This document shows positions 1 through 64,000 of a stretch of 64,000 nucleotides of DNA, piece after piece. The notes below the pieces were generated by a model. The model searched no databases. It saw only the letters and a list, made by a program, of their open reading frames with translations, and had not been told where the DNA came from. Within the stretch, counting starts at the first letter, position 1. The number at the start of each line of letters is the position of its first letter. The stretch comes from an uncultured Acidilobus sp. JCHS (GTDB taxonomy: Archaea > Thermoproteota > Thermoprotei_A > Sulfolobales > Acidilobaceae). Location of the stretch: contig AYMD01000008.1 of NCBI GenBank assembly GCA_000495735.1, positions 62,001-126,000 on the forward strand, read 5' to 3'. Both the position numbers and the translations under genes were made by a program.

Positions 1-1
1 C

Positions 2-34
2 GCTAGAAGGGCGCACGTGGAGGTCAAGGGCTAA
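2..34 (+). CDS. Possible C-terminal end of a gene entering from the left
   Basis: One frame is open from the window edge to a TAA at 32-34 and reads as ten residues ending in HVEVKG. It may be the tail of an upstream rightward gene. Ten codons are too few to identify a family or to exclude chance. Confidence 0.2.
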   Translation, partial: ARRAHVEVKG

Positions 35-44
35 GCGCCATAAA

Positions 45-54
45 CGCTTATTTA
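45..54 (+). promoter_or_regulatory. TATA box of the 5S rRNA gene
   Basis: The AT-rich element cgcttattta is centred about 28 bases before the first base of the 5S rRNA. That is the normal archaeal TATA-to-start distance. Nothing else nearby could use it. Confidence 0.6.
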
Positions 55-78
55 CCGTCAGACTAAACTCACATTCAT

Positions 79-205
79 GCCCGGCCCGGCCATAGCGGTC
101 GGGCAACACCCGGACTCATTTCGAACCCGGAAGTTAAGCCGGCCGCGTTGGAGGGGCCAGTGAGGTCCGAAAGGCCTCGCAGGCCCCTCCAAGCCGGGGC
201 CGGGC
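79..205 (+). rRNA. rrf: 5S ribosomal RNA
   Basis: This is the 5S RNA of the large ribosomal subunit. The ends pair perfectly as helix I, with gcccggccc at 79-87 against gggccgggc at 197-205. The conserved loop region (cccggactcatttcgaaccc, then ggaagttaagcc) is present, as is the GC-rich helix IV/V hairpin. The length of about 127 nt fits a hyperthermophilic archaeon. No 16S or 23S gene is in the window, so the 5S gene is unlinked, as is usual in crenarchaea. It has its own TATA box and lies about 40 bases before an ABC ATPase gene. Ends are set by helix I and could shift by one or two bases. Confidence 0.95.
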
Positions 206-243
206 GCTAGTGCGTTCCGCGAATGCTTCTGAAGACGCCTTAG

Positions 244-1245
244 GTGTTGATAAGCACTAAAAAACCCTCTTCTGTGTCGTCCAAAGGGGTAACTTTGGGC
301 GTACTGATCAAGGATCTGTACAAGAGCTATGGCAGTCATCTGGTCCTGAAAGGGGTAAATCTCGAGATAAAGGACGGCGAGCTCTTCGTTATACTCGGCT
401 ACTCAGGCTCTGGCAAGACCACGCTACTCCGTTGCATAGCGGGGCTTGAGAAGGTCGACTCAGGCAGGATCTATATAGACGGTGTCGACGTGACTGACCT
501 GCCTCCAGCTAAGAGGTCCGTTTCTATGCTTTTCCAGAACTACGTCCTTTACCCTCACAAGACAGTATTCGAGAACATATTGATGCCCATAGAGAGGGAG
601 CCAGACGCAAGGAAGAGGGTCCTTGATATCGCTGAGGAGCTTGGCATAAAGGACCTGCTTAACAGGCTGCCCTCACAGCTGTCTGGCGGACAGCAGCAGA
701 GGGTCGCCCTGGCCAGGGCCCTGGTCAAGAGGCCTCGTGTGCTGCTCCTTGACGAGCCGCTGAGCAACATTGACGCGCCCCAGAGGATAGCCGCGAGGAG
801 GTTCATCAAGGACCTTCAGCGGAGGGAGAGAATAACGACCATCTACGTGACCCATGACCAGATAGAGGCCATGGCTGAGGCTGACCGTATGGCCGTGATG
901 ATGGACGGCAAGATCTTACAGGTTGGGAGCCCTGAAGAACTTTACAATGACCCGGCGAACAAGTACGTCGCATCGTTTGTTGGCGACCCGCCAATGGCCA
1001 TAGTAAACGGCAAGGTCTTCAGCGTGGATGGGTACGTGGGCCTTAGGGCGGAGGACGTGGCAATCGGTGAGGGGCCTTACGAAGGCACGGTTGAGGGAGT
1101 TGAGTTCATAATGGGCAAGTACCTAGTGCATATTGACTTTAAGGGTGAGGAGATAAGGGGGTTCTCGAACTTTAAGCCAAAGGAGGGTGACAAGGTCAGG
1201 TTCTCTATTCTAAAGATGAAGACGTTCAGCGAGCGGGGCCCATAA
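244..1245 (+). CDS. ABC transporter ATP-binding protein, sugar (MalK/UgpC) type
   Basis: ATPase subunit expected to power an importer for sugars or similar solutes at the cytoplasmic membrane face. Residues 52-60 form the Walker A motif GYSGSGKTT, LSGGQQQR near 145 is the ABC signature, and LLLDEPL with the H of YVTHDQ completes the site. The last ~70 residues look like the TOBE domain of the MalK family. GTG at 244 is the longest start. TTG at 295 follows an aaaggggt ribosome site and places the first residue just before the conserved fold, so it may be the real start. No permease or binding-protein gene is nearby, so the partners must be encoded elsewhere. Confidence 0.88.
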   Translation: MLISTKKPSSVSSKGVTLGVLIKDLYKSYGSHLVLKGVNLEIKDGELFVILGYSGSGKTTLLRCIAGLEKVDSGRIYIDGVDVTDLPPAKRSVSMLFQNYVLYPHKTVFENILMPIEREPDARKRVLDIAEELGIKDLLNRLPSQLSGGQQQRVALARALVKRPRVLLLDEPLSNIDAPQRIAARRFIKDLQRRERITTIYVTHDQIEAMAEADRMAVMMDGKILQVGSPEELYNDPANKYVASFVGDPPMAIVNGKVFSVDGYVGLRAEDVAIGEGPYEGTVEGVEFIMGKYLVHIDFKGEEIRGFSNFKPKEGDKVRFSILKMKTFSERGP

Positions 1246-1253
1246 CTTAAAAA
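1245..1253 (+). promoter_or_regulatory. TATA box of the L38e gene
   Basis: The sequence acttaaaaa starts at the last base of the preceding stop codon. It predicts transcription from about 1275, giving a leader of about 10 bases before the ATG at 1285. No Shine-Dalgarno site is visible, in keeping with a very short leader. Confidence 0.45.
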
Positions 1254-1284
1254 CCCCTCTTAGAGGCGTAAAGCCGGGTCCGCG

Positions 1285-1641
1285 ATGCCTGTCGAGCTTT
1301 ACAGCCTGGACGAGGCCCTTAAGGTAGCGCCGAAGGCTATAGAGTGTCGCGTGAAGAGGACCACAAGAGATGGCAAAGCGAAGGTAAAGCTCAGGACTAA
1401 GAGATACCTTTATACCCTTAAGGTCGACCCGTCCCAGGTCGATGACGTTGTCTCAAAGCTGGGCTGTAAAAATGTAGTAGACGTTGACGCCGAGGTGGCC
1501 AAGCGTAAGAAGGAGAGGGCTGAGGCCAGGAGAGCGGCCAAGGAGAAGGCTGAAGAGAAGCCCGCCCAGGCCCAGCAAGCAGCTCAACAGCCTCAGCAGG
1601 AGGCTAAGCCCGAAGGGGAGGCCTCTAAACCACCTCAGTAA
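1285..1641 (+). CDS. rpl38e: Ribosomal protein L38e with a long charged tail
   Basis: Large-subunit ribosomal protein shared by crenarchaea and eukaryotes. Residues 1-70 carry the family pattern: a leading LDEALK helix, ECRVKR, then KVKLRTKRYLYTLKVD. Family members are normally about 65-80 residues. Here residues ~75-118 form an added tail rich in Ala, Lys, Glu, Gln and Pro that looks disordered. A TATA box sits at the preceding stop codon and the ATG has almost no leader. The gene converges on the DHH gene and their ends overlap by 7 bases. Confidence 0.9.
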   Translation: MPVELYSLDEALKVAPKAIECRVKRTTRDGKAKVKLRTKRYLYTLKVDPSQVDDVVSKLGCKNVVDVDAEVAKRKKERAEARRAAKEKAEEKPAQAQQAAQQPQQEAKPEGEASKPPQ

Positions 1642-2690
1642 GTGTAAACCTCCTCAGGACCAACGCCTTGGTCTCCCTTACAGGCGCCAAGCCTTATGGC
1701 GATCTCTGCGACCTTTCTTGAAACGTACCCAGTCAAAAGCCTTGGTGCCAGGTAGCTCAGCAAATAAATGAGTGTGTTCACCCTCAGCGAGGCCCCAGAG
1801 GCCTTCGGATGACCCCCGCCTCCAAGGCTTTTAGCTATGACCTGGACGTTCGCCGACCCTCTGCTCCTCAGGGAGAGCGAAACCCTTCCGAAGCCCCTCC
1901 TCTTAACCATGACAGACACGTTGGCGTCAGACCTTGACGTAACCATGGAGCCAATTATGCTATCCGATGGGGGTTCAAGCCGCCTTAATACGGCAGCGAC
2001 CCTGCAGCCCCCCTCCTCGAAGACGCTCATCGTGGACAGGTCGCCAGCAGAGTTCCTCAGCTCGGCCGCGAGATATGTCTTAAGCCTGCTCTCAAGCTCC
2101 TCGTCCCATAGGACGCCTGAGCGGAGCTTCTCTATTAGCCTCAGCCTCCAGGGCTGCCTCGTGGGCTCAGCCATACTGTTCGCGGCCCTGACCAGCTTTG
2201 GGGCAAGGGGGTCCTGCCAAGTCCACAGGTCAGCTGAGCACACAGCGCTCTCAAGCCTTAAGAGGAAGTCGTCCGGTTGGACTCCATAGACCTTTGAAGC
2301 GTAGTGAACAACGACGCCAGCCCCGCACGTGCTTCTGTCAACGAAGAGCTTCACCCCGCTCTTGGTCACCAGCTCGACCTCTTCCTTGTCCCAAACGTGG
2401 TGGTCGTACCACTCCACGGCTACGCCCCTACTCACGAGCTCTGACAGTATGGACAACGCCTTCGGGGTTGAGTCGTTGTTGAAGCCTATGTCCATTATGA
2501 CTACTTTATCGCCCTTAGAGGCCGCGCCCCTCACCTCCTCCATTGTCTCGTGAAGGTTATAGGGCTCCGCGAAGAAAACTAACGAGCCTGCCAGGTCCGC
2601 TGAGGCTATCCTAAGGTAGGCCGCTGCCGAGGCCTCGCCATCGAGGTCGTTGTGGGCTATAAGTATTAGCCTCTGGCTAGCTGAGCCCAT
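1635..2690 (-). CDS. DHH-family phosphoesterase (DHH plus DHHA1 domains)
   Basis: Predicted Mn-dependent phosphoesterase or exonuclease of the RecJ/NrnA superfamily; the substrate cannot be read from the sequence. HNDLDG near residue 13 is motif I, MDIGFNN near 65 motif II, and WYDHHVW near 95 the signature DHH. GGGGHPKASG near the end is the DHHA1 glycine-rich motif. All metal ligands look intact. The start is set at ATG 2690, just after gaggaggt; an upstream in-frame start at 2744 lies deep inside the HIT gene. It overlaps that gene by 14 bases and is probably co-transcribed with it. Confidence 0.85.
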   Translation of the reverse strand: MGSASQRLILIAHNDLDGEASAAAYLRIASADLAGSLVFFAEPYNLHETMEEVRGAASKGDKVVIMDIGFNNDSTPKALSILSELVSRGVAVEWYDHHVWDKEEVELVTKSGVKLFVDRSTCGAGVVVHYASKVYGVQPDDFLLRLESAVCSADLWTWQDPLAPKLVRAANSMAEPTRQPWRLRLIEKLRSGVLWDEELESRLKTYLAAELRNSAGDLSTMSVFEEGGCRVAAVLRRLEPPSDSIIGSMVTSRSDANVSVMVKRRGFGRVSLSLRSRGSANVQVIAKSLGGGGHPKASGASLRVNTLIYLLSYLAPRLLTGYVSRKVAEIAIRLGACKGDQGVGPEEVYTY

Positions 2691-3210
2691 ACCTCCTCGC
2701 GACCTCCTCAAGCTTTGGCCTAAGTAAGTCATAAGTCTCCTCAAGGGCCTGTGAAATGACCTTGGTCCCGCCTATCACAGTTATGTAGTTCGCGTCCCCC
2801 TTCCACCTCGGCACCACGTGTATGTGGACGTGTCCTGGGACCCCAGCGCCGGCCACGTCGCCTATGTTTACGCCTATGTTGAAGCCCTCTGGCCTATAGG
2901 CCTGCCTCAGGGCCTCCATGGAGGCCTTCACGAGCCTTATCATCTCAAGGAGCTCTTCGTCCGTCAGGTCTTCAAGGCTTGACACGTGCCTATAGGGCGC
3001 CACCATGAGGTGGCCGGTGTTATATGGGTACCTGTTAAGTATAATGAATGCCTGCCTTCCGCGGTAAACTATCAGCGCCTTCCTGTCGTCGCCCATCTTG
3101 GGGGACTCGCAGAGAAAGCAGCCCCCCTCCTTCTTCTCAACGACGTTTGTGATATAGCTCATCCTCCATGGGGCCCACAGTATTGAGTACCACGGCCTTG
3201 GCCAGTCCAT
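2677..3210 (-). CDS. HIT-family hydrolase
   Basis: Histidine-triad protein, expected to hydrolyse or transfer nucleotidyl groups from dinucleoside polyphosphates or similar compounds. The triad HVHIHVV is at residues 127-133, and CFLC at 31-34 is half of the zinc site found in many members. The aromatic N-terminus (WYSILWAPWRMSYI) is typical of the archaeal AP4A-phosphorylase-like group. It starts at ATG 3210, directly against the stop of the prepilin peptidase gene at 3211, and overlaps the DHH gene downstream, so the run looks like one operon. Confidence 0.9.
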   Translation of the reverse strand: MDWPRPWYSILWAPWRMSYITNVVEKKEGGCFLCESPKMGDDRKALIVYRGRQAFIILNRYPYNTGHLMVAPYRHVSSLEDLTDEELLEMIRLVKASMEALRQAYRPEGFNIGVNIGDVAGAGVPGHVHIHVVPRWKGDANYITVIGGTKVISQALEETYDLLRPKLEEVARRYGLS

Positions 3211-3855
3211 TCAGGGCACCCTCACGAGGGCCTCTACGGCCAGCGACGCAGGTAAGGCGAGTAGAATAAATGCGACGTAGGGGAGCCCCGGCCTCGCCTT
3301 GACCTGACCGTTGGCATTAGGGCACGCCCTTATGACAGCCTCGCTGGGCACGTCTGAGACCGCCCTTGACGTGACTGGGAACCACCACTTCAGCTCCCTC
3401 AGCAGCATACTGCAGGGCACCACTGCCCCGTCAAGACAGCTCAGCGACCCGCAGATCCTGTATGATATTATAGCCCTTGACGCAAGCTCGGCGAGGGAGG
3501 CCACGAACAACACTATGTATATGGGCGGAATAACGAGGGAGCCTGGCAGGGGCGCGGGCAGCGTTAACGACAGCGCTAAAGCAGCCCAGAAGTCCCCTGG
3601 ACCCATGAGGCCAAGGAGTGAGGCGAGGCCTACCACGCCAGCCCCTAGGAGGCTCAGGCCGTAGTAGGCTGCCAGGAGACGTGGCGGGTAAAGCTCAAGG
3701 TAAGTCACGAGGGAGACGGCGAGCCCGAGCTTTGACCCTATGACCCAGAAGTGCTCCGGCACCTCCCTGTACTTTATGTCAAGCACGGTTGGCCATATGG
3801 TCATAGCCACAGCTACAAGCCAGGGGAGGGCGAGGACCCAGCCCTGAGACCCCAT
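3211..3855 (-). CDS. Archaeal prepilin/preflagellin peptidase (PibD/FlaK type)
   Basis: Membrane aspartyl protease that cleaves class III signal peptides of archaellins and pilins before assembly. The first catalytic Asp lies in LDIKYREVPEHFW (residue 26) and the second in the GxGD motif GPGD at 85-88, each next to hydrophobic segments. About five or six membrane helices are visible, the last ending near the C-terminus. The family is usually 200-240 residues, so the gene is full length. ATG at 3855 shares one base with the TAA of radA, which suggests coupled translation. No pilin or archaellin gene is in the window. Confidence 0.85.
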   Translation of the reverse strand: MGSQGWVLALPWLVAVAMTIWPTVLDIKYREVPEHFWVIGSKLGLAVSLVTYLELYPPRLLAAYYGLSLLGAGVVGLASLLGLMGPGDFWAALALSLTLPAPLPGSLVIPPIYIVLFVASLAELASRAIISYRICGSLSCLDGAVVPCSMLLRELKWWFPVTSRAVSDVPSEAVIRACPNANGQVKARPGLPYVAFILLALPASLAVEALVRVP

Positions 3856-4868
3856 TACTCCTCCTCTGCGTCCCTTACGCCGTACTCAGTTATAGCGAAT
3901 ACTGTCTCCCCCTCAGGCAGGTGAGGCGCGTCAACGATCCTGGCTATCCTCTTGTTGCCCCTGCTCTTCTTGAGCTGAACCCTTATCCCTGGGGCATGAG
4001 CGACGACGTTACCTCCCACGGCAGCCGTGGGGTCGCCGTAGAACACGTCAGGCCTTGACATCACCTGGTTCGTCACCACCACGGCCGCGTCGTAGACCTC
4101 GGCCAGCCTCATGAGCTGGTGCAGGTGCCTGTTCAGCAGCTGCTGCCTGGCGGCCAGGTTCTCCCTCCCTGGGAACTCGGCCCTGAAGTGGCTTGTCAGG
4201 GAGTCCACGACCACAAGCTTAACGTTGTCCTTGCTGAGCAGGTCAAAGAGGGAGTCCACTATGGCCATCTGGTGGTGGCTGTTGATGGCCCTTATCCAGT
4301 AGATGTTATCCATGACCTTATCTGGGTCGAGCCCGAGCCCCCTCGCCATCTGGTCTATCCTCTCCCACCTGAACGTGCCCTCTGTGTCTATGTAGACGGC
4401 CTTAGCGCCCAGCCCTCCCTTGTCCTCAGGCAGCTGCACGTTGACGGCCAGCTGGTGGCACACCTGCGTCTTGCCTGTGCCGTACTCGCCGAAGAACTCC
4501 GTGATCTGCTTTGTCTCCACCCCTCCGCCCAGGAGGTCGTCCAGGGCCTTGCTTCCCGTGGTTATCTTCCTTATGGTCATCCTCTCCTTCTTAAGCTCAA
4601 GGGCCGTCTTGAACCGTATGTCAAGGGCCTGCCTGGCTGCCTCAACTATCTTCTGGGCCGTCTGCAGCGGTATGCCTGCCGCCTGGGCTATCTCCTGAGG
4701 CGTCGCCACCGCTATGGCCTCTATTGTCGAGAAGCCGCTCTCTACAAGCTTCTCTGCCGTAGTCGGGCCGACCCCTGGCAGCTCAGTTATGTCCTTAGGC
4801 TTACGGTTCTCCTGCGCCACACTCGCTCCCTGGTTCCTAGTTGCTGCGGAACCTATATCCTCAAGCAA
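3855..4868 (-). CDS. radA: DNA repair and recombination protein RadA
   Basis: Archaeal RecA/Rad51 recombinase that forms ATP-dependent filaments on single-stranded DNA and performs strand exchange. The N-terminal helix-hairpin-helix domain ([12 protein letters not shown], residues 30-41) is followed by the core ATPase with Walker [10 protein letters not shown] near 127-135 and Walker [10 protein letters not shown] near 220. L2-loop residues (VGGNVVAHA) are present. No intein is seen. TTG at 4868 is the longest start; GTG at 4820 is a possible alternative. AT-rich taataataac at 4904-4913 (minus strand) is a plausible TATA box, so radA appears to head the radA-pibD-HIT-DHH run. Confidence 0.97.
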
Positions 4869-4961
4869 GGTCGCTGAGGACCCTAACGCCCTATCTGCTG
4901 CTCGTTATTATTACCTATAGGATCCTCTCCCCTGGCCGAATGACCAAAGGGGACACCGGAC

Positions 4962-6251
4962 CTAAAGCGGGACCGCCGTGAGCAAGATAGCGGCGGCAGC
5001 TAATGCTAGTGAGCCGACGCTGACGATCTTCCGGAACTCGCTGTCCCTTGACATTAATGAGAGGGGGGCCTTCTCTACAATGCCCACGGCAAGCGACAGC
5101 GCCGACAGCTGGCCGGCGGCCTGCGCAGTTATCAGGTGCCTGGCATAGAGCAGGCCAACCGCTATGACAGCGCTTAACGCGTTGCCAAGGGCGCCGACCC
5201 CTATCGTGAGGGGCAGGTACGAGGGGGCTGCCACGCTTACAACCTTAGCTATGGCCGTTATCAAGAAGAGAAGCGTTGCGAACTCCAGGATCCTGCGGAA
5301 GGGCAAAGGCGTTGAGGGAGGCTCAAGCCCTGCTGGACTGACCCTTCCCCTCTCTATTACTGCAAGCACCGCCAGGGAGAGCGTGATCACGGTCAGGGGG
5401 AGCCAGAGGTAGGCCAGCGGGGCCGCCGACTCAGCCGTTATGTAGAGGGCTGCCCCGACCTGAACTAGGGCGAGGGGCACGTTTGACAACAGAACGTTTA
5501 TGGCCAGAGGCCTCTGATGCTCCTTAGTGCTCCTGTTGCTTAGGTCTATTATGCTCAAGGTGACCGTCGTGCTTGAGACCAGCCCTCCAATTATAGTAAA
5601 GGCTAACAGACCCCTTCTCGAGACCCTCAGGGCCACGTACTGGGCAAAGAATATCAGCGAGACTATAACGACAGTGAGCCAGAACTCGAACGGATTAAAG
5701 AAATCGTAGGGCCCTATGAACCTATTGGGCAGGAGCGGCAGGATCACGGCCGATATGAGCAGCAGATTGAGCAGGGCTAAGAGCTCCTCGCGCCTTATCC
5801 TCGATATCGCGTTGAGGAGCTGCGTCTTGTAGAAGCTGAGCACAGCCACGATCACAGATATAACGACGCCATAGAGGTATAGGCCGAGCCCTACCAACAT
5901 GCCCGAGGCAAACACCAGGAGCATGCTGATGTACGTGGTGGCGCCCAGGCTCTTCAGGACCCTGGCCCTCTCTACATAGATGGTAGCTGCTATGATCGTT
6001 ATAACGATGAACGCCGTTACAAACATTAGGTAGCCTCCTCCTAGCTCATACAGAACCGCAAAGACGAAGCCCAACATTGATGTGAATATCGATGTCCTGA
6101 GGCCGAGGAAGATCCTGGCCCCCGTTATCTTCCTGTACTCGTTGAACAGGCCTACTACCGCGCCTACCGCAATAGCCAACAGGAGGTACTGAATTTGGGG
6201 TACGTGCAGATTATTTGCTAGGGAAGCCGAGCTAGTGTTAGTTATCGTCAA
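4962..6251 (-). CDS. MgtC/SapB-DUF4010 family membrane protein
   Basis: Polytopic membrane protein of unknown transport or regulatory role. The N-terminal ~150 residues match the MgtC/SapB pattern (VGLFNEYRK, then ARIFLGLRTS), and the remainder, with about nine hydrophobic segments, fits DUF4010. At 429 residues it has the usual length of MgtC-DUF4010 fusions. It starts with TTG at 6251; an actttttaagg element about 40 bases upstream on the same strand could be its TATA box. It stands alone between radA and the phosphatase-fold gene, so neighbours do not suggest a function. Confidence 0.8.
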   Translation of the reverse strand: MTITNTSSASLANNLHVPQIQYLLLAIAVGAVVGLFNEYRKITGARIFLGLRTSIFTSMLGFVFAVLYELGGGYLMFVTAFIVITIIAATIYVERARVLKSLGATTYISMLLVFASGMLVGLGLYLYGVVISVIVAVLSFYKTQLLNAISRIRREELLALLNLLLISAVILPLLPNRFIGPYDFFNPFEFWLTVVIVSLIFFAQYVALRVSRRGLLAFTIIGGLVSSTTVTLSIIDLSNRSTKEHQRPLAINVLLSNVPLALVQVGAALYITAESAAPLAYLWLPLTVITLSLAVLAVIERGRVSPAGLEPPSTPLPFRRILEFATLLFLITAIAKVVSVAAPSYLPLTIGVGALGNALSAVIAVGLLYARHLITAQAAGQLSALSLAVGIVEKAPLSLMSRDSEFRKIVSVGSLALAAAAILLTAVPL

Positions 6252-6307
6252 GCGTTGACCCTCGGTCTCTCATGGTCAACGTTAGGACCTTAAAAAGTAG
6301 CGGGCTC

Positions 6308-7435
6308 TTACTCCCAGTAGACTATGGGTATGAGCATCTCCTGAGGCGTCAGCCCGCTGTGGTGCCCGCGCAGCTTCAGTGACGGATCGTCATCCCTGTA
6401 GGCGTAATGGTATTTAGTTAAAGGGTCTGGGGCCACGCCGAGATAGTCACCCATGACGTTATCCCTCACGAACTGCTCCACCCTCCCAAGCAGGCCTGTC
6501 GCCTCCACCTCAGCCTTATCCATCACTATCATGTGGTACCTCTCCTTGAGCAGCTGCCTCACGTCGCTTCTTGACCTGAACCAGACAGCCCTGGAGTCAC
6601 CGTAGGGCGGGACCTCAAGCAGCGAGAGCAGCTCCTGGTCTTCATTAAAGAGGTATACCTTTGAAATGGTGACCTGGCCGTGATCCGACGTTAACAGGAA
6701 GGAATACTTTCCCCTGTACCTCATGGCGAGGTCATTTATGTAGCTCAGCAGGGTCCTAAGCTCAGCTATCGCTATCTCCCTGTAACTGCCAGCCAGCCCG
6801 TAGACGTGACCGAAGTGATCAGGGTTGTTATAGTATACGTAGATCATGTCATAGGGGTCGCCCTGCAGGGCTTCGACAAGGGAGGCCACAAGCTCGTAAG
6901 GCGTGGCGTGGGACCTGGTTGTAGTAAGGTTCTGGGCCGGCCTGTTCATCATGTAGGCCCTAGTAAGCTCACCGCTTGCGGCATCTGATGACATAAGCGC
7001 GAGGACCTTAGCCTCCGTCTCAGCAAGCCAGGGCCTTACAGGGAAGGCCTGGGTGAGCCTCCTCAGAATGGTGCCTGAGCCGGCCTCGCCCATGTAGGAG
7101 TACTTTATGCCATTTATGACGCCTCCTAACACCTTATTGTAAATCATGTAGCCCAGGAGGCCGTGCTCGCCTGGCGTCTGGGCGCTCATAAGCGTTGAGA
7201 GCGCGGTCGAAGTTGTTGAGGGAAAGACGGTCACGCCCCTCTCTACGAGGCCTCCTACCTCTGCCTTGGCCTCCTGAAAGAGGTCCCACCCAAGGGCGTC
7301 CAGGTATATGAAGACGAGCCTCCTGCCGCTTACCGGAAACTGACGCCCTAGGCAGGACCTCTTGACGCCGAAGAACGAGGCGAGCCCGCACGAGATGGCG
7401 TAGAGCGAGCGCTCTGACGAGTAGTCAGGCAGCAC
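6308..7435 (-). CDS. Alkaline-phosphatase-superfamily phosphodiesterase/nucleotide pyrophosphatase
   Basis: Predicted two-metal phosphoesterase acting on phosphodiester or pyrophosphate bonds; substrate unknown. Visible motifs are the metal/nucleophile region FIYLDALGWD and FPSTTST (the Thr acts as nucleophile in this family), then YYNNPDHFGHVYG and LTSDHGQV for the second metal site. The start is placed at GTG 7435 because an aggagg site sits five bases before it; the longest frame reaches TTG 7465 without a ribosome site. There is no signal peptide, so the enzyme is probably cytoplasmic. It follows gatB on the same strand by about 50 bases. Confidence 0.85.
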   Translation of the reverse strand: MLPDYSSERSLYAISCGLASFFGVKRSCLGRQFPVSGRRLVFIYLDALGWDLFQEAKAEVGGLVERGVTVFPSTTSTALSTLMSAQTPGEHGLLGYMIYNKVLGGVINGIKYSYMGEAGSGTILRRLTQAFPVRPWLAETEAKVLALMSSDAASGELTRAYMMNRPAQNLTTTRSHATPYELVASLVEALQGDPYDMIYVYYNNPDHFGHVYGLAGSYREIAIAELRTLLSYINDLAMRYRGKYSFLLTSDHGQVTISKVYLFNEDQELLSLLEVPPYGDSRAVWFRSRSDVRQLLKERYHMIVMDKAEVEATGLLGRVEQFVRDNVMGDYLGVAPDPLTKYHYAYRDDDPSLKLRGHHSGLTPQEMLIPIVYWE

Positions 7436-7488
7436 AAAGCCTCCTGCGTTTAGGTCCTGGGCCAAGCTTCTTGCCCAGGCCAGCTTAG

Positions 7489-8952
7489 CTAGGACCTTTT
7501 TAACCGATTCGAAGGATCGCCTGTTGTAGAGGCAAGGACCTTAAGTATTAGCTCCCTCACGCTCTTTGGGTCCACGGCCTCACCTCTTCTGACCTTGAGG
7601 ACAGCTCCAACCAGGTAGTCCAGCGCCTTCTCCTTGCCGCTAAGGAAGTCGGCCACCGCCTTCTTCTCGCGTGATAGGACCGCTGAAACCGTCTCCTCAA
7701 TGTTTAAGGCCCTTCTCGGCATAATTACATTAATGTTCACGTTGGGGTCCTCCGCGAGCCTAGGCAAGATATTGTACTTAACTTCGTCATAGGTGTAGAC
7801 GCCCTCCTTGACCATTTCTGAGATAACCTTTATCGTGTAGGGTGGCGGCCATGAGCTCTGCGAATGGATGTCCTTGCCGAGCTTCCTCAGGAGCCCCTTC
7901 AAGTCAATCGCTAGCACGCGGGTAGCGATCTGCGGCTCTGCGCCCTCTAATGCTGAGCTGAGGAAGAGCGTTAGGGCAGGCCTCACGGTCACGAGGGACC
8001 AGGCGGTCCTCCTCGACACCCCATAGCCCTCGACCTTCGCCATCTGCTTGTCTGGGGTCAGAAGTGTCAAGGGCAAGGCCTCCCTGATGAGGGGCTTCGT
8101 GGGTACTGGGGGTATGTCGGGGTCCGGGAAGTACAGGTACTCCTCCTCCGTCTCCTTACCCCTAAGGGGCTTCGTTACCTTCCTCACGGGGTCCCAGCCC
8201 CTCGTCTCCCTCCTCACCTCGCCTCCCTGTGATGTCAGCTTCCCCTGCCTGAAGGCCTCGTAGGAGAGCGCCCTCTCCAGGTCAAGGGTGCTGCCTATGT
8301 TCTTCACTTCGACCCTCTCACCGCCCGCCACGCTTATGTTTGCGTCAACCCTGAAGGAACCCTCAAGCCTTGGGTCCGTAGCCCCTATATAGTACAGCGT
8401 GAGGAGAAGGTACTCGACAAGCCTCCTGGCGTCCCTCGGCCCCCTGACCTCGGGCTCCGTCACGACCTCTATCAGAGGGACACCGCTCCTGTTGTAGTCA
8501 ACATAGGCGTACTCGCTTGAATATATAGTGCCGTCATACTCCGTCCTGCCGGGGTCCTCCTCTACGTTAATTCTCCTTATCCTCACCTCCCTCCACTCAT
8601 CTGCGTCAGGCACGTAGTACCTAAGCCTGCCCCTGAGGCATACGGGGGCCCCGCCTCCACCCTGGTACTGGGTTATCTGGTAGTTCTTCGGCAGGTCAGG
8701 GTAGAAGTAGTGCTTTCGAGTGAACACCAGGGAATCTGGCACCTCGCAGTCCATCACAAGCGCTGCCGCCATGGCCAGCACGAGGGGGCGCCTCTTAGGC
8801 ACGGGCAATGCGCCAGGGAGGCCCAGGCAGACGGGGCACACGTTGGTGTTAGGCCTCATGCCCCTGTAGTTTGACTTGCAGTCGCAGAACAACTTCGTGC
8901 CGGCCTCAGTCAGCTGCACGTGGATCTCTAGGCCTATCTTGAACTTCGTCAT
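7489..8952 (-). CDS. gatB: Asp-tRNA(Asn)/Glu-tRNA(Gln) amidotransferase subunit B
   Basis: Subunit of GatCAB that binds tRNA and activates the mischarged aminoacyl group before amidation. The N-terminus has the GatB signature IGLEIHVQL, and two CxC/CxxC-type cysteine pairs at residues ~23-42 form the zinc site. RVDANISV and the YQAGQ-like C-terminal tail domain follow. The 487-residue length is typical. Its ATG overlaps the gatA stop by 4 bases, as expected of a coupled operon in the order gatC-gatA-gatB. In archaea GatCAB generally makes Asn-tRNA, because GatDE makes Gln-tRNA; an AsnRS gene at the right edge of this window makes its role here less obvious. Confidence 0.96.
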
Positions 8953-10445
8953 GGCGCTACCAGCCCCCTGAGGCCTGTGACCTCCTCAATGAGAAGGCCA
9001 AGCGAGAGCAGCTGGGGCTCGCTGAGAGGGGGTCCCATGACCTGCATGCCTATTGGTAGCCCTTCGTGGAACCCTACAGGGAGCGCTAGCGAGGGCACCC
9101 CTGCCAGGTTAGCCACCACGGTATAGATGTCAAGGGCGTAGAGCTTCAGGGGGTCCGTGATCCTCTCGCCAAGCCTTGGAGGCAGGACGGGGCTCACCGA
9201 GCCAGCTATAAAGCACCTTGAGGTGAGCTTAAGTATCTCGTCTCTTATTATCCTCCTGCCCCTCGCGGCCGCCAAGTAATACTCGTCCCTGTAGCCCTCG
9301 CTCAGAGCCATGACGCCAAGCACTATCCTTCTCTTTACCTCCCACCCGAAGCCCTGGGCCCTGGTCCCTGACGCCGTCTCCGTGTACGTTGGCCCGCCCA
9401 CTATGAACGGGTAGAGCTTGCCGTCATACCTGGCCAGGTTGCTCGCAGCCTCGGCCAGGGCTATGGTGTAGTAGATGGGGAGCGCCTCCGAGAGCGACGG
9501 GATTGATGCGTCATAGTCTACTTCGACCCCCTGCGAGCTCAGCCTGTCGAGGGTCCTCTCTATTGCGTCCCTTATGGGCTCCTCGGAGCCCTCTAACATC
9601 TCCCTTAGGAGGCAGACCCTGAGCCTGCGCAGGTCAGGCTCCGAGGGAGGGTAAATGCCGTCAGGCTTCACGCTTAGGCTGGTGGCGTCCCGGGCGTCAT
9701 GACCGCTTATAACGTCAAGTAGCAGGGCCAGGTCCTCCACGGAGCGGGCCATAGGGCTTATCTGCTCCAGGCTGTTCGCGTAGGGTATCAGGCCGTAGCG
9801 GCTGACTAGGCCATAAGTCGGCTTGAGGCCCACGGTGGCGGTGTAGGCTGCCGGGAGCCTCACGGAGCCCCCTGTGTCGCTCCCGAGCGCCAGGTCAGCC
9901 CCTCCGTATGCCAACGCTGCCGCTGAGCCCCCGCTGCTGCCCCCTGGGACCCTAGTGAGGTCCCACGGGTTCCTCGTAGGCCAGTAGGCGCTGAGCTCTG
10001 TCGTGCTCCCCATGGCGAACTCGTCCATGTTGGTCTTCCCAATCACTATGCCTCCCTCCCTGATGACCCTCTCGACCACGGTGGCGTTGTAGGGCGGGAC
10101 GTAGTCGCTAAGGATCCTTGAGCCTGCTGTCGTAGGCATGAAGGAGGTCGATATGTTGTCCTTAACGGCGACCAGCAGCCCTGCAAGCCTGAGCCTCTCG
10201 CCCTGTCTCAGCCTCCTCTCAACCTCCTTTGCCTCAGCCTCAAGCCTTTCTGGCGACCTTAAGGTTATGTATGCCCTCACCTGGGGCTCGTGGTCCCTAA
10301 CTACTTCAAGAACCTCGCTTACGTGCTCTGTTGGCGTCAGGGAGCCCTCGCTTATGAGCCTCAGCGTCTCGACGGCCTGCCTAGCTAGCCCCCGCGCCAA
10401 GGCACTCTCACCCTTCCTTCGCTTACCCTGTCCCCAGGCAGCCAT
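8949..10445 (-). CDS. gatA: Asp-tRNA(Asn)/Glu-tRNA(Gln) amidotransferase subunit A
   Basis: Amidase subunit of GatCAB; it releases ammonia from glutamine or asparagine for transamidation on GatB. The Ser-Ser-Lys catalytic triad is visible in VAVKDN (Lys), [12 protein letters not shown] and [12 protein letters not shown]. The length of 498 residues is normal. ATG 10445 lies inside the end of gatC, a 61-base overlap that is long for this genome. The first ~20 residues are basic and unlike the family, so a start slightly downstream is possible. Confidence 0.95.
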
Positions 10446-10624
10446 GACAGGGAGACCCCTCTGTCGCCCTCATCAACCCTGTGAGGGGGGTCAAGGGTTT
10501 CGTCCCACACGTTGTAAAGGGGCTGAATGGAGGCGTCCTTAAACTTGGAGACCCTCGATAGCAGCTGCCTGACGCTCCTGACCTCTACGCAGAGCCTTGA
10601 GAGCTCCTTATCAGAGAAGGACAA
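10385..10624 (-). CDS. gatC: GatCAB subunit C with an abnormal 5' end
   Basis: Small subunit that clamps GatA to GatB. The C-terminal part ([10 protein letters not shown], then a LRxD-like [10 protein letters not shown] stretch) fits GatC. The first standard start codon is TTG 10624, giving 79 residues. However the same frame stays open upstream and encodes a stretch at 10625-10672 that looks like the missing first GatC helix ([16 protein letters not shown]). No ATG, GTG or TTG exists in that extension before a stop near 10745. Either a non-standard start is used, or the sequence has an indel, or the helix has been lost from translation. A palindromic gcttataagc at 10737-10746 could be the operon TATA box. 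Confidence 0.75.
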
Positions 10625-10755
10625 CCTGGAGAGCCTTACGAGCCGCAGGAGCTGCTCGAGCTCCTCACCCGTGCAAGACCCTACCTGTTCCCCAAGGCCT
10701 CTGCCCTCCCTTGCCGAAGGAAGGTCTAAAGGCCCAGCTTATAAGCGTGCACAGG

Positions 10756-11766
10756 CTACCCTTGCGTCTCCAGCTGCTTAAGGAACTCAAGGCCCATCAG
10801 GGCCTCAAGTAAGTCGATGCCCTGTGCCACTATCCTCTTCAGCCCATCCATCACTAAATAGCACGCCCCTTCACAGGCAACTGACCTCGCCTTGGTGTAG
10901 TTAGAGAGCTTAACGGCTAGCAAGTGAAGCTCCTCATAGGACGTCAGTATCGCGCCTCTGTTGCGGCTTCTGACCAAGCCGAGAACCCTGCCGACAGACT
11001 CACTGACCTCCTTGAAGAGGTCCCTGAGCTCCGGGTTCATCCCTCCCAGCGACAGGGAGAGGCCCTGAGCTATAGAGACCACCTGGTCAGCTATCCTCTC
11101 AAGGCTCTTAACCATTGTGTACAGGCCTATGACCTCCGCGAGGCCCTTCATCCCGAGCTCCCCAGGGCTCATCAGGCCCTGGAGCGCTAGGTTGAGCTGC
11201 TTGAATATGTAGAGGTAAAGCTTATCAACTATGTCATCTCTTCTTATAACCCCCTCCAAGACCTCACGGCCCTTCAGCCCGCTCACAACGTCTACAACTT
11301 CCTTAATCATGCCGCCCACCACCCTGACTAAGTCGTCGATGACGGACTCCACAGTCATTGACGTTAGGTCCACCACGTTCCTTAGCGTCATCTGCTCGCC
11401 CGACTCCTCAAGGAGCTCAAGACCTAGCACCTTAGACCTGACCTGGCTTACGACTCTCTCCGCCGCCTCTGACAGCAAGGGACTGAATCTGACCCTAATT
11501 ACGTCATAGCCTGCCAGGTAGGCCGCTATTATCTGCATCAGAGAGGCGGCCTCGCTCAGGCCTTCGTTCAACTCTATATCAATGGCCCTCTGCCCTCTCC
11601 TGCCTGTGGTGGCCGAGGTTATCCTTATCCAACCCTCCTTTGAGAGCTCCAGGACGACCTCTGACCCCCTGTTGATGTTAAGGAGCTTAGCCCACTCCTT
11701 TGGTATTGAAATTATGTAAGTAGAGCCTCCCGTCACCTGAACCCTTCGCTTGACCAGCAGCGGCAT
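10756..11766 (-). CDS. AbrB-PhoU domain protein, probable phosphate-uptake regulator
   Basis: Predicted intracellular regulator. Residues ~5-45 form a SpoVT/AbrB-type swapped-hairpin DNA-binding domain (GGSTYIISIPKEWAKLL), followed by two PhoU-like three-helix units with the acidic metal-site patterns (VIDDLVRVVGGM and LERIADQVVSIAQ). Such fusions are common in crenarchaea, often near phosphate transporters, but none is present here. The start is ATG 11766: the TATA element gtctatatag at 11801-11810 predicts transcription from about 11778, which would exclude the upstream TTG at 11787. Confidence 0.8.
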   Translation of the reverse strand: MPLLVKRRVQVTGGSTYIISIPKEWAKLLNINRGSEVVLELSKEGWIRITSATTGRRGQRAIDIELNEGLSEAASLMQIIAAYLAGYDVIRVRFSPLLSEAAERVVSQVRSKVLGLELLEESGEQMTLRNVVDLTSMTVESVIDDLVRVVGGMIKEVVDVVSGLKGREVLEGVIRRDDIVDKLYLYIFKQLNLALQGLMSPGELGMKGLAEVIGLYTMVKSLERIADQVVSIAQGLSLSLGGMNPELRDLFKEVSESVGRVLGLVRSRNRGAILTSYEELHLLAVKLSNYTKARSVACEGACYLVMDGLKRIVAQGIDLLEALMGLEFLKQLETQG

Positions 11767-11800
11767 ATTATCGTTATGGCTTGACAAGTCAAGGCCCTAT

Positions 11801-11810
11801 CTATATAGAC
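11801..11810 (-). promoter_or_regulatory. TATA box of the AbrB-PhoU gene
   Basis: On the minus strand the element reads gtctatatag and is centred about 39 bases before ATG 11766, predicting a leader of about 12 bases. It separates this gene from the radical SAM gene upstream, which ends at 11836. Confidence 0.5.
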
Positions 11811-11835
11811 TAATTAGACCTAATATAGGTTGCCC

Positions 11836-13407
11836 TCAGGCGCCTATGGGGACCTCCCCTATTACCTCCCCTCTTAATGACCTTGACGAGTGAACGCCTG
11901 TGACCCTTACCTCTGGCAGGTACTGAAGCCTTGGTAGTGGCCCCTTTAGGACCACCATGAGGGGGTAGCTTCCGGCCTGCCTCGCGTAGCAGAGGCCCTT
12001 GCTGCACTCCTCAGCCCACAGGCCCCTAAGAACGGTCCCCGAAGGCGTTATCCTCTGCAGCATCTTGAAGTCAAAGACCTGACGCACGAAGTGCATAAAG
12101 GCCTTGGCGTGTCCTTCGTGCCTCTTCTTTATTCCCCAGTCCATCCTGAAGACCCTCGTGGACTCGAGGGCCAGGAGCTTCCTCACGTTAACCCTCCTCA
12201 CCATGAGGTTCCTCCTAAGTATCTCCTCGAGGAACTCCCTGTTCAACCGATAGGTCTCAGCGGTCTCGCCAGGCAGACCCAGGATGAAGTTGATGCCTGG
12301 GAGGAGCTCCGGCATGCCGTTATGGCCCCGCGAGGCCCCGACCTTGTTGATTACCTCAACGGCCCTCAGCGCCTCCTCTGACGTCACCTTGAGGTTGTTC
12401 ACCTTGACGACCTTGGGGTCCACGGTCTCTATGCCTAACGCCGCCACGTCGCCAGGCGTGTGGTAGTTCACTATCACCTTTAGCGCCTTCTCGGACTCCG
12501 CAGGGTACCTTGATATCGTGCCTGGGTTCACGTTATCTATGTGAAGCACCTCAAGCGTGGGGGCCACTGACCTTATTCCCATGAAGAGCTTCTCTAACGC
12601 CTCAGCGCTAGGCCTTGGCCACTCCTCAAGGCCTAGGTCGGGCGAGCCGTAAACAAGTATGTCGGCCTGCCTTCCAAGCCTGAAGTTCCTGACGCCATTA
12701 TTGAAAAGGGCCTCCACCTCGCGGGCTATAGAGGCCGGGTCCCTCTGTATAGGCCTCCCCCTCAGGGGCTCCACACAGAACGAGCAGCCGCCTGTGATCC
12801 ACCTGGCACACCCCCTATAGGTCTCAATCTCGGCTATCAGGTTCTTCCCGTAGTTAGGATGATATCGCACTATCCTGGCCCCTAGCACCGCAAACCTGTC
12901 AACCTTAGTGTAGTCCTCCCTCACCCTCCTTGGGTCAGCCCTCTCCTCGCCCTCAAGGACCAGCTCATAGACGTACTCCTCTGGGTCGCCGGCGACTAGT
13001 ACGTCAAAGCCCCTCCCCTTGAAGAACGACGGAGGGAAGCCGCTCGTGCCGCCAAGGGGGCCCATGCCCCACCTGGCAGCTGGGCCCACCAACACCTTGA
13101 GGGGGCCCTCTATAGCTGAGGCCCACCGGGCCAGCTCGGGGGCCTCTGCCGGCCTGCCCCCTATGTACTTGCCTGGAACGACGACGCCTGCTATGAAGAC
13201 CACGACGTCATAGGTCGTGCTCCTCATTAGCCACAGCGGACTTGACCTGTACTCGTCGACCGTGACGTAATGAACGGTGATGTCCTTTCTCGCGGCCCAG
13301 GCGGCCCCAGCTATGTAGCGCGGATATACGTCAATGTAGGGAGGGACTCCGAGGCCCCCGGGCTCGTCGTTATAGCCGTCAACTATCAGTACCCTTGCGG
13401 GCTTCAA
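11836..13407 (-). CDS. Radical SAM protein with unusual C-x7-C-x2-C cluster motif
   Basis: Predicted [4Fe-4S]/S-adenosylmethionine radical enzyme. Residues 1-160 resemble a Rossmann or B12-binding-like domain (VLIVDGYND, FIAGVVVPG, VLVAGDPEE). Cluster cysteines are at 200, 208 and 211 in GCARWITGGCSFC, so the first spacing is seven rather than the usual three. GINFILGLPGET downstream is a normal radical SAM barrel motif. The last ~60 residues (VRVTGVHSSRSLRGEV) suggest a TRAM-like RNA-binding domain, so an RNA substrate is possible but unproven. It starts with TTG 13407; the function is unknown. Confidence 0.75.
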   Translation of the reverse strand: MKPARVLIVDGYNDEPGGLGVPPYIDVYPRYIAGAAWAARKDITVHYVTVDEYRSSPLWLMRSTTYDVVVFIAGVVVPGKYIGGRPAEAPELARWASAIEGPLKVLVGPAARWGMGPLGGTSGFPPSFFKGRGFDVLVAGDPEEYVYELVLEGEERADPRRVREDYTKVDRFAVLGARIVRYHPNYGKNLIAEIETYRGCARWITGGCSFCVEPLRGRPIQRDPASIAREVEALFNNGVRNFRLGRQADILVYGSPDLGLEEWPRPSAEALEKLFMGIRSVAPTLEVLHIDNVNPGTISRYPAESEKALKVIVNYHTPGDVAALGIETVDPKVVKVNNLKVTSEEALRAVEVINKVGASRGHNGMPELLPGINFILGLPGETAETYRLNREFLEEILRRNLMVRRVNVRKLLALESTRVFRMDWGIKKRHEGHAKAFMHFVRQVFDFKMLQRITPSGTVLRGLWAEECSKGLCYARQAGSYPLMVVLKGPLPRLQYLPEVRVTGVHSSRSLRGEVIGEVPIGA

Positions 13408-13549
13408 CCCGTGACCTTACTCAGGAGGAAGGCTATAGCCTTAAAGGAGGGCTCGGAAACCCTGTCCCCTCAGCACCAAGGCTAAGACGGGTAAGTTTTC
13501 CTCATCGCCCTGCTTTTATTCTCTGCCAGGGTAAAAACCCTGACCCGAC

Positions 13550-14365
13550 TTGATAGCCCTGTCCGACGGAAACCTCGTCGTTGAGGTGCATGAAGCGGGC
13601 GCTTACGTTGCCGTCGTCTATGACATCACGGGCGTTGAATGGGTAGTCAAAGGGGACCCCTCAAGGCCAACAAAGGCAGGGATGGCCTTCCTGGCGCCCT
13701 ACGCAAACAGGGTCAGGGGAGCGTCCTACGAGTTCGAGGGCGTCAGGTATGAGCTGCCAAGGAACAGCGAGGGACACGCCATTCATGGGCTCCTCCTAAC
13801 AGAGCCCTTTGAGGTCGAGGACATGGACGAGAGACGCGTAGTCCTCAGGACCACGTTAAGGCACACGGGGTACCCCACAGAGCTCCTGGTTAAGGTCAAG
13901 TACGAGGTCGTGGGCTCGCTTAGGGCTACGGCTGCTTTCACAAATGTCGGCAAGAGAAATGCCCCCCTCGTCGTGGGCTGGCATCCATACTTCGCAGTGG
14001 TTGGACAATGGAGGCTTATCCCTGAGGGGACAGCCCTTCGCTGCGAAAGTGAGAACAAAATACCAACGGGCAGGCTCGTGCCCTACTCCTTCGGCGAGGA
14101 CGGCGAATACGATGACTGCTTCCTTATACAGAGCGGTCACGTTGAGCTCAAGAGCAAGCTTGGGGTCACGTCAATCAAGAGTGATAACATGAAGTTCTTC
14201 CAGGTCTACACTGGAGTCAAGGGAGCTGTCGCGGTGGAGCCCATGAGCGGGGCACCTGACGCCTTCCATAACGGCCTAGGCCTTGTAATAATTAGGCCAC
14301 ACGAGACCAGAGAGTTCTCCTTTGAGGTCGCCTTTACGCCTAGCCGTAGCCCTCCTCGTACCTGA
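13550..14365 (+). CDS. Aldose 1-epimerase (mutarotase) family protein
   Basis: Expected to interconvert alpha and beta anomers of a sugar or sugar phosphate. Family landmarks are YANRVRGASYEFEG near residue 50, the catalytic-type His in EGHAIHG, GWHPYF near 140, and EPMSGAPDAFHNG near the end, where the catalytic Glu normally lies. The 271-residue length is usual. It starts with TTG 13550; the tgcttttatt element about 40 bases upstream can serve as TATA. The 3' end overlaps the convergent CoA-transferase gene by 26 bases. Confidence 0.8.
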   Translation: MIALSDGNLVVEVHEAGAYVAVVYDITGVEWVVKGDPSRPTKAGMAFLAPYANRVRGASYEFEGVRYELPRNSEGHAIHGLLLTEPFEVEDMDERRVVLRTTLRHTGYPTELLVKVKYEVVGSLRATAAFTNVGKRNAPLVVGWHPYFAVVGQWRLIPEGTALRCESENKIPTGRLVPYSFGEDGEYDDCFLIQSGHVELKSKLGVTSIKSDNMKFFQVYTGVKGAVAVEPMSGAPDAFHNGLGLVIIRPHETREFSFEVAFTPSRSPPRT

Positions 14366-15089
14366 GCCCCTCAGGGTCCGCCTGCTCTATAACCCTGAGC
14401 TCCTCATCAGACAAGGGGGTTATGGTGTCCACGTGGCCTGGCACGATGATCCTCATCGATGAGCCCTGCAGAACGTCATCTATTGTGAAGCCCGATAGAA
14501 CGGCCCTGAGGACTGGCCCTTCCCTGGTGAACTCTATGAGCGCCCTGTTAGTGCATAGGTAGTGCTTAAGCCCCCTCTCTATTCTCGCCCTGCCGCTGCC
14601 CGTGACGAAGTCGACCCTTGGCACTAGGACCCTCCTCTCGTGCCTTGCCCACACGACTATTTTCCTCACCAGCGGGAACAGGTAGGCCGTCGCGGCGCCG
14701 CCTGGAAGTTTTACCTTAGGCCTCTCGTAGCTGCCTATAGCAGTTAGGTTTATGTTGCCCTCCTCGTCAACCTGGGCGGCCCCAAAGAACATGAGGTCCA
14801 TACGGCCCTTTGCCGCTACGTCAAAGGCATCTATGGTCGTCAGGAAGCCAAGGGACTCAGGCTCTAGGGATGGGTCGCCCGTTGACGGCCTGAGGACGAC
14901 CCTTGACGGGTCAGGCGTGAAGGGCTCAGCGACGCTATGCCACGTGAAGTCCCTCCTCAGGTACCTTGCTGCATAGACCATAGCCAACACGGGGAGGGCG
15001 CTATCAAGGCCGTGATAGACGTAGTCACCGTCTTCAACGAATGACGCCATGCACTTTATCATCAGGTCGGTGGGCCTTGATGACGTCAT
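14340..15089 (-). CDS. CoA transferase, beta subunit
   Basis: Second subunit of a two-subunit family I CoA transferase (glutaconate/3-oxoacid type), moving CoA between acyl-CoA and a free acid. The sequence shows the family segments FTWHSVAEPF, DLMFFGAAQVDEEGNINLTAIG and LPGGAATAYLF. I place the start at ATG 15089: gaggtg lies eight bases upstream and ATGA overlaps the alpha-subunit stop by 4 bases. A longer frame to 15125 would overlap by 40 bases. The substrate cannot be inferred, because neighbours (aldose epimerase, AspRS) are unrelated. Confidence 0.82.
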   Translation of the reverse strand: MTSSRPTDLMIKCMASFVEDGDYVYHGLDSALPVLAMVYAARYLRRDFTWHSVAEPFTPDPSRVVLRPSTGDPSLEPESLGFLTTIDAFDVAAKGRMDLMFFGAAQVDEEGNINLTAIGSYERPKVKLPGGAATAYLFPLVRKIVVWARHERRVLVPRVDFVTGSGRARIERGLKHYLCTNRALIEFTREGPVLRAVLSGFTIDDVLQGSSMRIIVPGHVDTITPLSDEELRVIEQADPEGLRYEEGYG

Positions 15090-15922
15090 AAAGGCCACCT
15101 CGTCAGGAGCCTTGAGGCTATCCACTCGTAGGCCCTCCCTGCCTTGGCCATCTCGTAGTACTCCTTTATGGCTGCATAGTCAGGCTCGTAAAGCCCGTAG
15201 ACACCCGTCGGCCAGGCGCCCCCAGGGGCCTCAACGACGGCCGTCACGTGAACAGAGGACGCTGATAAGGTCGCGCCCTCGTTCTTCGCTATCTCCCTCA
15301 TAACGTCGCTGGGGACTACCTTCTCTGCGGTGATTACGACCCTTTTTGAGGCCCTTATCTTAAGCTCGTCCTCATATCTTGGTCCCCTTATCAGCGCGTT
15401 GCCGTACTCGTCGCTGACCTGGACGTGTATGACCGCGACGTCAGGCTCTATGGCCTTAACGACAACTAAGTCCTCGCCGCTAAATGGGTCCTTTATTACC
15501 TTCCAGTTGCCCCGCTTCTCATGAAGCGGCAGCAGGTCAGATCCTATTATCCCCCTCACGGGCATGAAGGGAACCCCCTGCGCTCCAGCCCTCAGGCCAG
15601 CTATGATAGCCCCGCAGGTGTCCTCTATGTACTCCACCTCGCCCTTCTCGGCGGCCCTTCTGACGCTCGGCGAGAGACCGTAGTGCTCAAACGTAGCCAT
15701 GGCAGCCCTGACCCTTGATAAGGCGCCCCCTGCCACTAAGACGTCAAGCCCAAAGCCGGGCTCCCTGTCAACAAAGGAAAGCCCCTTGCGGCCTCCCTTC
15801 AGGAGCGCCGCTATAAACATCATGGGGTTCCTAAAGAAAGTCATGCCGCTTATGGTCAGCTCATCGCCGTCCTTAACCAGCTCAATAGCTTCGGGTACTT
15901 TCATGAGCTTGGAGGAAGGCAT
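15086..15922 (-). CDS. CoA transferase, alpha subunit
   Basis: First subunit of the same enzyme. The N-terminus (VPEAIELVKDGDELTISGM) matches the CoA-binding start of family I alpha subunits, and the segments LLKGGRKGLSFVDREPGFGLDVLVAGG and AGLRAGAQGVPFMPVRG are typical. ATG 15922 has a ggggg-rich ribosome site four bases upstream. The stop overlaps the beta-subunit ATG, so the two are translated together in the expected 1:1 ratio. Confidence 0.82.
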   Translation of the reverse strand: MPSSKLMKVPEAIELVKDGDELTISGMTFFRNPMMFIAALLKGGRKGLSFVDREPGFGLDVLVAGGALSRVRAAMATFEHYGLSPSVRRAAEKGEVEYIEDTCGAIIAGLRAGAQGVPFMPVRGIIGSDLLPLHEKRGNWKVIKDPFSGEDLVVVKAIEPDVAVIHVQVSDEYGNALIRGPRYEDELKIRASKRVVITAEKVVPSDVMREIAKNEGATLSASSVHVTAVVEAPGGAWPTGVYGLYEPDYAAIKEYYEMAKAGRAYEWIASRLLTRWPL

Positions 15923-16035
15923 TACCAGCCCCCTACCTTTTCATTATGTCCTACTATAAAAATCCTACACTCAACGCTAGTCTATGGGGGCCCAGCGTTT
16001 TAAAGTCCCGTCCCCAGCAGAGCCAGGGGCCTCCA

Positions 16036-17364
16036 TTGCTTAAGGACAGGTTCATAGCTGACATCTACGGTGAAGCCGGTAAGCTCATTGGCAGCCAGGT
16101 CAGAGTGTGCGGCTGGGTTGACAACATAAGGGACCTCGGGGGCGTGAGGTTCGTCCTGGTCAGGGACAGGACAGGCGTCATGCAGGTAGTCGTGAAGAAG
16201 GGGCTTACGCCCCAGGACGCCATAGACGCCTCGTACCAGTTAGTAAAGGAGAGCGTGGCCTGCTTTGAGGGCACGCTGTCAGAGGGGCCGAGCAAGCTCA
16301 AGTATGAACTTCACGCCACTAAGGTCCAGCCTTTATCTAAGCCTGTCGAACCGATACCGCTCGAGCCCGCCACGAGCCTGGACGCCCAGCTCAACGTAAG
16401 GCTTGACTACAGATGGCTCGACGTGAGGAACAGGAAGGTCTCAGCGATCTTCGTCTTTGAGTCATGGGTAGCCCACATGTTCAGGGAGCACTTCAGGGGA
16501 AGGGGCTTTGTCGAGGTGTTCACGCCCAAAATAGTCGCAGCGGGCACCGAGGGAGGGGCTGAGGTCTTCCCAGTCATATACTTTGGAAGAGAGGCGTACC
16601 TGGCCCAGAGCCCTCAGTTCTATAAGCAGATGGCCGTGATAGCGGGCCTTGAGAGGGTCTTTGAGGTAGGCCCCGTTTTCAGGGCCGAGGCTCACCATAC
16701 TGTGAAGCACCTTACCGAGTTCCACGGCCTCGACATAGAGATGGGCTTCATAGAGGGCCCCGAGGACGTCATGGGCGAGCTTGAAGGGTTCTTCAGGAGG
16801 CTCTCCTCCGAGGCCCAGGCAGCTGAGGAGCTGAGGGCTGTTAGGGAATTCTTCGACCTCTCGGTCAGGGTGCCCGGCAAAGTCCCGAGGATCACCATAA
16901 GGCAGGCCTACGAGATCCTCCGCGAGCGGTACAAGAAGGAGCTCCCGCCCGGCGAGGACCTGGACCCTCAGGCGGAGAGGCTCCTGGGCGACTACGCACG
17001 CGAGGAGTACGACAGCGACTTCGTCTTTGTGACGGAGTACCCCTGGAAGGTCAGGCCGTTCTACACGATGAGGAAGGAAGGGGATGAGGACTGGACCTAC
17101 GGCTTTGACCTGTTGTTCAGAGGGCTCGAGATAGCTACTGGGAGCCAGAGGGAGCACAGGTACGACCACCTTCTGAAGAACCTGAGGGACAAGGGGCTGG
17201 ACCCCAGCAAGTTCCAGTTCTACCTCAACTTCTTCAAGCACGGCGCTCCACCTCACGGAGGGGCCGGCCTGGGCCTGGAGAGGATAGTGAAGCAGTTCCT
17301 AGGACTGGAGAACGTTAGGGAGGCCAGGCTGCTGCCGAGGGACCCCGAGAGGCTGGTGCCTTGA
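16036..17364 (+). CDS. aspS: Aspartyl-tRNA synthetase, archaeal type
   Basis: Class II synthetase that charges tRNA(Asp). The N-terminal OB-fold (VCGWVDNIRDLGGVRFVLVRD) binds the anticodon. Motif 2 lies in FEVGPVFRAEAHHTVKHLTEF and motif 3 in GGAGLGLERIVKQFLGL. Archaeal enzymes of this type are about 430-440 residues, fitting a TTG start at 16036 (442 residues). The frame extends to ATG 15946, but a TATA-like gttttaaag near 15993 lies between, so the shorter form is favoured. If the enzyme is non-discriminating it would feed Asp-tRNA(Asn) to GatCAB; the sequence alone does not decide this. Confidence 0.95.
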   Translation: MLKDRFIADIYGEAGKLIGSQVRVCGWVDNIRDLGGVRFVLVRDRTGVMQVVVKKGLTPQDAIDASYQLVKESVACFEGTLSEGPSKLKYELHATKVQPLSKPVEPIPLEPATSLDAQLNVRLDYRWLDVRNRKVSAIFVFESWVAHMFREHFRGRGFVEVFTPKIVAAGTEGGAEVFPVIYFGREAYLAQSPQFYKQMAVIAGLERVFEVGPVFRAEAHHTVKHLTEFHGLDIEMGFIEGPEDVMGELEGFFRRLSSEAQAAEELRAVREFFDLSVRVPGKVPRITIRQAYEILRERYKKELPPGEDLDPQAERLLGDYAREEYDSDFVFVTEYPWKVRPFYTMRKEGDEDWTYGFDLLFRGLEIATGSQREHRYDHLLKNLRDKGLDPSKFQFYLNFFKHGAPPHGGAGLGLERIVKQFLGLENVREARLLPRDPERLVP

Positions 17365-17909
17365 GCGGGCCCTACGGGGGCCTTGACCTCACCGCGAGCC
17401 CCAACAGGGCCAGCGCAGTCACGGTCATAGCTTCAAGCGCCATCACGACAGGCCTCTACAGGACTGACGACGAGATCCTCGGTGCGTTGAAGGGCGCCTC
17501 AATAGTGGCCATAGACTCACCCCTCAGCCAGCCTAGACATGGATGGCACAGGGACGTGGATAGGACCCTCCTTAGGATGGGGTATAAGGTGTTCCCGGCC
17601 GCCTGGCCGTCAATGAAGGCCCTCTACAGGAGGGCCCTAGTTATCTCCTCCAGGCTCTCAGAGGCCGGCGCCAAGGTCATCGAGACGCACCCGCTGTCAG
17701 CCCTGAAGTCAAGCCGTTGCAGTGGCTACGCCGACCTGGCTGAAGCCCTCGGCATCACCATACATGAGAAGCCTAGGGTAAAGGACGAGGTGGACTCCCT
17801 TATAGCGGCCATCGTTGCCATGGCGTATGACGAAGGGCTTGTCATGAGCGTCAGGGCCAGCGATGGGGAGGTGTACCTGCTCAAGCCCATCTGTAACAGA
17901 GGTCTTTGA
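17361..17909 (+). CDS. DUF429-like protein, predicted RNase H-fold
   Basis: Uncharacterised. It begins with GLDLT, a short Asp-containing strand like that of DUF429 predicted nucleases, then VAIDSPLSQPRHG near residue 48, VFPAAWPSMKALY and VIETHPLSALKS. The acidic residues D and E in these segments could hold a metal, but activity is unproven. At 182 residues it is shorter than many DUF429 members. TTG 17361 overlaps the aspS stop by 4 bases, so it is co-translated with AspRS. Confidence 0.6.
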   Translation: MSGPYGGLDLTASPNRASAVTVIASSAITTGLYRTDDEILGALKGASIVAIDSPLSQPRHGWHRDVDRTLLRMGYKVFPAAWPSMKALYRRALVISSRLSEAGAKVIETHPLSALKSSRCSGYADLAEALGITIHEKPRVKDEVDSLIAAIVAMAYDEGLVMSVRASDGEVYLLKPICNRGL

Positions 17910-17916
17910 CATATGT

Positions 17917-17926
17917 TGATAAAAAA
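17917..17926 (+). promoter_or_regulatory. TATA box of the second DHH gene
   Basis: The run tgataaaaaa is centred about 26 bases before ATG 17947, so transcription would start at or next to the start codon. This predicts a leaderless mRNA. Confidence 0.45.
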
Positions 17927-17946
17927 CTATTAAGTGGCGTAGACCT

Positions 17947-19014
17947 ATGATAAAGAAGGAGCCTAAGGATCCCATGCAGCAAGGCAACGCGGCAAAGGTG
18001 CTGATAGTAGGTGACTGGGACGCAGACGGCGTCGTTGCGTCTGCTGAGATAGTTTACGCCCAGGAGGTACTGGGCGCCTTCCCTGTGAAGGGCAAGGCCG
18101 CAATAGAGCTCAGGCCTGCGGGGCCCAGGACGTTCAGCTCTGTCGTTTCAAATGGCTGCTGGGACTATGTCATAATCCTTGACATACCTTTCACCCAGGA
18201 CGTTGAGACGGGCCTTGAGACGTTACTTAAAGGGCCTTGCAAGCCTAAGATCTACTACTTTGATCACCACAAGTCAACGCTTGACAAAGCCTCGTACCTG
18301 GAGGAGAAGTTCAATGTTGAGGCGTTCGTTGGACTGTCCCCTACGTCGTCCCTTGTCAAGGCCTTCCTAGAGAGCATTGGGGTCAGGCTCACGCCAAGGC
18401 TGAAGGAGCTAGTGGCAAGCGTCGCCGTCCTTGAGGGCGGCAGCGGCTGGCTCGCCAGGAAGGACAGAAGCCCCTCTGAGGGCATGATAAAGGTCGCCGC
18501 ATCTATATCTAAGAACACCAATCAGAGCAAGGACCCAGACCTGTGGAGAAGGTACGTCAGGTGGGCCTCCAGCATCCTCCCCTTTGAGCAGTCCCCTATA
18601 GGTCAAGGCGAGGACATAGTGACCCACGGCCTCCAGGTGTCCAGGGAGAGCGATGCCGAGATAAAGGACGTGGCGAGGGAACTGGCCATGGAGGCCAGGA
18701 CCGTGGGCTTTGTCAAGTTCGTTGACGCAAGGGGTAAGTGGAATAAGAGCGGCGCCTCAGCCCTGGCTTCCTCAATTTACAAGATGACTAAGATGACTAC
18801 AGCCCTTCTTATCACGAAGGAGGATGGGTCCTCGATACTCATAGTTAGGGGGTCCCAGGGCAATGCCATAAAGTTGATGGAGAAGCTTTACACGATGGGT
18901 GTGATAGAGGACGTAGGAGGACATGAGAACATAGCTTCGGGTAGGCTTAAGGCGGGCGTCAACATTAAGGATCTTGAGGACGCCCTGAGGAGGGCCTCCC
19001 TTGAGCTGAAGTGA
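17947..19014 (+). CDS. DHH-superfamily phosphoesterase, RecJ-like
   Basis: Second DHH protein of the window and a different subfamily from the one at 1635-2690. GDWDADGVV near residue 22 is motif I, IILDIPF motif II, YYFDHHKS motif III, and GGHENIASGRLK the C-terminal DHHA1 glycine motif. The metal ligands appear intact, suggesting an active nuclease or phosphodiesterase. Archaeal RecJ/Cdc45-like proteins belong to this broad group, but I cannot place it among them. A TATA run 26 bases upstream suggests a leaderless ATG. TFS follows after 45 bases. Confidence 0.78.
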   Translation: MIKKEPKDPMQQGNAAKVLIVGDWDADGVVASAEIVYAQEVLGAFPVKGKAAIELRPAGPRTFSSVVSNGCWDYVIILDIPFTQDVETGLETLLKGPCKPKIYYFDHHKSTLDKASYLEEKFNVEAFVGLSPTSSLVKAFLESIGVRLTPRLKELVASVAVLEGGSGWLARKDRSPSEGMIKVAASISKNTNQSKDPDLWRRYVRWASSILPFEQSPIGQGEDIVTHGLQVSRESDAEIKDVARELAMEARTVGFVKFVDARGKWNKSGASALASSIYKMTKMTTALLITKEDGSSILIVRGSQGNAIKLMEKLYTMGVIEDVGGHENIASGRLKAGVNIKDLEDALRRASLELK

Positions 19015-19059
19015 GCTTCCTATACGTTAAGAAGGTATTTAACCCGTGACAAAAACCAT

Positions 19060-19443
19060 ATGGAAGCTAAAGGTGTAGAGGGCTTGGCCCAGAGGCCAAA
19101 GTTCTGCCCAAGGTGCGGGACGCTGTTGAGACCAAGGGTCATAAATGGCAAGGCTTACCTCGAATGCCCTAAGTGCGGCTACAGGGAGGAGCTACAGCCC
19201 CAATCCAAGAATGAGCTGAGTCACACCCACAGGGTCCTCCACACGCCTAAGGAGAAGATCGTGGTCGTGGACACTACGGCCCCGCCGCCTACCGCCCAGG
19301 TGCTGAAGGGGAGCGTCAGATGTCCAAGGTGCGGCAACGATGAGGTCCTTGCCTGGATGATGCAGACGAGGGCAGCCGATGAGCCCCCAACAAGGTTCTA
19401 CAGGTGTACAAAGTGCGGATATACGTGGAGGGAGTACGCCTAA
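19060..19443 (+). CDS. tfs: Transcription factor S (TFIIS/RpoM-like)
   Basis: RNA-polymerase accessory protein that stimulates transcript cleavage in backtracked complexes. It has an N-terminal zinc ribbon (CPRCG at residues 17-21, CPKCG near 40) and a C-terminal ribbon (CPRCG near 88, CTKCG near 120). The acidic tip loop reads RAADEPPT, keeping the Asp-Glu pair needed for cleavage. 127 residues is slightly longer than the usual ~110 because of an N-terminal extension. Upstream ggtatttaac at 19034-19043 is a candidate TATA box with a very short leader. Confidence 0.92.
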   Translation: MEAKGVEGLAQRPKFCPRCGTLLRPRVINGKAYLECPKCGYREELQPQSKNELSHTHRVLHTPKEKIVVVDTTAPPPTAQVLKGSVRCPRCGNDEVLAWMMQTRAADEPPTRFYRCTKCGYTWREYA

Positions 19444-19533
19444 GGGGACGTGAAGACCGACGTTCTACCCCTTTAGTAACCTAAGGCCTTTTCAGCTTAT
19501 TATAGTACTAACGCTAACTACCTGGGGGGTTAC

Positions 19534-20703
19534 TTGGGCGAGGTTCCGTTACAGCTGACGGGCCTTCAAGAGACCCTAGCACTTCCGCACAGCGGATATA
19601 CAGAGGCCGCTGCCGTAACTGACTGGACGATCCTAAGCATTTACCTGTTCGTTTTAGTTGTCGCCGTTGCAGCATATAACACTAAGAGGTCCCCGAGGAA
19701 GGCCTCTAACGTAGTCCTTGTGATACCCTCCGTGGCCAACGAGAAAGTCAGAGAGTCGTTGTTCGCGGCGCTTCACCACAACAGGTTCCTGGGAGTGCCC
19801 ATTTACTTAGTAATTGATGAAGGGGCGCCCCTTCAGCGGGAGCTCGAAAAACTGAACTGGGTGAGACTTGTAGTTGTTCCCAGGAAATATCGCCCTGACC
19901 TTTTTGGCAAGGGAAGGGCCCTGAGGTACTTTGTTGAAAACTATGTCGCAAAAAGGCCTGATATGTGGTATGTCTTCCTTGATGACGATAACCTGGTCCT
20001 TGACGACCACTTCCTCTATGAAATACCTTATTATGAGCAAAGGGGTTACGTGGCCTTTAACCCGGTCCTGGTGCCAAGGAGAGGCCGTTCACACCTAGCC
20101 TACATAATTGACCTCGCTAGGCTCATCGACGACCTGTCGTTCTTCAGGTTCTTCACGGGGCTCCTTAAGAGGCCGCTTGTCGGCATGCACGGCGAGCTCC
20201 TCGGAGTCAAAGGGGACCTCCTCCTGAAGATAGATGCCTTCAACGAGCCAAGCAAGGTCGAGGACTACGTCTTGGCCTCAAAGATCGTCAGGGCGAGAGG
20301 GAGGACCTGGCAGAGCAGGACAAGGGTCAGCGTACTAAGCCCTAACTCCCTAAGGGACCTCGTTAAGCAGAGAGGGAGGTGGCACTCAGGCATACTAGAG
20401 AGCCTGCCAAGGGTCCCAGTCAGCATGAGGGTTGCTACGTTAGTTAAGTCCTTCATGAGGACCCTGGGCCTGGTAGCTCTCTGGGCCCTCTTGCCCCTGA
20501 CGAACTCCGTCCTGATACTCATCGTTGGCCTGGTGACAGGCATTGTATACTGGGGAGTCTACGCCTACGGGGCCCTCAAGTCTAAGAAACTAATTTACAT
20601 ATTTACAATACCGGCGTTCTGGCTAATAGAGGGCCTTGGGTTCCTCTACGGCATAATGAAGATCAGGAGCAGGGAGTTCACGGTGATAGACAAGAGGCTA
20701 TAA
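19534..20703 (+). CDS. Membrane glycosyltransferase, GT2 family
   Basis: Predicted inverting glycosyltransferase with the active domain in the cytoplasm, probably building a lipid-linked or cell-surface glycan. One membrane helix at residues ~27-45 precedes the catalytic domain. FLDDDNLVLDD near 150 supplies the DxD metal site, EDYVLASK the acceptor-side acid, and QRGRWHSG the (Q/R)xxRW motif. Two or three membrane helices close the protein. It starts with TTG 19534 after a clear ggggggt ribosome site; a cttattatag element about 30 bases farther up is the likely TATA box. The gene stands alone. Confidence 0.82.
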   Translation: MGEVPLQLTGLQETLALPHSGYTEAAAVTDWTILSIYLFVLVVAVAAYNTKRSPRKASNVVLVIPSVANEKVRESLFAALHHNRFLGVPIYLVIDEGAPLQRELEKLNWVRLVVVPRKYRPDLFGKGRALRYFVENYVAKRPDMWYVFLDDDNLVLDDHFLYEIPYYEQRGYVAFNPVLVPRRGRSHLAYIIDLARLIDDLSFFRFFTGLLKRPLVGMHGELLGVKGDLLLKIDAFNEPSKVEDYVLASKIVRARGRTWQSRTRVSVLSPNSLRDLVKQRGRWHSGILESLPRVPVSMRVATLVKSFMRTLGLVALWALLPLTNSVLILIVGLVTGIVYWGVYAYGALKSKKLIYIFTIPAFWLIEGLGFLYGIMKIRSREFTVIDKRL

Positions 20704-20714
20704 CACGTTTTGAG

Positions 20715-21068
20715 TCAGCTCGCGGATATTATTGAGAGGGCCTCCCTTAAGGCCTTGACCTTCTCCTCCTCGCTAGAGGCCCCGCAGGCCTCAACTACCT
20801 TGGCTAGGACCTTGTAGAGCCTCACTATCTCATCGGAGTGTACCTTGACCGTAGACTCTAATGACTTGTAGTTAGCGTTAAGGGAGTCCACCAGCAGCTC
20901 GAGAACAGAGACCACGTCCTCTATCTCCTCATGGACGTGTTCATGATAGTGCTCGTGCTCGTGATAGTGTTCGTGCTCCCTCTCCTCTACCTCCTCAACT
21001 ATCTTCTCTAGGTCCTCCTTCTTCTTCGGCAGCTCCATACGTCTTCTTCCGCTTTGCTGCTCGCTCAT
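20715..21068 (-). CDS. Small protein with His/Glu-rich metal-binding-like segment
   Basis: I do not recognise the family. Residues ~20-30 are a highly charged helix. Residues ~31-48 alternate His with Glu and Tyr (EHEHYHEHEHYHEHVHEE), giving nine histidines in 18 positions. The rest (~55-115) looks helical with heptad-like leucines and a C-terminal regulatory-looking helix. The His segment should bind Zn, Ni or Cu. It has no signal peptide or membrane helix. It converges on the glycosyltransferase gene with 12 bases between stops. The function is unknown; metal storage or sensing is only a guess. Confidence 0.65.
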   Translation of the reverse strand: MSEQQSGRRRMELPKKKEDLEKIVEEVEEREHEHYHEHEHYHEHVHEEIEDVVSVLELLVDSLNANYKSLESTVKVHSDEIVRLYKVLAKVVEACGASSEEEKVKALREALSIISAS

Positions 21069-21207
21069 TTAGCGCTCTAGGACCAATATCTCTTGAGAAT
21101 TTATCTGTCTTACTACTGCCTTGGCCTGATGGTGTTAGGGTCCCCCTGCGGAGGCAGTACTAAATTTAGGCCGCGAAGAAGTCTCAAAAAGGTAGGAGAG
21201 AGCTAAC

Positions 21208-22074
21208 ATGGCAAGCAGAGGTCCCCCGAGGAGGGAGCCAATAGACGTCACCGCTGTCGAGAGAAGGGCCATAGTGCTTGACTACATAGAGGGGGGCTAT
21301 TACCTCGACCCCCATAGATGGCACAGAAGCAGGACTGTCGCCCAGGCGATAGGCTTTAACAGGTTCACCCTGCTTGATGGTATCCCTCTTCAGAGGGTGG
21401 AGCCCTTAGAGGAGGTAACGGTGGTTAAGGAGTCCCTGATGCCAATAGAGGAGCCGCTTGACCCGACCGGGAGGAGGACCAGGAAGCTGGAGGTCTCCCT
21501 CGTATGCCTTGAGGAGATCGGCAAGAAGACCTGTACGCCCCTTCAACACGTTGAGCAGAGGGTCCTTGACCTGCTTAGGATAGCCCTAGGGGATGAGGTG
21601 GAGCTGCTCGGCTCCCCGGCTGAGCTCAGCAAGACGGCGGAGTCAAAGGGCTTGCCCCCTAAGCTGCTGGCGGCGCCTAAGAGCCCCCTGAAGTTCTCTG
21701 ACCTGACGGAGCTCGCCAAGAGGAACCTCAAGGATGCTGTCAAGATCATAGTAAGGTCGCGGGAGAAGGAGTTCGTTGAGTTCTTCAATAAGGCAGCCCC
21801 CATCAACATCAGGCTCCACGCAATCGAGCTCCTGAGGGGGGTCGGCAAGAAGACCCTTAAGGCTATCCTTGACGCGAGGGAGAGGAAGCCTTTCCAGAGC
21901 TTTGACGAGATAAAGAAGCTCCTCAAGGACGACCCTGTTGACGTGCTCGCTGACAAGGTCGTAGAGGAGCTCAGCGGCCAGTCAACATATAACCTCTTCA
22001 TCGAGCCTGAGAGCCCTTCAGTCCCCTTCCTTGATTACCTGTCTGTGCTGAGGCCTGCAGGGCGTCAGAGGTGA
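21208..22074 (+). CDS. DUF655 protein with OB-like and helix-hairpin-helix domains
   Basis: Conserved archaeal protein, probably nucleic-acid binding. The N-terminal half carries the DUF655 pattern (ERRAIVLDYIEGGYYLDPHRWHR, near residues 17-40). Residues ~200-245 are a helix-hairpin-helix module (HAIELLRGVGKKTLKAILDARE). It lies directly upstream of rsmA with a 4-base overlap, an arrangement common in archaea that hints at a role in rRNA maturation. ATG 21208 follows gaaggtaggagagagc, a good ribosome site. Confidence 0.85.
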   Translation: MASRGPPRREPIDVTAVERRAIVLDYIEGGYYLDPHRWHRSRTVAQAIGFNRFTLLDGIPLQRVEPLEEVTVVKESLMPIEEPLDPTGRRTRKLEVSLVCLEEIGKKTCTPLQHVEQRVLDLLRIALGDEVELLGSPAELSKTAESKGLPPKLLAAPKSPLKFSDLTELAKRNLKDAVKIIVRSREKEFVEFFNKAAPINIRLHAIELLRGVGKKTLKAILDARERKPFQSFDEIKKLLKDDPVDVLADKVVEELSGQSTYNLFIEPESPSVPFLDYLSVLRPAGRQR

Positions 22075-22829
22075 GCAGGCGAAGGAGGCTGGGTCAGCAC
22101 TTCCTCGTTGACGAAGGAGGAGTGAAGCTGTTCACAGGGGTTTTAGAGAGGTTCAAGGGCCTCGACTTCCTTGAGGTTGGCCCAGGGCTAGGGGCGCTTA
22201 CGCTAAGGGCCTCAGAACTGGCAGGGAGGCTTGTGGCCGTTGAAATTGACGGGTCGTTGGCCAAGAAGCTCAGCTCCAGGCTCCCCCTGAACTCCTCCGT
22301 GGTGATAGGTGACGGGGCCCTCTTCGTGGCCTCAGTGAGGACCCCTGTGGTGTTCTCAAACGCCCCATTTTACCTGGTAGGAAGAATGATAGCGGCGGCC
22401 GCCAGGAACAACAACGTAAGGTGGCTAGTCCTGGGGTGCCAGAAGGAGGTCGCCGAGAGGATAGTCGCGAGGCCCGGAAGCGAGGAGTACGGCAGGCTGA
22501 GCGTGATATCGCAGGCTTACTTCTTGGCAACAATTAAGGGCTACATGCCTGCCGAGTGGTTCAGGCCCAGGCCGAAGGTCAACGCCGCCCTGGTGCTCAT
22601 GGAGAGGAGGAGGGAGTGGGGGCCTGAAGGAGAAGCCCTTGAAGGCCTGACCAGGTGCCTCTTCTCCCAGAAGAACAGGCTGTTAGCTAAGGTAGCTAAG
22701 AGGTGCATCGGCGACGAGGGGCCGGCCCTGCTGGCGGCCAGCAATAATAGAAGGGTCAGGGACCTGACGCCTGACGAGCTGGTGGAGGCGTCAAAATGGC
22801 TTGCCGCGAGGGCTGGCGCGAGGTCCTGA
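22071..22829 (+). CDS. rsmA: 16S rRNA dimethyladenosine transferase
   Basis: KsgA/Dim1 enzyme that dimethylates two adjacent adenosines at the 3' end of 16S rRNA using SAM. RRLGQHFLVD is the family start, LEVGPGLGALT the SAM-binding motif, and VFSNAPFYLVG carries the catalytic motif; it reads NAPF where most members have NLPY. Length 252 is typical. The GTG start overlaps the DUF655 stop by 4 bases, and the 3' end overlaps the next methyltransferase by 34. Confidence 0.93.
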   Translation: MSRRRRLGQHFLVDEGGVKLFTGVLERFKGLDFLEVGPGLGALTLRASELAGRLVAVEIDGSLAKKLSSRLPLNSSVVIGDGALFVASVRTPVVFSNAPFYLVGRMIAAAARNNNVRWLVLGCQKEVAERIVARPGSEEYGRLSVISQAYFLATIKGYMPAEWFRPRPKVNAALVLMERRREWGPEGEALEGLTRCLFSQKNRLLAKVAKRCIGDEGPALLAASNNRRVRDLTPDELVEASKWLAARAGARS

Positions 22830-23413
22830 CCTCTGGGGGCCCAGTGAGGTTCGCCTGCGACCCCTGCGTATACGAGCCCTCTGACGACACATGGATCGCC
22901 GTGGAGGCGCTCGAGAGGCTTGAGGCCCTCGGCTACAGGTTCAAGAGCGTGTTGGACCTGGGCTCAGGGACAGGCGTCCTGGCGGCCGTCGCAAGGGCCC
23001 TTTTCAACCCCTCCCTGGTGGCCGCTGTTGACCTCTCGCCCTACGCAGCCAGGGCTACAAGGCTCACGCTGGGGTCTGACGTGCTGGTGGCGCAGTGCAA
23101 CGGGGGGAGGTGCCTGAGAGGTCGCTGGGACCTAGTCATCTTAAACCCACCTTACCTTCCTGCAGGGGCTAACGGGGTTAAGGCCTGCGAGGGGCTCTTA
23201 GACATGGCGTGGTCTGAGGAGGCCGGCCACGAGGTCCTTTGTCGAGCAGCCGGGGACCTTGGCAGCTGGGTAGTCATAGTCAGGTCCTCCCTCTCGACAC
23301 TTGACGTGGACAGCTGTCTAAGTTCGATGGGCTTCTCAAAGGTAGCGACATTGTCTAACAGGGCCTTCATGTTTGAAAGGATCTGGGCAGAGCTGTGGCG
23401 CAGGGCGGCCTAA
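22796..23413 (+). CDS. HemK2/Mtq2-type N5-glutamine methyltransferase
   Basis: SAM-dependent methyltransferase of the PrmC/HemK2 group, expected to methylate the GGQ glutamine of release factor aRF1, usually with a Trm112 partner. VYEPSDDTWIAVEAL starts the conserved region, LDLGSGTGVLAA binds SAM, and ILNPPYLP is the catalytic NPPY motif for side-chain amide methylation. The 205-residue length fits the single-domain archaeal form. It is the last gene of the DUF655-rsmA-hemK2 run. No Trm112 gene is in the window. Confidence 0.85.
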   Translation: MACREGWREVLTSGGPVRFACDPCVYEPSDDTWIAVEALERLEALGYRFKSVLDLGSGTGVLAAVARALFNPSLVAAVDLSPYAARATRLTLGSDVLVAQCNGGRCLRGRWDLVILNPPYLPAGANGVKACEGLLDMAWSEEAGHEVLCRAAGDLGSWVVIVRSSLSTLDVDSCLSSMGFSKVATLSNRAFMFERIWAELWRRAA

Positions 23414-23498
23414 GGTTGGAGATATAAGGTCTTAGGCCTCACGTACGACTGTTTAGATTTATTTAACCCCCTATGTCAAAGCACAGCGGGTCTTCACG

Positions 23499-23831
23499 GT
23501 GCTCGAAAACGAAGAGACCAGCAACGCTATCAACGAGCTGATGACCATAGACCTAAAGGGCTCTAAGATAGTAACCGTGAGCGCCAAGATATCCCCGCTG
23601 GAGTTCCTCGCCCTGGAAAGGCTTTCGTCGCTGTGCCGCCTGTCTAAGAGTTCCATAATAAGGGAGGCGCTGAGAGGCTATCTGTTGAGCGTTATTGCCA
23701 AGGACCCTTCCATAGCTAACCTCCTAGGAAGTGAGCTCTTGATTGACCTGCAGAGGACCGATGGCGCTCCGAGCGTCCTGGCCAAGTGCCTAGAGTCCTT
23801 AGCTGGCTCCGCCAACGGACGACCCTATTGA
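23499..23831 (+). CDS. Ribbon-helix-helix-like DNA-binding protein
   Basis: Predicted small transcription regulator. Residues ~20-60 contain a beta strand (SKIVTVSAKIS) followed by two helices (LEFLALERLSSLC, then SKSSIIREALRGYLL), the MetJ/Arc/CopG pattern. The C-terminal ~45 residues are unlike known families. It starts with GTG 23499; the TATA element tttatttaac near 23458 predicts a leader of about ten bases. Its 3' end overlaps the convergent Cys-rich gene by 33 bases. The target is unknown. Confidence 0.6.
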   Translation: MLENEETSNAINELMTIDLKGSKIVTVSAKISPLEFLALERLSSLCRLSKSSIIREALRGYLLSVIAKDPSIANLLGSELLIDLQRTDGAPSVLAKCLESLAGSANGRPY

Positions 23832-24206
23832 ACGCGCGGCCTCGCACAGGCTCCTGCTGACCTCGTTAATTACATCAGGGAGCAGCTCCGTTACGCACTT
23901 CCTAGCGCACAGCTTCCTCTCATAGGAGTTCTGAGCCGTTGAGCACCTCTCATACATGCACCTCCTCTCGAGGGCTCCCCTGTCCAGGTAAACCACTACG
24001 TAGGGGCCTAGGTCCTTGACCAAAAGGAGCCCCCTGACCCCTGACGCGTTGAGGACCCTCGTCAGGGCGTCATAGCTGTCCTCCCTCTTGTCGAGGATGA
24101 AGGCCTCAAGCCCTGACCTGATGCCCCTTATCAGCCTTGAGGCCAGGACAACCTCCGGGGAGCCTCCTGAAGCGCCATCGCACTGAGGGGCCTCAGGGGG
24201 GGACAA
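23799..24206 (-). CDS. Cysteine-rich hypothetical protein
   Basis: Family not recognised. An alpha/beta N-terminal ~80 residues (LIRGIRSGLEAFILDKREDSY, then strands LLLVKDL and YVVVYL) is followed by a helical hairpin with cysteines spaced C-x4-C and C-x3-C (CMYERC and CARKC), then a last helix with one more Cys. The twin cysteine pairs could form disulphides or hold a metal. TTG 24206 follows ggggtgagg at a good distance. The next unknown gene lies just upstream on the same strand and may share its mRNA. Confidence 0.55.
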   Translation of the reverse strand: MSPPEAPQCDGASGGSPEVVLASRLIRGIRSGLEAFILDKREDSYDALTRVLNASGVRGLLLVKDLGPYVVVYLDRGALERRCMYERCSTAQNSYERKLCARKCVTELLPDVINEVSRSLCEAARSIGSSVGGAS

Positions 24207-24238
24207 GTCTCCTCACCCCTCAGTGGTAATACCAGTCA

Positions 24239-24532
24239 TCACTGGCCCTCGCCGCCCTGGACGATAAGGGAGCTCCATTGGCGAATATATAGGTTAAGCA
24301 CGGCTGCCTGCCTCCTCGCCTCCTCATCACTCATGCAGCCGGTCCTAAGGGTTCGACCGCCCTTCGACCTGGCCTCTATGTACTTGTACCCCTTGGGCTT
24401 CTTGCAGTCCTTCAGCTCAAAGGACTCCAGCAGCCCGTTCATGGCGAGGCCCTCGATCTCTATAAGCCCTTGGGGCGGCCCTGGGGGCTCGTTGCCCTTC
24501 ACTTCACGCGCCCTCCAACTGACCCTAGGCAA
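24239..24532 (-). CDS. Small hypothetical protein
   Basis: Not recognised. 97 residues, basic, with two cysteines (DCKKPKGYKY, RTGCMSDEEARR), a pattern like small archaeal proteins of unknown function. The longest start is TTG 24532, but an aaggaggg ribosome-like site touches it, and a TATA-like acataaaag lies just beyond. GTG 24502 is therefore a possible true start. It precedes the Cys-rich gene by 32 bases on the same strand. Confidence 0.45.
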   Translation of the reverse strand: MPRVSWRAREVKGNEPPGPPQGLIEIEGLAMNGLLESFELKDCKKPKGYKYIEARSKGGRTLRTGCMSDEEARRQAAVLNLYIRQWSSLIVQGGEGQ

Positions 24533-24714
24533 CCCTCCTTTTATGTGCCCCGCCTTACCGTTTGTCCTTCATCTTCATCCCCCTCAGGGGTCTCGGACAA
24601 CGTGAGACTGGCGGGGCCTTGATTATAGTCCTGGGCGAGGGGAAAACCTTTTCCATCATGAGGGCGGATAAGCTTTAAGTTTCGGGCTCCCAAAGGTCGG
24701 TATAGGAGCTCTAG

Positions 24715-25326
24715 TTGGAGGCCGAGCATCCTGCCCTCAGGGCCATGAGGGAGATAGCGGAGTTCGCCGCCAAGGCCTCAGAGCTCATCAACGCGGGCCA
24801 GGTCGATCGTATGGCCGAGGTCCTCGTGGACCTGTATCACAGGAAGGGGAAGGTCCTCGTCATGGGCGCCGGGAGGAGCGGCCTCGTCGGCAAGGCTTTT
24901 GCCATGCGGCTCCTGCACCTTGGCTTCAACTCATACGTGCTCGGAGAGACCATAGTCCCCAGCATATCAAGGGGCGACGTGGCAGTCGCGATATCCGGCT
25001 CAGGCAGGACAGGCCTCATAGTTGAGGCCGCTGACGCCGCCAAGAAGGTAGGGGCCTACGTCATAGCCATAACCACCTACCCCGAGAGCCCTCTTGGGCA
25101 GCTCGCAGACCTTGTCGTGATGGTCCCGGGCAGGTCCAAGGTCAGCAAGATGGACGACTACTTCGCCAGGCAGATACTTGGCCTTCACGAGCCCCTCGCC
25201 CCCCTGGGAACGCTGTTCGAAGACACTGCCATGCTGCTCCTGGACGGCGTGATCTACTACCTGATGATGAGACTTAACGTGACAGAGGACGAGATGAGGA
25301 ACAGGCACGCCAACATAGAGCTTTAG
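24715..25326 (+). CDS. hxlB: 6-phospho-3-hexuloisomerase (SIS domain)
   Basis: Isomerises fructose 6-phosphate and 3-hexulose 6-phosphate. In archaea the reaction usually runs backward in the ribulose monophosphate route to make pentoses for nucleotides. The SIS fold is clear: [20 protein letters not shown] near residue 43, [11 protein letters not shown] near 95, and the conserved C-terminal helix ending RHANIEL. Residue count (203) is normal. TTG 24715 follows taggagctctag; gctttaagtt at 24672-24680 is the TATA box. The synthase partner gene is not in the window. Confidence 0.9.
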
Positions 25327-25336
25327 GGAGAGGCTG

Positions 25337-26050
25337 ATGTGGCTGAGGCTCATTATGGTGGGCCCCGAGGGGCCAGTAAACCTGGGCTACGTGGCGAGGC
25401 TGGCGGAGAACTTCGAGGTTGACGAGCTGGCCCTGGTCTCCCCGCAGGCCAGCATAGCCGAGTCTCTCAGGTGGGCGGCGAGAGGCTCCTCAAGGCTCCT
25501 CGAGGTAGCCGTGTACCCCTCCCTCTCCGAGGCGCTGAAGGACGTGGACCTCTCCATATGCACCTCTGACGAGAGCTCGGCAAGGGACGTACTCAGGACG
25601 GCCGTGACGCCCGAGGAGGCAGCCGCGGAGGCCGCCAGGAGGGGAAGGGTCGCAGTGGTCCTCGGGAGGGAGAGCGTCGGCCTGACCAGGGATGAGCTGT
25701 CCCTCTGCGACCTCCTCTGCACAATACCTGCGTCGCCCAGGTACACGGCCCTTAACGTAAGCAACGCCGCCGCTATAGTGTTATATGAGCTCTACAAGGC
25801 CGCGAGGTCGCAGAGGCGGCTGGCGGAGCCGCCGTCCAAGGACGTCGTCAGGCTGACGGAGGCCTACGCCCGGGCCCTCTACGAGCACCTGTCCAGGGGC
25901 CCAAGCGAGGAGGTTGGCCTGGCCTTCAGGAAGCTCGTCTCAAGGGCCTCCTCAGCTGAGGCCTCAACAGTCCTGAGGGTCCTCAGCAGGGCCTGCGCAA
26001 CCCTTGGCTGCAAGGGAAGGGCTGAGGAGCTGTTGGCAGAACCTAGTTAG
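25337..26050 (+). CDS. trmJ: tRNA 2'-O-methyltransferase TrmJ (SPOUT family)
   Basis: Knotted SPOUT methyltransferase expected to 2'-O-methylate the ribose at position 32 of tRNA. The N-terminus MVGPEGPVNLGYVARL carries the family Asn/Arg, GRVAVVLGRESVGLTRDEL is motif 2, and IPASPRYTALNVSNAAAIVLYEL is the trefoil-knot motif 3 with the SAM-binding loop. The C-terminal ~70 residues form the helical extension. It follows hxlB by ten bases on the same strand. The 263 bases after its stop are noncoding. Confidence 0.88.
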   Translation: MWLRLIMVGPEGPVNLGYVARLAENFEVDELALVSPQASIAESLRWAARGSSRLLEVAVYPSLSEALKDVDLSICTSDESSARDVLRTAVTPEEAAAEAARRGRVAVVLGRESVGLTRDELSLCDLLCTIPASPRYTALNVSNAAAIVLYELYKAARSQRRLAEPPSKDVVRLTEAYARALYEHLSRGPSEEVGLAFRKLVSRASSAEASTVLRVLSRACATLGCKGRAEELLAEPS

Positions 26051-26313
26051 TGCAGCTCGTTCCTAGACGCTCATTTCCATTATTCGTGCTCATTACGCTT
26101 AGGGACTTCAGCCTCCTGTCATAGAGGCCCGCGCCCCACGGCGTCGCGGGCGGCTCTCAGGCCAATGGAACGAGACCCCTATCTACAGCCTCTCCTCACG
26201 CTATCAACGCCAGGCTAGGCCAAAGGCTCTGTTATTGCCTCTCTATGACCTCGTGTCTTCGGTCAGACGAATAGAGCTGCTGAAGACCTGTACCGAAAGA
26301 GGCTAGTAAGGGC
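26051..26313 (+). ncRNA. Candidate structured noncoding RNA between convergent genes
   Basis: This 263-base spacer between the stops of trmJ and abcE1 is long for this genome and has no credible reading frame. It contains nested pairings in consistent order: TAGGG 26100-26104 with CCCTA 26177-26181, CCTG 26115-26118 with CAGG 26158-26161, AGAG 26123-26126 with CTCT 26154-26157, and GCCCGCG 26127-26133 with CGCGGGC 26145-26151. An ACA trinucleotide follows at 26185. A second domain pairs CCTC/GAGG (26249, 26299) and TTCGGT/ACCGAA (26258, 26292). It lacks recognisable RNase P or SRP RNA motifs. The strand is uncertain. Confidence 0.3.
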
Positions 26314-28116
26314 CTAAACCTCGAAGAAGACCCCCTTAGCCTTCTGAAGGCGGTCCAGGTAAGAGCCCTCCTTGTTGATCCTGGGCCTGCCTGACTCCTT
26401 GTCCTGCCTCATGGTTATCCCGAGCTCCGCCAGGAGGTCGTTCATCGCCTCCCTGACCCTCTTGGGGCCTCCAGCTACTCCGTGGAGGCCCGGCTCACCC
26501 GAGAAGACCATGGTGCGGTCGCTTATCATCGCTATCATCATCACGTCATGCTCAGCCACGAAGGCGGCGGCCTTCCTGTTCTCGGTGAGCCTCTTCACTA
26601 TCCTGCCCACGGCCAGCCTCTCCTCAACGTCCAGGTGGGCGGAGGGCTCGTCGAGCAGGTAGAGGTCAGCTTCACGGCTTAACGCTGAAGCTATGGCCAG
26701 CTTCTGCATCTCGCCCCCGCTCAGCTCCCTGGCTACTCGGTCGAAGAGCTTGACGAGGCCGAGCTTCTCAGTGAGCTCCACGTAGAGCCAGGTGCCGGGC
26801 GTGACAGCCTCTGGGTTGGAGGCCCTCAGGACGTCAGCCACTGTCATCCCCTCAGGGAAGAACTCAGGCCCCACGTACTGGGGCTTGTAGCTGACCTTGA
26901 GCTCCCTGTAAGTGAACGGTCCCCCCTCCTCAGCCTTGACCTCGCCTGCGAGGAACCTTATGAACGTCGTCTTACCTATGGCGTTGGGGCCCACTATTGT
27001 CACCACCTCGCCTCCGTTTATGTAGCCCGGCTCCACGTCAAGGGTGAAGCCGTCAAGCCTGACCCTGGCCCTTGACCACTCGAGGTACTTGAACTCGGCC
27101 TCCGCCTGCTGGCCTGAGAGAGACTTCGAGAAAGCTATGGGGGTGCCCCTTATCCTCACGTTCTCGCCCTGCAGGTAGCCGTCAAGGAACGCGTTTATGC
27201 CGACCCTCACGCCGTAGGGCTGCGACACTATCCCATATACCCCTGGCTCCCCGTAGATCACGTGAACGTGGTCGCTGAGGTAGTCAAGCATCGCCAGGTC
27301 ATGCTCTACCACTATGAAGTACCTTGAGGCCTTGACCTGGGACCTTATGAGTCTTGAGACCCTCACCCTCTCCCTGACGTCGAGGTAGCTGCTGGGCTCA
27401 TCAAATATGTAGACGGAGGCATCCTTACTTAGGGTGGCCACTATCAACAGCTTCTGCAGCTCGCCGCCGCTCAGGCTACTCACGTCCCTATCCCAGACCC
27501 TGTCGAGGCCCACCTGCTGGGCCAGGTCCCTCGAGGAGCCTGTCTCGTCCGCCTTCTTCAGTAGCTCTCCCACAGTCCCCTTGAGGTACCTAGGCACGAG
27601 GTCTATGTACTGGATCTTATGGGCTGCCCTCAGCTTCCCGTCGTAGAGCCTCTCAAGGTACGTCTGAAGCTCGCTTCCCCTGAAGTGCCTCAGGACGGCG
27701 TCAACCTCCGCCGGCCTGTCGGGGTTGCCTAGGTTAGGTTTCAGCTCCCCTGCCAGGATCCTGATGGCAGTGGTCTTGCCTGCGCCGTTCTTGCCTATTA
27801 CGCCGACGACCTGCCCCTCCCTCGGTATCGGGAGCCTGAAGAGCTTGAAGCCGTTGACGCTGTACCTGTGAACGGCCTCCTCGTTGAGCTCCTCAGGCAG
27901 GTTGACTATTGAGATCGCGTCAAACGGGCAGGCCTTCACGCATATCCCGCACCCTATACAGACGTCCTCGTAGATCACTGGCTTAGCGCGGGCCTTCGTG
28001 TCGGCCTCTATGGCTACGCCCTTCTTGCTCTTGTTGACAGGGCAGACCGATATGCACTGGTAGCTGCATCGCTTGGGCTTGCACAGGTCGTCGTCTATTA
28101 CTGCTACCCTTACCAA
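26314..28116 (-). CDS. abcE1: ABCE1 ribosome-recycling ATPase (RNase L inhibitor homologue)
   Basis: Soluble twin-ABC protein that splits ribosomes after termination together with aRF1 or Pelota. The N-terminal ferredoxin-like region holds two cysteine sets, beginning CKPKRCSYQC and CIGCGICVKACP. NBD1 has Walker A GKNGAGKTT near residue 113 and signature LSGGELQK; NBD2 has GPNAIGKTT near 383 and LSGGEMQK. The helix-loop-helix insert and hinge are present. Length 600 is standard. It is followed at the 5' side by the MBL gene, 39 bases apart on the same strand. Confidence 0.97.
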   Translation of the reverse strand: MVRVAVIDDDLCKPKRCSYQCISVCPVNKSKKGVAIEADTKARAKPVIYEDVCIGCGICVKACPFDAISIVNLPEELNEEAVHRYSVNGFKLFRLPIPREGQVVGVIGKNGAGKTTAIRILAGELKPNLGNPDRPAEVDAVLRHFRGSELQTYLERLYDGKLRAAHKIQYIDLVPRYLKGTVGELLKKADETGSSRDLAQQVGLDRVWDRDVSSLSGGELQKLLIVATLSKDASVYIFDEPSSYLDVRERVRVSRLIRSQVKASRYFIVVEHDLAMLDYLSDHVHVIYGEPGVYGIVSQPYGVRVGINAFLDGYLQGENVRIRGTPIAFSKSLSGQQAEAEFKYLEWSRARVRLDGFTLDVEPGYINGGEVVTIVGPNAIGKTTFIRFLAGEVKAEEGGPFTYRELKVSYKPQYVGPEFFPEGMTVADVLRASNPEAVTPGTWLYVELTEKLGLVKLFDRVARELSGGEMQKLAIASALSREADLYLLDEPSAHLDVEERLAVGRIVKRLTENRKAAAFVAEHDVMMIAMISDRTMVFSGEPGLHGVAGGPKRVREAMNDLLAELGITMRQDKESGRPRINKEGSYLDRLQKAKGVFFEV

Positions 28117-28155
28117 GTGCTCCTGGGCCCTTAGGCCATAGCCTAAAAAGAGGGC

Positions 28156-28842
28156 TTAAAACTTGAACTCGAACCTCTCGCCGGGCCTCAGTATGACGAC
28201 CTTTGTGGGAAGACCCCTTGACGTCACGATCCTCGCGAACTCGTTGGGGTCGCCGTAGAGGACGGGGAACGTGCCATAATGCATCGGTATCGCGGCGCGA
28301 GGCCTCAGGAGCTCCACAGCCTTGGCCGCCTCGTTGTGATCCATGGTGAAGTGGCCTCCTATCGGCAGCAGGGCTATGTCAGGCCTGTAGATCTCACCTA
28401 TGAGCGCCATCTCCGCCGTTATGCCAGTGTCGCCCGCATGGTACACGACGCCCTCGCTTGACATGACGACGACGCCCGTCGGCGCTCCCCTCGAGCTGGT
28501 GTGATTCGCTGGGACCAGCGCCACGCGAAGGCCAGGCTCCAGAACTATGGGGCCTCCCATGTTGCCGCCTATCACGCGGCTCTCGTCCCTTATCAGCTCC
28601 CCGACGTAGTTAGCTAGCTCGAAGGTCGCCACGAGCTTGGCCTTGGGGTTCCTCTTCATTATCTCAACGGCGTCGCCCAGGTGATCGTCGTGGTCGTGGG
28701 TCACCAGTACATAGTCAACGCCTGTGACCGCCTCAGGCTTAACGGGTGACAGAGGGTTGCTCAGCCAGGGGTCTATAAGGACCTTCCTGCCTGAGATGTT
28801 GAGCTCAAAGGCCGAGTGCCCATAATACACAAGGTAGCCCAT
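28156..28842 (-). CDS. UPF0173 metal-dependent hydrolase (MBL fold)
   Basis: Metallo-beta-lactamase-fold protein of unknown substrate. GHSAFEL near residue 8 is typical of UPF0173, VTHDHDDHLGD near 48 is the HxHxDH zinc site, YHAGDTG near 134 and IPMHYGTFP near 196 give the remaining ligands. It is full length at 228 residues. It shares its spacer with the divergent map gene and may be co-transcribed with abcE1. Confidence 0.88.
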   Translation of the reverse strand: MGYLVYYGHSAFELNISGRKVLIDPWLSNPLSPVKPEAVTGVDYVLVTHDHDDHLGDAVEIMKRNPKAKLVATFELANYVGELIRDESRVIGGNMGGPIVLEPGLRVALVPANHTSSRGAPTGVVVMSSEGVVYHAGDTGITAEMALIGEIYRPDIALLPIGGHFTMDHNEAAKAVELLRPRAAIPMHYGTFPVLYGDPNEFARIVTSRGLPTKVVILRPGERFEFKF

Positions 28843-28907
28843 AGGCCCTTCCCAGCAGTCTATTCAGGAAGTCGTATATAACGCCTTTTCACGACCATAA
28901 TCACATA

Positions 28908-28917
28908 TCTATATTTA
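28908..28917 (+). promoter_or_regulatory. TATA box of map
   Basis: The element tctatattta is centred 27-28 bases before GTG 28940, placing transcription start at the codon itself and predicting a leaderless message. It therefore supports GTG 28940 over the internal ATG at 28961. Confidence 0.5.
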
Positions 28918-28939
28918 CAAATTTGTTTCAAGCCTGCCT

Positions 28940-29878
28940 GTGCTAAGGAGCGGGAAGCCCATGAGCGAGGAGGAGCTGAAGAAGACCCTGACCGCTGGTG
29001 CCATAGCCGCGGAGGCCAGGGACTACGGCGCCTCGCTGGTGAAGCCGGGCGCCAGCGCTAGGGAGGTCTGTGAGGAAGTGGAGTCCCTGATCGTAAAGAG
29101 GGGGGCGAGGCCTGCCTTCCCCTGCAACTTCTCAATAAACGAGGTAGCGGCTCACTACACTCCTGGCATCTCGGATGACGTGAGGGTGCCTGACAAGGCC
29201 ATAGTCAAGGTTGACGTAGGCGCCTCGGTCGACGGCTACCTCGCCGACACTGCGGTAAGCGTCGTAGTAGGCGATGATGAGAGGCTGAGGGCGCTAGCGG
29301 AGTCCGCCAAGGAGGCCCTGGACGCGGTCATAGCCATAATGGCTCCAAACGTGAGGATTTATGACATAGGTAAGGCTATAGAGAGGGCCATAGCGGGCAG
29401 GGGCTTCCGCCCCGTCAAGAACCTCACAGGACACACGATGTCCCGCTACCTGCTTCACGCAGGTGAGTCCATACCTAACTTCGCGGACAGGTCTACGTTC
29501 TACCGCAGGCTCAGGCCCCCGGTTCTTGTGGCCGTAGAGCCCTTCAGCACAAGCGGGAGAGGACTTGTCGTGGACGCCCCTAAGGCGTTCATCTACTCAG
29601 CTACGGGAAGAGAGCCCAAGGGAGCCTCGGAGGCCTCGAGGTCATTGCTGGATTACATACTTAAGAGGTTCAACACGCTCCCCTTCGCAGTGAGGTGGCT
29701 TTACCCTGAGTGGAAGGAGAGCGAGATAAGTAGGGCCCTTGATGAGCTGACGAGGCTTAAGGCGCTCGTCAAGTACCCAGTCCTAGTAGAGGCCTCAGGC
29801 GCTCCAGTGGCCCAGTTTGAGCACACATTCTTCGTAGACAAGGATAAGGTAATAGTTACCACGAGGGCCGAGCGTTAA
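28940..29878 (+). CDS. map: Methionine aminopeptidase, type II
   Basis: Removes the initiator methionine from new proteins. Metal ligands are visible in VKVDVGASVDGYLADTAV (two Asp), GHTMSRYLLHAGESIPN (His), VEPFSTSG (Glu) and the final AQFEHTFFV (Glu); substrate His is in the NEVAAHYTP segment. The ~65-residue insertion after the VEPF segment marks type II. The TATA position favours a leaderless GTG at 28940, although ATG 28961 would remove seven non-conserved residues. Confidence 0.95.
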   Translation: MLRSGKPMSEEELKKTLTAGAIAAEARDYGASLVKPGASAREVCEEVESLIVKRGARPAFPCNFSINEVAAHYTPGISDDVRVPDKAIVKVDVGASVDGYLADTAVSVVVGDDERLRALAESAKEALDAVIAIMAPNVRIYDIGKAIERAIAGRGFRPVKNLTGHTMSRYLLHAGESIPNFADRSTFYRRLRPPVLVAVEPFSTSGRGLVVDAPKAFIYSATGREPKGASEASRSLLDYILKRFNTLPFAVRWLYPEWKESEISRALDELTRLKALVKYPVLVEASGAPVAQFEHTFFVDKDKVIVTTRAER

Positions 29879-29962
29879 CGCCCTTGTGGCCTTTATCACG
29901 TATTCAGATTTATAATTTAAAAGCTCGCCTTAAGGCTGAACCCTATTGGAGAGAAGGCCAGA

Positions 29963-31078
29963 ATGACGTCAGGCTCAGAAATATCAACGCTGGCGACGCT
30001 GATAGTCAACATACTATGGGTTGCGCTGCTGCTCCTTTGGCTCACAGGCCTAGGTAACTGGATACAGGTGTACTGGTATAGAGCTGACATACGCTCTAAG
30101 CTTGCCATACTGGGGGGATTGGCCGACGAGGCGAGGAAGGAGACCCTTGACTACATGAACAGGAACAAGGCCAAGGACGCCTCGTCACTGTTAAACAGGC
30201 TACTTGACTTCTTCGTAATAGAGCCGGTCGAAATAGAGCCCACGGATATCATCAACAGGCTGAGGCACCTCATAAACATCCGTGATGCCAGGTTTAAGGA
30301 CGTCTTTAATCAGGCCATGTCTGACAGCGACGAAGTTACGAGGAGCGTGGCCTCGACAGCCGCCGAAATAGCTTCAGCCCTTAACTTCATATACAAGTAC
30401 GTGAGGCACGTCCTGCTCTTTGCTGAGAAGACCAAGAACTGGTACCTCATTTTGCAGCTTGCGATCTTCATGCCGCAGATAATTCAGATAGCCCAGATGT
30501 ACAGGAAGGCCCTTGACGATTTCCTCTACAAGGTGCCCGTAGGCGATGGGGCTGGGCCCCTCGTAGCCCTGAGGCTGGCCGGTTTCGGGGCCAAGTGGAG
30601 GGAGGTAACGGAGGACACTGTAGTAGCGGAGAGCGAGTTCGAGGGAAGGAGGCTGCTGATAATCAAGGCCAAGGGGCCCGGCTCAACGGTCGGCAGGCCC
30701 GGCGAGGCGGCTGAAAAGGTGATCAGGGAGGCCATAGCCCAAGGGAGGAGGGTCTCACTCATGATAACTGTTGACGCGGCCCTGAAGCTCGAGGGTGAGG
30801 ATACAGGTGATGTAGCAGAAGGCGTCGGCGCCGCCATAGGCGACCCAGGCCCTGAGAAGATAAGGTTCGAGAGGGTTGCGACGGAGTACAACATACCGCT
30901 GAGGGCGGTCATCGTGAAGATGGGCATGGATGAGGCTATACTCGCCATGAATCAACACATCTACAAGGGAGTCGAGAACGCTGTTGAGAGGGTGAAGCAG
31001 ATAATAAGGTCGGAGAGCCGCGAGGGCGACACAGTTGTCGTTATAGGCGTTGGTAACACTGTCGGGGTGGGGCAGTGA
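29963..31078 (+). CDS. DUF1512 archaeal membrane-anchored protein
   Basis: Conserved archaeal protein of unknown function. A single N-terminal membrane helix at residues ~10-28 (LATLIVNILWVALLLLWL) is followed by a helical region ~40-140, a hydrophobic stretch near 150-180 and an alpha/beta C-terminal domain with KGPGSTVGRPGEA near 235 and VVIGVGNTVGVGQ at the end. The glycine-rich loops could bind a phosphate ligand, but no named motif is clear. It overlaps the next small membrane gene by 4 bases. An AT-rich stretch at 29905-29922 is the likely promoter. Confidence 0.7.
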   Translation: MTSGSEISTLATLIVNILWVALLLLWLTGLGNWIQVYWYRADIRSKLAILGGLADEARKETLDYMNRNKAKDASSLLNRLLDFFVIEPVEIEPTDIINRLRHLINIRDARFKDVFNQAMSDSDEVTRSVASTAAEIASALNFIYKYVRHVLLFAEKTKNWYLILQLAIFMPQIIQIAQMYRKALDDFLYKVPVGDGAGPLVALRLAGFGAKWREVTEDTVVAESEFEGRRLLIIKAKGPGSTVGRPGEAAEKVIREAIAQGRRVSLMITVDAALKLEGEDTGDVAEGVGAAIGDPGPEKIRFERVATEYNIPLRAVIVKMGMDEAILAMNQHIYKGVENAVERVKQIIRSESREGDTVVVIGVGNTVGVGQ

Positions 31079-31365
31079 TGAACACGTACCAGCTTTACCT
31101 CCTCCTGTTGCTCGTAGTGATGCTCGTAGCGACCACGGCTATGACCATGAAGCAGATGAACGAGATCAGGAGGCTGCAGGAGCTGAGGAAGAGGCCAAGG
31201 GTCGTTACCGTAGAGGAGTGCGACGGGAAAACCACGACGAGGGACTACAGGGAGGGCGACTACGTAGGGCTCGTAAGCGGCCAGTGTCCAGGCGGAGGGC
31301 CTAAGAGGGTAATAGGCATCTACGCAATTAAGGAGGAGAAGAAGGGCGGCCGCTCCCCCATTTAA
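31075..31365 (+). CDS. Small membrane protein linked to DUF1512
   Basis: 96 residues: one N-terminal membrane helix (LYLLLLLVVMLVATTAM, residues 7-23), a short coiled helix, then a small beta-rich domain with two cysteines (VEECDGKTTTRDY, SGQCPGGGP). The start is GTG 31075 or the ATG three bases later, overlapping the DUF1512 stop, so the two products are probably partners at the membrane. No function is known to me. Confidence 0.65.
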   Translation: MMNTYQLYLLLLLVVMLVATTAMTMKQMNEIRRLQELRKRPRVVTVEECDGKTTTRDYREGDYVGLVSGQCPGGGPKRVIGIYAIKEEKKGGRSPI

Positions 31366-31398
31366 GGCCCTGGCCGCATCACATAGGGGAGAGGCGCC

Positions 31399-31662
31399 GT
31401 GCGGTCAACGCTCTCTTGGGAGATCTGTGACATATGTCAGAGGAGGGTCGCTACGACAACCTGCAGGCTCAATGGCAGGCTGGCCGCCGTGTGTCCTTTC
31501 TGCAGGGCCCTCCTTGAGGGAAGGGGGCTCGTCTGCGGGGAAGGGGTCCAGAGGGTCCCGCTTAGGAGGAGGAGTGTCGAACCTAACGAGGAGCTCATAA
31601 GGTCGGTAGGCGAGCATAGGACTTACCGCAAGGGTGCTAAAGTCCAAGGAGGAAATCGTTAG
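31399..31662 (+). CDS. Small zinc-ribbon protein
   Basis: 87 residues. Two cysteine pairs, CDIC near residue 10 and CPFC near 32, form a zinc ribbon like that at the start of MBF1, but the helix-turn-helix of MBF1 is missing. A third Cys and a basic, disordered-looking tail follow. It starts with GTG 31399 and lies 33 bases after the small membrane gene and 67 before the thermosome gene. It may be a nucleic-acid-binding or regulatory protein; this is inference only. Confidence 0.55.
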   Translation: MRSTLSWEICDICQRRVATTTCRLNGRLAAVCPFCRALLEGRGLVCGEGVQRVPLRRRSVEPNEELIRSVGEHRTYRKGAKVQGGNR

Positions 31663-31665
31663 TAA

Positions 31666-31676
31666 GACTTTTATAG
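31666..31676 (+). promoter_or_regulatory. TATA box of the thermosome gene
   Basis: The strong element acttttataga lies directly after the zinc-ribbon stop. It predicts transcription from about 31699 and a leader of about 30 bases that contains the ggaggg ribosome site before ATG 31730. Confidence 0.6.
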
Positions 31677-31729
31677 AGGCAGTCCTACCAGGCCCTTATG
31701 GATAAGGAGACTCAAGGAGGGTGTAAAGA

Positions 31730-33388
31730 ATGGCATCTGGTGGAGGCATACCTGTGCTCATATTGAAGGAGGGCACGCAGAGGTCTTACGGAAGGGAGGC
31801 CCTAAGGAATAACATACTGGCGGCTAAAGTTCTGGCTGAGATGCTTAAGACAAGCCTTGGACCCCGCGGCCTTGACAAGATGTTAATAGACTCCTTTGGC
31901 GACGTAACGGTGACAAACGATGGAGCCACCATAGTTAAGGAGATGGAGGTTCAGCACCCTGCCGCGAAGCTCCTGGTTGAGATAGCCAAGGCCCAAGATG
32001 CCGAGGTCGGCGACGGCACGACGAGCGTTGTCGTGCTTGCTGGGGCCCTGCTCGACAAGGCTGAGGCCCTGCTCGAGCAGAATATACACCCAACGCTCAT
32101 CATAGAGGGCTATACCAAGGCCATGAACAAGGCCCTTGAGCTGCTTGACAAGATAGCGGTCCCCGTTGACGTAAACAATGATGAGAACCTCAGGAAGATA
32201 GCCACCACTACCATAGGCAGCAAGTACTCTGGCCAGGGACCTGAGAGGGAGAAGCTTGTAGAGCTCGCGGTTAACGCCATCAAGATAATAGCTGAGCCCA
32301 AGCCTGAGGGGGGCTACAACGTTGACCTCGATAACGTCAAGATAGAGAAGAAGAAGGGAGGAGGCCTTATGGACTCAATGCTGGTGAGGGGCATAGTCCT
32401 TGACAAGGAGGTCGTACACCCTGGTATGCCGAAGAGGGTGACCAACGCCAAGATAGCTGTCCTAGACGCGCCCCTTGAGATACAGAAGCCCGACATAACC
32501 ACCAAGATAAGAGTCACCGACGTTGAGCAGCTTGACTCGTTCCTGGAGGAGGAGACCAAGATCCTTAAGGACATGGTTGAGCAGATAGCCGCGACAGGCG
32601 CCAACGTTGTAATAACCCAGAAGGGAATTGACGACGTCGCCCAGCACTTCCTGGCCAAGAAGGGCATACTTGCCGTGAGGAGGGTCAAGAGGAGCGACGT
32701 AGAGAAGCTAGCCAGGGCCACTGGCGCAAAGATAGTGACAAGCATCAGGGACCTCAAGCCTGAGAGCCTGGGCTACGCCGACCTCGTTGAGGAGAGGAAG
32801 GTGGGCAATGACAAGATGGTCTTCATAGAGGGCGCCAAGAACCCGAGGAGCGTGACCATACTGATAAGGGGCGCTAACGACATGTTGCTCGACGAGGCTG
32901 AGAGGAACCTCAACGACGTCCTCCACGGCCTCAGGAACATAATGAGGGAGCCCAAGATACTGGGCGGCGGAGGCGCGCCAGAGATTGAGCTGGCCCTCAG
33001 GCTGAGGGAGTTCGCGGCCACGGTAGGCGGGAAGGAGCAGCTGGCCATAGAGGCCTTCGCCGACGCGCTCGAGACCATACCCAGCGTGCTGGCCGAGAGC
33101 GCAGGCATGGACCCGCTGGACGCAGTCATGCAGCTCAGGTCCCTCCACAGCAAGGGCCTGAAGTTCGCGGGCGTTGACGTGCTTAACGGCAAGACAGCTG
33201 ATGACATGATCTCAGTGAACGTCTACGAGCCCCTGCTGGTTAAGAAACAGGTGATAAAGGGCGCGGCCGAGGCCGCCATAGCGCTGCTAAAGATAGACGA
33301 CCTGATTGCGGCGGCGCCGCCTAAGAAGGAGGAGAAGAAGGGCAAGGAAGGCGAGGAGAAGGAGGAGAAGGGCCTCCCGAGCAGCTAA
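31730..33388 (+). CDS. Thermosome (group II chaperonin) subunit
   Basis: Subunit of the double-ring chaperonin that folds proteins at high temperature. [14 protein letters not shown] and [12 protein letters not shown] near the N-terminus, and [13 protein letters not shown] near residue 90, are the ATP-site signatures; [17 protein letters not shown] near 420 is the matching equatorial motif. The apical domain carries the lid protrusion. The C-terminus is a charged [14 protein letters not shown]-type tail. ATG 31730 follows ggagggtgtaaaga. Whether it is the alpha or beta subunit cannot be decided, as no second copy is present. Confidence 0.97.
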
Positions 33389-33426
33389 ACCTAGAACTCT
33401 TCGCCTAAATAGCCCTCGTACCTTCC

Positions 33427-33433
33427 TATTTTT
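33427..33433 (+). terminator. Possible oligo-T terminator after the thermosome gene
   Basis: A tattttt run about 40 bases after the thermosome stop is the only U-rich tract in the spacer and suits archaeal intrinsic termination. It lies just 11 bases before the helicase ATG, so it could equally belong to the helicase promoter. Confidence 0.25.
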
Positions 33434-33443
33434 GCCCGGAAGC

Positions 33444-36320
33444 ATGCAGGACTACGTTATTTCCATGCTTCACCCAAGGCTCAGAGAGGTCATAGCAAGG
33501 CTCGGCTACACGAGGCTATACCCCATTCAGGAGAAGGCCATACCTGTTGTCCTCAGGGGCTCCCATACCCTTATAGTATCGCCAACGGGCAGCGGCAAGA
33601 CTGAGGCGGCCCTGTTCCCCCTCCTGTCGCTCATGTTAGGTTCCCATGAGCTGAACGACGGCAAGATTAAGGCCATTTACGTGACCCCGCTAAGGGCGTT
33701 GAACAGGGACCTGATGACAAGGATCTCAAGGCTTGTCGAGGGCGTTGGTATCTCGATAGCCTTGAGGCATGGCGACTCCACCTCGTCAATTAGGAGGAGG
33801 TTCCTCGAGAGCCCGCCTGACTTCATGATAACGACGCCTGAGACCCTCAACCTGTTGTTAACTGTGCAGGCAAAGGCTGACATGTGGGACTCTGTTAGCT
33901 ACGTCATAGTTGACGAGGTCCAGGAGCTCATAGAGAGCGAGAGGGGCTCGGAGCTCTCAGTAGTCCTTGAGAGGCTTCAGGAGAGGTCGAGGAACAGGAT
34001 ACAGCGTATAGGCCTTTCAGCTACGCTCTCTGACAAGTCGAAGCGGGCCGCCGCCTCCCTCCTAGCCTACGGGCGTAAAGTTGAGGTGGTCGAGGACAAG
34101 GGGGAAAGGGCCTATGAAATAGAGATAGTAGCTGTGCCTGAGGACGAGGGCCTTCAGAAGGCGTCCGACGCTATAGCCTCCATAGCTTCACGCGAGAAGG
34201 GCTCAGTGCTGCTCTTCACGAACACCAGATCCGTGGCTGAGAGGCTCGGCGCCCTGCTGTCCAAACGCTTAGCCAACAAGGTCATGGTGCACCACGGCAG
34301 CCTCTCAAGGGAGGTGAGAGAGGAAGCCGAGAGGAAGTTCAGGGAAGGCGAGCTCAAGGTACTGGTCGCCACCTCGAGCATGGAGCTCGGCATAGACATA
34401 GGTCATATAGACAGGGTCGTACAGTTTATGTCACCTAGGGAGGTCATAGCGATGTCGCAGAGGGCTGGAAGGGCTGAACACCGCTACGGCGGCGTTAGCA
34501 GGGCGACCGTAGTAACTTTTAATAACGTGTTTGAGCTCTTGGAGTCAGCAGTCATAGCCGTAAGGACCAGGAGAGAGGACCTAGAGGACCTGGCCTATCA
34601 CAGGAAGCCCCTCGACGCGGCGGCCCATCAGTTAGTAGCTATGGTTATTGAGGGCCTGGCCAGCGACGTAGGGAAAGCCCACGAGGTCCTTACCCGCTCT
34701 GCGCCCTTCTCAGATATGACGCTAAGCGAGCTCGAAAAGGTCGCCTCTCATCTCGACTCGGTGGGGGTGCTGAAGTACGAGCCTGAGACGGGGAAGCTGG
34801 CGAGGGGCAGGAGGTCACTAACTTATCTCTATAAGGTCTCAATGATACCCGATGAGGCCACGTTCAGGGTTTATGACGTAGCCAGCGGCTCCCAGGTGGG
34901 CGAGGTCGGCGAGAGGTTCGTAGAGGCCGCCCTCCTGGCCAGCCGCGAGCAGAAGCCCGTCTTCGTGCTAGCTGGCAGGGCTTGGAGAATCGTCAACGTG
35001 GATTATGAGGAACTTAGGATAGACGCCGAGCCCCTTGGCGAGGCTGAGGGGGTGGTCCCGTCCTGGGAGGGCGAGCTTATACCCGTCAGCTATAAGGTGG
35101 CCAGGGAGGTCTGTGGCCTTGTAAGCCTGGCCTTCATTGACCCTCAGAGGGCCCTTCACGCGCTCCTCCAGAGGGGTCTCGACAGGGAGCTGGCAGAAAG
35201 GATTACAAACGTGATCGCTGAGAGCGCTAAGAGGTGGGGCGCCCCGCTAACCCCCCTGGAGCCTATCGTAGAGGAGCTTAAGGGCGCCAGCATACTGTTC
35301 ACATGTCTTGGCAGCAAAGGTAACCTCCTCCTGGCCCTAGTAATCTCTAAGCTCCTGGAGCCCAAGGTTAAGGCCTGGTTTGACTACATACCTTACGCCG
35401 TAGTTTTCTCAGCCCCTTATGGCGTCAGAGGTGACGACATAAGGGAGGCTTTGCTTAAGGCCAAGAACATGGACCTCCCTGAGCTGATGGCGCTAGCCTA
35501 CGACGCCGTCAAGGAGACGCCCCTATACGTGGCCAGGTTCCTCCAGGTCGCTAAGAGGCTTGGCGTCCTTGACCCCGACGTCAGGGTCTCCCTCGAGCAG
35601 GGCAAGAGGATACTTGACGCCTACAGGGGCTCGGTGGTAGAGGAGGAGACGCTGAGGGAGCTCTCCTTTGACAAGCTGGACCCCGAGGCCCTAAGGGAGT
35701 TCCTCAGCAACCTCAAGGACGTCAGGGTTGTAAGGAGCGAGGGACTGAGCCCTCTCGCCCAGGATGTCATAAAGAACCCGTACCTGAGGAGAGAGGTCGC
35801 CGTCAACCTGAAGGAGGTGGCCATGGAGTACGTAATTGAGGGGCTTCGCAGGGCTGCCCTCAGGAAAGAGGTCGTGTTCGTCTGCGCGTCCTGCGGCAAC
35901 ACATGGCGGGCCGAGGCAACGAGCCTAAGCCACCCAGTCAGGTGCCCTAAGTGCGGGGCCGCCATGGTGGCCCCGCTGCCCTTCTCCCAGTGGGGCGAGT
36001 CGGTGGCCTCCCTCTACTCAAGGTGGAAGAGGGGGTCTGCGGGAAAGCTGAGCAAAGACGAGAAGCGGTTAGTAAATGAGGTTAGGGAGAGGGCGGAGCT
36101 CTACATAAATTACGCCATGCAGGGCCTTGGAAGGTATGTCGTGGAGGCCTTCATGAATCAGGGCGTCGGGCCAAGGTCGGCTAAGAAGGTAATGGAGAGC
36201 CTCATGAGGGGAGGGGAGAGGGCCTTCTATGAGGCCTTGCTCAAGGCGAAGGAGGAGTACCTGGTCTATAAGAAGTTCATAAATAAAAGGGAGGGAAAAG
36301 AGGACAGGGAGAAGGCCTAA
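33444..36320 (+). CDS. Lhr-type superfamily 2 DNA/RNA helicase
   Basis: ATP-dependent helicase of the Lhr/ASH group, implicated in repair or RNA processing. Motif I is PTGSGKTE near residue 50, motif II VDEVQEL (Gln replaces the usual His), motif III LSATL, motif V SSMELGIDIG and motif VI QRAGRAEHR. The Lhr-type winged-helix and barrel region follows. A zinc ribbon CASCGNTW with CPKCGA lies near residue 810. I set the start at ATG 33444 (958 residues), because the longer frame runs back through the thermosome gene. It ends shortly before the tRNA-Glu promoter. Confidence 0.85.
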   Translation: MQDYVISMLHPRLREVIARLGYTRLYPIQEKAIPVVLRGSHTLIVSPTGSGKTEAALFPLLSLMLGSHELNDGKIKAIYVTPLRALNRDLMTRISRLVEGVGISIALRHGDSTSSIRRRFLESPPDFMITTPETLNLLLTVQAKADMWDSVSYVIVDEVQELIESERGSELSVVLERLQERSRNRIQRIGLSATLSDKSKRAAASLLAYGRKVEVVEDKGERAYEIEIVAVPEDEGLQKASDAIASIASREKGSVLLFTNTRSVAERLGALLSKRLANKVMVHHGSLSREVREEAERKFREGELKVLVATSSMELGIDIGHIDRVVQFMSPREVIAMSQRAGRAEHRYGGVSRATVVTFNNVFELLESAVIAVRTRREDLEDLAYHRKPLDAAAHQLVAMVIEGLASDVGKAHEVLTRSAPFSDMTLSELEKVASHLDSVGVLKYEPETGKLARGRRSLTYLYKVSMIPDEATFRVYDVASGSQVGEVGERFVEAALLASREQKPVFVLAGRAWRIVNVDYEELRIDAEPLGEAEGVVPSWEGELIPVSYKVAREVCGLVSLAFIDPQRALHALLQRGLDRELAERITNVIAESAKRWGAPLTPLEPIVEELKGASILFTCLGSKGNLLLALVISKLLEPKVKAWFDYIPYAVVFSAPYGVRGDDIREALLKAKNMDLPELMALAYDAVKETPLYVARFLQVAKRLGVLDPDVRVSLEQGKRILDAYRGSVVEEETLRELSFDKLDPEALREFLSNLKDVRVVRSEGLSPLAQDVIKNPYLRREVAVNLKEVAMEYVIEGLRRAALRKEVVFVCASCGNTWRAEATSLSHPVRCPKCGAAMVAPLPFSQWGESVASLYSRWKRGSAGKLSKDEKRLVNEVRERAELYINYAMQGLGRYVVEAFMNQGVGPRSAKKVMESLMRGGERAFYEALLKAKEEYLVYKKFINKREGKEDREKA

Positions 36321-36330
36321 ACTTATATAG
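36321..36330 (+). promoter_or_regulatory. TATA box of tRNA-Glu
   Basis: acttatatag begins right after the helicase stop and is centred about 30 bases before the first base of the tRNA, the expected spacing for an archaeal tRNA promoter. Confidence 0.6.
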
Positions 36331-36355
36331 CTCCCTTCTGTGATGTGCTCTTGGT

Positions 36356-36430
36356 GCCGCGGTAGTATAGCCCGGCCCAGTATGCGGGCCTCTCGAGCCC
36401 GTGACCCGGGTTCAAATCCCGGCCGCGGCA
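36356..36430 (+). tRNA. trnE: tRNA-Glu, anticodon CTC
   Basis: Complete cloverleaf without intron. The acceptor stem is gccgcgg against ccgcggc with discriminator A at 36430. The anticodon stem is cgggc/gcccg around loop CTCTCGA, giving anticodon CTC. The T arm is ccggg-ttcaaat-cccgg. The 3' CCA is not encoded and must be added after transcription. It decodes GAG. Confidence 0.95.
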
Positions 36431-36523
36431 CTCTGCGCGGGCTTCCACTTCTCGTAATCCATGATGACCAGGTTAGCTAGTAAGGAAAAACTAAAGGTAA
36501 GTTAATGGTTTCAAGGAAAGCGC

Positions 36524-36673
36524 TTACTTGACCTTTTCCTTGGCCTTCTCAGCGGCCTCGGCGGTCTTCTTAGCGGCCTTCCCAGTCACGTCCAGGGTCT
36601 TCTCAGCGGCCTCTTTGCCTACCTCCTTGGCCTTCTCGGTCACGTCCTTTAAACCCTTCTTAATATCGACCAT
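36524..36673 (-). CDS. 49-residue Lys/Ala/Glu-rich LEA-like protein
   Basis: A short frame, ATG at 36671-36673 to TAA at 36524-36526. After MVDIKKGLKD it is almost entirely Lys, Ala, Glu, Thr and Val with repeating units such as TEKAKEVGKEAAEKT and GKAAKKTAEAAEKA, about 11 residues apart. This is the pattern of group 3 LEA or apolipoprotein-like amphipathic helices, which protect proteins or membranes under stress. Third positions are strongly G/C as in neighbouring genes, which favours real coding. A gagggcggaggg tract lies upstream. The function is inferred from composition only. Confidence 0.6.
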   Translation of the reverse strand: MVDIKKGLKDVTEKAKEVGKEAAEKTLDVTGKAAKKTAEAAEKAKEKVK

Positions 36674-36847
36674 AGATACCGCCCTCCGCCCTCTTCAATT
36701 TGGGATTCTTCTAAGTAAGCTAAATTAAAGCGTTTCGCAAGAAGTTTAGGATTAGCTGAGGAAGTACATCTAGGTCTGTACATAAGTAGGGCATTAAGAC
36801 CAAGCCTTTTTCACCTTAGGCAGCAAGTGTAAGAGGGCCTAAGCAAC

Positions 36848-37177
36848 TTGGACATTGATGAAATACCAAAGCTCATCCTAAAGGACGCTGAGAAGTGCTT
36901 CTCGTGCGGCTTCTGCGAGAGCGTCTGCCCGACCATAGCGTTTGGACCCCACAGGGGCTATGGGCCCAGGGGCAGGGTGATAATCCTAAGGACGTGGCTG
37001 AGGGGCGAGGGCGAGATCACTGAGGAGGGGCTCGCGAGCATCTACAGCTGTCTCCTCTGCAACGCCTGCTCAACCGTGTGCCCCGCCAGGATAAGGGTGG
37101 GTGACCTGGTGAGGGACGCCAGGGCCCTTCTGTGGGCCCGGGGCCTGCCTGAGGGCGTAAGGGTGGTGAGCAGGTGA
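36848..37177 (+). CDS. Iron-sulfur protein, HdrC/GlpC-like (two [4Fe-4S] sites)
   Basis: Predicted electron-transfer subunit. Cysteine sets CFSCGFCESVCP (residues 17-28) and CLLCNACSTVCP (near 68-79) should hold two [4Fe-4S] clusters in the arrangement found in HdrC, GlpC and LutB-type proteins. It starts with TTG 36848. The stop overlaps the next CCG-domain gene by 4 bases. In many organisms these two parts are one polypeptide; here they are separate. No flavoprotein subunit is nearby, so the electron donor is unknown. Confidence 0.75.
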   Translation: MDIDEIPKLILKDAEKCFSCGFCESVCPTIAFGPHRGYGPRGRVIILRTWLRGEGEITEEGLASIYSCLLCNACSTVCPARIRVGDLVRDARALLWARGLPEGVRVVSR

Positions 37178-38133
37178 GGGAGGGCCTTGACGTAAAGGGC
37201 GTCGTAGAGTTCCTGTCAGCTATGACTGAGGAGACAGGCTACCCTGTGCCAGCGCCCTCAGGCTTCGCCTCAAGGTGGTCTGAGGGCCTTGACCTGCCCA
37301 GGGGCGGCTCGGAAAGGCTCCTCTTCACCGGGGCGCTCTACCAGCTCATGCCATACTTAAACGCTGTAGTCAGGCTGGTGGAGGGCCTCGGCGGCCTCCC
37401 TAGGGTGGCCCTGAAGTCCCTGACGCTTCTGGCCAGGCAGAGGCCCTGGGCCCTAGCAGGCCTCATAAGGCCCGACAGCGAGGAGGTCAGGGCCAGCGAG
37501 CTTATCCTTAGGTCCATCGCTGCCCTGCTGAGGAGGTCAGGGGTCGACTTCATGTACGTGCCTGAGGTCTCAGACCTCTACAGCGGGGCGCTCCTGCTGG
37601 ACCTAGGAGCCGTTGACGCCTTTGAGGCGCACGCAAGGAGGGTCTCCAAGGCCATCAACTCTCTGAACGTCGGTGAAGTAATAACCGTTGACCCACATAC
37701 CGCTCTTACGCTCACTATCATGAGGAGAAGGGGGCTCCTGAGGCCCTCCGTGAGGAGCTACCTTGAGCTCGTGAGCCCTGTCGCCGTGCTGAGGACAGGG
37801 GGCTTTACGGTCACGGTCCACGACTCCTGCATCTACGCGAGGGACCTTGACCTATGGGAGAGGTCAAGGAATCTGCTGGCCAGCGCCCTAGTCCAGGTCT
37901 CAGAGGCCAGGAGGTCAGGCAGGAGGACCTCGTGTTGCGGAGGCCCCGTCGAGGCCCTGTCGCCGTTCATGTCGAGAAGGGTGGCTGAGGAGAGGCTGAG
38001 GGAGCTTGCTAGGTACTCAAAGGTCGTAGTTACCATGTGCCCCATCTGCGCCTCCAACCTCTCCCGGGCCGCCGCGAGGCTCGATGGAGTAAGGGTTGTT
38101 GACCTGGCCCTGGTGCTCTCTGGCAACCTCTAG
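37174..38133 (+). CDS. CCG-domain protein, HdrB/GlpC-like
   Basis: Partner of the preceding iron-sulfur protein. The C-terminal part has one full cysteine-rich CCG domain: HDSCIY near residue 215, TSCCGGPVE near 250 and MCPICASNL near 290, able to bind a [4Fe-4S] or zinc site as in HdrB. The N-terminal half has the fold-like segment LLFTGALYQLMPYLNAVV where a first CCG domain would be, but without the cysteines. It starts with GTG 37174. Its last 117 bases are covered on the other strand by the end of the large membrane protein gene. Confidence 0.7.
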   Translation: MREGLDVKGVVEFLSAMTEETGYPVPAPSGFASRWSEGLDLPRGGSERLLFTGALYQLMPYLNAVVRLVEGLGGLPRVALKSLTLLARQRPWALAGLIRPDSEEVRASELILRSIAALLRRSGVDFMYVPEVSDLYSGALLLDLGAVDAFEAHARRVSKAINSLNVGEVITVDPHTALTLTIMRRRGLLRPSVRSYLELVSPVAVLRTGGFTVTVHDSCIYARDLDLWERSRNLLASALVQVSEARRSGRRTSCCGGPVEALSPFMSRRVAEERLRELARYSKVVVTMCPICASNLSRAAARLDGVRVVDLALVLSGNL

Positions 38134-40467
38134 CGCTGCCGCCAACGTGAAGATGACGTAACCTAGGTAGTAGTCGCCGCTGGTAAGCCCTAAGGCCACA
38201 AGGGCTGAGAGCGACACTAGCGGGCTAGCTAGGGCCCATCCCCTGAGGAGACTTAATTTCCTGGCGCGCAAGGCCAGGAGAGGAAATCCAAGCGCTGCGG
38301 CCACCAGAAGCGCCCCTAGCTTTACCTCGGCTAAGCTACCGTAAGTAAACAGGTACCTAGCGGCCTCAGTTACGTAAGCCAAAAGGTAGCCACCTCTAAG
38401 GACGGCGAGGGTCATCGCTAGGCATATCATGGCAATAATCGCCGTCCGCCTTCTCCAGGCCTCAGGGGCTGAGAGGAGCCCCAGCAGGCCCACGAGGCTC
38501 AGCGACGCTGCTATGCCCCTGAGCGCCGACGCCGCTTCCTTAGGCCCCCTTGTAAGTGTGACGCTGGAGAGGAGGACCGCCAGCGCTAGCCCGCCCGCCA
38601 GGCTTGGTCCGGCGAAAACGATGACTCCTAGGGCCTCTGAGAAGAGCAACAGGTCAAGGCCTGAGACTCCATAGATCGCTATGACCAGCAGCGGCACGGC
38701 AAGGGCTAACGCGGCCCATAACTGGGAGGCTGAAGGGGATAGCTGAGGTAAAGACTTGATCATGGTATTAACAGGTTGGAAGGGCAGACTACCATAAGGC
38801 AATATTAAATGCGTCTCCATCGCGGAGAGCAGTCCAGAACTGGCAACCCCCAAATAAAGGTCGTAAGGCCTTGGACCTGCTCGAACTACCTGAAGGACTC
38901 TCTGCAAGAGGGGCAGAGTAACGACAACTCTTGGTGACCTCGCGTAGAGATTTGCTGATAGCGCTGAGGCCGCCAGGCCAGCTAAAACAGAGGCCCCTAC
39001 GAGCGAGCTAAAGGCCTTACCTGGTCTGAATAGTAGAACCACCGCCGTGGAGAGCGCGAGTCCAAGCCCTGCAGCGGCCAGCATAATCGCTTCCTGCAGC
39101 CCACCCGTAGAGGCGAGGGCCGCAAGGAGCCCCGATATCGCGACGAGAGGCGACACGGCCAGGACCCTGAACTGAGCCTCGGAGACCACTAGGTCGTCAT
39201 TGAGCTCATTTAAAATAAGGTCCATAATGCCGATGAACGGGAACCAAAGCCAGTAAGAGTAGAGAGGCCTGGGGTAAAGGAGGAACGCTATGGAGGGGAG
39301 TGCGTAGCTCAGGCCCCCGAGCTGTCTATACAGCCTGTACGTTAAGGCCGGGGTCATGAGGGCTACTGAAGCGGCTGCGGCCATCAGGTAAAGGCGCGGT
39401 ACGGCCCTGTCCGTCAGGAAGTAGACGCTGGCGAGGCCTAGGCCCTCTATGTCGAGTCTCCAGGCTACAGGCGCTACTACATACCTCATGAAGGACTGCC
39501 CTGTAAGGAAGAAGAACGGCGCGTTCAGGACACCTATCACAGCTATCATTGACGCAATGCCAAGAGGGACTTTCCTGTAGCCCCTCCTGTAGGCAAGGGG
39601 GAAGTAGACGAGGGCGGCGGCCAGGGCGTACTGCCTATATGAGGTCGCCAGCCCCAGCAGGGCCCCTGCGACAACTGGGTTTTCAGCGAACGAGACCGCC
39701 AGCACGAGAGGCGCTAACCAGCCAGCCAATGGGTCAAAGACTGTTGGGTCCGTGATGAAGTAGAGAAGGCCTGAGGCTAGCAGGGGCAGCAACAGCCACC
39801 TCGAGCCTCCCTTGGCCCTGGTGAAAGCCACAACGAGGGCTGCCCCGAGGACTATGGAGTCCCATACATTGCCCGGGAGCCTCAGCAGAACAGCTGGCAG
39901 GTAGTAAATGAATGAGAAGGCTGGGTAGTCCAGGACGCTGACGAACCCCACGGCGTGAGATATGCTATAAGGGGGGCCTGCCGAGTAAATGAAGGTCAGC
40001 TTAGTCGCCGGAGCGCCGTACATAAGGAAAGAGGAGTAGTTGACGGAGTATGGATCAAGGCCCCTTAGGAGCAGCCTGGCCGCCTCCAGCTGAATCACGT
40101 AGGAGTCCTCAACGCCACCCATGACCTGAACCTTTACGGAGCCCATGGTCTGTGAGGCCGCGAGGCCTACTACGAGGGTTAGGACCGCTAGCGCTGCCGC
40201 CACGGGCTTGGGCCACCTTGGGCTGCGGGCGAGGGTCCTGGAGCTCAGAAGGAGCGATAGGCCTGCGAGGAGGACTACCAGGCTTACAACGACGGACAGC
40301 CTAGTTGGAACGTAGTAAAATACTGGCTCCCTGCCGTAGGTACCTATGATTACATATGTGCCGTCAAAGCCGTAGAGGAAGACCGCTAAGGCCATTAAGT
40401 TAAGGCCAATGATAGCTATTAGTACTTCATCGTGATAGTGCGCCCTATCCGACAAGGCGCTCAGCAC
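38017..40467 (-). CDS. Large polytopic membrane protein, GT-C-like
   Basis: 816 residues with roughly 18-20 membrane helices and almost no long soluble loops. LLRGLDPYSVNYSSF near residue 135 and the surrounding loop resemble lipid-linked-sugar-dependent (GT-C, GT87/GT39-like) glycosyltransferases, where an acidic loop follows the first helices. I cannot assign a family firmly. The last ~40 residues (NNPYSIEPRGGPGEVGG and on) are hydrophilic and lie antisense to the CCG gene, a 117-base convergent overlap. It starts with GTG 40467 and shares a short AT-rich spacer with the divergent zinc-ribbon gene. Confidence 0.55.
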   Translation of the reverse strand: MLSALSDRAHYHDEVLIAIIGLNLMALAVFLYGFDGTYVIIGTYGREPVFYYVPTRLSVVVSLVVLLAGLSLLLSSRTLARSPRWPKPVAAALAVLTLVVGLAASQTMGSVKVQVMGGVEDSYVIQLEAARLLLRGLDPYSVNYSSFLMYGAPATKLTFIYSAGPPYSISHAVGFVSVLDYPAFSFIYYLPAVLLRLPGNVWDSIVLGAALVVAFTRAKGGSRWLLLPLLASGLLYFITDPTVFDPLAGWLAPLVLAVSFAENPVVAGALLGLATSYRQYALAAALVYFPLAYRRGYRKVPLGIASMIAVIGVLNAPFFFLTGQSFMRYVVAPVAWRLDIEGLGLASVYFLTDRAVPRLYLMAAAASVALMTPALTYRLYRQLGGLSYALPSIAFLLYPRPLYSYWLWFPFIGIMDLILNELNDDLVVSEAQFRVLAVSPLVAISGLLAALASTGGLQEAIMLAAAGLGLALSTAVVLLFRPGKAFSSLVGASVLAGLAASALSANLYARSPRVVVTLPLLQRVLQVVRAGPRPYDLYLGVASSGLLSAMETHLILPYGSLPFQPVNTMIKSLPQLSPSASQLWAALALAVPLLVIAIYGVSGLDLLLFSEALGVIVFAGPSLAGGLALAVLLSSVTLTRGPKEAASALRGIAASLSLVGLLGLLSAPEAWRRRTAIIAMICLAMTLAVLRGGYLLAYVTEAARYLFTYGSLAEVKLGALLVAAALGFPLLALRARKLSLLRGWALASPLVSLSALVALGLTSGDYYLGYVIFTLAAALEVAREHQGQVNNPYSIEPRGGPGEVGGADGAHGNYDL

Positions 40468-40516
40468 TATTCTGACCGCCGGGGGACATTAATTCCTTAA
40501 CCTCGCTTGTTACGCG

Positions 40517-41383
40517 TTGGACCTATTAACTTCCCTGAGCCATATGAAGCTGACGGCAAGCTTGCCTAGGGCCAGGAGGAAACAGGAGCAACCAGACGTC
40601 CAAGCGACAGCGAGAAGGCGCAGGAGCTCGGCTGTGAGAAGGGCTACCACTGAAGATGACGTAAAGGCGCTCACCTCCTCCCTTTCAGAGAAGCTTGTGC
40701 CAGCCTTAGGCCTTGACCTGGTGGGTCTTAAGCCTGATGACGTGAAGGACATCATTTACTCAGTAGTGAGCTCGTTAGCGGAGTCCAGGTCCTCCAAGCT
40801 GACGGAGGAGGCCGCTATGAAGAGGATAATGGCCGCAAAGGACGGCCTTCTCAAGGCTGTCGCGGCTATGCTCCTCTCCAGGGAGAGGCCTCTGACAAGA
40901 GAGCAGCTTGAGTTCATAGTGGCGTACGCCCCTGAGGCCGCTGGTAGGGCCGCCCCTTACCTCTATCAGCAGGCCAAGAGGCTTAGAGCCGATGACATAA
41001 TAGCGTCCCTGAAGTCCCTGTGGTCCCAGTACGGCAGGCCTACACCGGTTGAGTGCCCCCGATGCGGCTTCAGGGCCGTGGCCCCTGACCTGACGTGTAT
41101 CGTCTGCGGGGCCCAGCTGAGCGAGGGGGAGATCAAGAGACATATGGGGTTCCCAAGGCTTCTGCTTGAGACCGCTAAGAGGCTTCACCCAAGGCTCGTG
41201 GAGGAGATGATAGCCGCTGGCTACGTCGTGTTGAACCACGAAGTGCACCCGCCAAGCTTGGCCCCCAAGTCAGGCTACGCACTCACGTTACACCTAAACA
41301 GGGATGAGAAGGAGGCCCTCAGGTCCCTGGTGAGCGGAGGCCCTAGGCCTGACCAGGATGCTGGCCTACCAGGCTCACGCTGA
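40517..41383 (+). CDS. Zinc-ribbon hypothetical protein
   Basis: Family not recognised. A basic, disordered N-terminus (RRRRSSAVRR near residue 33) leads to a helical region ~45-170 and a rubredoxin-like zinc ribbon CPRCGFRAVAPDLTCIVCG near 180-198, followed by another ~90-residue helical part. The composition suggests nucleic-acid binding. The start may be TTG 40517, about 25 bases after a TATA-like cattaattcc, or ATG 40544. Its 3' end overlaps the convergent TtuA-like gene by 41 bases. Confidence 0.55.
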   Translation: MDLLTSLSHMKLTASLPRARRKQEQPDVQATARRRRSSAVRRATTEDDVKALTSSLSEKLVPALGLDLVGLKPDDVKDIIYSVVSSLAESRSSKLTEEAAMKRIMAAKDGLLKAVAAMLLSRERPLTREQLEFIVAYAPEAAGRAAPYLYQQAKRLRADDIIASLKSLWSQYGRPTPVECPRCGFRAVAPDLTCIVCGAQLSEGEIKRHMGFPRLLLETAKRLHPRLVEEMIAAGYVVLNHEVHPPSLAPKSGYALTLHLNRDEKEALRSLVSGGPRPDQDAGLPGSR

Positions 41384-42227
41384 TCCTGTCAAGGCCTAAG
41401 GAAGCACAGTGGTCACAGATAGGCCCAGCCGAGGGGGCCCCACATGACATGCATAGTTGTGGGGCCTTAAACTCAGCTGCCAGCTTCGTCGAGAGCTCAA
41501 GGGCCCCATAGTCCATCTCAGGCCCCCCAGCTACTGACATGAAGACAGGCTTTGACCTGATAAGAACTCTACACGCTGGCTCAAGCCTCAGGCCCTCTAG
41601 GAACTCGGTTGCCGCCAGGACCTCCCTCTCTACTCTTGAGAAAACCTCTATGTGTTTAACTCCTAGTACTGAAAGCGTCGGCTGCGAGTCAAAGACCTCG
41701 TCAGGTCTACCCCTTAACAGAGCCTCAAGGAGCAGGACCGTTAGGTCAGTCCTCGCGAGGGGAGCAACGACGACGTCAGCCCCTATTAACCTCGCCGCCC
41801 TCGTCGACCAGGCCCTATCATACCTGACGCAGGAAATAATGTCTGCCTCCCTAGGAGGCCACGGCTTAACGTCAACAGTTACTCCCTCAAGGCCCTCGGG
41901 CAACTTAAATAATGAGCTGAGGCCCTCATAAAATGAGGGGATTGCCACGAGGACCCTGGACTTAAACCTCTTCTCGATGCTGGCCGTGAGGACCGCAGCG
42001 AGCAGCGAGGCTGACGGCGCAAATGAAGACACAGGTACAAGGAGCGTTGCCCTCAGGCTCAGTCCGGCTGACGCAAGGGACCTAGAGGCCTGCCTCATAA
42101 CCTCGTCCCTCAGACAGTGGACGCATAGGGCCTCGCCGCTGCTGGTCCTGAGGTAAAGGGCCCTTCTCCTCTTACACCTGTTGCAAATGACCTGGCTAGG
42201 CGTCTGTTCAGAGTCGGCAGACATCAT
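41343..42227 (-). CDS. TtuA/Ncs6-like protein with degraded PP-loop
   Basis: The architecture is that of TtuA/Ncs6 tRNA thiouridine synthetases: an N-terminal zinc finger CNRCKRRRALYLRTSSGEALC-type (CxxC at residues 15-18, CxxC near 35), a central alpha/beta domain, and a C-terminal finger CMSCG and CDHC near 255-272. Where the ATP-binding SGGKDS loop should be, the sequence reads VSSFAPSAS (near residue 66), so the pyrophosphatase loop and its Lys are lost. The middle also lacks the CxxC catalytic pair typical of active enzymes. It may be a non-catalytic partner or scaffold. A ggctttatacc element upstream is the likely TATA box. Confidence 0.6.
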   Translation of the reverse strand: MMSADSEQTPSQVICNRCKRRRALYLRTSSGEALCVHCLRDEVMRQASRSLASAGLSLRATLLVPVSSFAPSASLLAAVLTASIEKRFKSRVLVAIPSFYEGLSSLFKLPEGLEGVTVDVKPWPPREADIISCVRYDRAWSTRAARLIGADVVVAPLARTDLTVLLLEALLRGRPDEVFDSQPTLSVLGVKHIEVFSRVEREVLAATEFLEGLRLEPACRVLIRSKPVFMSVAGGPEMDYGALELSTKLAAEFKAPQLCMSCGAPSAGPICDHCASLGLDRISVSLVGQHPGQA

Positions 42228-42317
42228 TGGGTTCCGCCCATCCCTGTAGGTATAAAGCCTTCGTAGGACTTCATATTAGTGGGGTAATACTGATAGCGTT
42301 GCCTGGCGAGCAGAGTA

Positions 42318-42455
42318 ATGCGCATACTAAGATCTAAGAAGCCGAGAGCCTCCGCGTCAGCGCTCTTGTCTAGAGGAACTTCCGGTCCCTCCCACAAGGC
42401 AGAGGGACAGAAGGCTGTGCCCCTCCCTACAGAACCCTTGCCTGAGGGAGGCTGA
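42318..42455 (+). CDS. Possible 45-residue upstream ORF before the ribonucleotide reductase
   Basis: An ATG at 42318 opens a frame of 45 codons ending in TGA at 42453-42455, five bases before the reductase ATG. The product would be basic and disordered (MRILRSKKPRASAS..., ending EPLPEGG). A TATA-like ggtaatactg near 42284 would place transcription at its ATG. The same bases also form two hairpins, so this may be an RNA leader rather than a gene. Confidence 0.3.
   Translation: MRILRSKKPRASASALLSRGTSGPSHKAEGQKAVPLPTEPLPEGG
42385..42451 (+). promoter_or_regulatory. Paired hairpins overlapping the reductase ribosome-binding site
   Basis: GTCCCTC (42385-42391) pairs perfectly with GAGGGAC (42402-42408), and CCTCCCT (42422-42428) pairs perfectly with AGGGAGG (42445-42451). 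The second helix buries the only Shine-Dalgarno-like sequence before ATG 42461. The CCTCCC at 42388-42393 could instead pair with GGGAGG at 42446-42451, so alternative folds are possible. It may control translation; no known riboswitch consensus is seen. Confidence 0.3.
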
Positions 42456-42460
42456 CCAAT

Positions 42461-45403
42461 ATGTCAACAGAGGTCGAGCAGCTGGAGCTTATGAGCAGGT
42501 CGCTGCTGGAGCCCTCCGCCGAGGAGAGGGCTAAGGAGCTCCTTCTCCAGGACATCTACGCCCAGGTGAGGGAGGCCTATAGGGAGAGGGCGCCCAACGG
42601 CGGGGCCCTTGCCCCCCTGCCCTCCTGCGTGCAACGGGGCCTATGCCCTGACGACCTGAAGTTCACATACAACGCCCTCAGGGTCCTCATGAGCAGGTAC
42701 ATAGTGAAGGACCTGAAGGGCAGATACATGGAGACCCCGTCCATGGTAATGATGAGGGTGGCCCTGGGCTTCAGGGGCAGGGTAGACTCCGAGGCCCTTT
42801 ACAGGGCCCTTATAGATGGCCGCTTCGTGTTCAACAGCCCAACGCTCTTCAACATGTTCGTTGATGAGGCTAAGGGGGCCCTCAGCGCGTGCTACGTGAC
42901 CCCCGTTCATGACGATATGAGGGGTATAATGGACGGGCTTACCGTGCAGGTCATGACCTTTAAGTATGGAGGTGGGGAGGGCTTCAGCTTCAGCGAGCTG
43001 AGGCCTAGGGGTGACGTAGTAGCTGGCACCAGCGGCGTGGCCAGCGGCCCCCTGAGCTTCATGAGGCTTTACGACATAGCCACAGACGTAGTCAAGCAGG
43101 GGGGCAAGAGGAGAGGCGCCAACATGGGGATACTTCATGACTGGCACCCTGACCTCTACAATCCTGACTACGACCCCTGGAAGGCACTGTCGTCGGTTCT
43201 GCCGCCCCAGGTCAACACTCTCTTAGGCCAGTTCAAGGCGACCCTTGAGCAGCTGGCCAAGGACGGCTACTACAAGGTTGACGAGGCGACCCTTGAGGCG
43301 CTGAGGAGGCTAACTCAGGGCAGCCAGGCGCCTGAGGAGGCTGGGTTCATACAGGCCAAGAGAGCCCCAATGCAGGACTCCTTCCTGACGAACTTCAACA
43401 TAAGCGTGGGCGCTCATGACGCCTTCCTAGAGGCCGTCGTGAACGACGAGGAGTGGTGGATGGTTAACCCCAGGCTCAGCGATATGGGTGATGGGATCTA
43501 CAGGCTGCACTACGCCCTGTCAAGGGCTACTGGCGGGGGAAGGACCATTAGGCTCCTAAAGGAGGGCAAGGTCAGCACGCCTTACCTGAACGTCCTAGAG
43601 GACCTCGTTAGGAAGGCAAAGGAGAGAGCCCCATCCGACTTAGACGTCAGTAGGAGGAACCCCTACCTCTGGCACTACCCTGCCAGGAAGCTGTGGGAGG
43701 AGATAGTCAGGGGCGCCTGGGAGGGTGGGGATCCCGGCCTGTTCTTCATTGACAACCATAACAAGTGGATACCGACGCCGTGGCTTGGCGCCGTGAGCGC
43801 CACGAACCCATGCGGAGAGGAACCCCTTTACCCATATGAGAGCTGCAACCTAGGATCCCTTTCCGTGGACAAATATATCCACGATGGGAAGTTCGACGTT
43901 GAGGCCTTCGCTAAGGACGTGGACCTAGCGGTTGATGGTCTTGACGCCGTCATAGATTACAACAGGCAGCCGGACCAGAGGCAGGACCTTGTAAACAAGT
44001 TCACGAGGAAGGTGGGGCTTGGCATAATGGGCCTCGCCAACGCTCTGGCCAGGCTGGGCCTCCCATACGACAGCGAGGAGGCCGTGGCCTTCACGATGGC
44101 CGTCATGGCCCTCCTCGAGGCCGAGGCCTGGAAGAGGAGCTGGGAGCTTGGGGCTAAGCTTGGGCACGCCCCTGCCTTTGAGTGCTCAGAGTTTGACTGG
44201 AACACCCTCACCTGTAAGAGGAAGGCGAGGCCTGAGGAGACCGTGGAGCTGCTGACCCCAGCCCTGCTCAAGGCCTCTGAAGTCATGAGGCTTGATAACG
44301 AGTGGGTAACGGTAAAGTACCATCACGTCAAGCTCAACAACTACGTTAGGAGCCAGCTGGAGGGCGAGACCGCCAGGAGGATAGCTGATGACGGCTCCGT
44401 GAGTCTACTGAGGAGAGAGGCCCTTGAGCGCGTGCTGGCTGAGGTCTTTGGCGTAAGCGAGGAGACACTGGCCGAGGCCAGGGACATGGACCCCGCGAAG
44501 CTAGCCAGCAGCCCCAGGCACCTGCTCGCAATGGCCATCTATGACCCGGCAGGCCTCTGGGAGAGGCTCAAGGGCTACGGCAGGTCCATCGGGGCCAGGG
44601 CGCCCAGGCACACGGCCGTCAACACCACCGCTCCCACTGGGTCTATATCAATAATAGCGGGGACCTCCAGCGGGATAGAGCCCTACTTCGCCCTAGTCTA
44701 CCTCAGGAGGGTGACCCTTGGCGAGCTCTGGGAGGTCATCAGGGAGTTCAGGGAGAGCCTTCTCAGCCTGGCCAGGCGCACCGGCGCACCTGACAACATC
44801 CTGAGGCTTGTGGCAGAGACCATATCTAGGCACAAGGGAAGCCTGAGATGGGCCCTTGATGACCTTGAGAAGGCCGTGAGGGAGGCCTCAATAACGGTAG
44901 AGGGGGGCAGGATAGTGAAGCCCTCCTGGGACGTTGAAGGCTTCATAGCTGGGCTGAGGGAGCTCGCTAGGCTCTTCGCCACGAGCATGGACTTTGACGT
45001 ATGGTACCACATAGCTCATCAGGCCGCGGCCCAGCTCTACACAGACCAGGCGATCAGCAAGACTGTGAACCTACCCAACTGGGCCTCCGTTAACTCGGTC
45101 GCCACGTCATACATAGCGGCCTGGCTGACGGGCCTGAAGGGCGTCACCGTGTACAGGGACGAGAGCAAGAGCGTACAGGTCATCTACTTCGGTGGCCAGA
45201 AGGCTGAGCTCGCTGACGTCCCCATCAGGTTGGTGAAGAGGCCAGCCATGAGAATGGCCATAGTGAAGAAAGAGATAAAGGCCGAAGAAGCCGTCAGCGA
45301 CCAGAAGCTCGGTGAGCTCTTTAACGTCAAGGGTGAGGGGAGCGGCGGGGTCGTTAAGGTCGAGACCGATGAGAACAGCACATGTAAGACTTGTAATATC
45401 TAG
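42461..45403 (+). CDS. nrdJ: Ribonucleotide reductase, class II (adenosylcobalamin-dependent)
   Basis: Converts ribonucleotides to deoxyribonucleotides using a B12-derived radical, without oxygen. The ten-stranded barrel is recognised by FNSPTLFNMF and the first active Cys in SACYVTPV near residue 145, NPCGEEPLYPYESCNLGS with the radical-site Cys near 450, and the phosphate loop TAPTGSISIIAGTSSGIEP near 730. The C-terminus STCKTCNI supplies the shuttle cysteine pair. No typical N-terminal ATP-cone is visible. 980 residues without an obvious intein. A single chain with no NrdB partner supports class II. Confidence 0.93.
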   Translation: MSTEVEQLELMSRSLLEPSAEERAKELLLQDIYAQVREAYRERAPNGGALAPLPSCVQRGLCPDDLKFTYNALRVLMSRYIVKDLKGRYMETPSMVMMRVALGFRGRVDSEALYRALIDGRFVFNSPTLFNMFVDEAKGALSACYVTPVHDDMRGIMDGLTVQVMTFKYGGGEGFSFSELRPRGDVVAGTSGVASGPLSFMRLYDIATDVVKQGGKRRGANMGILHDWHPDLYNPDYDPWKALSSVLPPQVNTLLGQFKATLEQLAKDGYYKVDEATLEALRRLTQGSQAPEEAGFIQAKRAPMQDSFLTNFNISVGAHDAFLEAVVNDEEWWMVNPRLSDMGDGIYRLHYALSRATGGGRTIRLLKEGKVSTPYLNVLEDLVRKAKERAPSDLDVSRRNPYLWHYPARKLWEEIVRGAWEGGDPGLFFIDNHNKWIPTPWLGAVSATNPCGEEPLYPYESCNLGSLSVDKYIHDGKFDVEAFAKDVDLAVDGLDAVIDYNRQPDQRQDLVNKFTRKVGLGIMGLANALARLGLPYDSEEAVAFTMAVMALLEAEAWKRSWELGAKLGHAPAFECSEFDWNTLTCKRKARPEETVELLTPALLKASEVMRLDNEWVTVKYHHVKLNNYVRSQLEGETARRIADDGSVSLLRREALERVLAEVFGVSEETLAEARDMDPAKLASSPRHLLAMAIYDPAGLWERLKGYGRSIGARAPRHTAVNTTAPTGSISIIAGTSSGIEPYFALVYLRRVTLGELWEVIREFRESLLSLARRTGAPDNILRLVAETISRHKGSLRWALDDLEKAVREASITVEGGRIVKPSWDVEGFIAGLRELARLFATSMDFDVWYHIAHQAAAQLYTDQAISKTVNLPNWASVNSVATSYIAAWLTGLKGVTVYRDESKSVQVIYFGGQKAELADVPIRLVKRPAMRMAIVKKEIKAEEAVSDQKLGELFNVKGEGSGGVVKVETDENSTCKTCNI

Positions 45404-45473
45404 ACCCTACCTCTAAGCTTCCTGCCCTTTAACTAATAAACGTGGCTGCGGCAATGTTCCTGGGGCTACGCCC

Positions 45474-45971
45474 TTGAGGAGGACCTCGGCTATAACCTGG
45501 GCTGCCGTTATCATAGCTGCCGTTGTAGTGGTTGCCGCGCTGCACATAGCTTTGGGACTCGACGTTGTCGTCGTTGATGGAAACAGCATGTTGCCGACCC
45601 TTCAGACAGGCGATCTCGTTCTAATAGCTAAGGAGAACCCCACAACTATATCGGTAGGGGATGTAATAGTCTATAAGTACACGGGGCCCTTCTATGGCGT
45701 CTACCTCTCTAATGTCTACATAATACACAGGGTTGTTTACATCTACTATAACAATGGAATCCTGTGCTTCGTGACCAAGGGTGACAACAACCCTCTCCCT
45801 GACCCAGGGTTCCCCCAGTACTGCGGCTACGTGAACGTCAACGGCACTAACGTCTCAGGGGTTCCGTATTGGAAGGTCATAGGGGTGGTCCTGGGAGGAC
45901 GAACCCCCATAGCTATACCTTTCATTGGGTCCCTCTCGATAGCCCTGAGGCCTCCCTCTGGCCCTACTTAA
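45474..45971 (+). CDS. Signal peptidase I, archaeal/ER (Sec11) type
   Basis: Membrane serine protease that removes signal peptides from secreted proteins. One N-terminal helix at residues ~9-30 anchors it. DGNSMLPTL near residue 36 has the catalytic Ser, IIHRVV near 84 has the His that replaces the bacterial Lys, and VTKGDNNPLPDP near 101 carries the conserved Asp residues. The C-terminus is short. It starts with TTG 45474. The end overlaps the convergent topA gene by 8 bases. Confidence 0.85.
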   Translation: MRRTSAITWAAVIIAAVVVVAALHIALGLDVVVVDGNSMLPTLQTGDLVLIAKENPTTISVGDVIVYKYTGPFYGVYLSNVYIIHRVVYIYYNNGILCFVTKGDNNPLPDPGFPQYCGYVNVNGTNVSGVPYWKVIGVVLGGRTPIAIPFIGSLSIALRPPSGPT

Positions 45972-47988
45972 GCTTCCTCAACAGGTACTGGGCCGCCTCG
46001 CGGGCCCAGACGCCCGTGGACCTCCTATTGGCGACAGCCCTTAGCGCCTCAGACCTGGAAAGGCCCAGCCTCTCAGCTATCATATCTAGCTTTTCGTTAA
46101 GCTCCTTAAGGGCGAGCTCGTGAAGCTCGCAGAGCTCGCCTGAAGCCGGCCTTCCGCATATCGGACACGTCCTTGCTGGCCTGACGGCTCCTGCCAGCTC
46201 TGCCAGCCTCCTCCCTATAACTTCTATTTGCTGGCCGTACTTCCTAACTAGGTCGCTGACGTACTGCTTGGCCTCGGAAACAACAGCGTCCCTCGAGAGC
46301 TTGCCGTGGACTATGAGCTCGAGCTTCCTCTCGAAATCCCTAGTTAGCTCGACGGAGACCAGTTCGGGCGCAGCGGCAGCCAGAGTCTTATAGACGGCGT
46401 ATCCGAGCTCCGTGACCTCTGCGCGCTTGCCCTTAGTCTCGAGGAAGCCCCTCCTTAACAAAGTCTCTATGATCCTGGCCCTAGTGCCCTTGGTCCCAAG
46501 GTCGTTGGACTCCATCCACTCTAGCAGCGCCAGCCTTGAGAGCCTCACGCCTGAAGCAGGCCAGACCACCCTTACGCTAGCAGAGACCAGGTCAGCCCTC
46601 TGTCCTATCCTGAGCTGGGGGAGCTGGGCCTCCTCAAGGCTCACATAGGGGTAGTAATGAGTCCAGCCCCTCCTAATTACCCTCTGTCCTGAGGCCCTCC
46701 AGGGCCTGCCCGCGGAGTCCCTGAGCGTGGCCTCCGCCCTTGCTATCACAAGCGGCCTTGCGAAGACAGCCATGAACCTCCTGACTATGAGCTCGTATAT
46801 GGCCCTGTGATACTTGTCCAGAGGCTCCCTTGGGGTCTCGCCTGTGGGATATATAGCTGGGTGGGCTGGGTCCCTCTTAGGCCCCTCAACCGGCCTGAGG
46901 ACGCCTCCTGTCTCCCTCAGCAGGTCTGAGACCAGCGCAGAGAACTCCCGTTGCCTGGCTAAGGCTGTCAGGACGCCCTTATAGTCGAGGTCAGGAGGGA
47001 GCCTCTGGCTCTCGGTCCTGGGGTAGCTTATGAGGGCTGAGAGGTAAAGGTCCTCAGCTATTTCCTGCGTCCTATAGGGAGATAGGCCGTGGATCCTCGC
47101 TGCCTCCTCCTGAAGGTCTGTGAGGTTGAACGGAGGAGGAGGCCTTATGGACTCCTCCTCTGATTTATAGCTAGCAGTCACCATGTAGCCCCTTTCCTTG
47201 ACCTCTCTAACTATGGCCTGCGCTTCAGCCCTCGTCTTGGGCTCCCAACCGTCTGGCCTAGCCCTGAACTTGACGCCGTCAACCTCTAGCTCCGCGCTGA
47301 GGCTCAGGGATGGCACAGGGACATAGGAGTTCCTGCCCATCCACCTCCTCACGGCCTCAGCTAGCGTCGGCGTCTGGACGCGGCCAGCGCTAAGCGACAG
47401 CCTCTTCCCAACGGTCATCCTATAGGCCCTCATCAGGAGCCTTGAGAAGTTTATACCCCACAGCCAGTCAAGCTCTGCCCGAGCGACGCCAGCCATGGCG
47501 TTATTCACGTCAAGCGGGCCCAGGTTCATGAAGGCCTTCCTGAGCTCACCAGCGGTCAATGATGAGAACTTGGCCCTCCTGGCCCTTTTAAGGTCCCCGA
47601 AGGCCTCTATTATCTTGTAACAGATCGTGCTGCCCTCCAGGTCATAGTCGCAGGCGCTGATGTAGGCTAGGGCGCCGGGCAACGTCTTCGCCAAAACTTC
47701 ATAGTAAGGTCGAAGGCGCTTAGACCTTCGCTCGAATGACCAGAGGGGCTCCCATTTAAGCTCAGTTACAGGCAGCCCCTCAACGGCCGTGGTGGGGCCA
47801 AACATGTGGCCCGCGCTGCTGACTATCACTAGAAGCTGGCCGTTGAACCTCACGTAGTAAACGGGGATCCCCCCTATCCTGCAGAGGGTTGCCTGGCCGA
47901 GGGCCTGCGCTATCCTGGAAGCTGCCTTCGGCTTCTCCGCTATCACTGCCACATAAGGCCTCTGGAGCTTACAGGGCGCCGAACGCAT
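45964..47988 (-). CDS. topA: DNA topoisomerase type IA
   Basis: Relaxes negative supercoils by passing DNA through a transient single-strand break. The TOPRIM domain begins at VAVIAEKPKAASRIA and contains ACDYDLEGS (acidic metal site). The catalytic Tyr is in LISYPRTESQRLP near residue 325, and SAGRVQTPTLAEAV is the conserved barrel motif. A C-terminal zinc finger begins CPICGRPASGELC. At 674 residues it has no reverse-gyrase helicase domain. ATG 47988 follows a 246-base spacer with inverted repeats. Confidence 0.93.
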   Translation of the reverse strand: MRSAPCKLQRPYVAVIAEKPKAASRIAQALGQATLCRIGGIPVYYVRFNGQLLVIVSSAGHMFGPTTAVEGLPVTELKWEPLWSFERRSKRLRPYYEVLAKTLPGALAYISACDYDLEGSTICYKIIEAFGDLKRARRAKFSSLTAGELRKAFMNLGPLDVNNAMAGVARAELDWLWGINFSRLLMRAYRMTVGKRLSLSAGRVQTPTLAEAVRRWMGRNSYVPVPSLSLSAELEVDGVKFRARPDGWEPKTRAEAQAIVREVKERGYMVTASYKSEEESIRPPPPFNLTDLQEEAARIHGLSPYRTQEIAEDLYLSALISYPRTESQRLPPDLDYKGVLTALARQREFSALVSDLLRETGGVLRPVEGPKRDPAHPAIYPTGETPREPLDKYHRAIYELIVRRFMAVFARPLVIARAEATLRDSAGRPWRASGQRVIRRGWTHYYPYVSLEEAQLPQLRIGQRADLVSASVRVVWPASGVRLSRLALLEWMESNDLGTKGTRARIIETLLRRGFLETKGKRAEVTELGYAVYKTLAAAAPELVSVELTRDFERKLELIVHGKLSRDAVVSEAKQYVSDLVRKYGQQIEVIGRRLAELAGAVRPARTCPICGRPASGELCELHELALKELNEKLDMIAERLGLSRSEALRAVANRRSTGVWAREAAQYLLRKLK

Positions 47989-48234
47989 CAGGGCTCCAGA
48001 CTAGAAGGCGCCCCTGGAGACAGAAAGGGTTAAAGCCCTTCCATGTCAAGTAAACGTCTTTTCACGCTCACGTTAAGAGCTCCGACTCTACGATCTAGCG
48101 GAGCTTATAACCTGCTGGCCTAAGAACCCAAACGACGATGACGAAGGTTTAACATGGGGTCTCGGAGCTCATTCCCAGGATAGAAACGCCCATGTTCAAC
48201 TCAGAAGCGCTGCCATTCGTTGCGGACAGCAAAC
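47989..48234. other. Noncoding spacer with inverted repeats between rpo4 and topA
   Basis: No coding frame of note. It holds AGCTCCG 48078-48084 facing CGGAGCT 48099-48105, a further CGGAGCTC near 48163, and AACATGGG 48151-48158 facing CCCATGTT 48189-48196. A TATA-like aggttataag on the minus strand overlaps the first repeat, and a ttaaag palindrome near 48030 could be the topA promoter. It may be a regulatory region or a small RNA. Confidence 0.35.
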
Positions 48235-48591
48235 CTAAGTGGAGGACTCTTTATGACAGAGTGGGGAGAGGATCCCCTTTATCTTGTTCAGGAGATCCTC
48301 CGATATTGTTAGCTCTTTCCTGCCTGAAAGTATCAAGTTTATGAAGCCTTCGTCGTCAGGGCACATATTGACAAGTTCCACAGCCAGGTCCTCATCAAGG
48401 CCGGCGTTCACTAACTCCTCTATGGCCTTCCTTGACGCAGTGGGGTCCCCTTGGCCAAAGAGCCTAAGAAACTCCCATGCCCTCTCCTGAACAGGGTTAA
48501 CGCTGGCCCCGCTCTCTGAGATCCTGCGCTGAAGGATCTCGCGCGCCTCGGCATAAGTCAGGTACTTTCGCGACTCGATCCTCCTGTTCAT
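48235..48591 (-). CDS. rpo4: RNA polymerase subunit Rpo4 (RpoF)
   Basis: Forms the stalk of RNA polymerase with Rpo7 and helps open-complex formation. The sequence has the archaeal Rpb4 pattern: RKYLTYAEAREIL near the start, ERAWEFLRLFGQGD in the middle helix and LVNMCPDDEGFINLIL with the HRDC-like end. 118 residues is normal. It lies 12 bases downstream of L21e on the same strand, a gene order conserved in archaea. Confidence 0.9.
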   Translation of the reverse strand: MNRRIESRKYLTYAEAREILQRRISESGASVNPVQERAWEFLRLFGQGDPTASRKAIEELVNAGLDEDLAVELVNMCPDDEGFINLILSGRKELTISEDLLNKIKGILSPLCHKESST

Positions 48592-48603
48592 ATAAGACCC
48601 CTT

Positions 48604-48903
48604 CTAAGACTTAAGGGGTCTGAGGTGGGCGGCGTAGGTTATTATCGTCTTCTCCTTATCGCCTAACATGACCTTTACTAAGTAGGCCCTGCCCCTTCTG
48701 CCCACCACGACGCCCGTAAGGCCGTGGTATCTCCTGTGGGGCATCCCGTCATGGAAGGAGGGGTCTATGATTATGGCTACCCTGTCGCCCTCCTTGTAGG
48801 GGTAAAACATCACGCTGGCCCTCGGCACGGCTCCCCGCTCCCTTAAGTCCTTGCTGAGCAGCCTCCTTGTTCTATGCCTATAGCCTTTGGGCGCCTTTAC
48901 CAT
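48604..48903 (-). CDS. rpl21e: Ribosomal protein L21e
   Basis: Large-subunit protein. It begins MVKAPKGYRHRTRRLLSKDLRERG, the family start, and has the SH3-like core YPYKEGDRVAIIIDPSFHDGMPHRRYHGLTG. I place the start at ATG 48903; a longer frame to 48915 adds four unconserved residues. It sits between rpo6 and rpo4, and all three probably share one message. Confidence 0.95.
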   Translation of the reverse strand: MVKAPKGYRHRTRRLLSKDLRERGAVPRASVMFYPYKEGDRVAIIIDPSFHDGMPHRRYHGLTGVVVGRRGRAYLVKVMLGDKEKTIITYAAHLRPLKS

Positions 48904-48957
48904 GTTACACCTCACCTTGACCTTCCAGACTCAATTAAAAGCGTTTAGCAGAGGCCC

Positions 48958-49242
48958 TTAGGACGACAGGAGCTTCAGGGGTATTATCTGGACCTGCCCA
49001 GCGGGCGTGTGCCTAACTATGGAAAGGGGTAGGAGGCCATGGTCAAGCTCGTACCTGGCTATCTCGATGGGGTCCTTTCTAATCCCTGACCCCTCAACGT
49101 CAATGAGGGGGAAGGCTCCATAGTCTAGCTGAAGGGCCCTTAAACCTATGATCTTAGCCCTCTCGTACTTCGTAAGGAACGGTGGGCCTATCCTTATTTC
49201 ATCCTTAGCCGTAGGGTAAAGCTTTGGCTCCCCTTCTGACAT
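48958..49242 (-). CDS. rpo6: RNA polymerase subunit Rpo6 (RpoK)
   Basis: Omega/Rpb6 homologue that stabilises the largest polymerase subunit. LTKYERAKIIGLRALQL near residue 23 and the DPIEIARYELDHGLLPLSIVRH segment near 57 are the family signature. ATG 49242 follows gtgaggtt at close spacing. The gene is divergent from the probable rpo13 and appears to head an rpo6-L21e-rpo4 run. Confidence 0.93.
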   Translation of the reverse strand: MSEGEPKLYPTAKDEIRIGPPFLTKYERAKIIGLRALQLDYGAFPLIDVEGSGIRKDPIEIARYELDHGLLPLSIVRHTPAGQVQIIPLKLLSS

Positions 49243-49278
49243 AACCTCACGCCAATGAAGGCACGTTATGTCTCAAAA

Positions 49279-49290
49279 GTATTTAAGTTT
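49279..49290. promoter_or_regulatory. Shared divergent TATA region of rpo6 and rpo13
   Basis: The segment agtatttaagtt reads as a TATA element on both strands. On the plus strand its centre is 27 bases before GTG 49310. On the minus strand it predicts transcription near 49256, leaving a 14-base leader with a ribosome site for rpo6. Only about 67 bases separate the two starts. Confidence 0.45.
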
Positions 49291-49309
49291 AAACTGCGCG
49301 AACCCAGTA

Positions 49310-49711
49310 GTGCTGGGGTCCATAGTGAGCTCTGAGGAGACTGCTGAGACAGGAAGCGAAGAGGTAGAGGAGGTAGCCGCGGAAGAGAGAGGGAAAGAGG
49401 AGGGCGAAGTATCTGAGGAGCTCGCACCGCTAGAGTATAAGCTTGGGGCCCCTGAGCTCATAGAGGTCATGCTTGACGCCTTCGACATACTGGAGAGGGC
49501 CAGCGAGGGGCAGATATCGCTAAGCGAGGCTAAGGCGTTGTTCTTTGAAAAAGTCGATGAGGCGCTCAAGAAGGCAGGAGAAGCCGTCAAGAAGACTTCG
49601 AGGCGTAGGCCCGCAAAGAAGGCCTCGCAGAAAAAGAAGGCGAGCGGCAGGAGAAAAAGGGGCTCGAAGACCTCAGGGAAGGAAGGCGCTGAGGAGAGGT
49701 CAACTAGCTAG
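49310..49711 (+). CDS. rpo13: Probable RNA polymerase subunit Rpo13
   Basis: Rpo13 is a crenarchaeal polymerase subunit near the downstream DNA channel. This protein matches its layout: an acidic Glu/Ser-rich N-terminus (~40 residues), a central helix-turn-helix (LIEVMLDAFDILERASEGQ then ISLSEAKALFFEK) and a Lys/Arg-rich tail (~45 residues) able to bind DNA. From memory, Sulfolobus Rpo13 has a closely similar GKISLEEAKKLF segment. GTG 49310 is preferred to the upstream ATG 49268, since the TATA box lies between. This predicts a leaderless message. GTG 49325 is a further alternative. The end overlaps the convergent gene by 12 bases. Confidence 0.65.
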   Translation: MLGSIVSSEETAETGSEEVEEVAAEERGKEEGEVSEELAPLEYKLGAPELIEVMLDAFDILERASEGQISLSEAKALFFEKVDEALKKAGEAVKKTSRRRPAKKASQKKKASGRRKRGSKTSGKEGAEERSTS

Positions 49712-50101
49712 GAGCTCTAAGAAGCTGCGCCTCCTGATATTAACCTCGTAGCCTAGGTCCTTTAAGGCCTCAGCTATCACTTCCTCGCTTACCCTTCTGT
49801 CAAACGTGACGAGGACCTCCTTGACGTCCCCTCTCTTGATAAGCTTAAGGCTGTCAACGACCACGGCGCCCCTTATCATATCACTTATGTCCTTGTCTGG
49901 GACTAAGTAGTCCTTGAACTTCTTCTCCTGGAACTCGTAGAACTCGTCGAAGTTCCTGACGATCCTCAGGGCCTCCATGACGTCCTTTGACCCAACGTTG
50001 AGCCTCTTGCTAACTTCCATTATCAGCTTCTCCGCCACCTCTAAGGGGGCTGTGACGCTCTTGTACTTCCCCATGTCAACCTCCAAGGTGACCAAGGGCA
50101 T
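49700..50101 (-). CDS. Conserved crenarchaeal protein, DUF2258-like
   Basis: 133 residues: an N-terminal strand (LVTLEVDMGKYKSVTAPLEVAEKLI), a helical middle (DVMEALRIVRNFDEFYEFQEKKFKDYLVP) and a C-terminal strand-helix pair (EVLVTFDRRVSEEVIAEALKDLGYEV). It resembles small crenarchaeal proteins grouped as DUF2258, some of which I believe were linked to single-strand DNA binding, but I cannot confirm the match. It converges on rpo13 and lies divergent from UMP kinase. Confidence 0.5.
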   Translation of the reverse strand: MPLVTLEVDMGKYKSVTAPLEVAEKLIMEVSKRLNVGSKDVMEALRIVRNFDEFYEFQEKKFKDYLVPDKDISDMIRGAVVVDSLKLIKRGDVKEVLVTFDRRVSEEVIAEALKDLGYEVNIRRRSFLELLAS

Positions 50102-50193
50102 AGCTGCACCCCAGCTCTGAGGCCCCCTTAAGCTTAAAGGTTCAACAGTTAACCTTAGCGCGGCCGATGATGTAGGTTAAAAGCTGTGAGAGG

Positions 50194-50913
50194 GTGAGCG
50201 GGGCCAGGCAGCTGAGGTCGGTTCGCTTGAGGAAGGGCGGCTCTGCTGTCATTAAGTTCAGCGGGTCCCTGATCTACCCTCCATCAGCCTCCTACTTCTC
50301 TGACCTAAGGGAAGCTGTAAAGGTCCTGCTTGATGAAGGCTGGAGAATAGCTATCGTAGTGGGCGGGGGCGAGGTGGCCAGAGAGTACATAAGGACCCTG
50401 AGGGCCTTGGGGGTCCCTGAGTCATTGCTTGACGAAATAGGCATTGAGTCAGCAAACCTCAACGCGTTGTCCATAGCCCTGGCGCTTTACCCGCTCTCGC
50501 CCCCTACCGTGCCCAGGGACCTGAGGGAGGCCGTCAGGATCTCGCAGGAGGGCCTTGTGCCCGTCCTTGGCGGCCTTCAGCCGGGCCAGAGCACTAACGC
50601 TGTGGCAGCGGTCCTAGCTGAGGCCATTAAGGCTGACCTCTTGGTGAACCTCTTGAACGGCGTTAACGGAGTTTACACCGGCAGGCCAGGCGAGCCCGGC
50701 TCCAGGAAGATTGACAGCCTTACGTACTCTCAGCTGGAGGAAATAATCTCGGGCAAGGAGCAGGTGGCAGGAGGCTATGAGCTGTTTGACCGCGTGGCCT
50801 TAGAGATCATCAAGAGGAGCCGTCTAACTCTCGTGTTCGCTGACGGAAGGAACCCAGCAGTCCTGGTGAAAGTAATAAGGGGCGAGGGCGTGGGGTCCTG
50901 GGTGAGGCCTTAG
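50194..50913 (+). CDS. pyrH: UMP kinase, archaeal type
   Basis: Phosphorylates UMP to UDP with ATP in pyrimidine synthesis; amino-acid-kinase fold. [12 protein letters not shown] near residue 19 is the phosphate loop, [19 protein letters not shown] near 54, [18 protein letters not shown] near 128 binds UMP, and [14 protein letters not shown] near 151 lines the nucleotide site. The longest start is GTG 50194; TTG 50227 would trim a basic leader. A ggttaaaagc TATA-like run at 50174 supports a very short or absent leader. The stop overlaps the convergent atpB by 4 bases. Confidence 0.92.
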
Positions 50914-52316
50914 GACGCGCCTGAGGACTTCCTGTACTTCGGATGGTACTTCTTTATGAACTCCTCCCTTATGTTCGTCAGCTCCTCCTCAGGGAGCTCT
51001 GATAGCACCTCCCAGGCCAGGTCGAGAGTCTGCTCTATCGCCCTGTTCTCCCTGATGCCCTGGCTTAGGAACCTCCTCTCGAAGACGTCCGCGAACCTCA
51101 GGTACTTCCTCTCGGTCTCGCTGAGGCTCTCCTCGCCTACGACCGCGGCCAGGCTCCTAAGCTCAACGCCTCTGCTGTAAGCTGCGTAAAGCTGGTCGCT
51201 CACCTGGGAGTGGTCCTCCCTCGTCTTGCCTGGCCCTATGCCCTCCTTCATGAGCCTTGACAGGCTCATGAGGACGTTGATGGGCGGGTATATGCCCCTG
51301 TTGTAGAGGTCCCTGCTGAGAACTATCTGCCCCTCGGTTATGTAGCCCGTCAGGTCAGGTATTGGGTGAGTTATATCGTCATTTGGCATTGTGAGTATTG
51401 GCATCTGCGTTATGCTTCCCTTTCTCCCGTGGACCCTCCCAGCCCTCTCATAGACGCTTGCGAGGTCGCTGTACATGTAGCCTGGGTAGCCCTGCCTCCC
51501 AGGCACCTCCTCCCTCGCCGCGCTGATCTCCCTCAGGGCCTCCGCGTAGTTGGTCATGTCCGTGAGTATAGCCAGGACGTGCATGTCTCTCTCATAGGCC
51601 AGGTACTCAGCGAGCGTCAGCGCAGACCTTGGGGCGACGAGCCTCAGCATAGCGGGCTCGTTGGCAAGGTTCACGAACATAGCCACCCTCTTCATGGCGC
51701 CCGTCTCCTCGAAGAACCTCCTGAAGAACACGAAGTCATCATACTTTATCCCTATTGCCGCGAAGACCACAGCGAACTCCTCCTCTTCGCCTCTGACCGT
51801 CGCCTGCCTCGCTATCTGGGCGGCAAGCTCGTTGTGAGGAAGCCCGCTGCCGCTGAATATCGGCAGCTTCTGCCCCCTGACCAACGTGTTCATACCGTCT
51901 ATAGCGCTTACGCCTGTTTGTATGAAGTCCTCAGGGTAGGCCCTGACGGCCGGGTTTATGGGAGCCCCATTTATGTCGTACTTCTCCTCAGCCACTATGT
52001 CGGGGCCTCCGTCTATGGGCTTCCCCAGGGCGTCGAATATCCTCCCCAACATGTCCTCTGAGACAGGCATCTCGAGCGTCCTGCCCAGGAACCTCACCTT
52101 AGCTCCGACTGTTGAAATGCCCGCGGTCCCCTCGAACACCTGAACTACCGCCGCGTTCCTCGTAACCTCTAGAACCCTTCCCCTTCTCCTCTCGCCGCTG
52201 TTCAGCTCAACCTCGACTACCTCGTCGTATGCTACCCTGCTGACGCCCTCAACTATGATGAGTGGCCCCCTGATCTCTGAGACCCTCGTGTACTCCTTAA
52301 CGCCTATTACGCTCAT
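50910..52316 (-). CDS. atpB: A-type ATP synthase subunit B
   Basis: Non-catalytic nucleotide-binding subunit of the A1 head, alternating with subunit A. The [11 protein letters not shown] start, [15 protein letters not shown] near 90, [22 protein letters not shown] near 155 (a degenerate P-loop lacking the GKT of subunit A), and [15 protein letters not shown] are typical. ATG 52316 is one base past the atpA stop and has gaggtgg upstream; the frame extends to GTG 52325. In most archaea subunit D follows, but here the next gene is convergent pyrH. Confidence 0.97.
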
Positions 52317-52317
52317 G

Positions 52318-54117
52318 TTAACCACCTCCGAGCTTACTTATTATGTTAACAACGCTCTGCGTAAGCTTCTCTATTTCCTCGACCTTGTCATTAGGTATGT
52401 TGAACCTTGCCTTAACCATGTCGGTGTAGAGCCTACCTATGGCCTCCCTCAGCTGGGCGACAGTCACGTTCCTCTTTATGGCCTCGCTTGCCGCCCTATA
52501 GAACTCTACGAACATCCTCATGAGCGCTACCTGCTTCTGAGGCGTTGTGAACGTGTCGATTGGATCGAAGGCGTTCTGCTTCAGTAGGCCGTCCTTTATG
52601 AGCCTCGCGGTCTCGAGAACCAGCTTGTCCTGCTCGCTCAGGCCCTCTGTGCCCACGAGCCTCACGATCTCTCTCAGAGCGTTCTCCCTGATCAATACGT
52701 CCATTATAACCTTCCTGTACTCGGCCCACCTCTCGTCAACTTTCTTCCTCCACCAGCCCTCAACTGTTTCAGCGTAGGCGCTGTAGCTCAATATCCAGTT
52801 TATGGCTGGATAATGCCTGCTGTAGGCAAGCGCCGTGTCGAGGGCCCAGAAGACCTTGGTGAACCTCCTCGTGTGGGTTGTGACCGGCTCCGTGAAGTCG
52901 CCCCCTGGCGGGCTTACGGCCCCCACCACGGTCACGCTACCAAGCCTCTCAGGGCTGCCCATGGTCCTGACGCGTCCAGCCCTCTCGTAGAACTCTGCAA
53001 GCCTTGAGGCCAGGTAGCTTGGGTAGCCCTCCTCGGCGGGCATCTCCTCAAGTCTGCCAGCTATCTCCCTCAGCGCCTCAGCCCACCTGCTCGTCGAGTC
53101 GGCCACCAGAAGGACGTCATACCCCATGTCACGGTAGTACTCAGCCATCGTTATCCCAACGTAGATGCTTGCCTCCCTCGCGGCGACAGGCATGTTGCTT
53201 GTGTTGGCGATCAGTATGGTTCTCTCCATTAGGGGCCTGCCCGTCCATGGGTCCTTGTAGGTTGGGAACCTCTCCAGGACCTCCGTCATCTCGTTCCCCC
53301 TTTCGCCGCACCCTATGTAAATTATCACGTTGGCCGATGACCACTGAGCTAAACTATGTAGAGTAACGGTCTTGCCTGTTCCAAAGCCCCCAGGTATCAT
53401 GCCCGTGCCGCCCTTAGCCATCGGGAAGAGGAGGTCAATGATCCTCATGCCAGTTATGAGGGGCTCCGTCGGGTCGAGCTTCGCTGAGTACGGCCTTGGT
53501 ATCCTGACGGGCCAGCGGTGCGATAGGTACACCTGCTTGACCTCGCCCTCACCTGTCTCAACCTCCGCTATGGGGTCGACTACAGTGTAGTCCCCTTCGG
53601 AGGCTACCCACTTGAGGACGCCGAAGACGTTCGGCGGAACCATGACCTTATTCAGGACCAGCGGCGTCTCCTGGACAGCCCCTATTATATCGCCTCCTGA
53701 GACCTTGTCGCCAGCCTTAAGTCCTTCCCTTGGCACGAAGTGCCACTTCTTATCCCTGGGTATTGGAGGCACGTTAACGCCTCTCTCAACGAATATGCTG
53801 CGGGCTGGGTTCACCTTAGCTATCTGTTGTGCTATCAGGGGCAGCGGCCTCTGAATGCCGTCGAAGATGCTGCCTATGACCCCTGGGCCGAGCTCAACGC
53901 TCAGCGGCGCGCCGGTGCCCTCCACGGGCTCCCCTGGCCTCAGGCCGCTGGTCGACTCGTAGACCTGCACGTAGGCCGTGTCGCCCCTTATCCTGGTAAC
54001 CTCACCTACGAGGCCCTGTTCACCCACCCTGACCATCTCGTACATCTGGACCCCGGTCATGCCCTCAGCTACAACGAGCGGACCTGATATCCTGACTATC
54101 CTCCCCCTGACGGGCAC
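52318..54117 (-). CDS. atpA: A-type ATP synthase subunit A (catalytic)
   Basis: Catalytic subunit of the A1 head; makes or hydrolyses ATP. Walker [18 protein letters not shown] is near residue 235, [16 protein letters not shown] near 262, [17 protein letters not shown] near 335, and [11 protein letters not shown] near 395. The ~90-residue non-homologous insert typical of A/V catalytic subunits precedes the P-loop. No intein is present, unlike some archaeal homologues. It starts with GTG 54117, two bases after the subunit E stop, so the F-E-A-B genes are tightly coupled. Confidence 0.98.
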
Positions 54118-54118
54118 T

Positions 54119-54718
54119 TCACCTCACCTCGAAGAGCTCCCTAGAAGCGAGACCACGGAGGTACGTGTAGTTCTCCTTTACGAGCTGGTCCAACGTGTAG
54201 TCGAGCCTCACGCTTCCGTCCTTCGAAATGGCCACGACGCCTCCCACTACCTGGACCGGCTCCTCGGAAAGCTCCAGGCCACTATAACCTTTTATGAGAT
54301 CCCTTAACAAGTTGAGGTCCTCTGCTGAGCCACGTATAATGAAACCGCCGTAGGACTCCGCCTCGTCCTGTAGGCTGTCAAGGATCCTCCTTAGGAACTT
54401 CGTGTACCACTCCCCTCTGTTCAGCTTAAGCCTTCTCAGGGCCTCGCTCATCACCTTGTCAGTGGCCTCTGCCTTTATGGACTCCTCCTTGAGCTTAACC
54501 TTCAGGTCAGCCTCTGCCGCCTTGCTCCTTAGAAGCTCGCGGAGCTCCTCTGCCTTTATCTCTATGGCCTTGACTGCCTTCTCAGACGAGGCCTTATGCG
54601 AGGAGTCCGTGAGCTTAAGGGCCGCTGACAGCGCTTCGTCAAGCTGGGACTCCAGCTGCGAGAGTGCCTTCTTAGTCACGCTATCAGCGACCTTCTGAGC
54701 CTCGCCGCTTATGCTCAT
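54119..54718 (-). CDS. atpE: A-type ATP synthase subunit E
   Basis: Peripheral-stalk subunit linking the A1 head to the membrane domain. The N-terminal ~110 residues are a long charged coiled coil ([18 protein letters not shown] and on). The C-terminal domain carries the typical [26 protein letters not shown] segment that binds the head. ATG 54718 is preferred, with gggtga six bases upstream overlapping the subunit F stop; GTG 54727 is the longest frame. Confidence 0.92.
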
Positions 54719-54723
54719 ATCCT

Positions 54724-55029
54724 TCACCCTAGGCCTAGCGCTTCAGCCAAAAGCCTCTCTATATTTATGGGCTCTGCCTTGGACCACTTTGTGGGCAGGA
54801 CGAAGACAACAGAGCCTGTACCCGCGACTATCCTCCTCAACCTCTCCTCATCAGAGACGACGTGCTTAAGGACAATGATTAGCCCATAGCCCTCCTCTAC
54901 ACCCCTTTTAACGGCCTCCTCAGCCTCTGACTGGTTTGAAGCCTTCAGCACCGACATCCCTGCCATCCTGAAGAGCGGCAGGCTCTGTTCGTCCCCAACT
55001 ACTAGGACTTTTACCTCTTTAGCTGACAT
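54724..55029 (-). CDS. atpF: A-type ATP synthase subunit F
   Basis: Small central-stalk subunit. The N-terminal Rossmann-like half (VKVLVVGDEQSLPLFRMAGM) and the segment GYGLIIVLKHVV are characteristic, with a C-terminal helix (INIERLLAEALGLG) that contacts the head. 101 residues is normal. It is the first gene of the F-E-A-B operon and divergent from the subunit I gene. Confidence 0.9.
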   Translation of the reverse strand: MSAKEVKVLVVGDEQSLPLFRMAGMSVLKASNQSEAEEAVKRGVEEGYGLIIVLKHVVSDEERLRRIVAGTGSVVFVLPTKWSKAEPINIERLLAEALGLG

Positions 55030-55160
55030 GTCTACCCAGGTTAGGCCTAGAAGGGGTTATTTTAAGCGTTAACAGGTCACGATGAGAGGAAAAGGCCTAT
55101 CTGCTTAGGTTCCTTGCAGACCTTATTAACCTATGCTACTGGCCCCACCAGGGCGCCAGC

Positions 55161-57206
55161 TTGATAATAAGCAACAGGCTTGAAGAGGTGCTGATAGTCG
55201 TACCGAACGAGAACTATGATAAGGCGCTGGCGTCCCTTGCCAACGCCAGCATAATCAATATCGATGAGCCGCCAGAGCCGCTTAAGAACTACACTAACAG
55301 ATCCTACAGGAGGATAGCCCTAGAGGCCACCGAGAGGAAGTCCAGACTCGAGGGCGTATTCAAGGCGTTAGGCCTTGAGCCTAGACCTAGCGAACAGGTC
55401 ACAATAACCGTTAAGGACTGGGAGCAGGCATATCGTGATGTTGTCGCTGCGAACTCCAAGCTTGAAGAGGACATGGAGAGGCTAACTTCAAGGATAACTG
55501 AACTGAACGCCCGCGCTGCGGAGCTCCAGGCGCTCGTCAGCCTCCTTGAGCCTGTGAAGGAGGTCTCAGCGGACATCAGGACAGCCTGGGAGGGCACACA
55601 TGTTAGGGCAGCTGTCGGGGTTATGAGCCCAGATTTAGCGCCCTCAGCCGTAGGAGTCGCTAACAAATACAAGCTCCTTTACATAACGCAGCCCGTCAAT
55701 GAGCTCATGGTATTCGTCATAGCTGGCGAGAGCAACTCCGTCGCGACAGCCGCAGCAGAGCTCTCAAGGCTGGGCTGGAGACGAATAGCTATTCCGCCTG
55801 AGATGCCGGGCTCGCCTAAGGAAGCCTACAATGTCTCGCTTCAGACGTTAACGAAGGTGATGGAGGAGATCTCAGCCTTAAGGTCGGAGGCCCTTAAGCG
55901 CGCTGGGGATCTCAACAGGTACTACGCGCAGGTCTCAGGTCTTGCCAACATCCTAAGAGCTCTGTCGCTCTCGTCGAGAACTGATAGCGTGTCGTTCATA
56001 TACGGCTTTGTTGACCTTAAGGACTCAAAGAAGCTCAGGCGGATCCTGGACGCTTGCTGCGATGGCGCTTACGTAGTTAAGAGCCTCGGAGTGAGACGGG
56101 GCGAGAAGTACGTCCCGACAAAGGTTGACCTGCCGGGTTACTTCAAGTGGTTCCACAGTATAGTGGAGATGTACGGGACGCCCTCAGGTGATGAGATCGT
56201 TCCGACTCTCTTCATGGCCATAACGATGCCAATAATATTCGGCCTGATGTTCCCTGACATTGGCCACGGGCTACTAGTTCTGCTCTTTGCTGTCTTCTAC
56301 ATGATGCCGAGAAGCAGAGACATAGCCAAGGTCGCCTCGGTGCTTGGCGTAGCGGGAATGATAACAGGTTTCCTTGCTGGCGAGTTCTTTGGCCCAGTAT
56401 CAGCTCACGCCATAGGTCTTGACAGGCTTTGGGAACAGCTGGGGTTCAGGGTTCCACCCCTGCTATCGCCCGTGGACGCAGCCACGGAAAGCTCCACAGA
56501 GCCTTACGTGATGCAGCTGTTCAACGAGGCCTTAAGCGTGTCATTCTGGGTAGGGGCCTTCATGCTGATCTTCGGCAATATACTGGGGATAGCTAACGAC
56601 CTTCTGGGCAGGAACTATGAGGACCTCGTTGCAAGAAGGGCCCCGCTGACTCTTCTCTTCCTCGCGGCTGGCCTTCCATTCCTTATTTACTTCAACGCCT
56701 ACAGGGCAGGCTATGTTATAGAGGAGGCCCTCTTCGGCCTTGGAAAGGGCGGACCTATAGAGGCCTTCGTCTTCTATGGGGCCATAGCATCTATTGTCTG
56801 GCTGCTGGTAGGTGAAGGGCTCTACACACTGGCTATAGGCGAGGGCTTCAGGTTAGACCCCATAGAGGGCTTCCTCGGCATGTTTGAGGGCATGCTTCTC
56901 GCCTTAGGCAACACCATCAGCTTCCTTAGGATCATGGGCCTAAGCCTAGCGCACGCTGGGCTCATGGTAGGATTTACAATACTTTACTATGTATCCTTGA
57001 CGCCACACCCCAACCCCTTGACCTATGCTGGGGCAGTGTTGATATATATCGTAGGCAATCTGCTCACGGCAGGCCTTGAAGGCATAGTAGCGTTTGCTCA
57101 TGACCTAAGGCTGCACTTCTACGAGTGGTTTAACAAGTTCTATAGAGGCCTCGGCAGACCTTTCATACCATTGTCCACGCCTGGCGTGACGTTTGTAATC
57201 AGCTAA
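55161..57206 (+). CDS. atpI: A-type ATP synthase subunit I (a subunit)
   Basis: Membrane stator that forms the ion half-channels against the c-ring. The N-terminal ~330 residues are soluble with coiled coils (SKLEEDMERLTSRI). The C-terminal half has about seven or eight membrane helices, with FGLMFPDIGHGLLVLLFA near 365 and the essential-Arg helix LALGNTISFLRIMGLSLAHAGLM near 595. TTG 55161 starts it. It is transcribed divergently from the F-E-A-B genes through a 131-base spacer. Confidence 0.95.
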   Translation: MIISNRLEEVLIVVPNENYDKALASLANASIINIDEPPEPLKNYTNRSYRRIALEATERKSRLEGVFKALGLEPRPSEQVTITVKDWEQAYRDVVAANSKLEEDMERLTSRITELNARAAELQALVSLLEPVKEVSADIRTAWEGTHVRAAVGVMSPDLAPSAVGVANKYKLLYITQPVNELMVFVIAGESNSVATAAAELSRLGWRRIAIPPEMPGSPKEAYNVSLQTLTKVMEEISALRSEALKRAGDLNRYYAQVSGLANILRALSLSSRTDSVSFIYGFVDLKDSKKLRRILDACCDGAYVVKSLGVRRGEKYVPTKVDLPGYFKWFHSIVEMYGTPSGDEIVPTLFMAITMPIIFGLMFPDIGHGLLVLLFAVFYMMPRSRDIAKVASVLGVAGMITGFLAGEFFGPVSAHAIGLDRLWEQLGFRVPPLLSPVDAATESSTEPYVMQLFNEALSVSFWVGAFMLIFGNILGIANDLLGRNYEDLVARRAPLTLLFLAAGLPFLIYFNAYRAGYVIEEALFGLGKGGPIEAFVFYGAIASIVWLLVGEGLYTLAIGEGFRLDPIEGFLGMFEGMLLALGNTISFLRIMGLSLAHAGLMVGFTILYYVSLTPHPNPLTYAGAVLIYIVGNLLTAGLEGIVAFAHDLRLHFYEWFNKFYRGLGRPFIPLSTPGVTFVIS

Positions 57207-57377
57207 GTCAGCTTCGAAGTCCCTACGTTAAATAATGATGATAACATAAGCAAGGTTTAGTAATCTGCGTTCCCCTTTGCTTAAGACCGCTAGAAGAGGT
57301 TTAAATATAATAATGTATAATAACGTTAACAGAATTACAAAGCTTATAACCTGTCGCTACATCGATAAAACCGCGCG
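57207..57377. other. AT-rich spacer after atpI
   Basis: No reading frame of interest. The stretch at about 57299-57355 is strikingly AT-rich (ggtttaaatataataatg and on) compared with the GC-rich genes around it. It holds several TATA-like elements, among them gcttataacc near 57341, which lies 30 bases before the candidate sRNA. Confidence 0.4.
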
Positions 57378-57428
57378 ATGAAGAGGGTTGGTATTACTGA
57401 CCCTAATGAGGAAAGACGCCAGAGCGGA
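57378..57428 (+). ncRNA. Candidate C/D-box sRNA
   Basis: The motifs come in the right order and spacing for an archaeal 2'-O-methylation guide. C-like ATGAAGA is at 57378-57384, a 12-base guide follows, D' CTGA is at 57397-57400, C'-like ATGAGGA at 57406-57412, a second 12-base guide, then D-like CGGA at 57425-57428. C, C' and D each differ from consensus by one base. Flanking cgc and gcg can pair as a terminal stem. A TATA-like gcttataacc lies about 30 bases upstream. Targets were not checked. Confidence 0.35.
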
Positions 57429-57515
57429 GCGTCCTTATGAGGCTTTATCAAAGGCCTACAATAGTCAGGAATATATTTTCTAGTGATATTTTTGGTATTG
57501 AGCGCCGGGGAGAGC

Positions 57516-57974
57516 ATGCAGAGGGAAGCCACAGAGGTTATGGGATCTACCAGGTACAGGGACACGTTAATCTGGCTAATGCTTCTAATACTTTCCCAGA
57601 GGCCTATGCACGGATATGAGATCATAAAGAAGATCAACGAGCTCACTGCAAACCAATGGAAGCCTGCCGCCGGCTCGATATACCCGCTCCTGAGCTACAT
57701 GAAGGACCTGGGCCTGATAGACGTAGTGGTTGTCGAGGAGGAGGGCGTCAGGGGCGGCAGGAAGATAGTTTACGCGCTCACCGACAGGGGCTGGCAGCAA
57801 CTCAATGAGATCTTGACCCGTAAGGTTCAGATCTACGCGAACTTCCTTGACCTCATAGCGGGCTCGTCCCTCAAGGCGCTCGAGGAGCACGGCTTTGCCG
57901 ACAGCGCAAAGGCCCTCCGCTCGAAGTTACTTGAGTGGGCCATGCAGTTTCAGAAGAGGCTTGCAGAGGGCTGA
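57516..57974 (+). CDS. PadR-family transcriptional regulator
   Basis: Winged-helix DNA-binding protein, likely a repressor. The PadR core is clear: TLIWLMLLILSQRPMHGYEIIKKI near residue 17, KPAAGSIYPLLSYMKDLGLI near 50, then GGRKIVYALTDRGWQQL for the wing. A C-terminal dimerisation helix follows. I choose ATG 57516, with ggggagagc upstream and a TATA-like gaatatattt about 45 bases ahead; the open frame starts at 57483. It overlaps no gene, but dph5 follows within three bases. Regulated genes are unknown; the MFS exporter nearby is a conceivable target. Confidence 0.82.
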   Translation: MQREATEVMGSTRYRDTLIWLMLLILSQRPMHGYEIIKKINELTANQWKPAAGSIYPLLSYMKDLGLIDVVVVEEEGVRGGRKIVYALTDRGWQQLNEILTRKVQIYANFLDLIAGSSLKALEEHGFADSAKALRSKLLEWAMQFQKRLAEG

Positions 57975-57976
57975 AG

Positions 57977-58831
57977 TTGCTGTTCATAGTAGGAGCCGGG
58001 CTGGGCCCTCAGCACGTCACTGATCTCGCTAAGAGCCTTATCAAGAGGGCTGAGGTTGTTATCGTAGAGGCCTATACCTCGCCTAACAGCGACTGGCTTG
58101 AAGACTTGGCTAAGGCCCTTAATAAGGCCACGGTTAAGGCCACCAGGGACATGCTGGAGGAAAACGTGAATAAGCTCATAGATATGGCGCGCTACAGGGA
58201 CGTTGTTGTCCTTGTCGCCGGTGACCCCCTCATAGCGACCACCCATTCCTCTGTTGTAGTTGAGGCCCTAACGAGAGGCGTTAAGGTCAAGGTGATACCA
58301 AGCGTCTCAGGCCCCTGCGTAGCTATGTCGCTCTCAGGACTTCAGTTCTACAGGTTCGGCAGGAAGGTCACGGTTCCAGGGCCCTGGAGGGGCGCCGATG
58401 TAACGCCCGTGGCCTACTGGCTCCTTGGTAACCTCTGCCTCGACCTTCACAGCCTCATACTCCTTGACGTTGACCAGGAGGGAAGGCAGCTGCCTCCAGC
58501 TGATGGCACTAGGGAGCTCCTCAAGGCCTTCAACGAGCTCCTAAGCGACCAGAAGGAGAACCTTGGTGACCTGTTGGTGTTAGCGGTGTCGGCGACAGAC
58601 AATGACGTCTATGTGACCTACTCTCGCCTCTCAGAGCCTGAGGCCTTAAGGCCTATTACGCCATCAACGATGATAGTGCCGGCCTCCCTTCACCCTGTGG
58701 AGCAGGAGTTCCTGAAGTTAGTCCATGGGGTTCCATCAGGCCTGATAGACCTTCACCTAAAGCTGTTGAGGAGAATAGATCCCTGTAACCTCTACTTCTC
58801 GGCGCGGCATAAAGTAATGGCTAGCCCATAG
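57977..58831 (+). CDS. dph5: Diphthine synthase
   Basis: SAM-dependent methyltransferase (DphB/Dph5) that methylates the modified histidine of elongation factor 2 in diphthamide synthesis. The tetrapyrrole-methylase-like fold shows LLFIVGAGLGPQHVTDLA at the N-terminus, VLVAGDPLIATTHSSVVVEA near 80, and IPSVSGPCVAMSLSGLQFYRFG near 108. TTG 57977 is preferred because the family starts right at this strand; the frame extends back into the padR gene. Dph6, another enzyme of the pathway, is encoded at 62671-63402. Confidence 0.92.
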   Translation: MLFIVGAGLGPQHVTDLAKSLIKRAEVVIVEAYTSPNSDWLEDLAKALNKATVKATRDMLEENVNKLIDMARYRDVVVLVAGDPLIATTHSSVVVEALTRGVKVKVIPSVSGPCVAMSLSGLQFYRFGRKVTVPGPWRGADVTPVAYWLLGNLCLDLHSLILLDVDQEGRQLPPADGTRELLKAFNELLSDQKENLGDLLVLAVSATDNDVYVTYSRLSEPEALRPITPSTMIVPASLHPVEQEFLKLVHGVPSGLIDLHLKLLRRIDPCNLYFSARHKVMASP

Positions 58832-58877
58832 CCCCTGCAGCAGAAATGGCGACCAAATTAGTTGTTAATACCCCACC

Positions 58878-59960
58878 TTGACGCAGAGAGAGCGGCGCGG
58901 GCCGTTGAGCGAACTTGATAAGACGCGGGAGGTCATAAACAAGCACTTTGAAGTGACGGAGCTCGTTGAGATAGGGAATGGCGCTTATAGGGCGCAGGTG
59001 ATAGGGCTGAAGGAAGGCGACCTGGTGACCTCCTTCAGGTCCCTCTACAGCGAGCTTGTGAGGCTTGGGTATGCCCCGGCCCTAAGGAGGGAGGGGTCCT
59101 CACTTTACCTCATCATAGCCAGGTACGGCTCTCGCTATAACTTGGCCTTATGGATTGCGCTGGCGGCACTTACGATAGCCTCCGTCTACTACTCGGGACT
59201 CGCACTGATAGGCCTTCCAGGAGGGGGCCCATTAACGCCAGGTCTTTACCTGCTCGGCCTCCTGACGCCTCTCCTGATCCATGAATCAGGACACTGGCTC
59301 GCCATGAGGAGGTACAGGGTTCCAAGGAGCCTGCCCTACCTCATACCTGCACCCCCTCTTCAGCTTGGGTTCTTGGGTACCTTGGGCGCCGTCATAAACA
59401 TGAAGTGGATACCGGCCACGGCTGACGAGCTTGCGATAATAGGTGTCTCAGGCCCCCTAGCAGGCTTCCTGGTGGCGCTCCCCGTAGCCTTGGTGGGCCT
59501 GAAGACCTCGGCTTTAGTTCCAGCATCCTTAGTCCCTCCCAGCTCAACGATCTCCGTCGTTCCCATGATCATGAATGTCCTCATGGTCATCGTGCATGCC
59601 CCCGCCGGTTACGTGGTGGAGATGTCGCCCCTTGCCTTTGCCGCTTACATAGTGTTCTTCGTGACGTTCCTGAACCTTATACCAGTAGGGCAGCTCGACG
59701 GAGGACACGTGTTGAGGGCGGCGCTCGGCGAGAGGGGCCACATGGTTATATCGTTCATCCTCGTCGCGGTCCTGTTGGCCTTAGGGCTTTACGTCCCCAC
59801 GCTTGGCCTCTTCGGCCTCATAGCCCTAGCCCTGCTCTTTCTGACCCGAGGAAGGCACCCAGGCCCGGCCCTGGAGGAGTCAAGGCTCAGCAAGTCTGGC
59901 GTTGTAGCCGTTGTAATTTACGGCGTCCTGCTAGCGCTAACGCTACCCATCCCCTCTTAA
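58878..59960 (+). CDS. Site-2 protease-like membrane metalloprotease (M50)
   Basis: Intramembrane zinc protease, probably cleaving membrane-bound regulators. A soluble N-terminal ~85 residues precedes six or seven helices. LLIHESGHWLAMRR near residue 136 contains the HExxH zinc motif, and LNLIPVGQLDGGHVLRAALG near 275 carries the second conserved Asp (PxGQLDGGH). LGFLGTLGAVI between them is also typical. It starts with TTG 58878. The end overlaps the convergent MFS gene by 18 bases. Confidence 0.85.
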   Translation: MTQRERRGPLSELDKTREVINKHFEVTELVEIGNGAYRAQVIGLKEGDLVTSFRSLYSELVRLGYAPALRREGSSLYLIIARYGSRYNLALWIALAALTIASVYYSGLALIGLPGGGPLTPGLYLLGLLTPLLIHESGHWLAMRRYRVPRSLPYLIPAPPLQLGFLGTLGAVINMKWIPATADELAIIGVSGPLAGFLVALPVALVGLKTSALVPASLVPPSSTISVVPMIMNVLMVIVHAPAGYVVEMSPLAFAAYIVFFVTFLNLIPVGQLDGGHVLRAALGERGHMVISFILVAVLLALGLYVPTLGLFGLIALALLFLTRGRHPGPALEESRLSKSGVVAVVIYGVLLALTLPIPS

Positions 59961-61625
59961 CCTTAATCTGTGAGCCTCCTCCTCATAGACATACCTGCCG
60001 CCCCTCAGATATGAGAATATAGAGCCCACTAGGACTAGCGCTACAGAAATCATTATTGAGAGCCTGAGGCCCGCCATGAAGGAAGGCCCTAGGACCGTAG
60101 GCAGGAACGTGTGGGAGTCCAGGGCCTCGATGACGCTTGACGGCAGGTCCCTTAGTACTGACGCAGGTATCGCGGAGGCAGGGTCATAGCCGAGGAAGGC
60201 GGCGAAGAGAAGGCCGCTCGGCGGCAGGCTCGCCAGGAAGGAGGCCACCTGGGTCGGAAGCCCGTACTTCAGGGCCAGGGAGTATATGCTTGAGGGAAGC
60301 CTGCTGGTCAGCACCGTTATGGTTATGGTGAAGAACATAGCTACGCTTATGGTGGAGCCCACGTTGGCGAACGTCTGCCTCATCCCGTTGCCAGCTGCCC
60401 TGTCCTGGGGTCTGAGCGCGTTCATTATAGATGTCGTGTTAGGGGCTGAGAAGAGGCCGTTTCCAACCCCATTGAGGAACAGGAGCAGCTCGAACTGAAG
60501 CAGGTTGAAGTTGTATGGCAGGAGCGCAAGAGCGTAAAGCGTCACAGCTATTATGATCATCCCCGCTGTGGCGAAGGCCCTAGCGCCGTACCTGTCCGTT
60601 AGCATGCCGCCTATGGGTCCCATTATAACCGTTCCAATCAGCATAGGGAACATGTAAACTCCTGCCCAGAACGGCGCTGCCTGGTAAGAGATGCCGTGAA
60701 GCGGCAACCATATGGCCTGAAGCCACAGCGTCACCAGGAACATCACAGCGCCCCTTGCCATTGAGTTCATGAAGAGGGCTAGAACCCCATAGGTGAAGGG
60801 CCTGACCTTGAAGAGCCTGAGGTCGAAGAGCGGGGCAAGGGCTCTCCTCTCGACGAGGAAGAACGATAATAACGCCACGGCGGCCCCTACGAAGGAGGCC
60901 TCAACGAGGGGGTTCCCCCAGCCTAACTGAGAGTTACCGTAAGGCATCAGTGCGTACGTGAAGGCTAAGGAGAGAAGGAGCAGGCCTCCTGCCAACGTGA
61001 CATTGCCAAGCAGGTCATAGCTCTGTCCCCCGCTGCCAGGGGTCCTCCTAAGCTTCAGCACAGACCAGACGGCGCCTGCAACTGCAAAGGGCACGCTGAC
61101 TATGAACACCATGTGCCAGTCGTAGCCGGCCAGCAGCCCCCCAACGACAAGGCCTAAGAAGGAGCCAACTACAAATGATATCTGGTTTACTCCAAGGGCT
61201 CTCCCTCTCTCAGTAGGCGGGAAGGCGTCGGTTAGCAGCGCTGTGCTGTTCACCATCAGGAGGCCCCCGCCAACCGCCTGGACCATCCTGAGCGCGATTA
61301 ACAGCAACGCGCCGAGGTTGCCGCTACCGCTGGGTATGAGGGAGAGGGCTACAGAGGCCGCTGCAAATATTATGAATCCCCACGTGTAGACCCTTGCCCT
61401 GCCATGTATGTCTGACAGCCTCCCAAAGGTGACAAGTACGGAGGCCAGGACTATGCTGTAGCCCATCAGCACCCATATCAGATAAGCGAACTCACCAGGG
61501 GCGAAGGGGTTCACGCCAAGCCCCCTGAAGATCGTTGGCAATGATATCATCACGATATACATGTTCATGGATGACATTATTATTCCCAGCGTCGTATTAA
61601 TGAGCACTGTCCACTTGTACTCCAA
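59943..61625 (-). CDS. MFS transporter, 14-helix DHA2 (EmrB/QacA-like)
   Basis: Proton-driven membrane exporter, probably for drugs or other amphiphilic compounds. Fourteen hydrophobic segments can be counted. LGRLSDIHGRARVY-type motif A near residue 70 and a second loop copy GGMLTDRYGARAF near 340 are visible, together with the motif-C-like SFVVGSFLGLVVGG region. TTG 61625 follows ggaggaggc; TATA at 61661-61670. It may be controlled by the PadR protein encoded about 4 kb away, but this is only proximity. Confidence 0.88.
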   Translation of the reverse strand: MEYKWTVLINTTLGIIMSSMNMYIVMISLPTIFRGLGVNPFAPGEFAYLIWVLMGYSIVLASVLVTFGRLSDIHGRARVYTWGFIIFAAASVALSLIPSGSGNLGALLLIALRMVQAVGGGLLMVNSTALLTDAFPPTERGRALGVNQISFVVGSFLGLVVGGLLAGYDWHMVFIVSVPFAVAGAVWSVLKLRRTPGSGGQSYDLLGNVTLAGGLLLLSLAFTYALMPYGNSQLGWGNPLVEASFVGAAVALLSFFLVERRALAPLFDLRLFKVRPFTYGVLALFMNSMARGAVMFLVTLWLQAIWLPLHGISYQAAPFWAGVYMFPMLIGTVIMGPIGGMLTDRYGARAFATAGMIIIAVTLYALALLPYNFNLLQFELLLFLNGVGNGLFSAPNTTSIMNALRPQDRAAGNGMRQTFANVGSTISVAMFFTITITVLTSRLPSSIYSLALKYGLPTQVASFLASLPPSGLLFAAFLGYDPASAIPASVLRDLPSSVIEALDSHTFLPTVLGPSFMAGLRLSIMISVALVLVGSIFSYLRGGRYVYEEEAHRLRLRGDG

Positions 61626-61660
61626 GCCTCCTCCCTTATCGCGTACCTCTGTTTTGAAGC

Positions 61661-61670
61661 AATATATAGT
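61661..61670 (-). promoter_or_regulatory. TATA box of the MFS gene
   Basis: The minus strand reads actatatatt here, centred about 41 bases before TTG 61625. The predicted leader of about 14 bases contains the ggaggagg ribosome site. Confidence 0.5.
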
Positions 61671-61787
61671 TTTTCGTTATTAGCGTCCCGAAGCTTTAAG
61701 GATGCCTAGATTTCAGGCACCTTAAGACGAGAACTCTGAGTGCCGGGAACCGCGTCGAACTAACTCATTAGATTTTTGGAGAACTAG

Positions 61788-61862
61788 TGGGCCCGGGGGG
61801 ACTTGAACCCCCGACCTCCGCCGTGTAAGGGCGGCGTCCTATCCAGTCTAGACTACGGGCCC
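61788..61862 (-). tRNA. trnV: tRNA-Val, anticodon TAC
   Basis: Complete cloverleaf on the minus strand. The acceptor stem is gggcccg/cgggccc with discriminator A. The anticodon stem is ccgcc/ggcgg around CTTACAC, giving anticodon TAC. The T loop is ttcaagt. No intron is present, and CCA is not encoded. A minus-strand actttaagag near 61900 may be the promoter. Confidence 0.95.
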
Positions 61863-61937
61863 GACTTCGGACTCCTGTCAGGAATACGGAGGAGGCTCTT
61901 AAAGTCCTTACTTTTAGATTATGAGAGGGCCTGAAGG

Positions 61938-62687
61938 GTGGAGTCTATATACTACGACATGCACTGTCACCTCGCGGAATTCGCGGACAACGAGATAGAG
62001 CAAATGATGAATGCCATGCCCAACCTTAAGGTGGTGGCGGTCTCCGATGACATCAGGAGCCTCAACAGGGTCCTCGACTTGGCCTCAAGGTATCAGGGCA
62101 GGGTCTTCCCCTGTGCCGGCTTTCACCCGTGGTCACTTAAAGATCACCAGCTAGAGGAGGCTTGGCAGGTCATCAGGCTCGCGGAGAGGGCTGGGGTCAT
62201 CTGCATAGGCGAGGTCGGCCTAGACAGGAAGTTCATGCCCGAGGAGACCTTCATGACCCAGAGGAAGGTGTTCGAGGCCTTCGCCAAGGCCGCCAGGGAC
62301 ATGAACGCCTTCCTTAACATACATTCGCCGGGGGCCTGGAGGGACGCCCTGAACGTGATAGTTGAAGTAGGCGTTGAGGACGCCGTCTTTCACTGGTACA
62401 CGGGCCCGCTGGACCTAGTAGATGAGATAGTCAAGAGGGGATACTTCGTGTCGATAAACGTAGCCGCCGAGGTCCAGAGCAAGTCAAAGGACGTCGCCAA
62501 GGCAGCGCCGTTAACCAACATGGTCCTTGAGAGCGACGGGCCCTATAATTACCATGGCCTTAGGCTGACGCCACTTATGATACCTAGGCTCGTCAAGTTA
62601 GTTGCTGAGCTCAAGGGAGTTGCTGAAGGCGAGCTGCAAGAGGTCATAGCCGTGAACTCGGAGAGGCTCCTCAAGCTTCGTACATAA
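61938..62687 (+). CDS. TatD-family metal-dependent hydrolase
   Basis: TIM-barrel hydrolase, likely a deoxyribonuclease or related phosphoesterase. YYDMHCHLAEF near residue 6 has the first HxH metal pair, CAGFHPWSL near 54, IGEVGLDRKF near 87 the bridging Glu, LNIHSPGAW near 122, VFHWYTG near 145 and LESDGPYNY near 194 the final Asp. All expected ligands are present. It starts with GTG 61938. Its end overlaps dph6 by 17 bases. Confidence 0.85.
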   Translation: MESIYYDMHCHLAEFADNEIEQMMNAMPNLKVVAVSDDIRSLNRVLDLASRYQGRVFPCAGFHPWSLKDHQLEEAWQVIRLAERAGVICIGEVGLDRKFMPEETFMTQRKVFEAFAKAARDMNAFLNIHSPGAWRDALNVIVEVGVEDAVFHWYTGPLDLVDEIVKRGYFVSINVAAEVQSKSKDVAKAAPLTNMVLESDGPYNYHGLRLTPLMIPRLVKLVAELKGVAEGELQEVIAVNSERLLKLRT

Positions 62688-63402
62688 CGCCATCGATTGT
62701 TACCCTTGGCCTGTCGCAGAGGGTGGCTGAGATCGGCTCCAGCTTGTACTCGAACTCGGAGACCCTAACCCTCCTAGCCTCCAGGCATATCCCGCCGCTG
62801 TACCTAGGCGCCTTAATCACAAAGGTCTCGGCCTCCCCTCCCTCAAAGGCTGGGTGAAAGCCGTGTTTTCGAGCAAGCTCGACGATCTCTCTGACCAGGC
62901 CTTCGCTGTTAACGGGCACCCCAAGGAGCCTGTGGGGAAGCCCCGCCGTTGTTATCTGGGTTATCACGTATATGATGCCGTACCTTAGCAGTTCATACAT
63001 GTAGGCCTCAGGGTCCATACCCCACTGAGGGTCGTAAACTCTGAGCCCCAGCTCCTCAGCCACCATTCCGAACCTGGTCAGCTGATACCTGCTCGCTATG
63101 CCTCCTATGACCAGCGTGTCGAAGGCCCTGACCTCCTTGGCCCTTGCCAGCGACTCCTTCAGCTCTTCCACCTCCTTCTCCTTCTCGCCGCTCACCCTGA
63201 TCTCGTAGCTAAGCCCCGAGAGACCCATGGCATTAAGCTGAAGTGGGACGAACTCTACGAAGGGCCTGTGAAACATCCAGCTGTCAGGCCTTCCAGGAAC
63301 AACAATACCTATACATGAAGGGGCTAGGCCCTCGTCAAGGGCCTTATGAAGGGCGTACGTGCTGTCCTTGCCGCCCGAGAGAAGGGAGCAGAAGGCCCTC
63401 AC
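62671..63402 (-). CDS. dph6: Diphthamide synthase Dph6 (PP-loop ATPase)
   Basis: Performs the last step of diphthamide formation, amidation of diphthine on EF2 using ATP and ammonium. The N-terminal PP-loop LLSGGKDSTYALHKAL is intact. VIGGIASRYQLTRFGMVAEELGLRVYDPQWG near 105-135 and the closing EGGEAETFVIKAPRY segment are hallmarks of the family. 243 residues is normal. The ATG overlaps the asnS stop by 4 bases, so it is probably co-translated with AsnRS. Confidence 0.9.
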   Translation of the reverse strand: MRAFCSLLSGGKDSTYALHKALDEGLAPSCIGIVVPGRPDSWMFHRPFVEFVPLQLNAMGLSGLSYEIRVSGEKEKEVEELKESLARAKEVRAFDTLVIGGIASRYQLTRFGMVAEELGLRVYDPQWGMDPEAYMYELLRYGIIYVITQITTAGLPHRLLGVPVNSEGLVREIVELARKHGFHPAFEGGEAETFVIKAPRYSGGICLEARRVRVSEFEYKLEPISATLCDRPRVTIDGVMYEA

Positions 63403-64000
63403 GGGTATATCCGCTCGCGCAGCCTAGGGAACGGTATTGAGTCCCTTATGTGGTCAAGCCCAGCTATCCACATAACGAGCCTGTCGACGCCGAGGCCAAA
63501 CCCGCTGTGCGGCACGCTTCCGTAGCGCCTGAGGTCAAGGTACCACTGGTAATCCTCAGGGTTCAGGTTGTTCTCCTTAATCCTCTGGAGCAAGACGTCG
63601 TACCTGTCCTCCCTCTGACTGCCGCCTACGACCTCGCCATAGCCCTCTGGGGCCTCTAGGTCAAAGCCCAGGACTACCTCAGGCCTTTGATCATGGAGCT
63701 TCATGTAGAAGCTCTTCAGGTGCTTGGGGAACATCGTCAAGAAGAAGGGCACCTCCTCGTCTTCCGTTAGCGCCCTCTCCTCGTCGGCCCCGATGTCGTC
63801 ACCCCACTTTATGTTAAAGCTCTTCCTCTTGAGCCTTTCAATGGCTTCATCGTAAGTCACCTCTGGGAACGTGGCCTTGAGGGTTGCCTCAAGGGGCTCG
63901 GTCCTGCGGCCGAGCGCGCTGAGCTCCTCAAGCCTCTTCTCAAGCACGGCCTTAACGGCGTACTTTACCATACCTTCAACCACCTTCATCATGTCATGCA
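63399..64000 (-). CDS. asnS: Asparaginyl-tRNA synthetase, C-terminal part (runs off the window)
   Basis: Class II catalytic domain. FPEVTYDEAIERL, KWGDDIGADEERALTE, LGFDLEAPEGYGEVVGGSQREDRYD and motif 3 PHSGFGLGVDRLVMWIAG match AsnRS, with YQWYLDLRRYGSVPHSGFG typical of Asn rather than Asp. The frame stays open to base 64000, so the start and the N-terminal anticodon domain lie outside. It could be a full AsnRS or the truncated archaeal paralogue that makes asparagine; the missing half decides this. Confidence 0.88.
   Translation of the reverse strand, partial: HDMMKVVEGMVKYAVKAVLEKRLEELSALGRRTEPLEATLKATFPEVTYDEAIERLKRKSFNIKWGDDIGADEERALTEDEEVPFFLTMFPKHLKSFYMKLHDQRPEVVLGFDLEAPEGYGEVVGGSQREDRYDVLLQRIKENNLNPEDYQWYLDLRRYGSVPHSGFGLGVDRLVMWIAGLDHIRDSIPFPRLRERIYP

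Follow-up and report, generated by a model that had tools for sequence, protein, structure and literature searches.

A PP-loop-less NcsA/TtuA paralogue kept across a large archaeal clade, and its possible role as a non-catalytic subunit of a tRNA thiolase

Archaeal NcsA, the thiolase of tRNA U34, is a dimer that is active by itself, and U34 thiolation in archaea has been ascribed to this enzyme alone (PMC10067955). In eukaryotes, Ctu1 is the active protein and Ctu2 is thought to replace the second protomer and to orient the tRNA (PMC10067955). When the structures are superposed, Ctu2 falls on the second protomer of NcsA; it retains the zinc sites and lacks the Fe-S cysteines, and the pairing of an active with an inactive subunit is said to have arisen with eukaryotes (PMC10067955). 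In a model of yeast Ncs2 the C-terminus contacts the core of the tRNA, and the protein is seen as a potential specificity factor (PMC10450187). No description of an inactive archaeal thiolase partner was found in the open-licence literature, and the novelty claimed here is bounded accordingly.

The window is the whole stretch of DNA that was analysed, 64,000 nucleotides from an uncultured Acidilobus sp. Its minus strand carries, at 41343-42227, an open reading frame beginning with ATG and encoding a pseudo-PP-loop NcsA/TtuA-like protein of 294 residues, referred to below as the dead paralogue; the assignment uses the reading frame, its homology and its orthologues. The window protein has a CxxC...CxxC finger at either end. 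The N-terminal zinc finger (C15, C18, C35 and C38; 42114-42185, minus strand) is of the LIM-like type found in TtuA, and its four cysteines are invariant in 24 orthologues, 22 of which match PF22082 with a best E of 1e-8. The C-terminal finger (C259, C262, C271 and C274; 41406-41453, minus strand) is evident in the sequence; its pattern occurs in 48 of 62 orthologues and is missing from the other 14, mostly outside the window protein's own family. In addition to the fingers, the conserved parts of the family are two segments: ExE, which the active enzymes share, and RPELEFSS, in which E237 is invariant. The mean net charge, taken over 62 orthologues, is approximately +10.

Searches with the window protein alone stayed below threshold: PF22082 (TtuA LIM) scored 12.2 bits against a cut-off of 27, TIGR00269 scored 13.3 bits against 62.75, and a search of PDB chains gave no match above threshold. 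Showing homology therefore needed a profile of the orthologue family. When 60 related genomes were searched in all six frames, 47 gave matches, the weakest being active paralogues, and 24 orthologues of the window protein were aligned (alignment A1), with identities to it of only 26-43%, a sign of fast divergence. The A1 profile matches TtuA and NcsA chains in the PDB over nearly their full length, with E-values from 8.7e-18 (TtuA PH0300) through 2e-16 (Methanococcus maripaludis NcsA) to 2.7e-10, and hhalign against active enzymes from related genomes gives a probability of 99.6% and an E-value of 7.8e-24. An AlphaFold2 model built from A1 (pLDDT 90.8, pTM 0.89) has TtuA or NcsA as all of its top 17 Foldseek matches, followed by TilS, with TM-scores of 0.68 to NcsA 6scy and about 0.62 to TtuA. 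The product of 41343-42227 is thus homologous over its full length to the tRNA thiolases TtuA and NcsA. NcsA profiles outscored TtuA profiles for 28 of the 29 members tested, a preference that may be due in part to the slower evolution of NcsA. The family has no curated entry in Pfam or NCBIfam.

To follow the loss of the catalytic motifs, 57 distinct orthologues and 31 active enzymes were aligned together. Every one of the 31 active enzymes has the PP-loop, SGG[KV]D[SG], and none of the 57 orthologues does. In the window protein, S67-S74 (SSFAPSAS; 42006-42029, minus strand) lies under the SGGK--DS of the active homologues, the aligned loop having two extra residues. The GHNxDD motif is replaced as well, mostly by PLTRTD-like segments. 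The first and second Fe-S cysteines occur in every active enzyme aligned, against 1/57 and 27/57 of the orthologues, and the third is kept in 37/57. The window protein has lost the first of the three and retains the second, C133 (41829-41831), and the third, C219 (41571-41573), both on the minus strand. Since neither the PP-loop nor the full Fe-S set is found, the dead paralogue is not counted as an active member of the family, and on its sequence adenylation of tRNA cannot be expected of it. As for the active enzymes themselves, the PP-loop reads SGGKDG in NcsA of the window's own genus and of genus g5 (L063, L059, L116, L117); the others compared have SGGKDS or, in one case, SGGVDS.

These results uphold an earlier note on this DNA, which, working from the letters of the window, had proposed a TtuA/Ncs6-like protein with zinc fingers at both termini, SSFAPS in place of SGGKDS (residues 67-72) and no central CxxC pair. 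Family and fingers were recovered as described, with a leaning towards NcsA, the loop replacement is the one aligned above, and C133 is all that remains of the central pair. The fold matches the PP-loop superfamily in Foldseek, and the alignment places no P-loop elsewhere in the protein.

The orthologues form one clade (support 100/100) in trees that include active NcsA and TtuA sequences. Next to this clade in the tree stand NcsA sequences from other Thermoproteota (93/95), but alternative placements are not rejected (p-AU 0.30-0.35). The ratio dN/dS is 0.07-0.15 in six orthologue pairs; the dead paralogue is maintained under purifying selection, and a pseudogene reading was rejected on these values. 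In G002, a single-contig genome of the same genus, the gene is split by two apparent frameshifts (L143, 6109-6920), which reflect either recent decay or sequencing error.

The distribution was examined in 121 genomes of the order, all at least 90% complete, and the dead paralogue was found in 59. It is present in all members examined of seven families, f1 (25 genomes), f2 (12), f3 (10), f4 (2), f5 (4), f8 (4) and f10 (2), and absent from all genomes examined of f6 (3), f7 (6), f9 (25) and f11 (28); we take f11 to be the Sulfolobaceae and f9 the Desulfurococcaceae. The weakest positives, G430 and G039, were checked by eye. The three genomes sampled from other families of the class also carry it, with the PP-loop lost, and a narrower scan of contigs gave ten named MAG loci. 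Among 397 genomes of the phylum no case was seen outside the class, where weak, degenerate members could hide among matches to active enzymes; the out-of-class matches that were inspected (G194, G072, G234, G075 and G300) are active enzymes.

A canonical crenarchaeal NcsA (above 400 bits, A6) accompanies the dead paralogue in 58 of 59 genomes, the exception being G004, a MAG split into about 220 contigs. TtuA occurs alongside the dead paralogue in 36 of the 59; the 23 holders that lack TtuA fall in several separate groups (genera g5 and g6 of f1, all of f5, and parts of f2, f3 and f8). Genomes with the dead paralogue thus repeatedly lack TtuA but hardly ever NcsA. NcsA is the sole active family member found in G007 and G042, both single-contig genomes; G007 has one NcsA and no detected TtuA. 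Families f6, f7 and f9, which have no dead paralogue, contain only a different, weaker NcsA-like type (278-307 bits). In f7 and f9 a distinct active NcsA/TtuA-like type with the motif PYLPC[ST]YCGV[FL]RRY was seen to replace canonical NcsA (L149, L150, L152-L155). All 28 genomes of f11 examined have canonical NcsA without the dead paralogue, so NcsA is not everywhere dependent on it. The co-occurrence with NcsA carries little weight, because nearly every genome has an NcsA-like enzyme, and one or two events may be all that lies behind the absence of both proteins from f6, f7 and f9.

The genome from which the window comes encodes active family enzymes with SGGKDS on contig C2 and SGGKDG on contig C8, and the dead paralogue and NcsA lie about 89 kb apart, with no operon. 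It also encodes a ThiS-like sulfur carrier; for Elp3 there was only a sub-threshold match. This NcsA gene adjoins two partial near-copies with N-filled gaps and repeated NUDIX-like genes (L061-L063, C8:191347-194162), a segment that is probably mis-assembled or duplicated. The earlier note had pictured a catalytically dead paralogue kept in the genome, perhaps as the partner of an active Ncs6, and had raised the matter of an active Ncs6 elsewhere in the genome and of the same loss in related crenarchaea. An active enzyme is indeed encoded elsewhere, the loss extends to every orthologue aligned, and retention throughout seven families under purifying selection fits a kept protein. The putative partnership is strengthened by the shared occurrence with NcsA and the independence from TtuA.

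Next to the dead paralogue, on the plus strand at 40517-41383, is a convergent gene for a zinc-ribbon protein of 288 residues, whose 3' end overlaps that of the dead paralogue gene by 41 bases. It belongs to an unnamed conserved family, gave no Pfam match above cut-off and is a neighbour rather than a demonstrated part of the system. It adjoins the dead paralogue in most loci, and it was rejected as a functional partner: 54 of 60 relatives have a member of its family, among them lineages that lack the dead paralogue, so the adjacency looks like ordinary synteny. In two other families, a small thioredoxin-like reading frame, assigned by eye, lies between the two genes (L138, 6992-7369; L141, 6413-6769).

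On the reading that we prefer, and regard as marginally probable, the dead paralogue serves the crenarchaeal thiolase of tRNA U34 as a non-catalytic subunit, paired with NcsA and helping to hold the tRNA. It arose through a single duplication in the NcsA/TtuA family, probably from the NcsA branch, and has lost the ability to bind ATP as well as an intact Fe-S site. The dead paralogue would stand where the NcsA homodimer has its second protomer, forming an asymmetric dimer with the NcsA of the same cell. In this dimer the NcsA subunit would adenylate and thiolate U34, and the dead subunit would help to bind and orient the tRNA through its finger or fingers and a basic surface. The same arrangement has been put forward for eukaryotic Ctu1/Ctu2 (Ncs6/Ncs2), and it is by analogy with that pair that we infer dimer formation, tRNA binding and an effect on thiolation; homology, fold, motif loss, single origin, selection and co-occurrence come directly from the analysis. 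Counting against the pairing are the lack of an operon, the NcsA of f11 that has no partner, the frameshifts in G002 and, from the literature, the archaeal NcsA of another lineage that is active alone (PMC10067955). The lack of an operon link fits a stand-alone pseudoenzyme, RNA-binding or regulatory, whose thiolase fold would bind tRNA or another RNA without any NcsA complex. Such a protein would make use of the retained fold, N-terminal finger and positive charge, and the fast divergence also suits it; the presence of canonical NcsA in nearly every holder is a pattern not required of a free RNA binder, though one that weighs little given how common NcsA is. This reading is possible, if unlikely.

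A different use of the retained residues, a new enzyme working without ATP, for example by relaying sulfur through C133 and C219, is quite improbable. The second and third Fe-S positions are kept in part of the family and the RPELEFSS and ExE segments are conserved, but the core has no new invariant catalytic set, its main invariants being E237 and the finger cysteines, and since neither the C133 nor the C219 position is universal, the clade is unlikely to share a chemistry based on these cysteines. Partnership with a TtuA-type enzyme, which makes s2U54, instead of NcsA would agree with membership of the same superfamily and with the 36 genomes that hold both proteins. It was set aside, as highly improbable, on the 23 genomes that keep the dead paralogue without TtuA; its persistence in TtuA-less single-contig genomes largely refutes such a partnership, and the dead paralogue is in any case closer to NcsA profiles. 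That the gene is a functionless, decaying relic is scarcely credible: the frameshifts in G002 and the absence from four families would be in keeping with decay, but the low dN/dS and a gene that is intact in almost every member of seven families are not.

Among known systems, the most distant likeness is to TilS (1wy5, 3a2k), a different tRNA enzyme, the lysidine synthetase, which gives a much weaker match confined to the fold of the PP-loop domain (TM 0.46-0.55). TtuA, the U54 thiolase (5mko, 3vrh, 5b4e), shares with the dead paralogue homology over the full length and the LIM-like N-terminal finger; it differs by the same motifs as NcsA does, is the less similar of the two and is absent from some of the genomes in which the dead paralogue is kept. 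NcsA (6scy) shares full-length homology, the closer fold, both zinc fingers and the ExE segment, whereas the dead paralogue lacks its PP-loop, its GHNxDD and its first Fe-S cysteine. The dead paralogue is not filed as Ctu2, because the Pfam family CTU2 (PF10288) finds nothing above cut-off in 40 genomes and is not among the Pfam matches of the A1 members; the likeness proposed is one of function. That the two descend from the same duplication, which would make the two-subunit U34 thiolase pre-eukaryotic and inherited from an archaeal ancestor, is very unlikely. In description, the dead paralogue nevertheless resembles Ctu2/Ncs2 as an inactive thiolase paralogue with zinc fingers and an incomplete set of Fe-S cysteines, of which it keeps a part where Ctu2 does not, and as a protein that co-exists with an active U34-type thiolase; the complex with NcsA would complete the likeness. 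That a large archaeal clade has kept an inactive paralogue alongside NcsA suggests that the same step, from one active protein to an active and an inactive one, was taken in archaea. NcsA and the dead paralogue would thus parallel the human pair of active CTU1 and inactive CTU2, and they offer a naturally thermostable system for work on such a pair, the human one having resisted purification.
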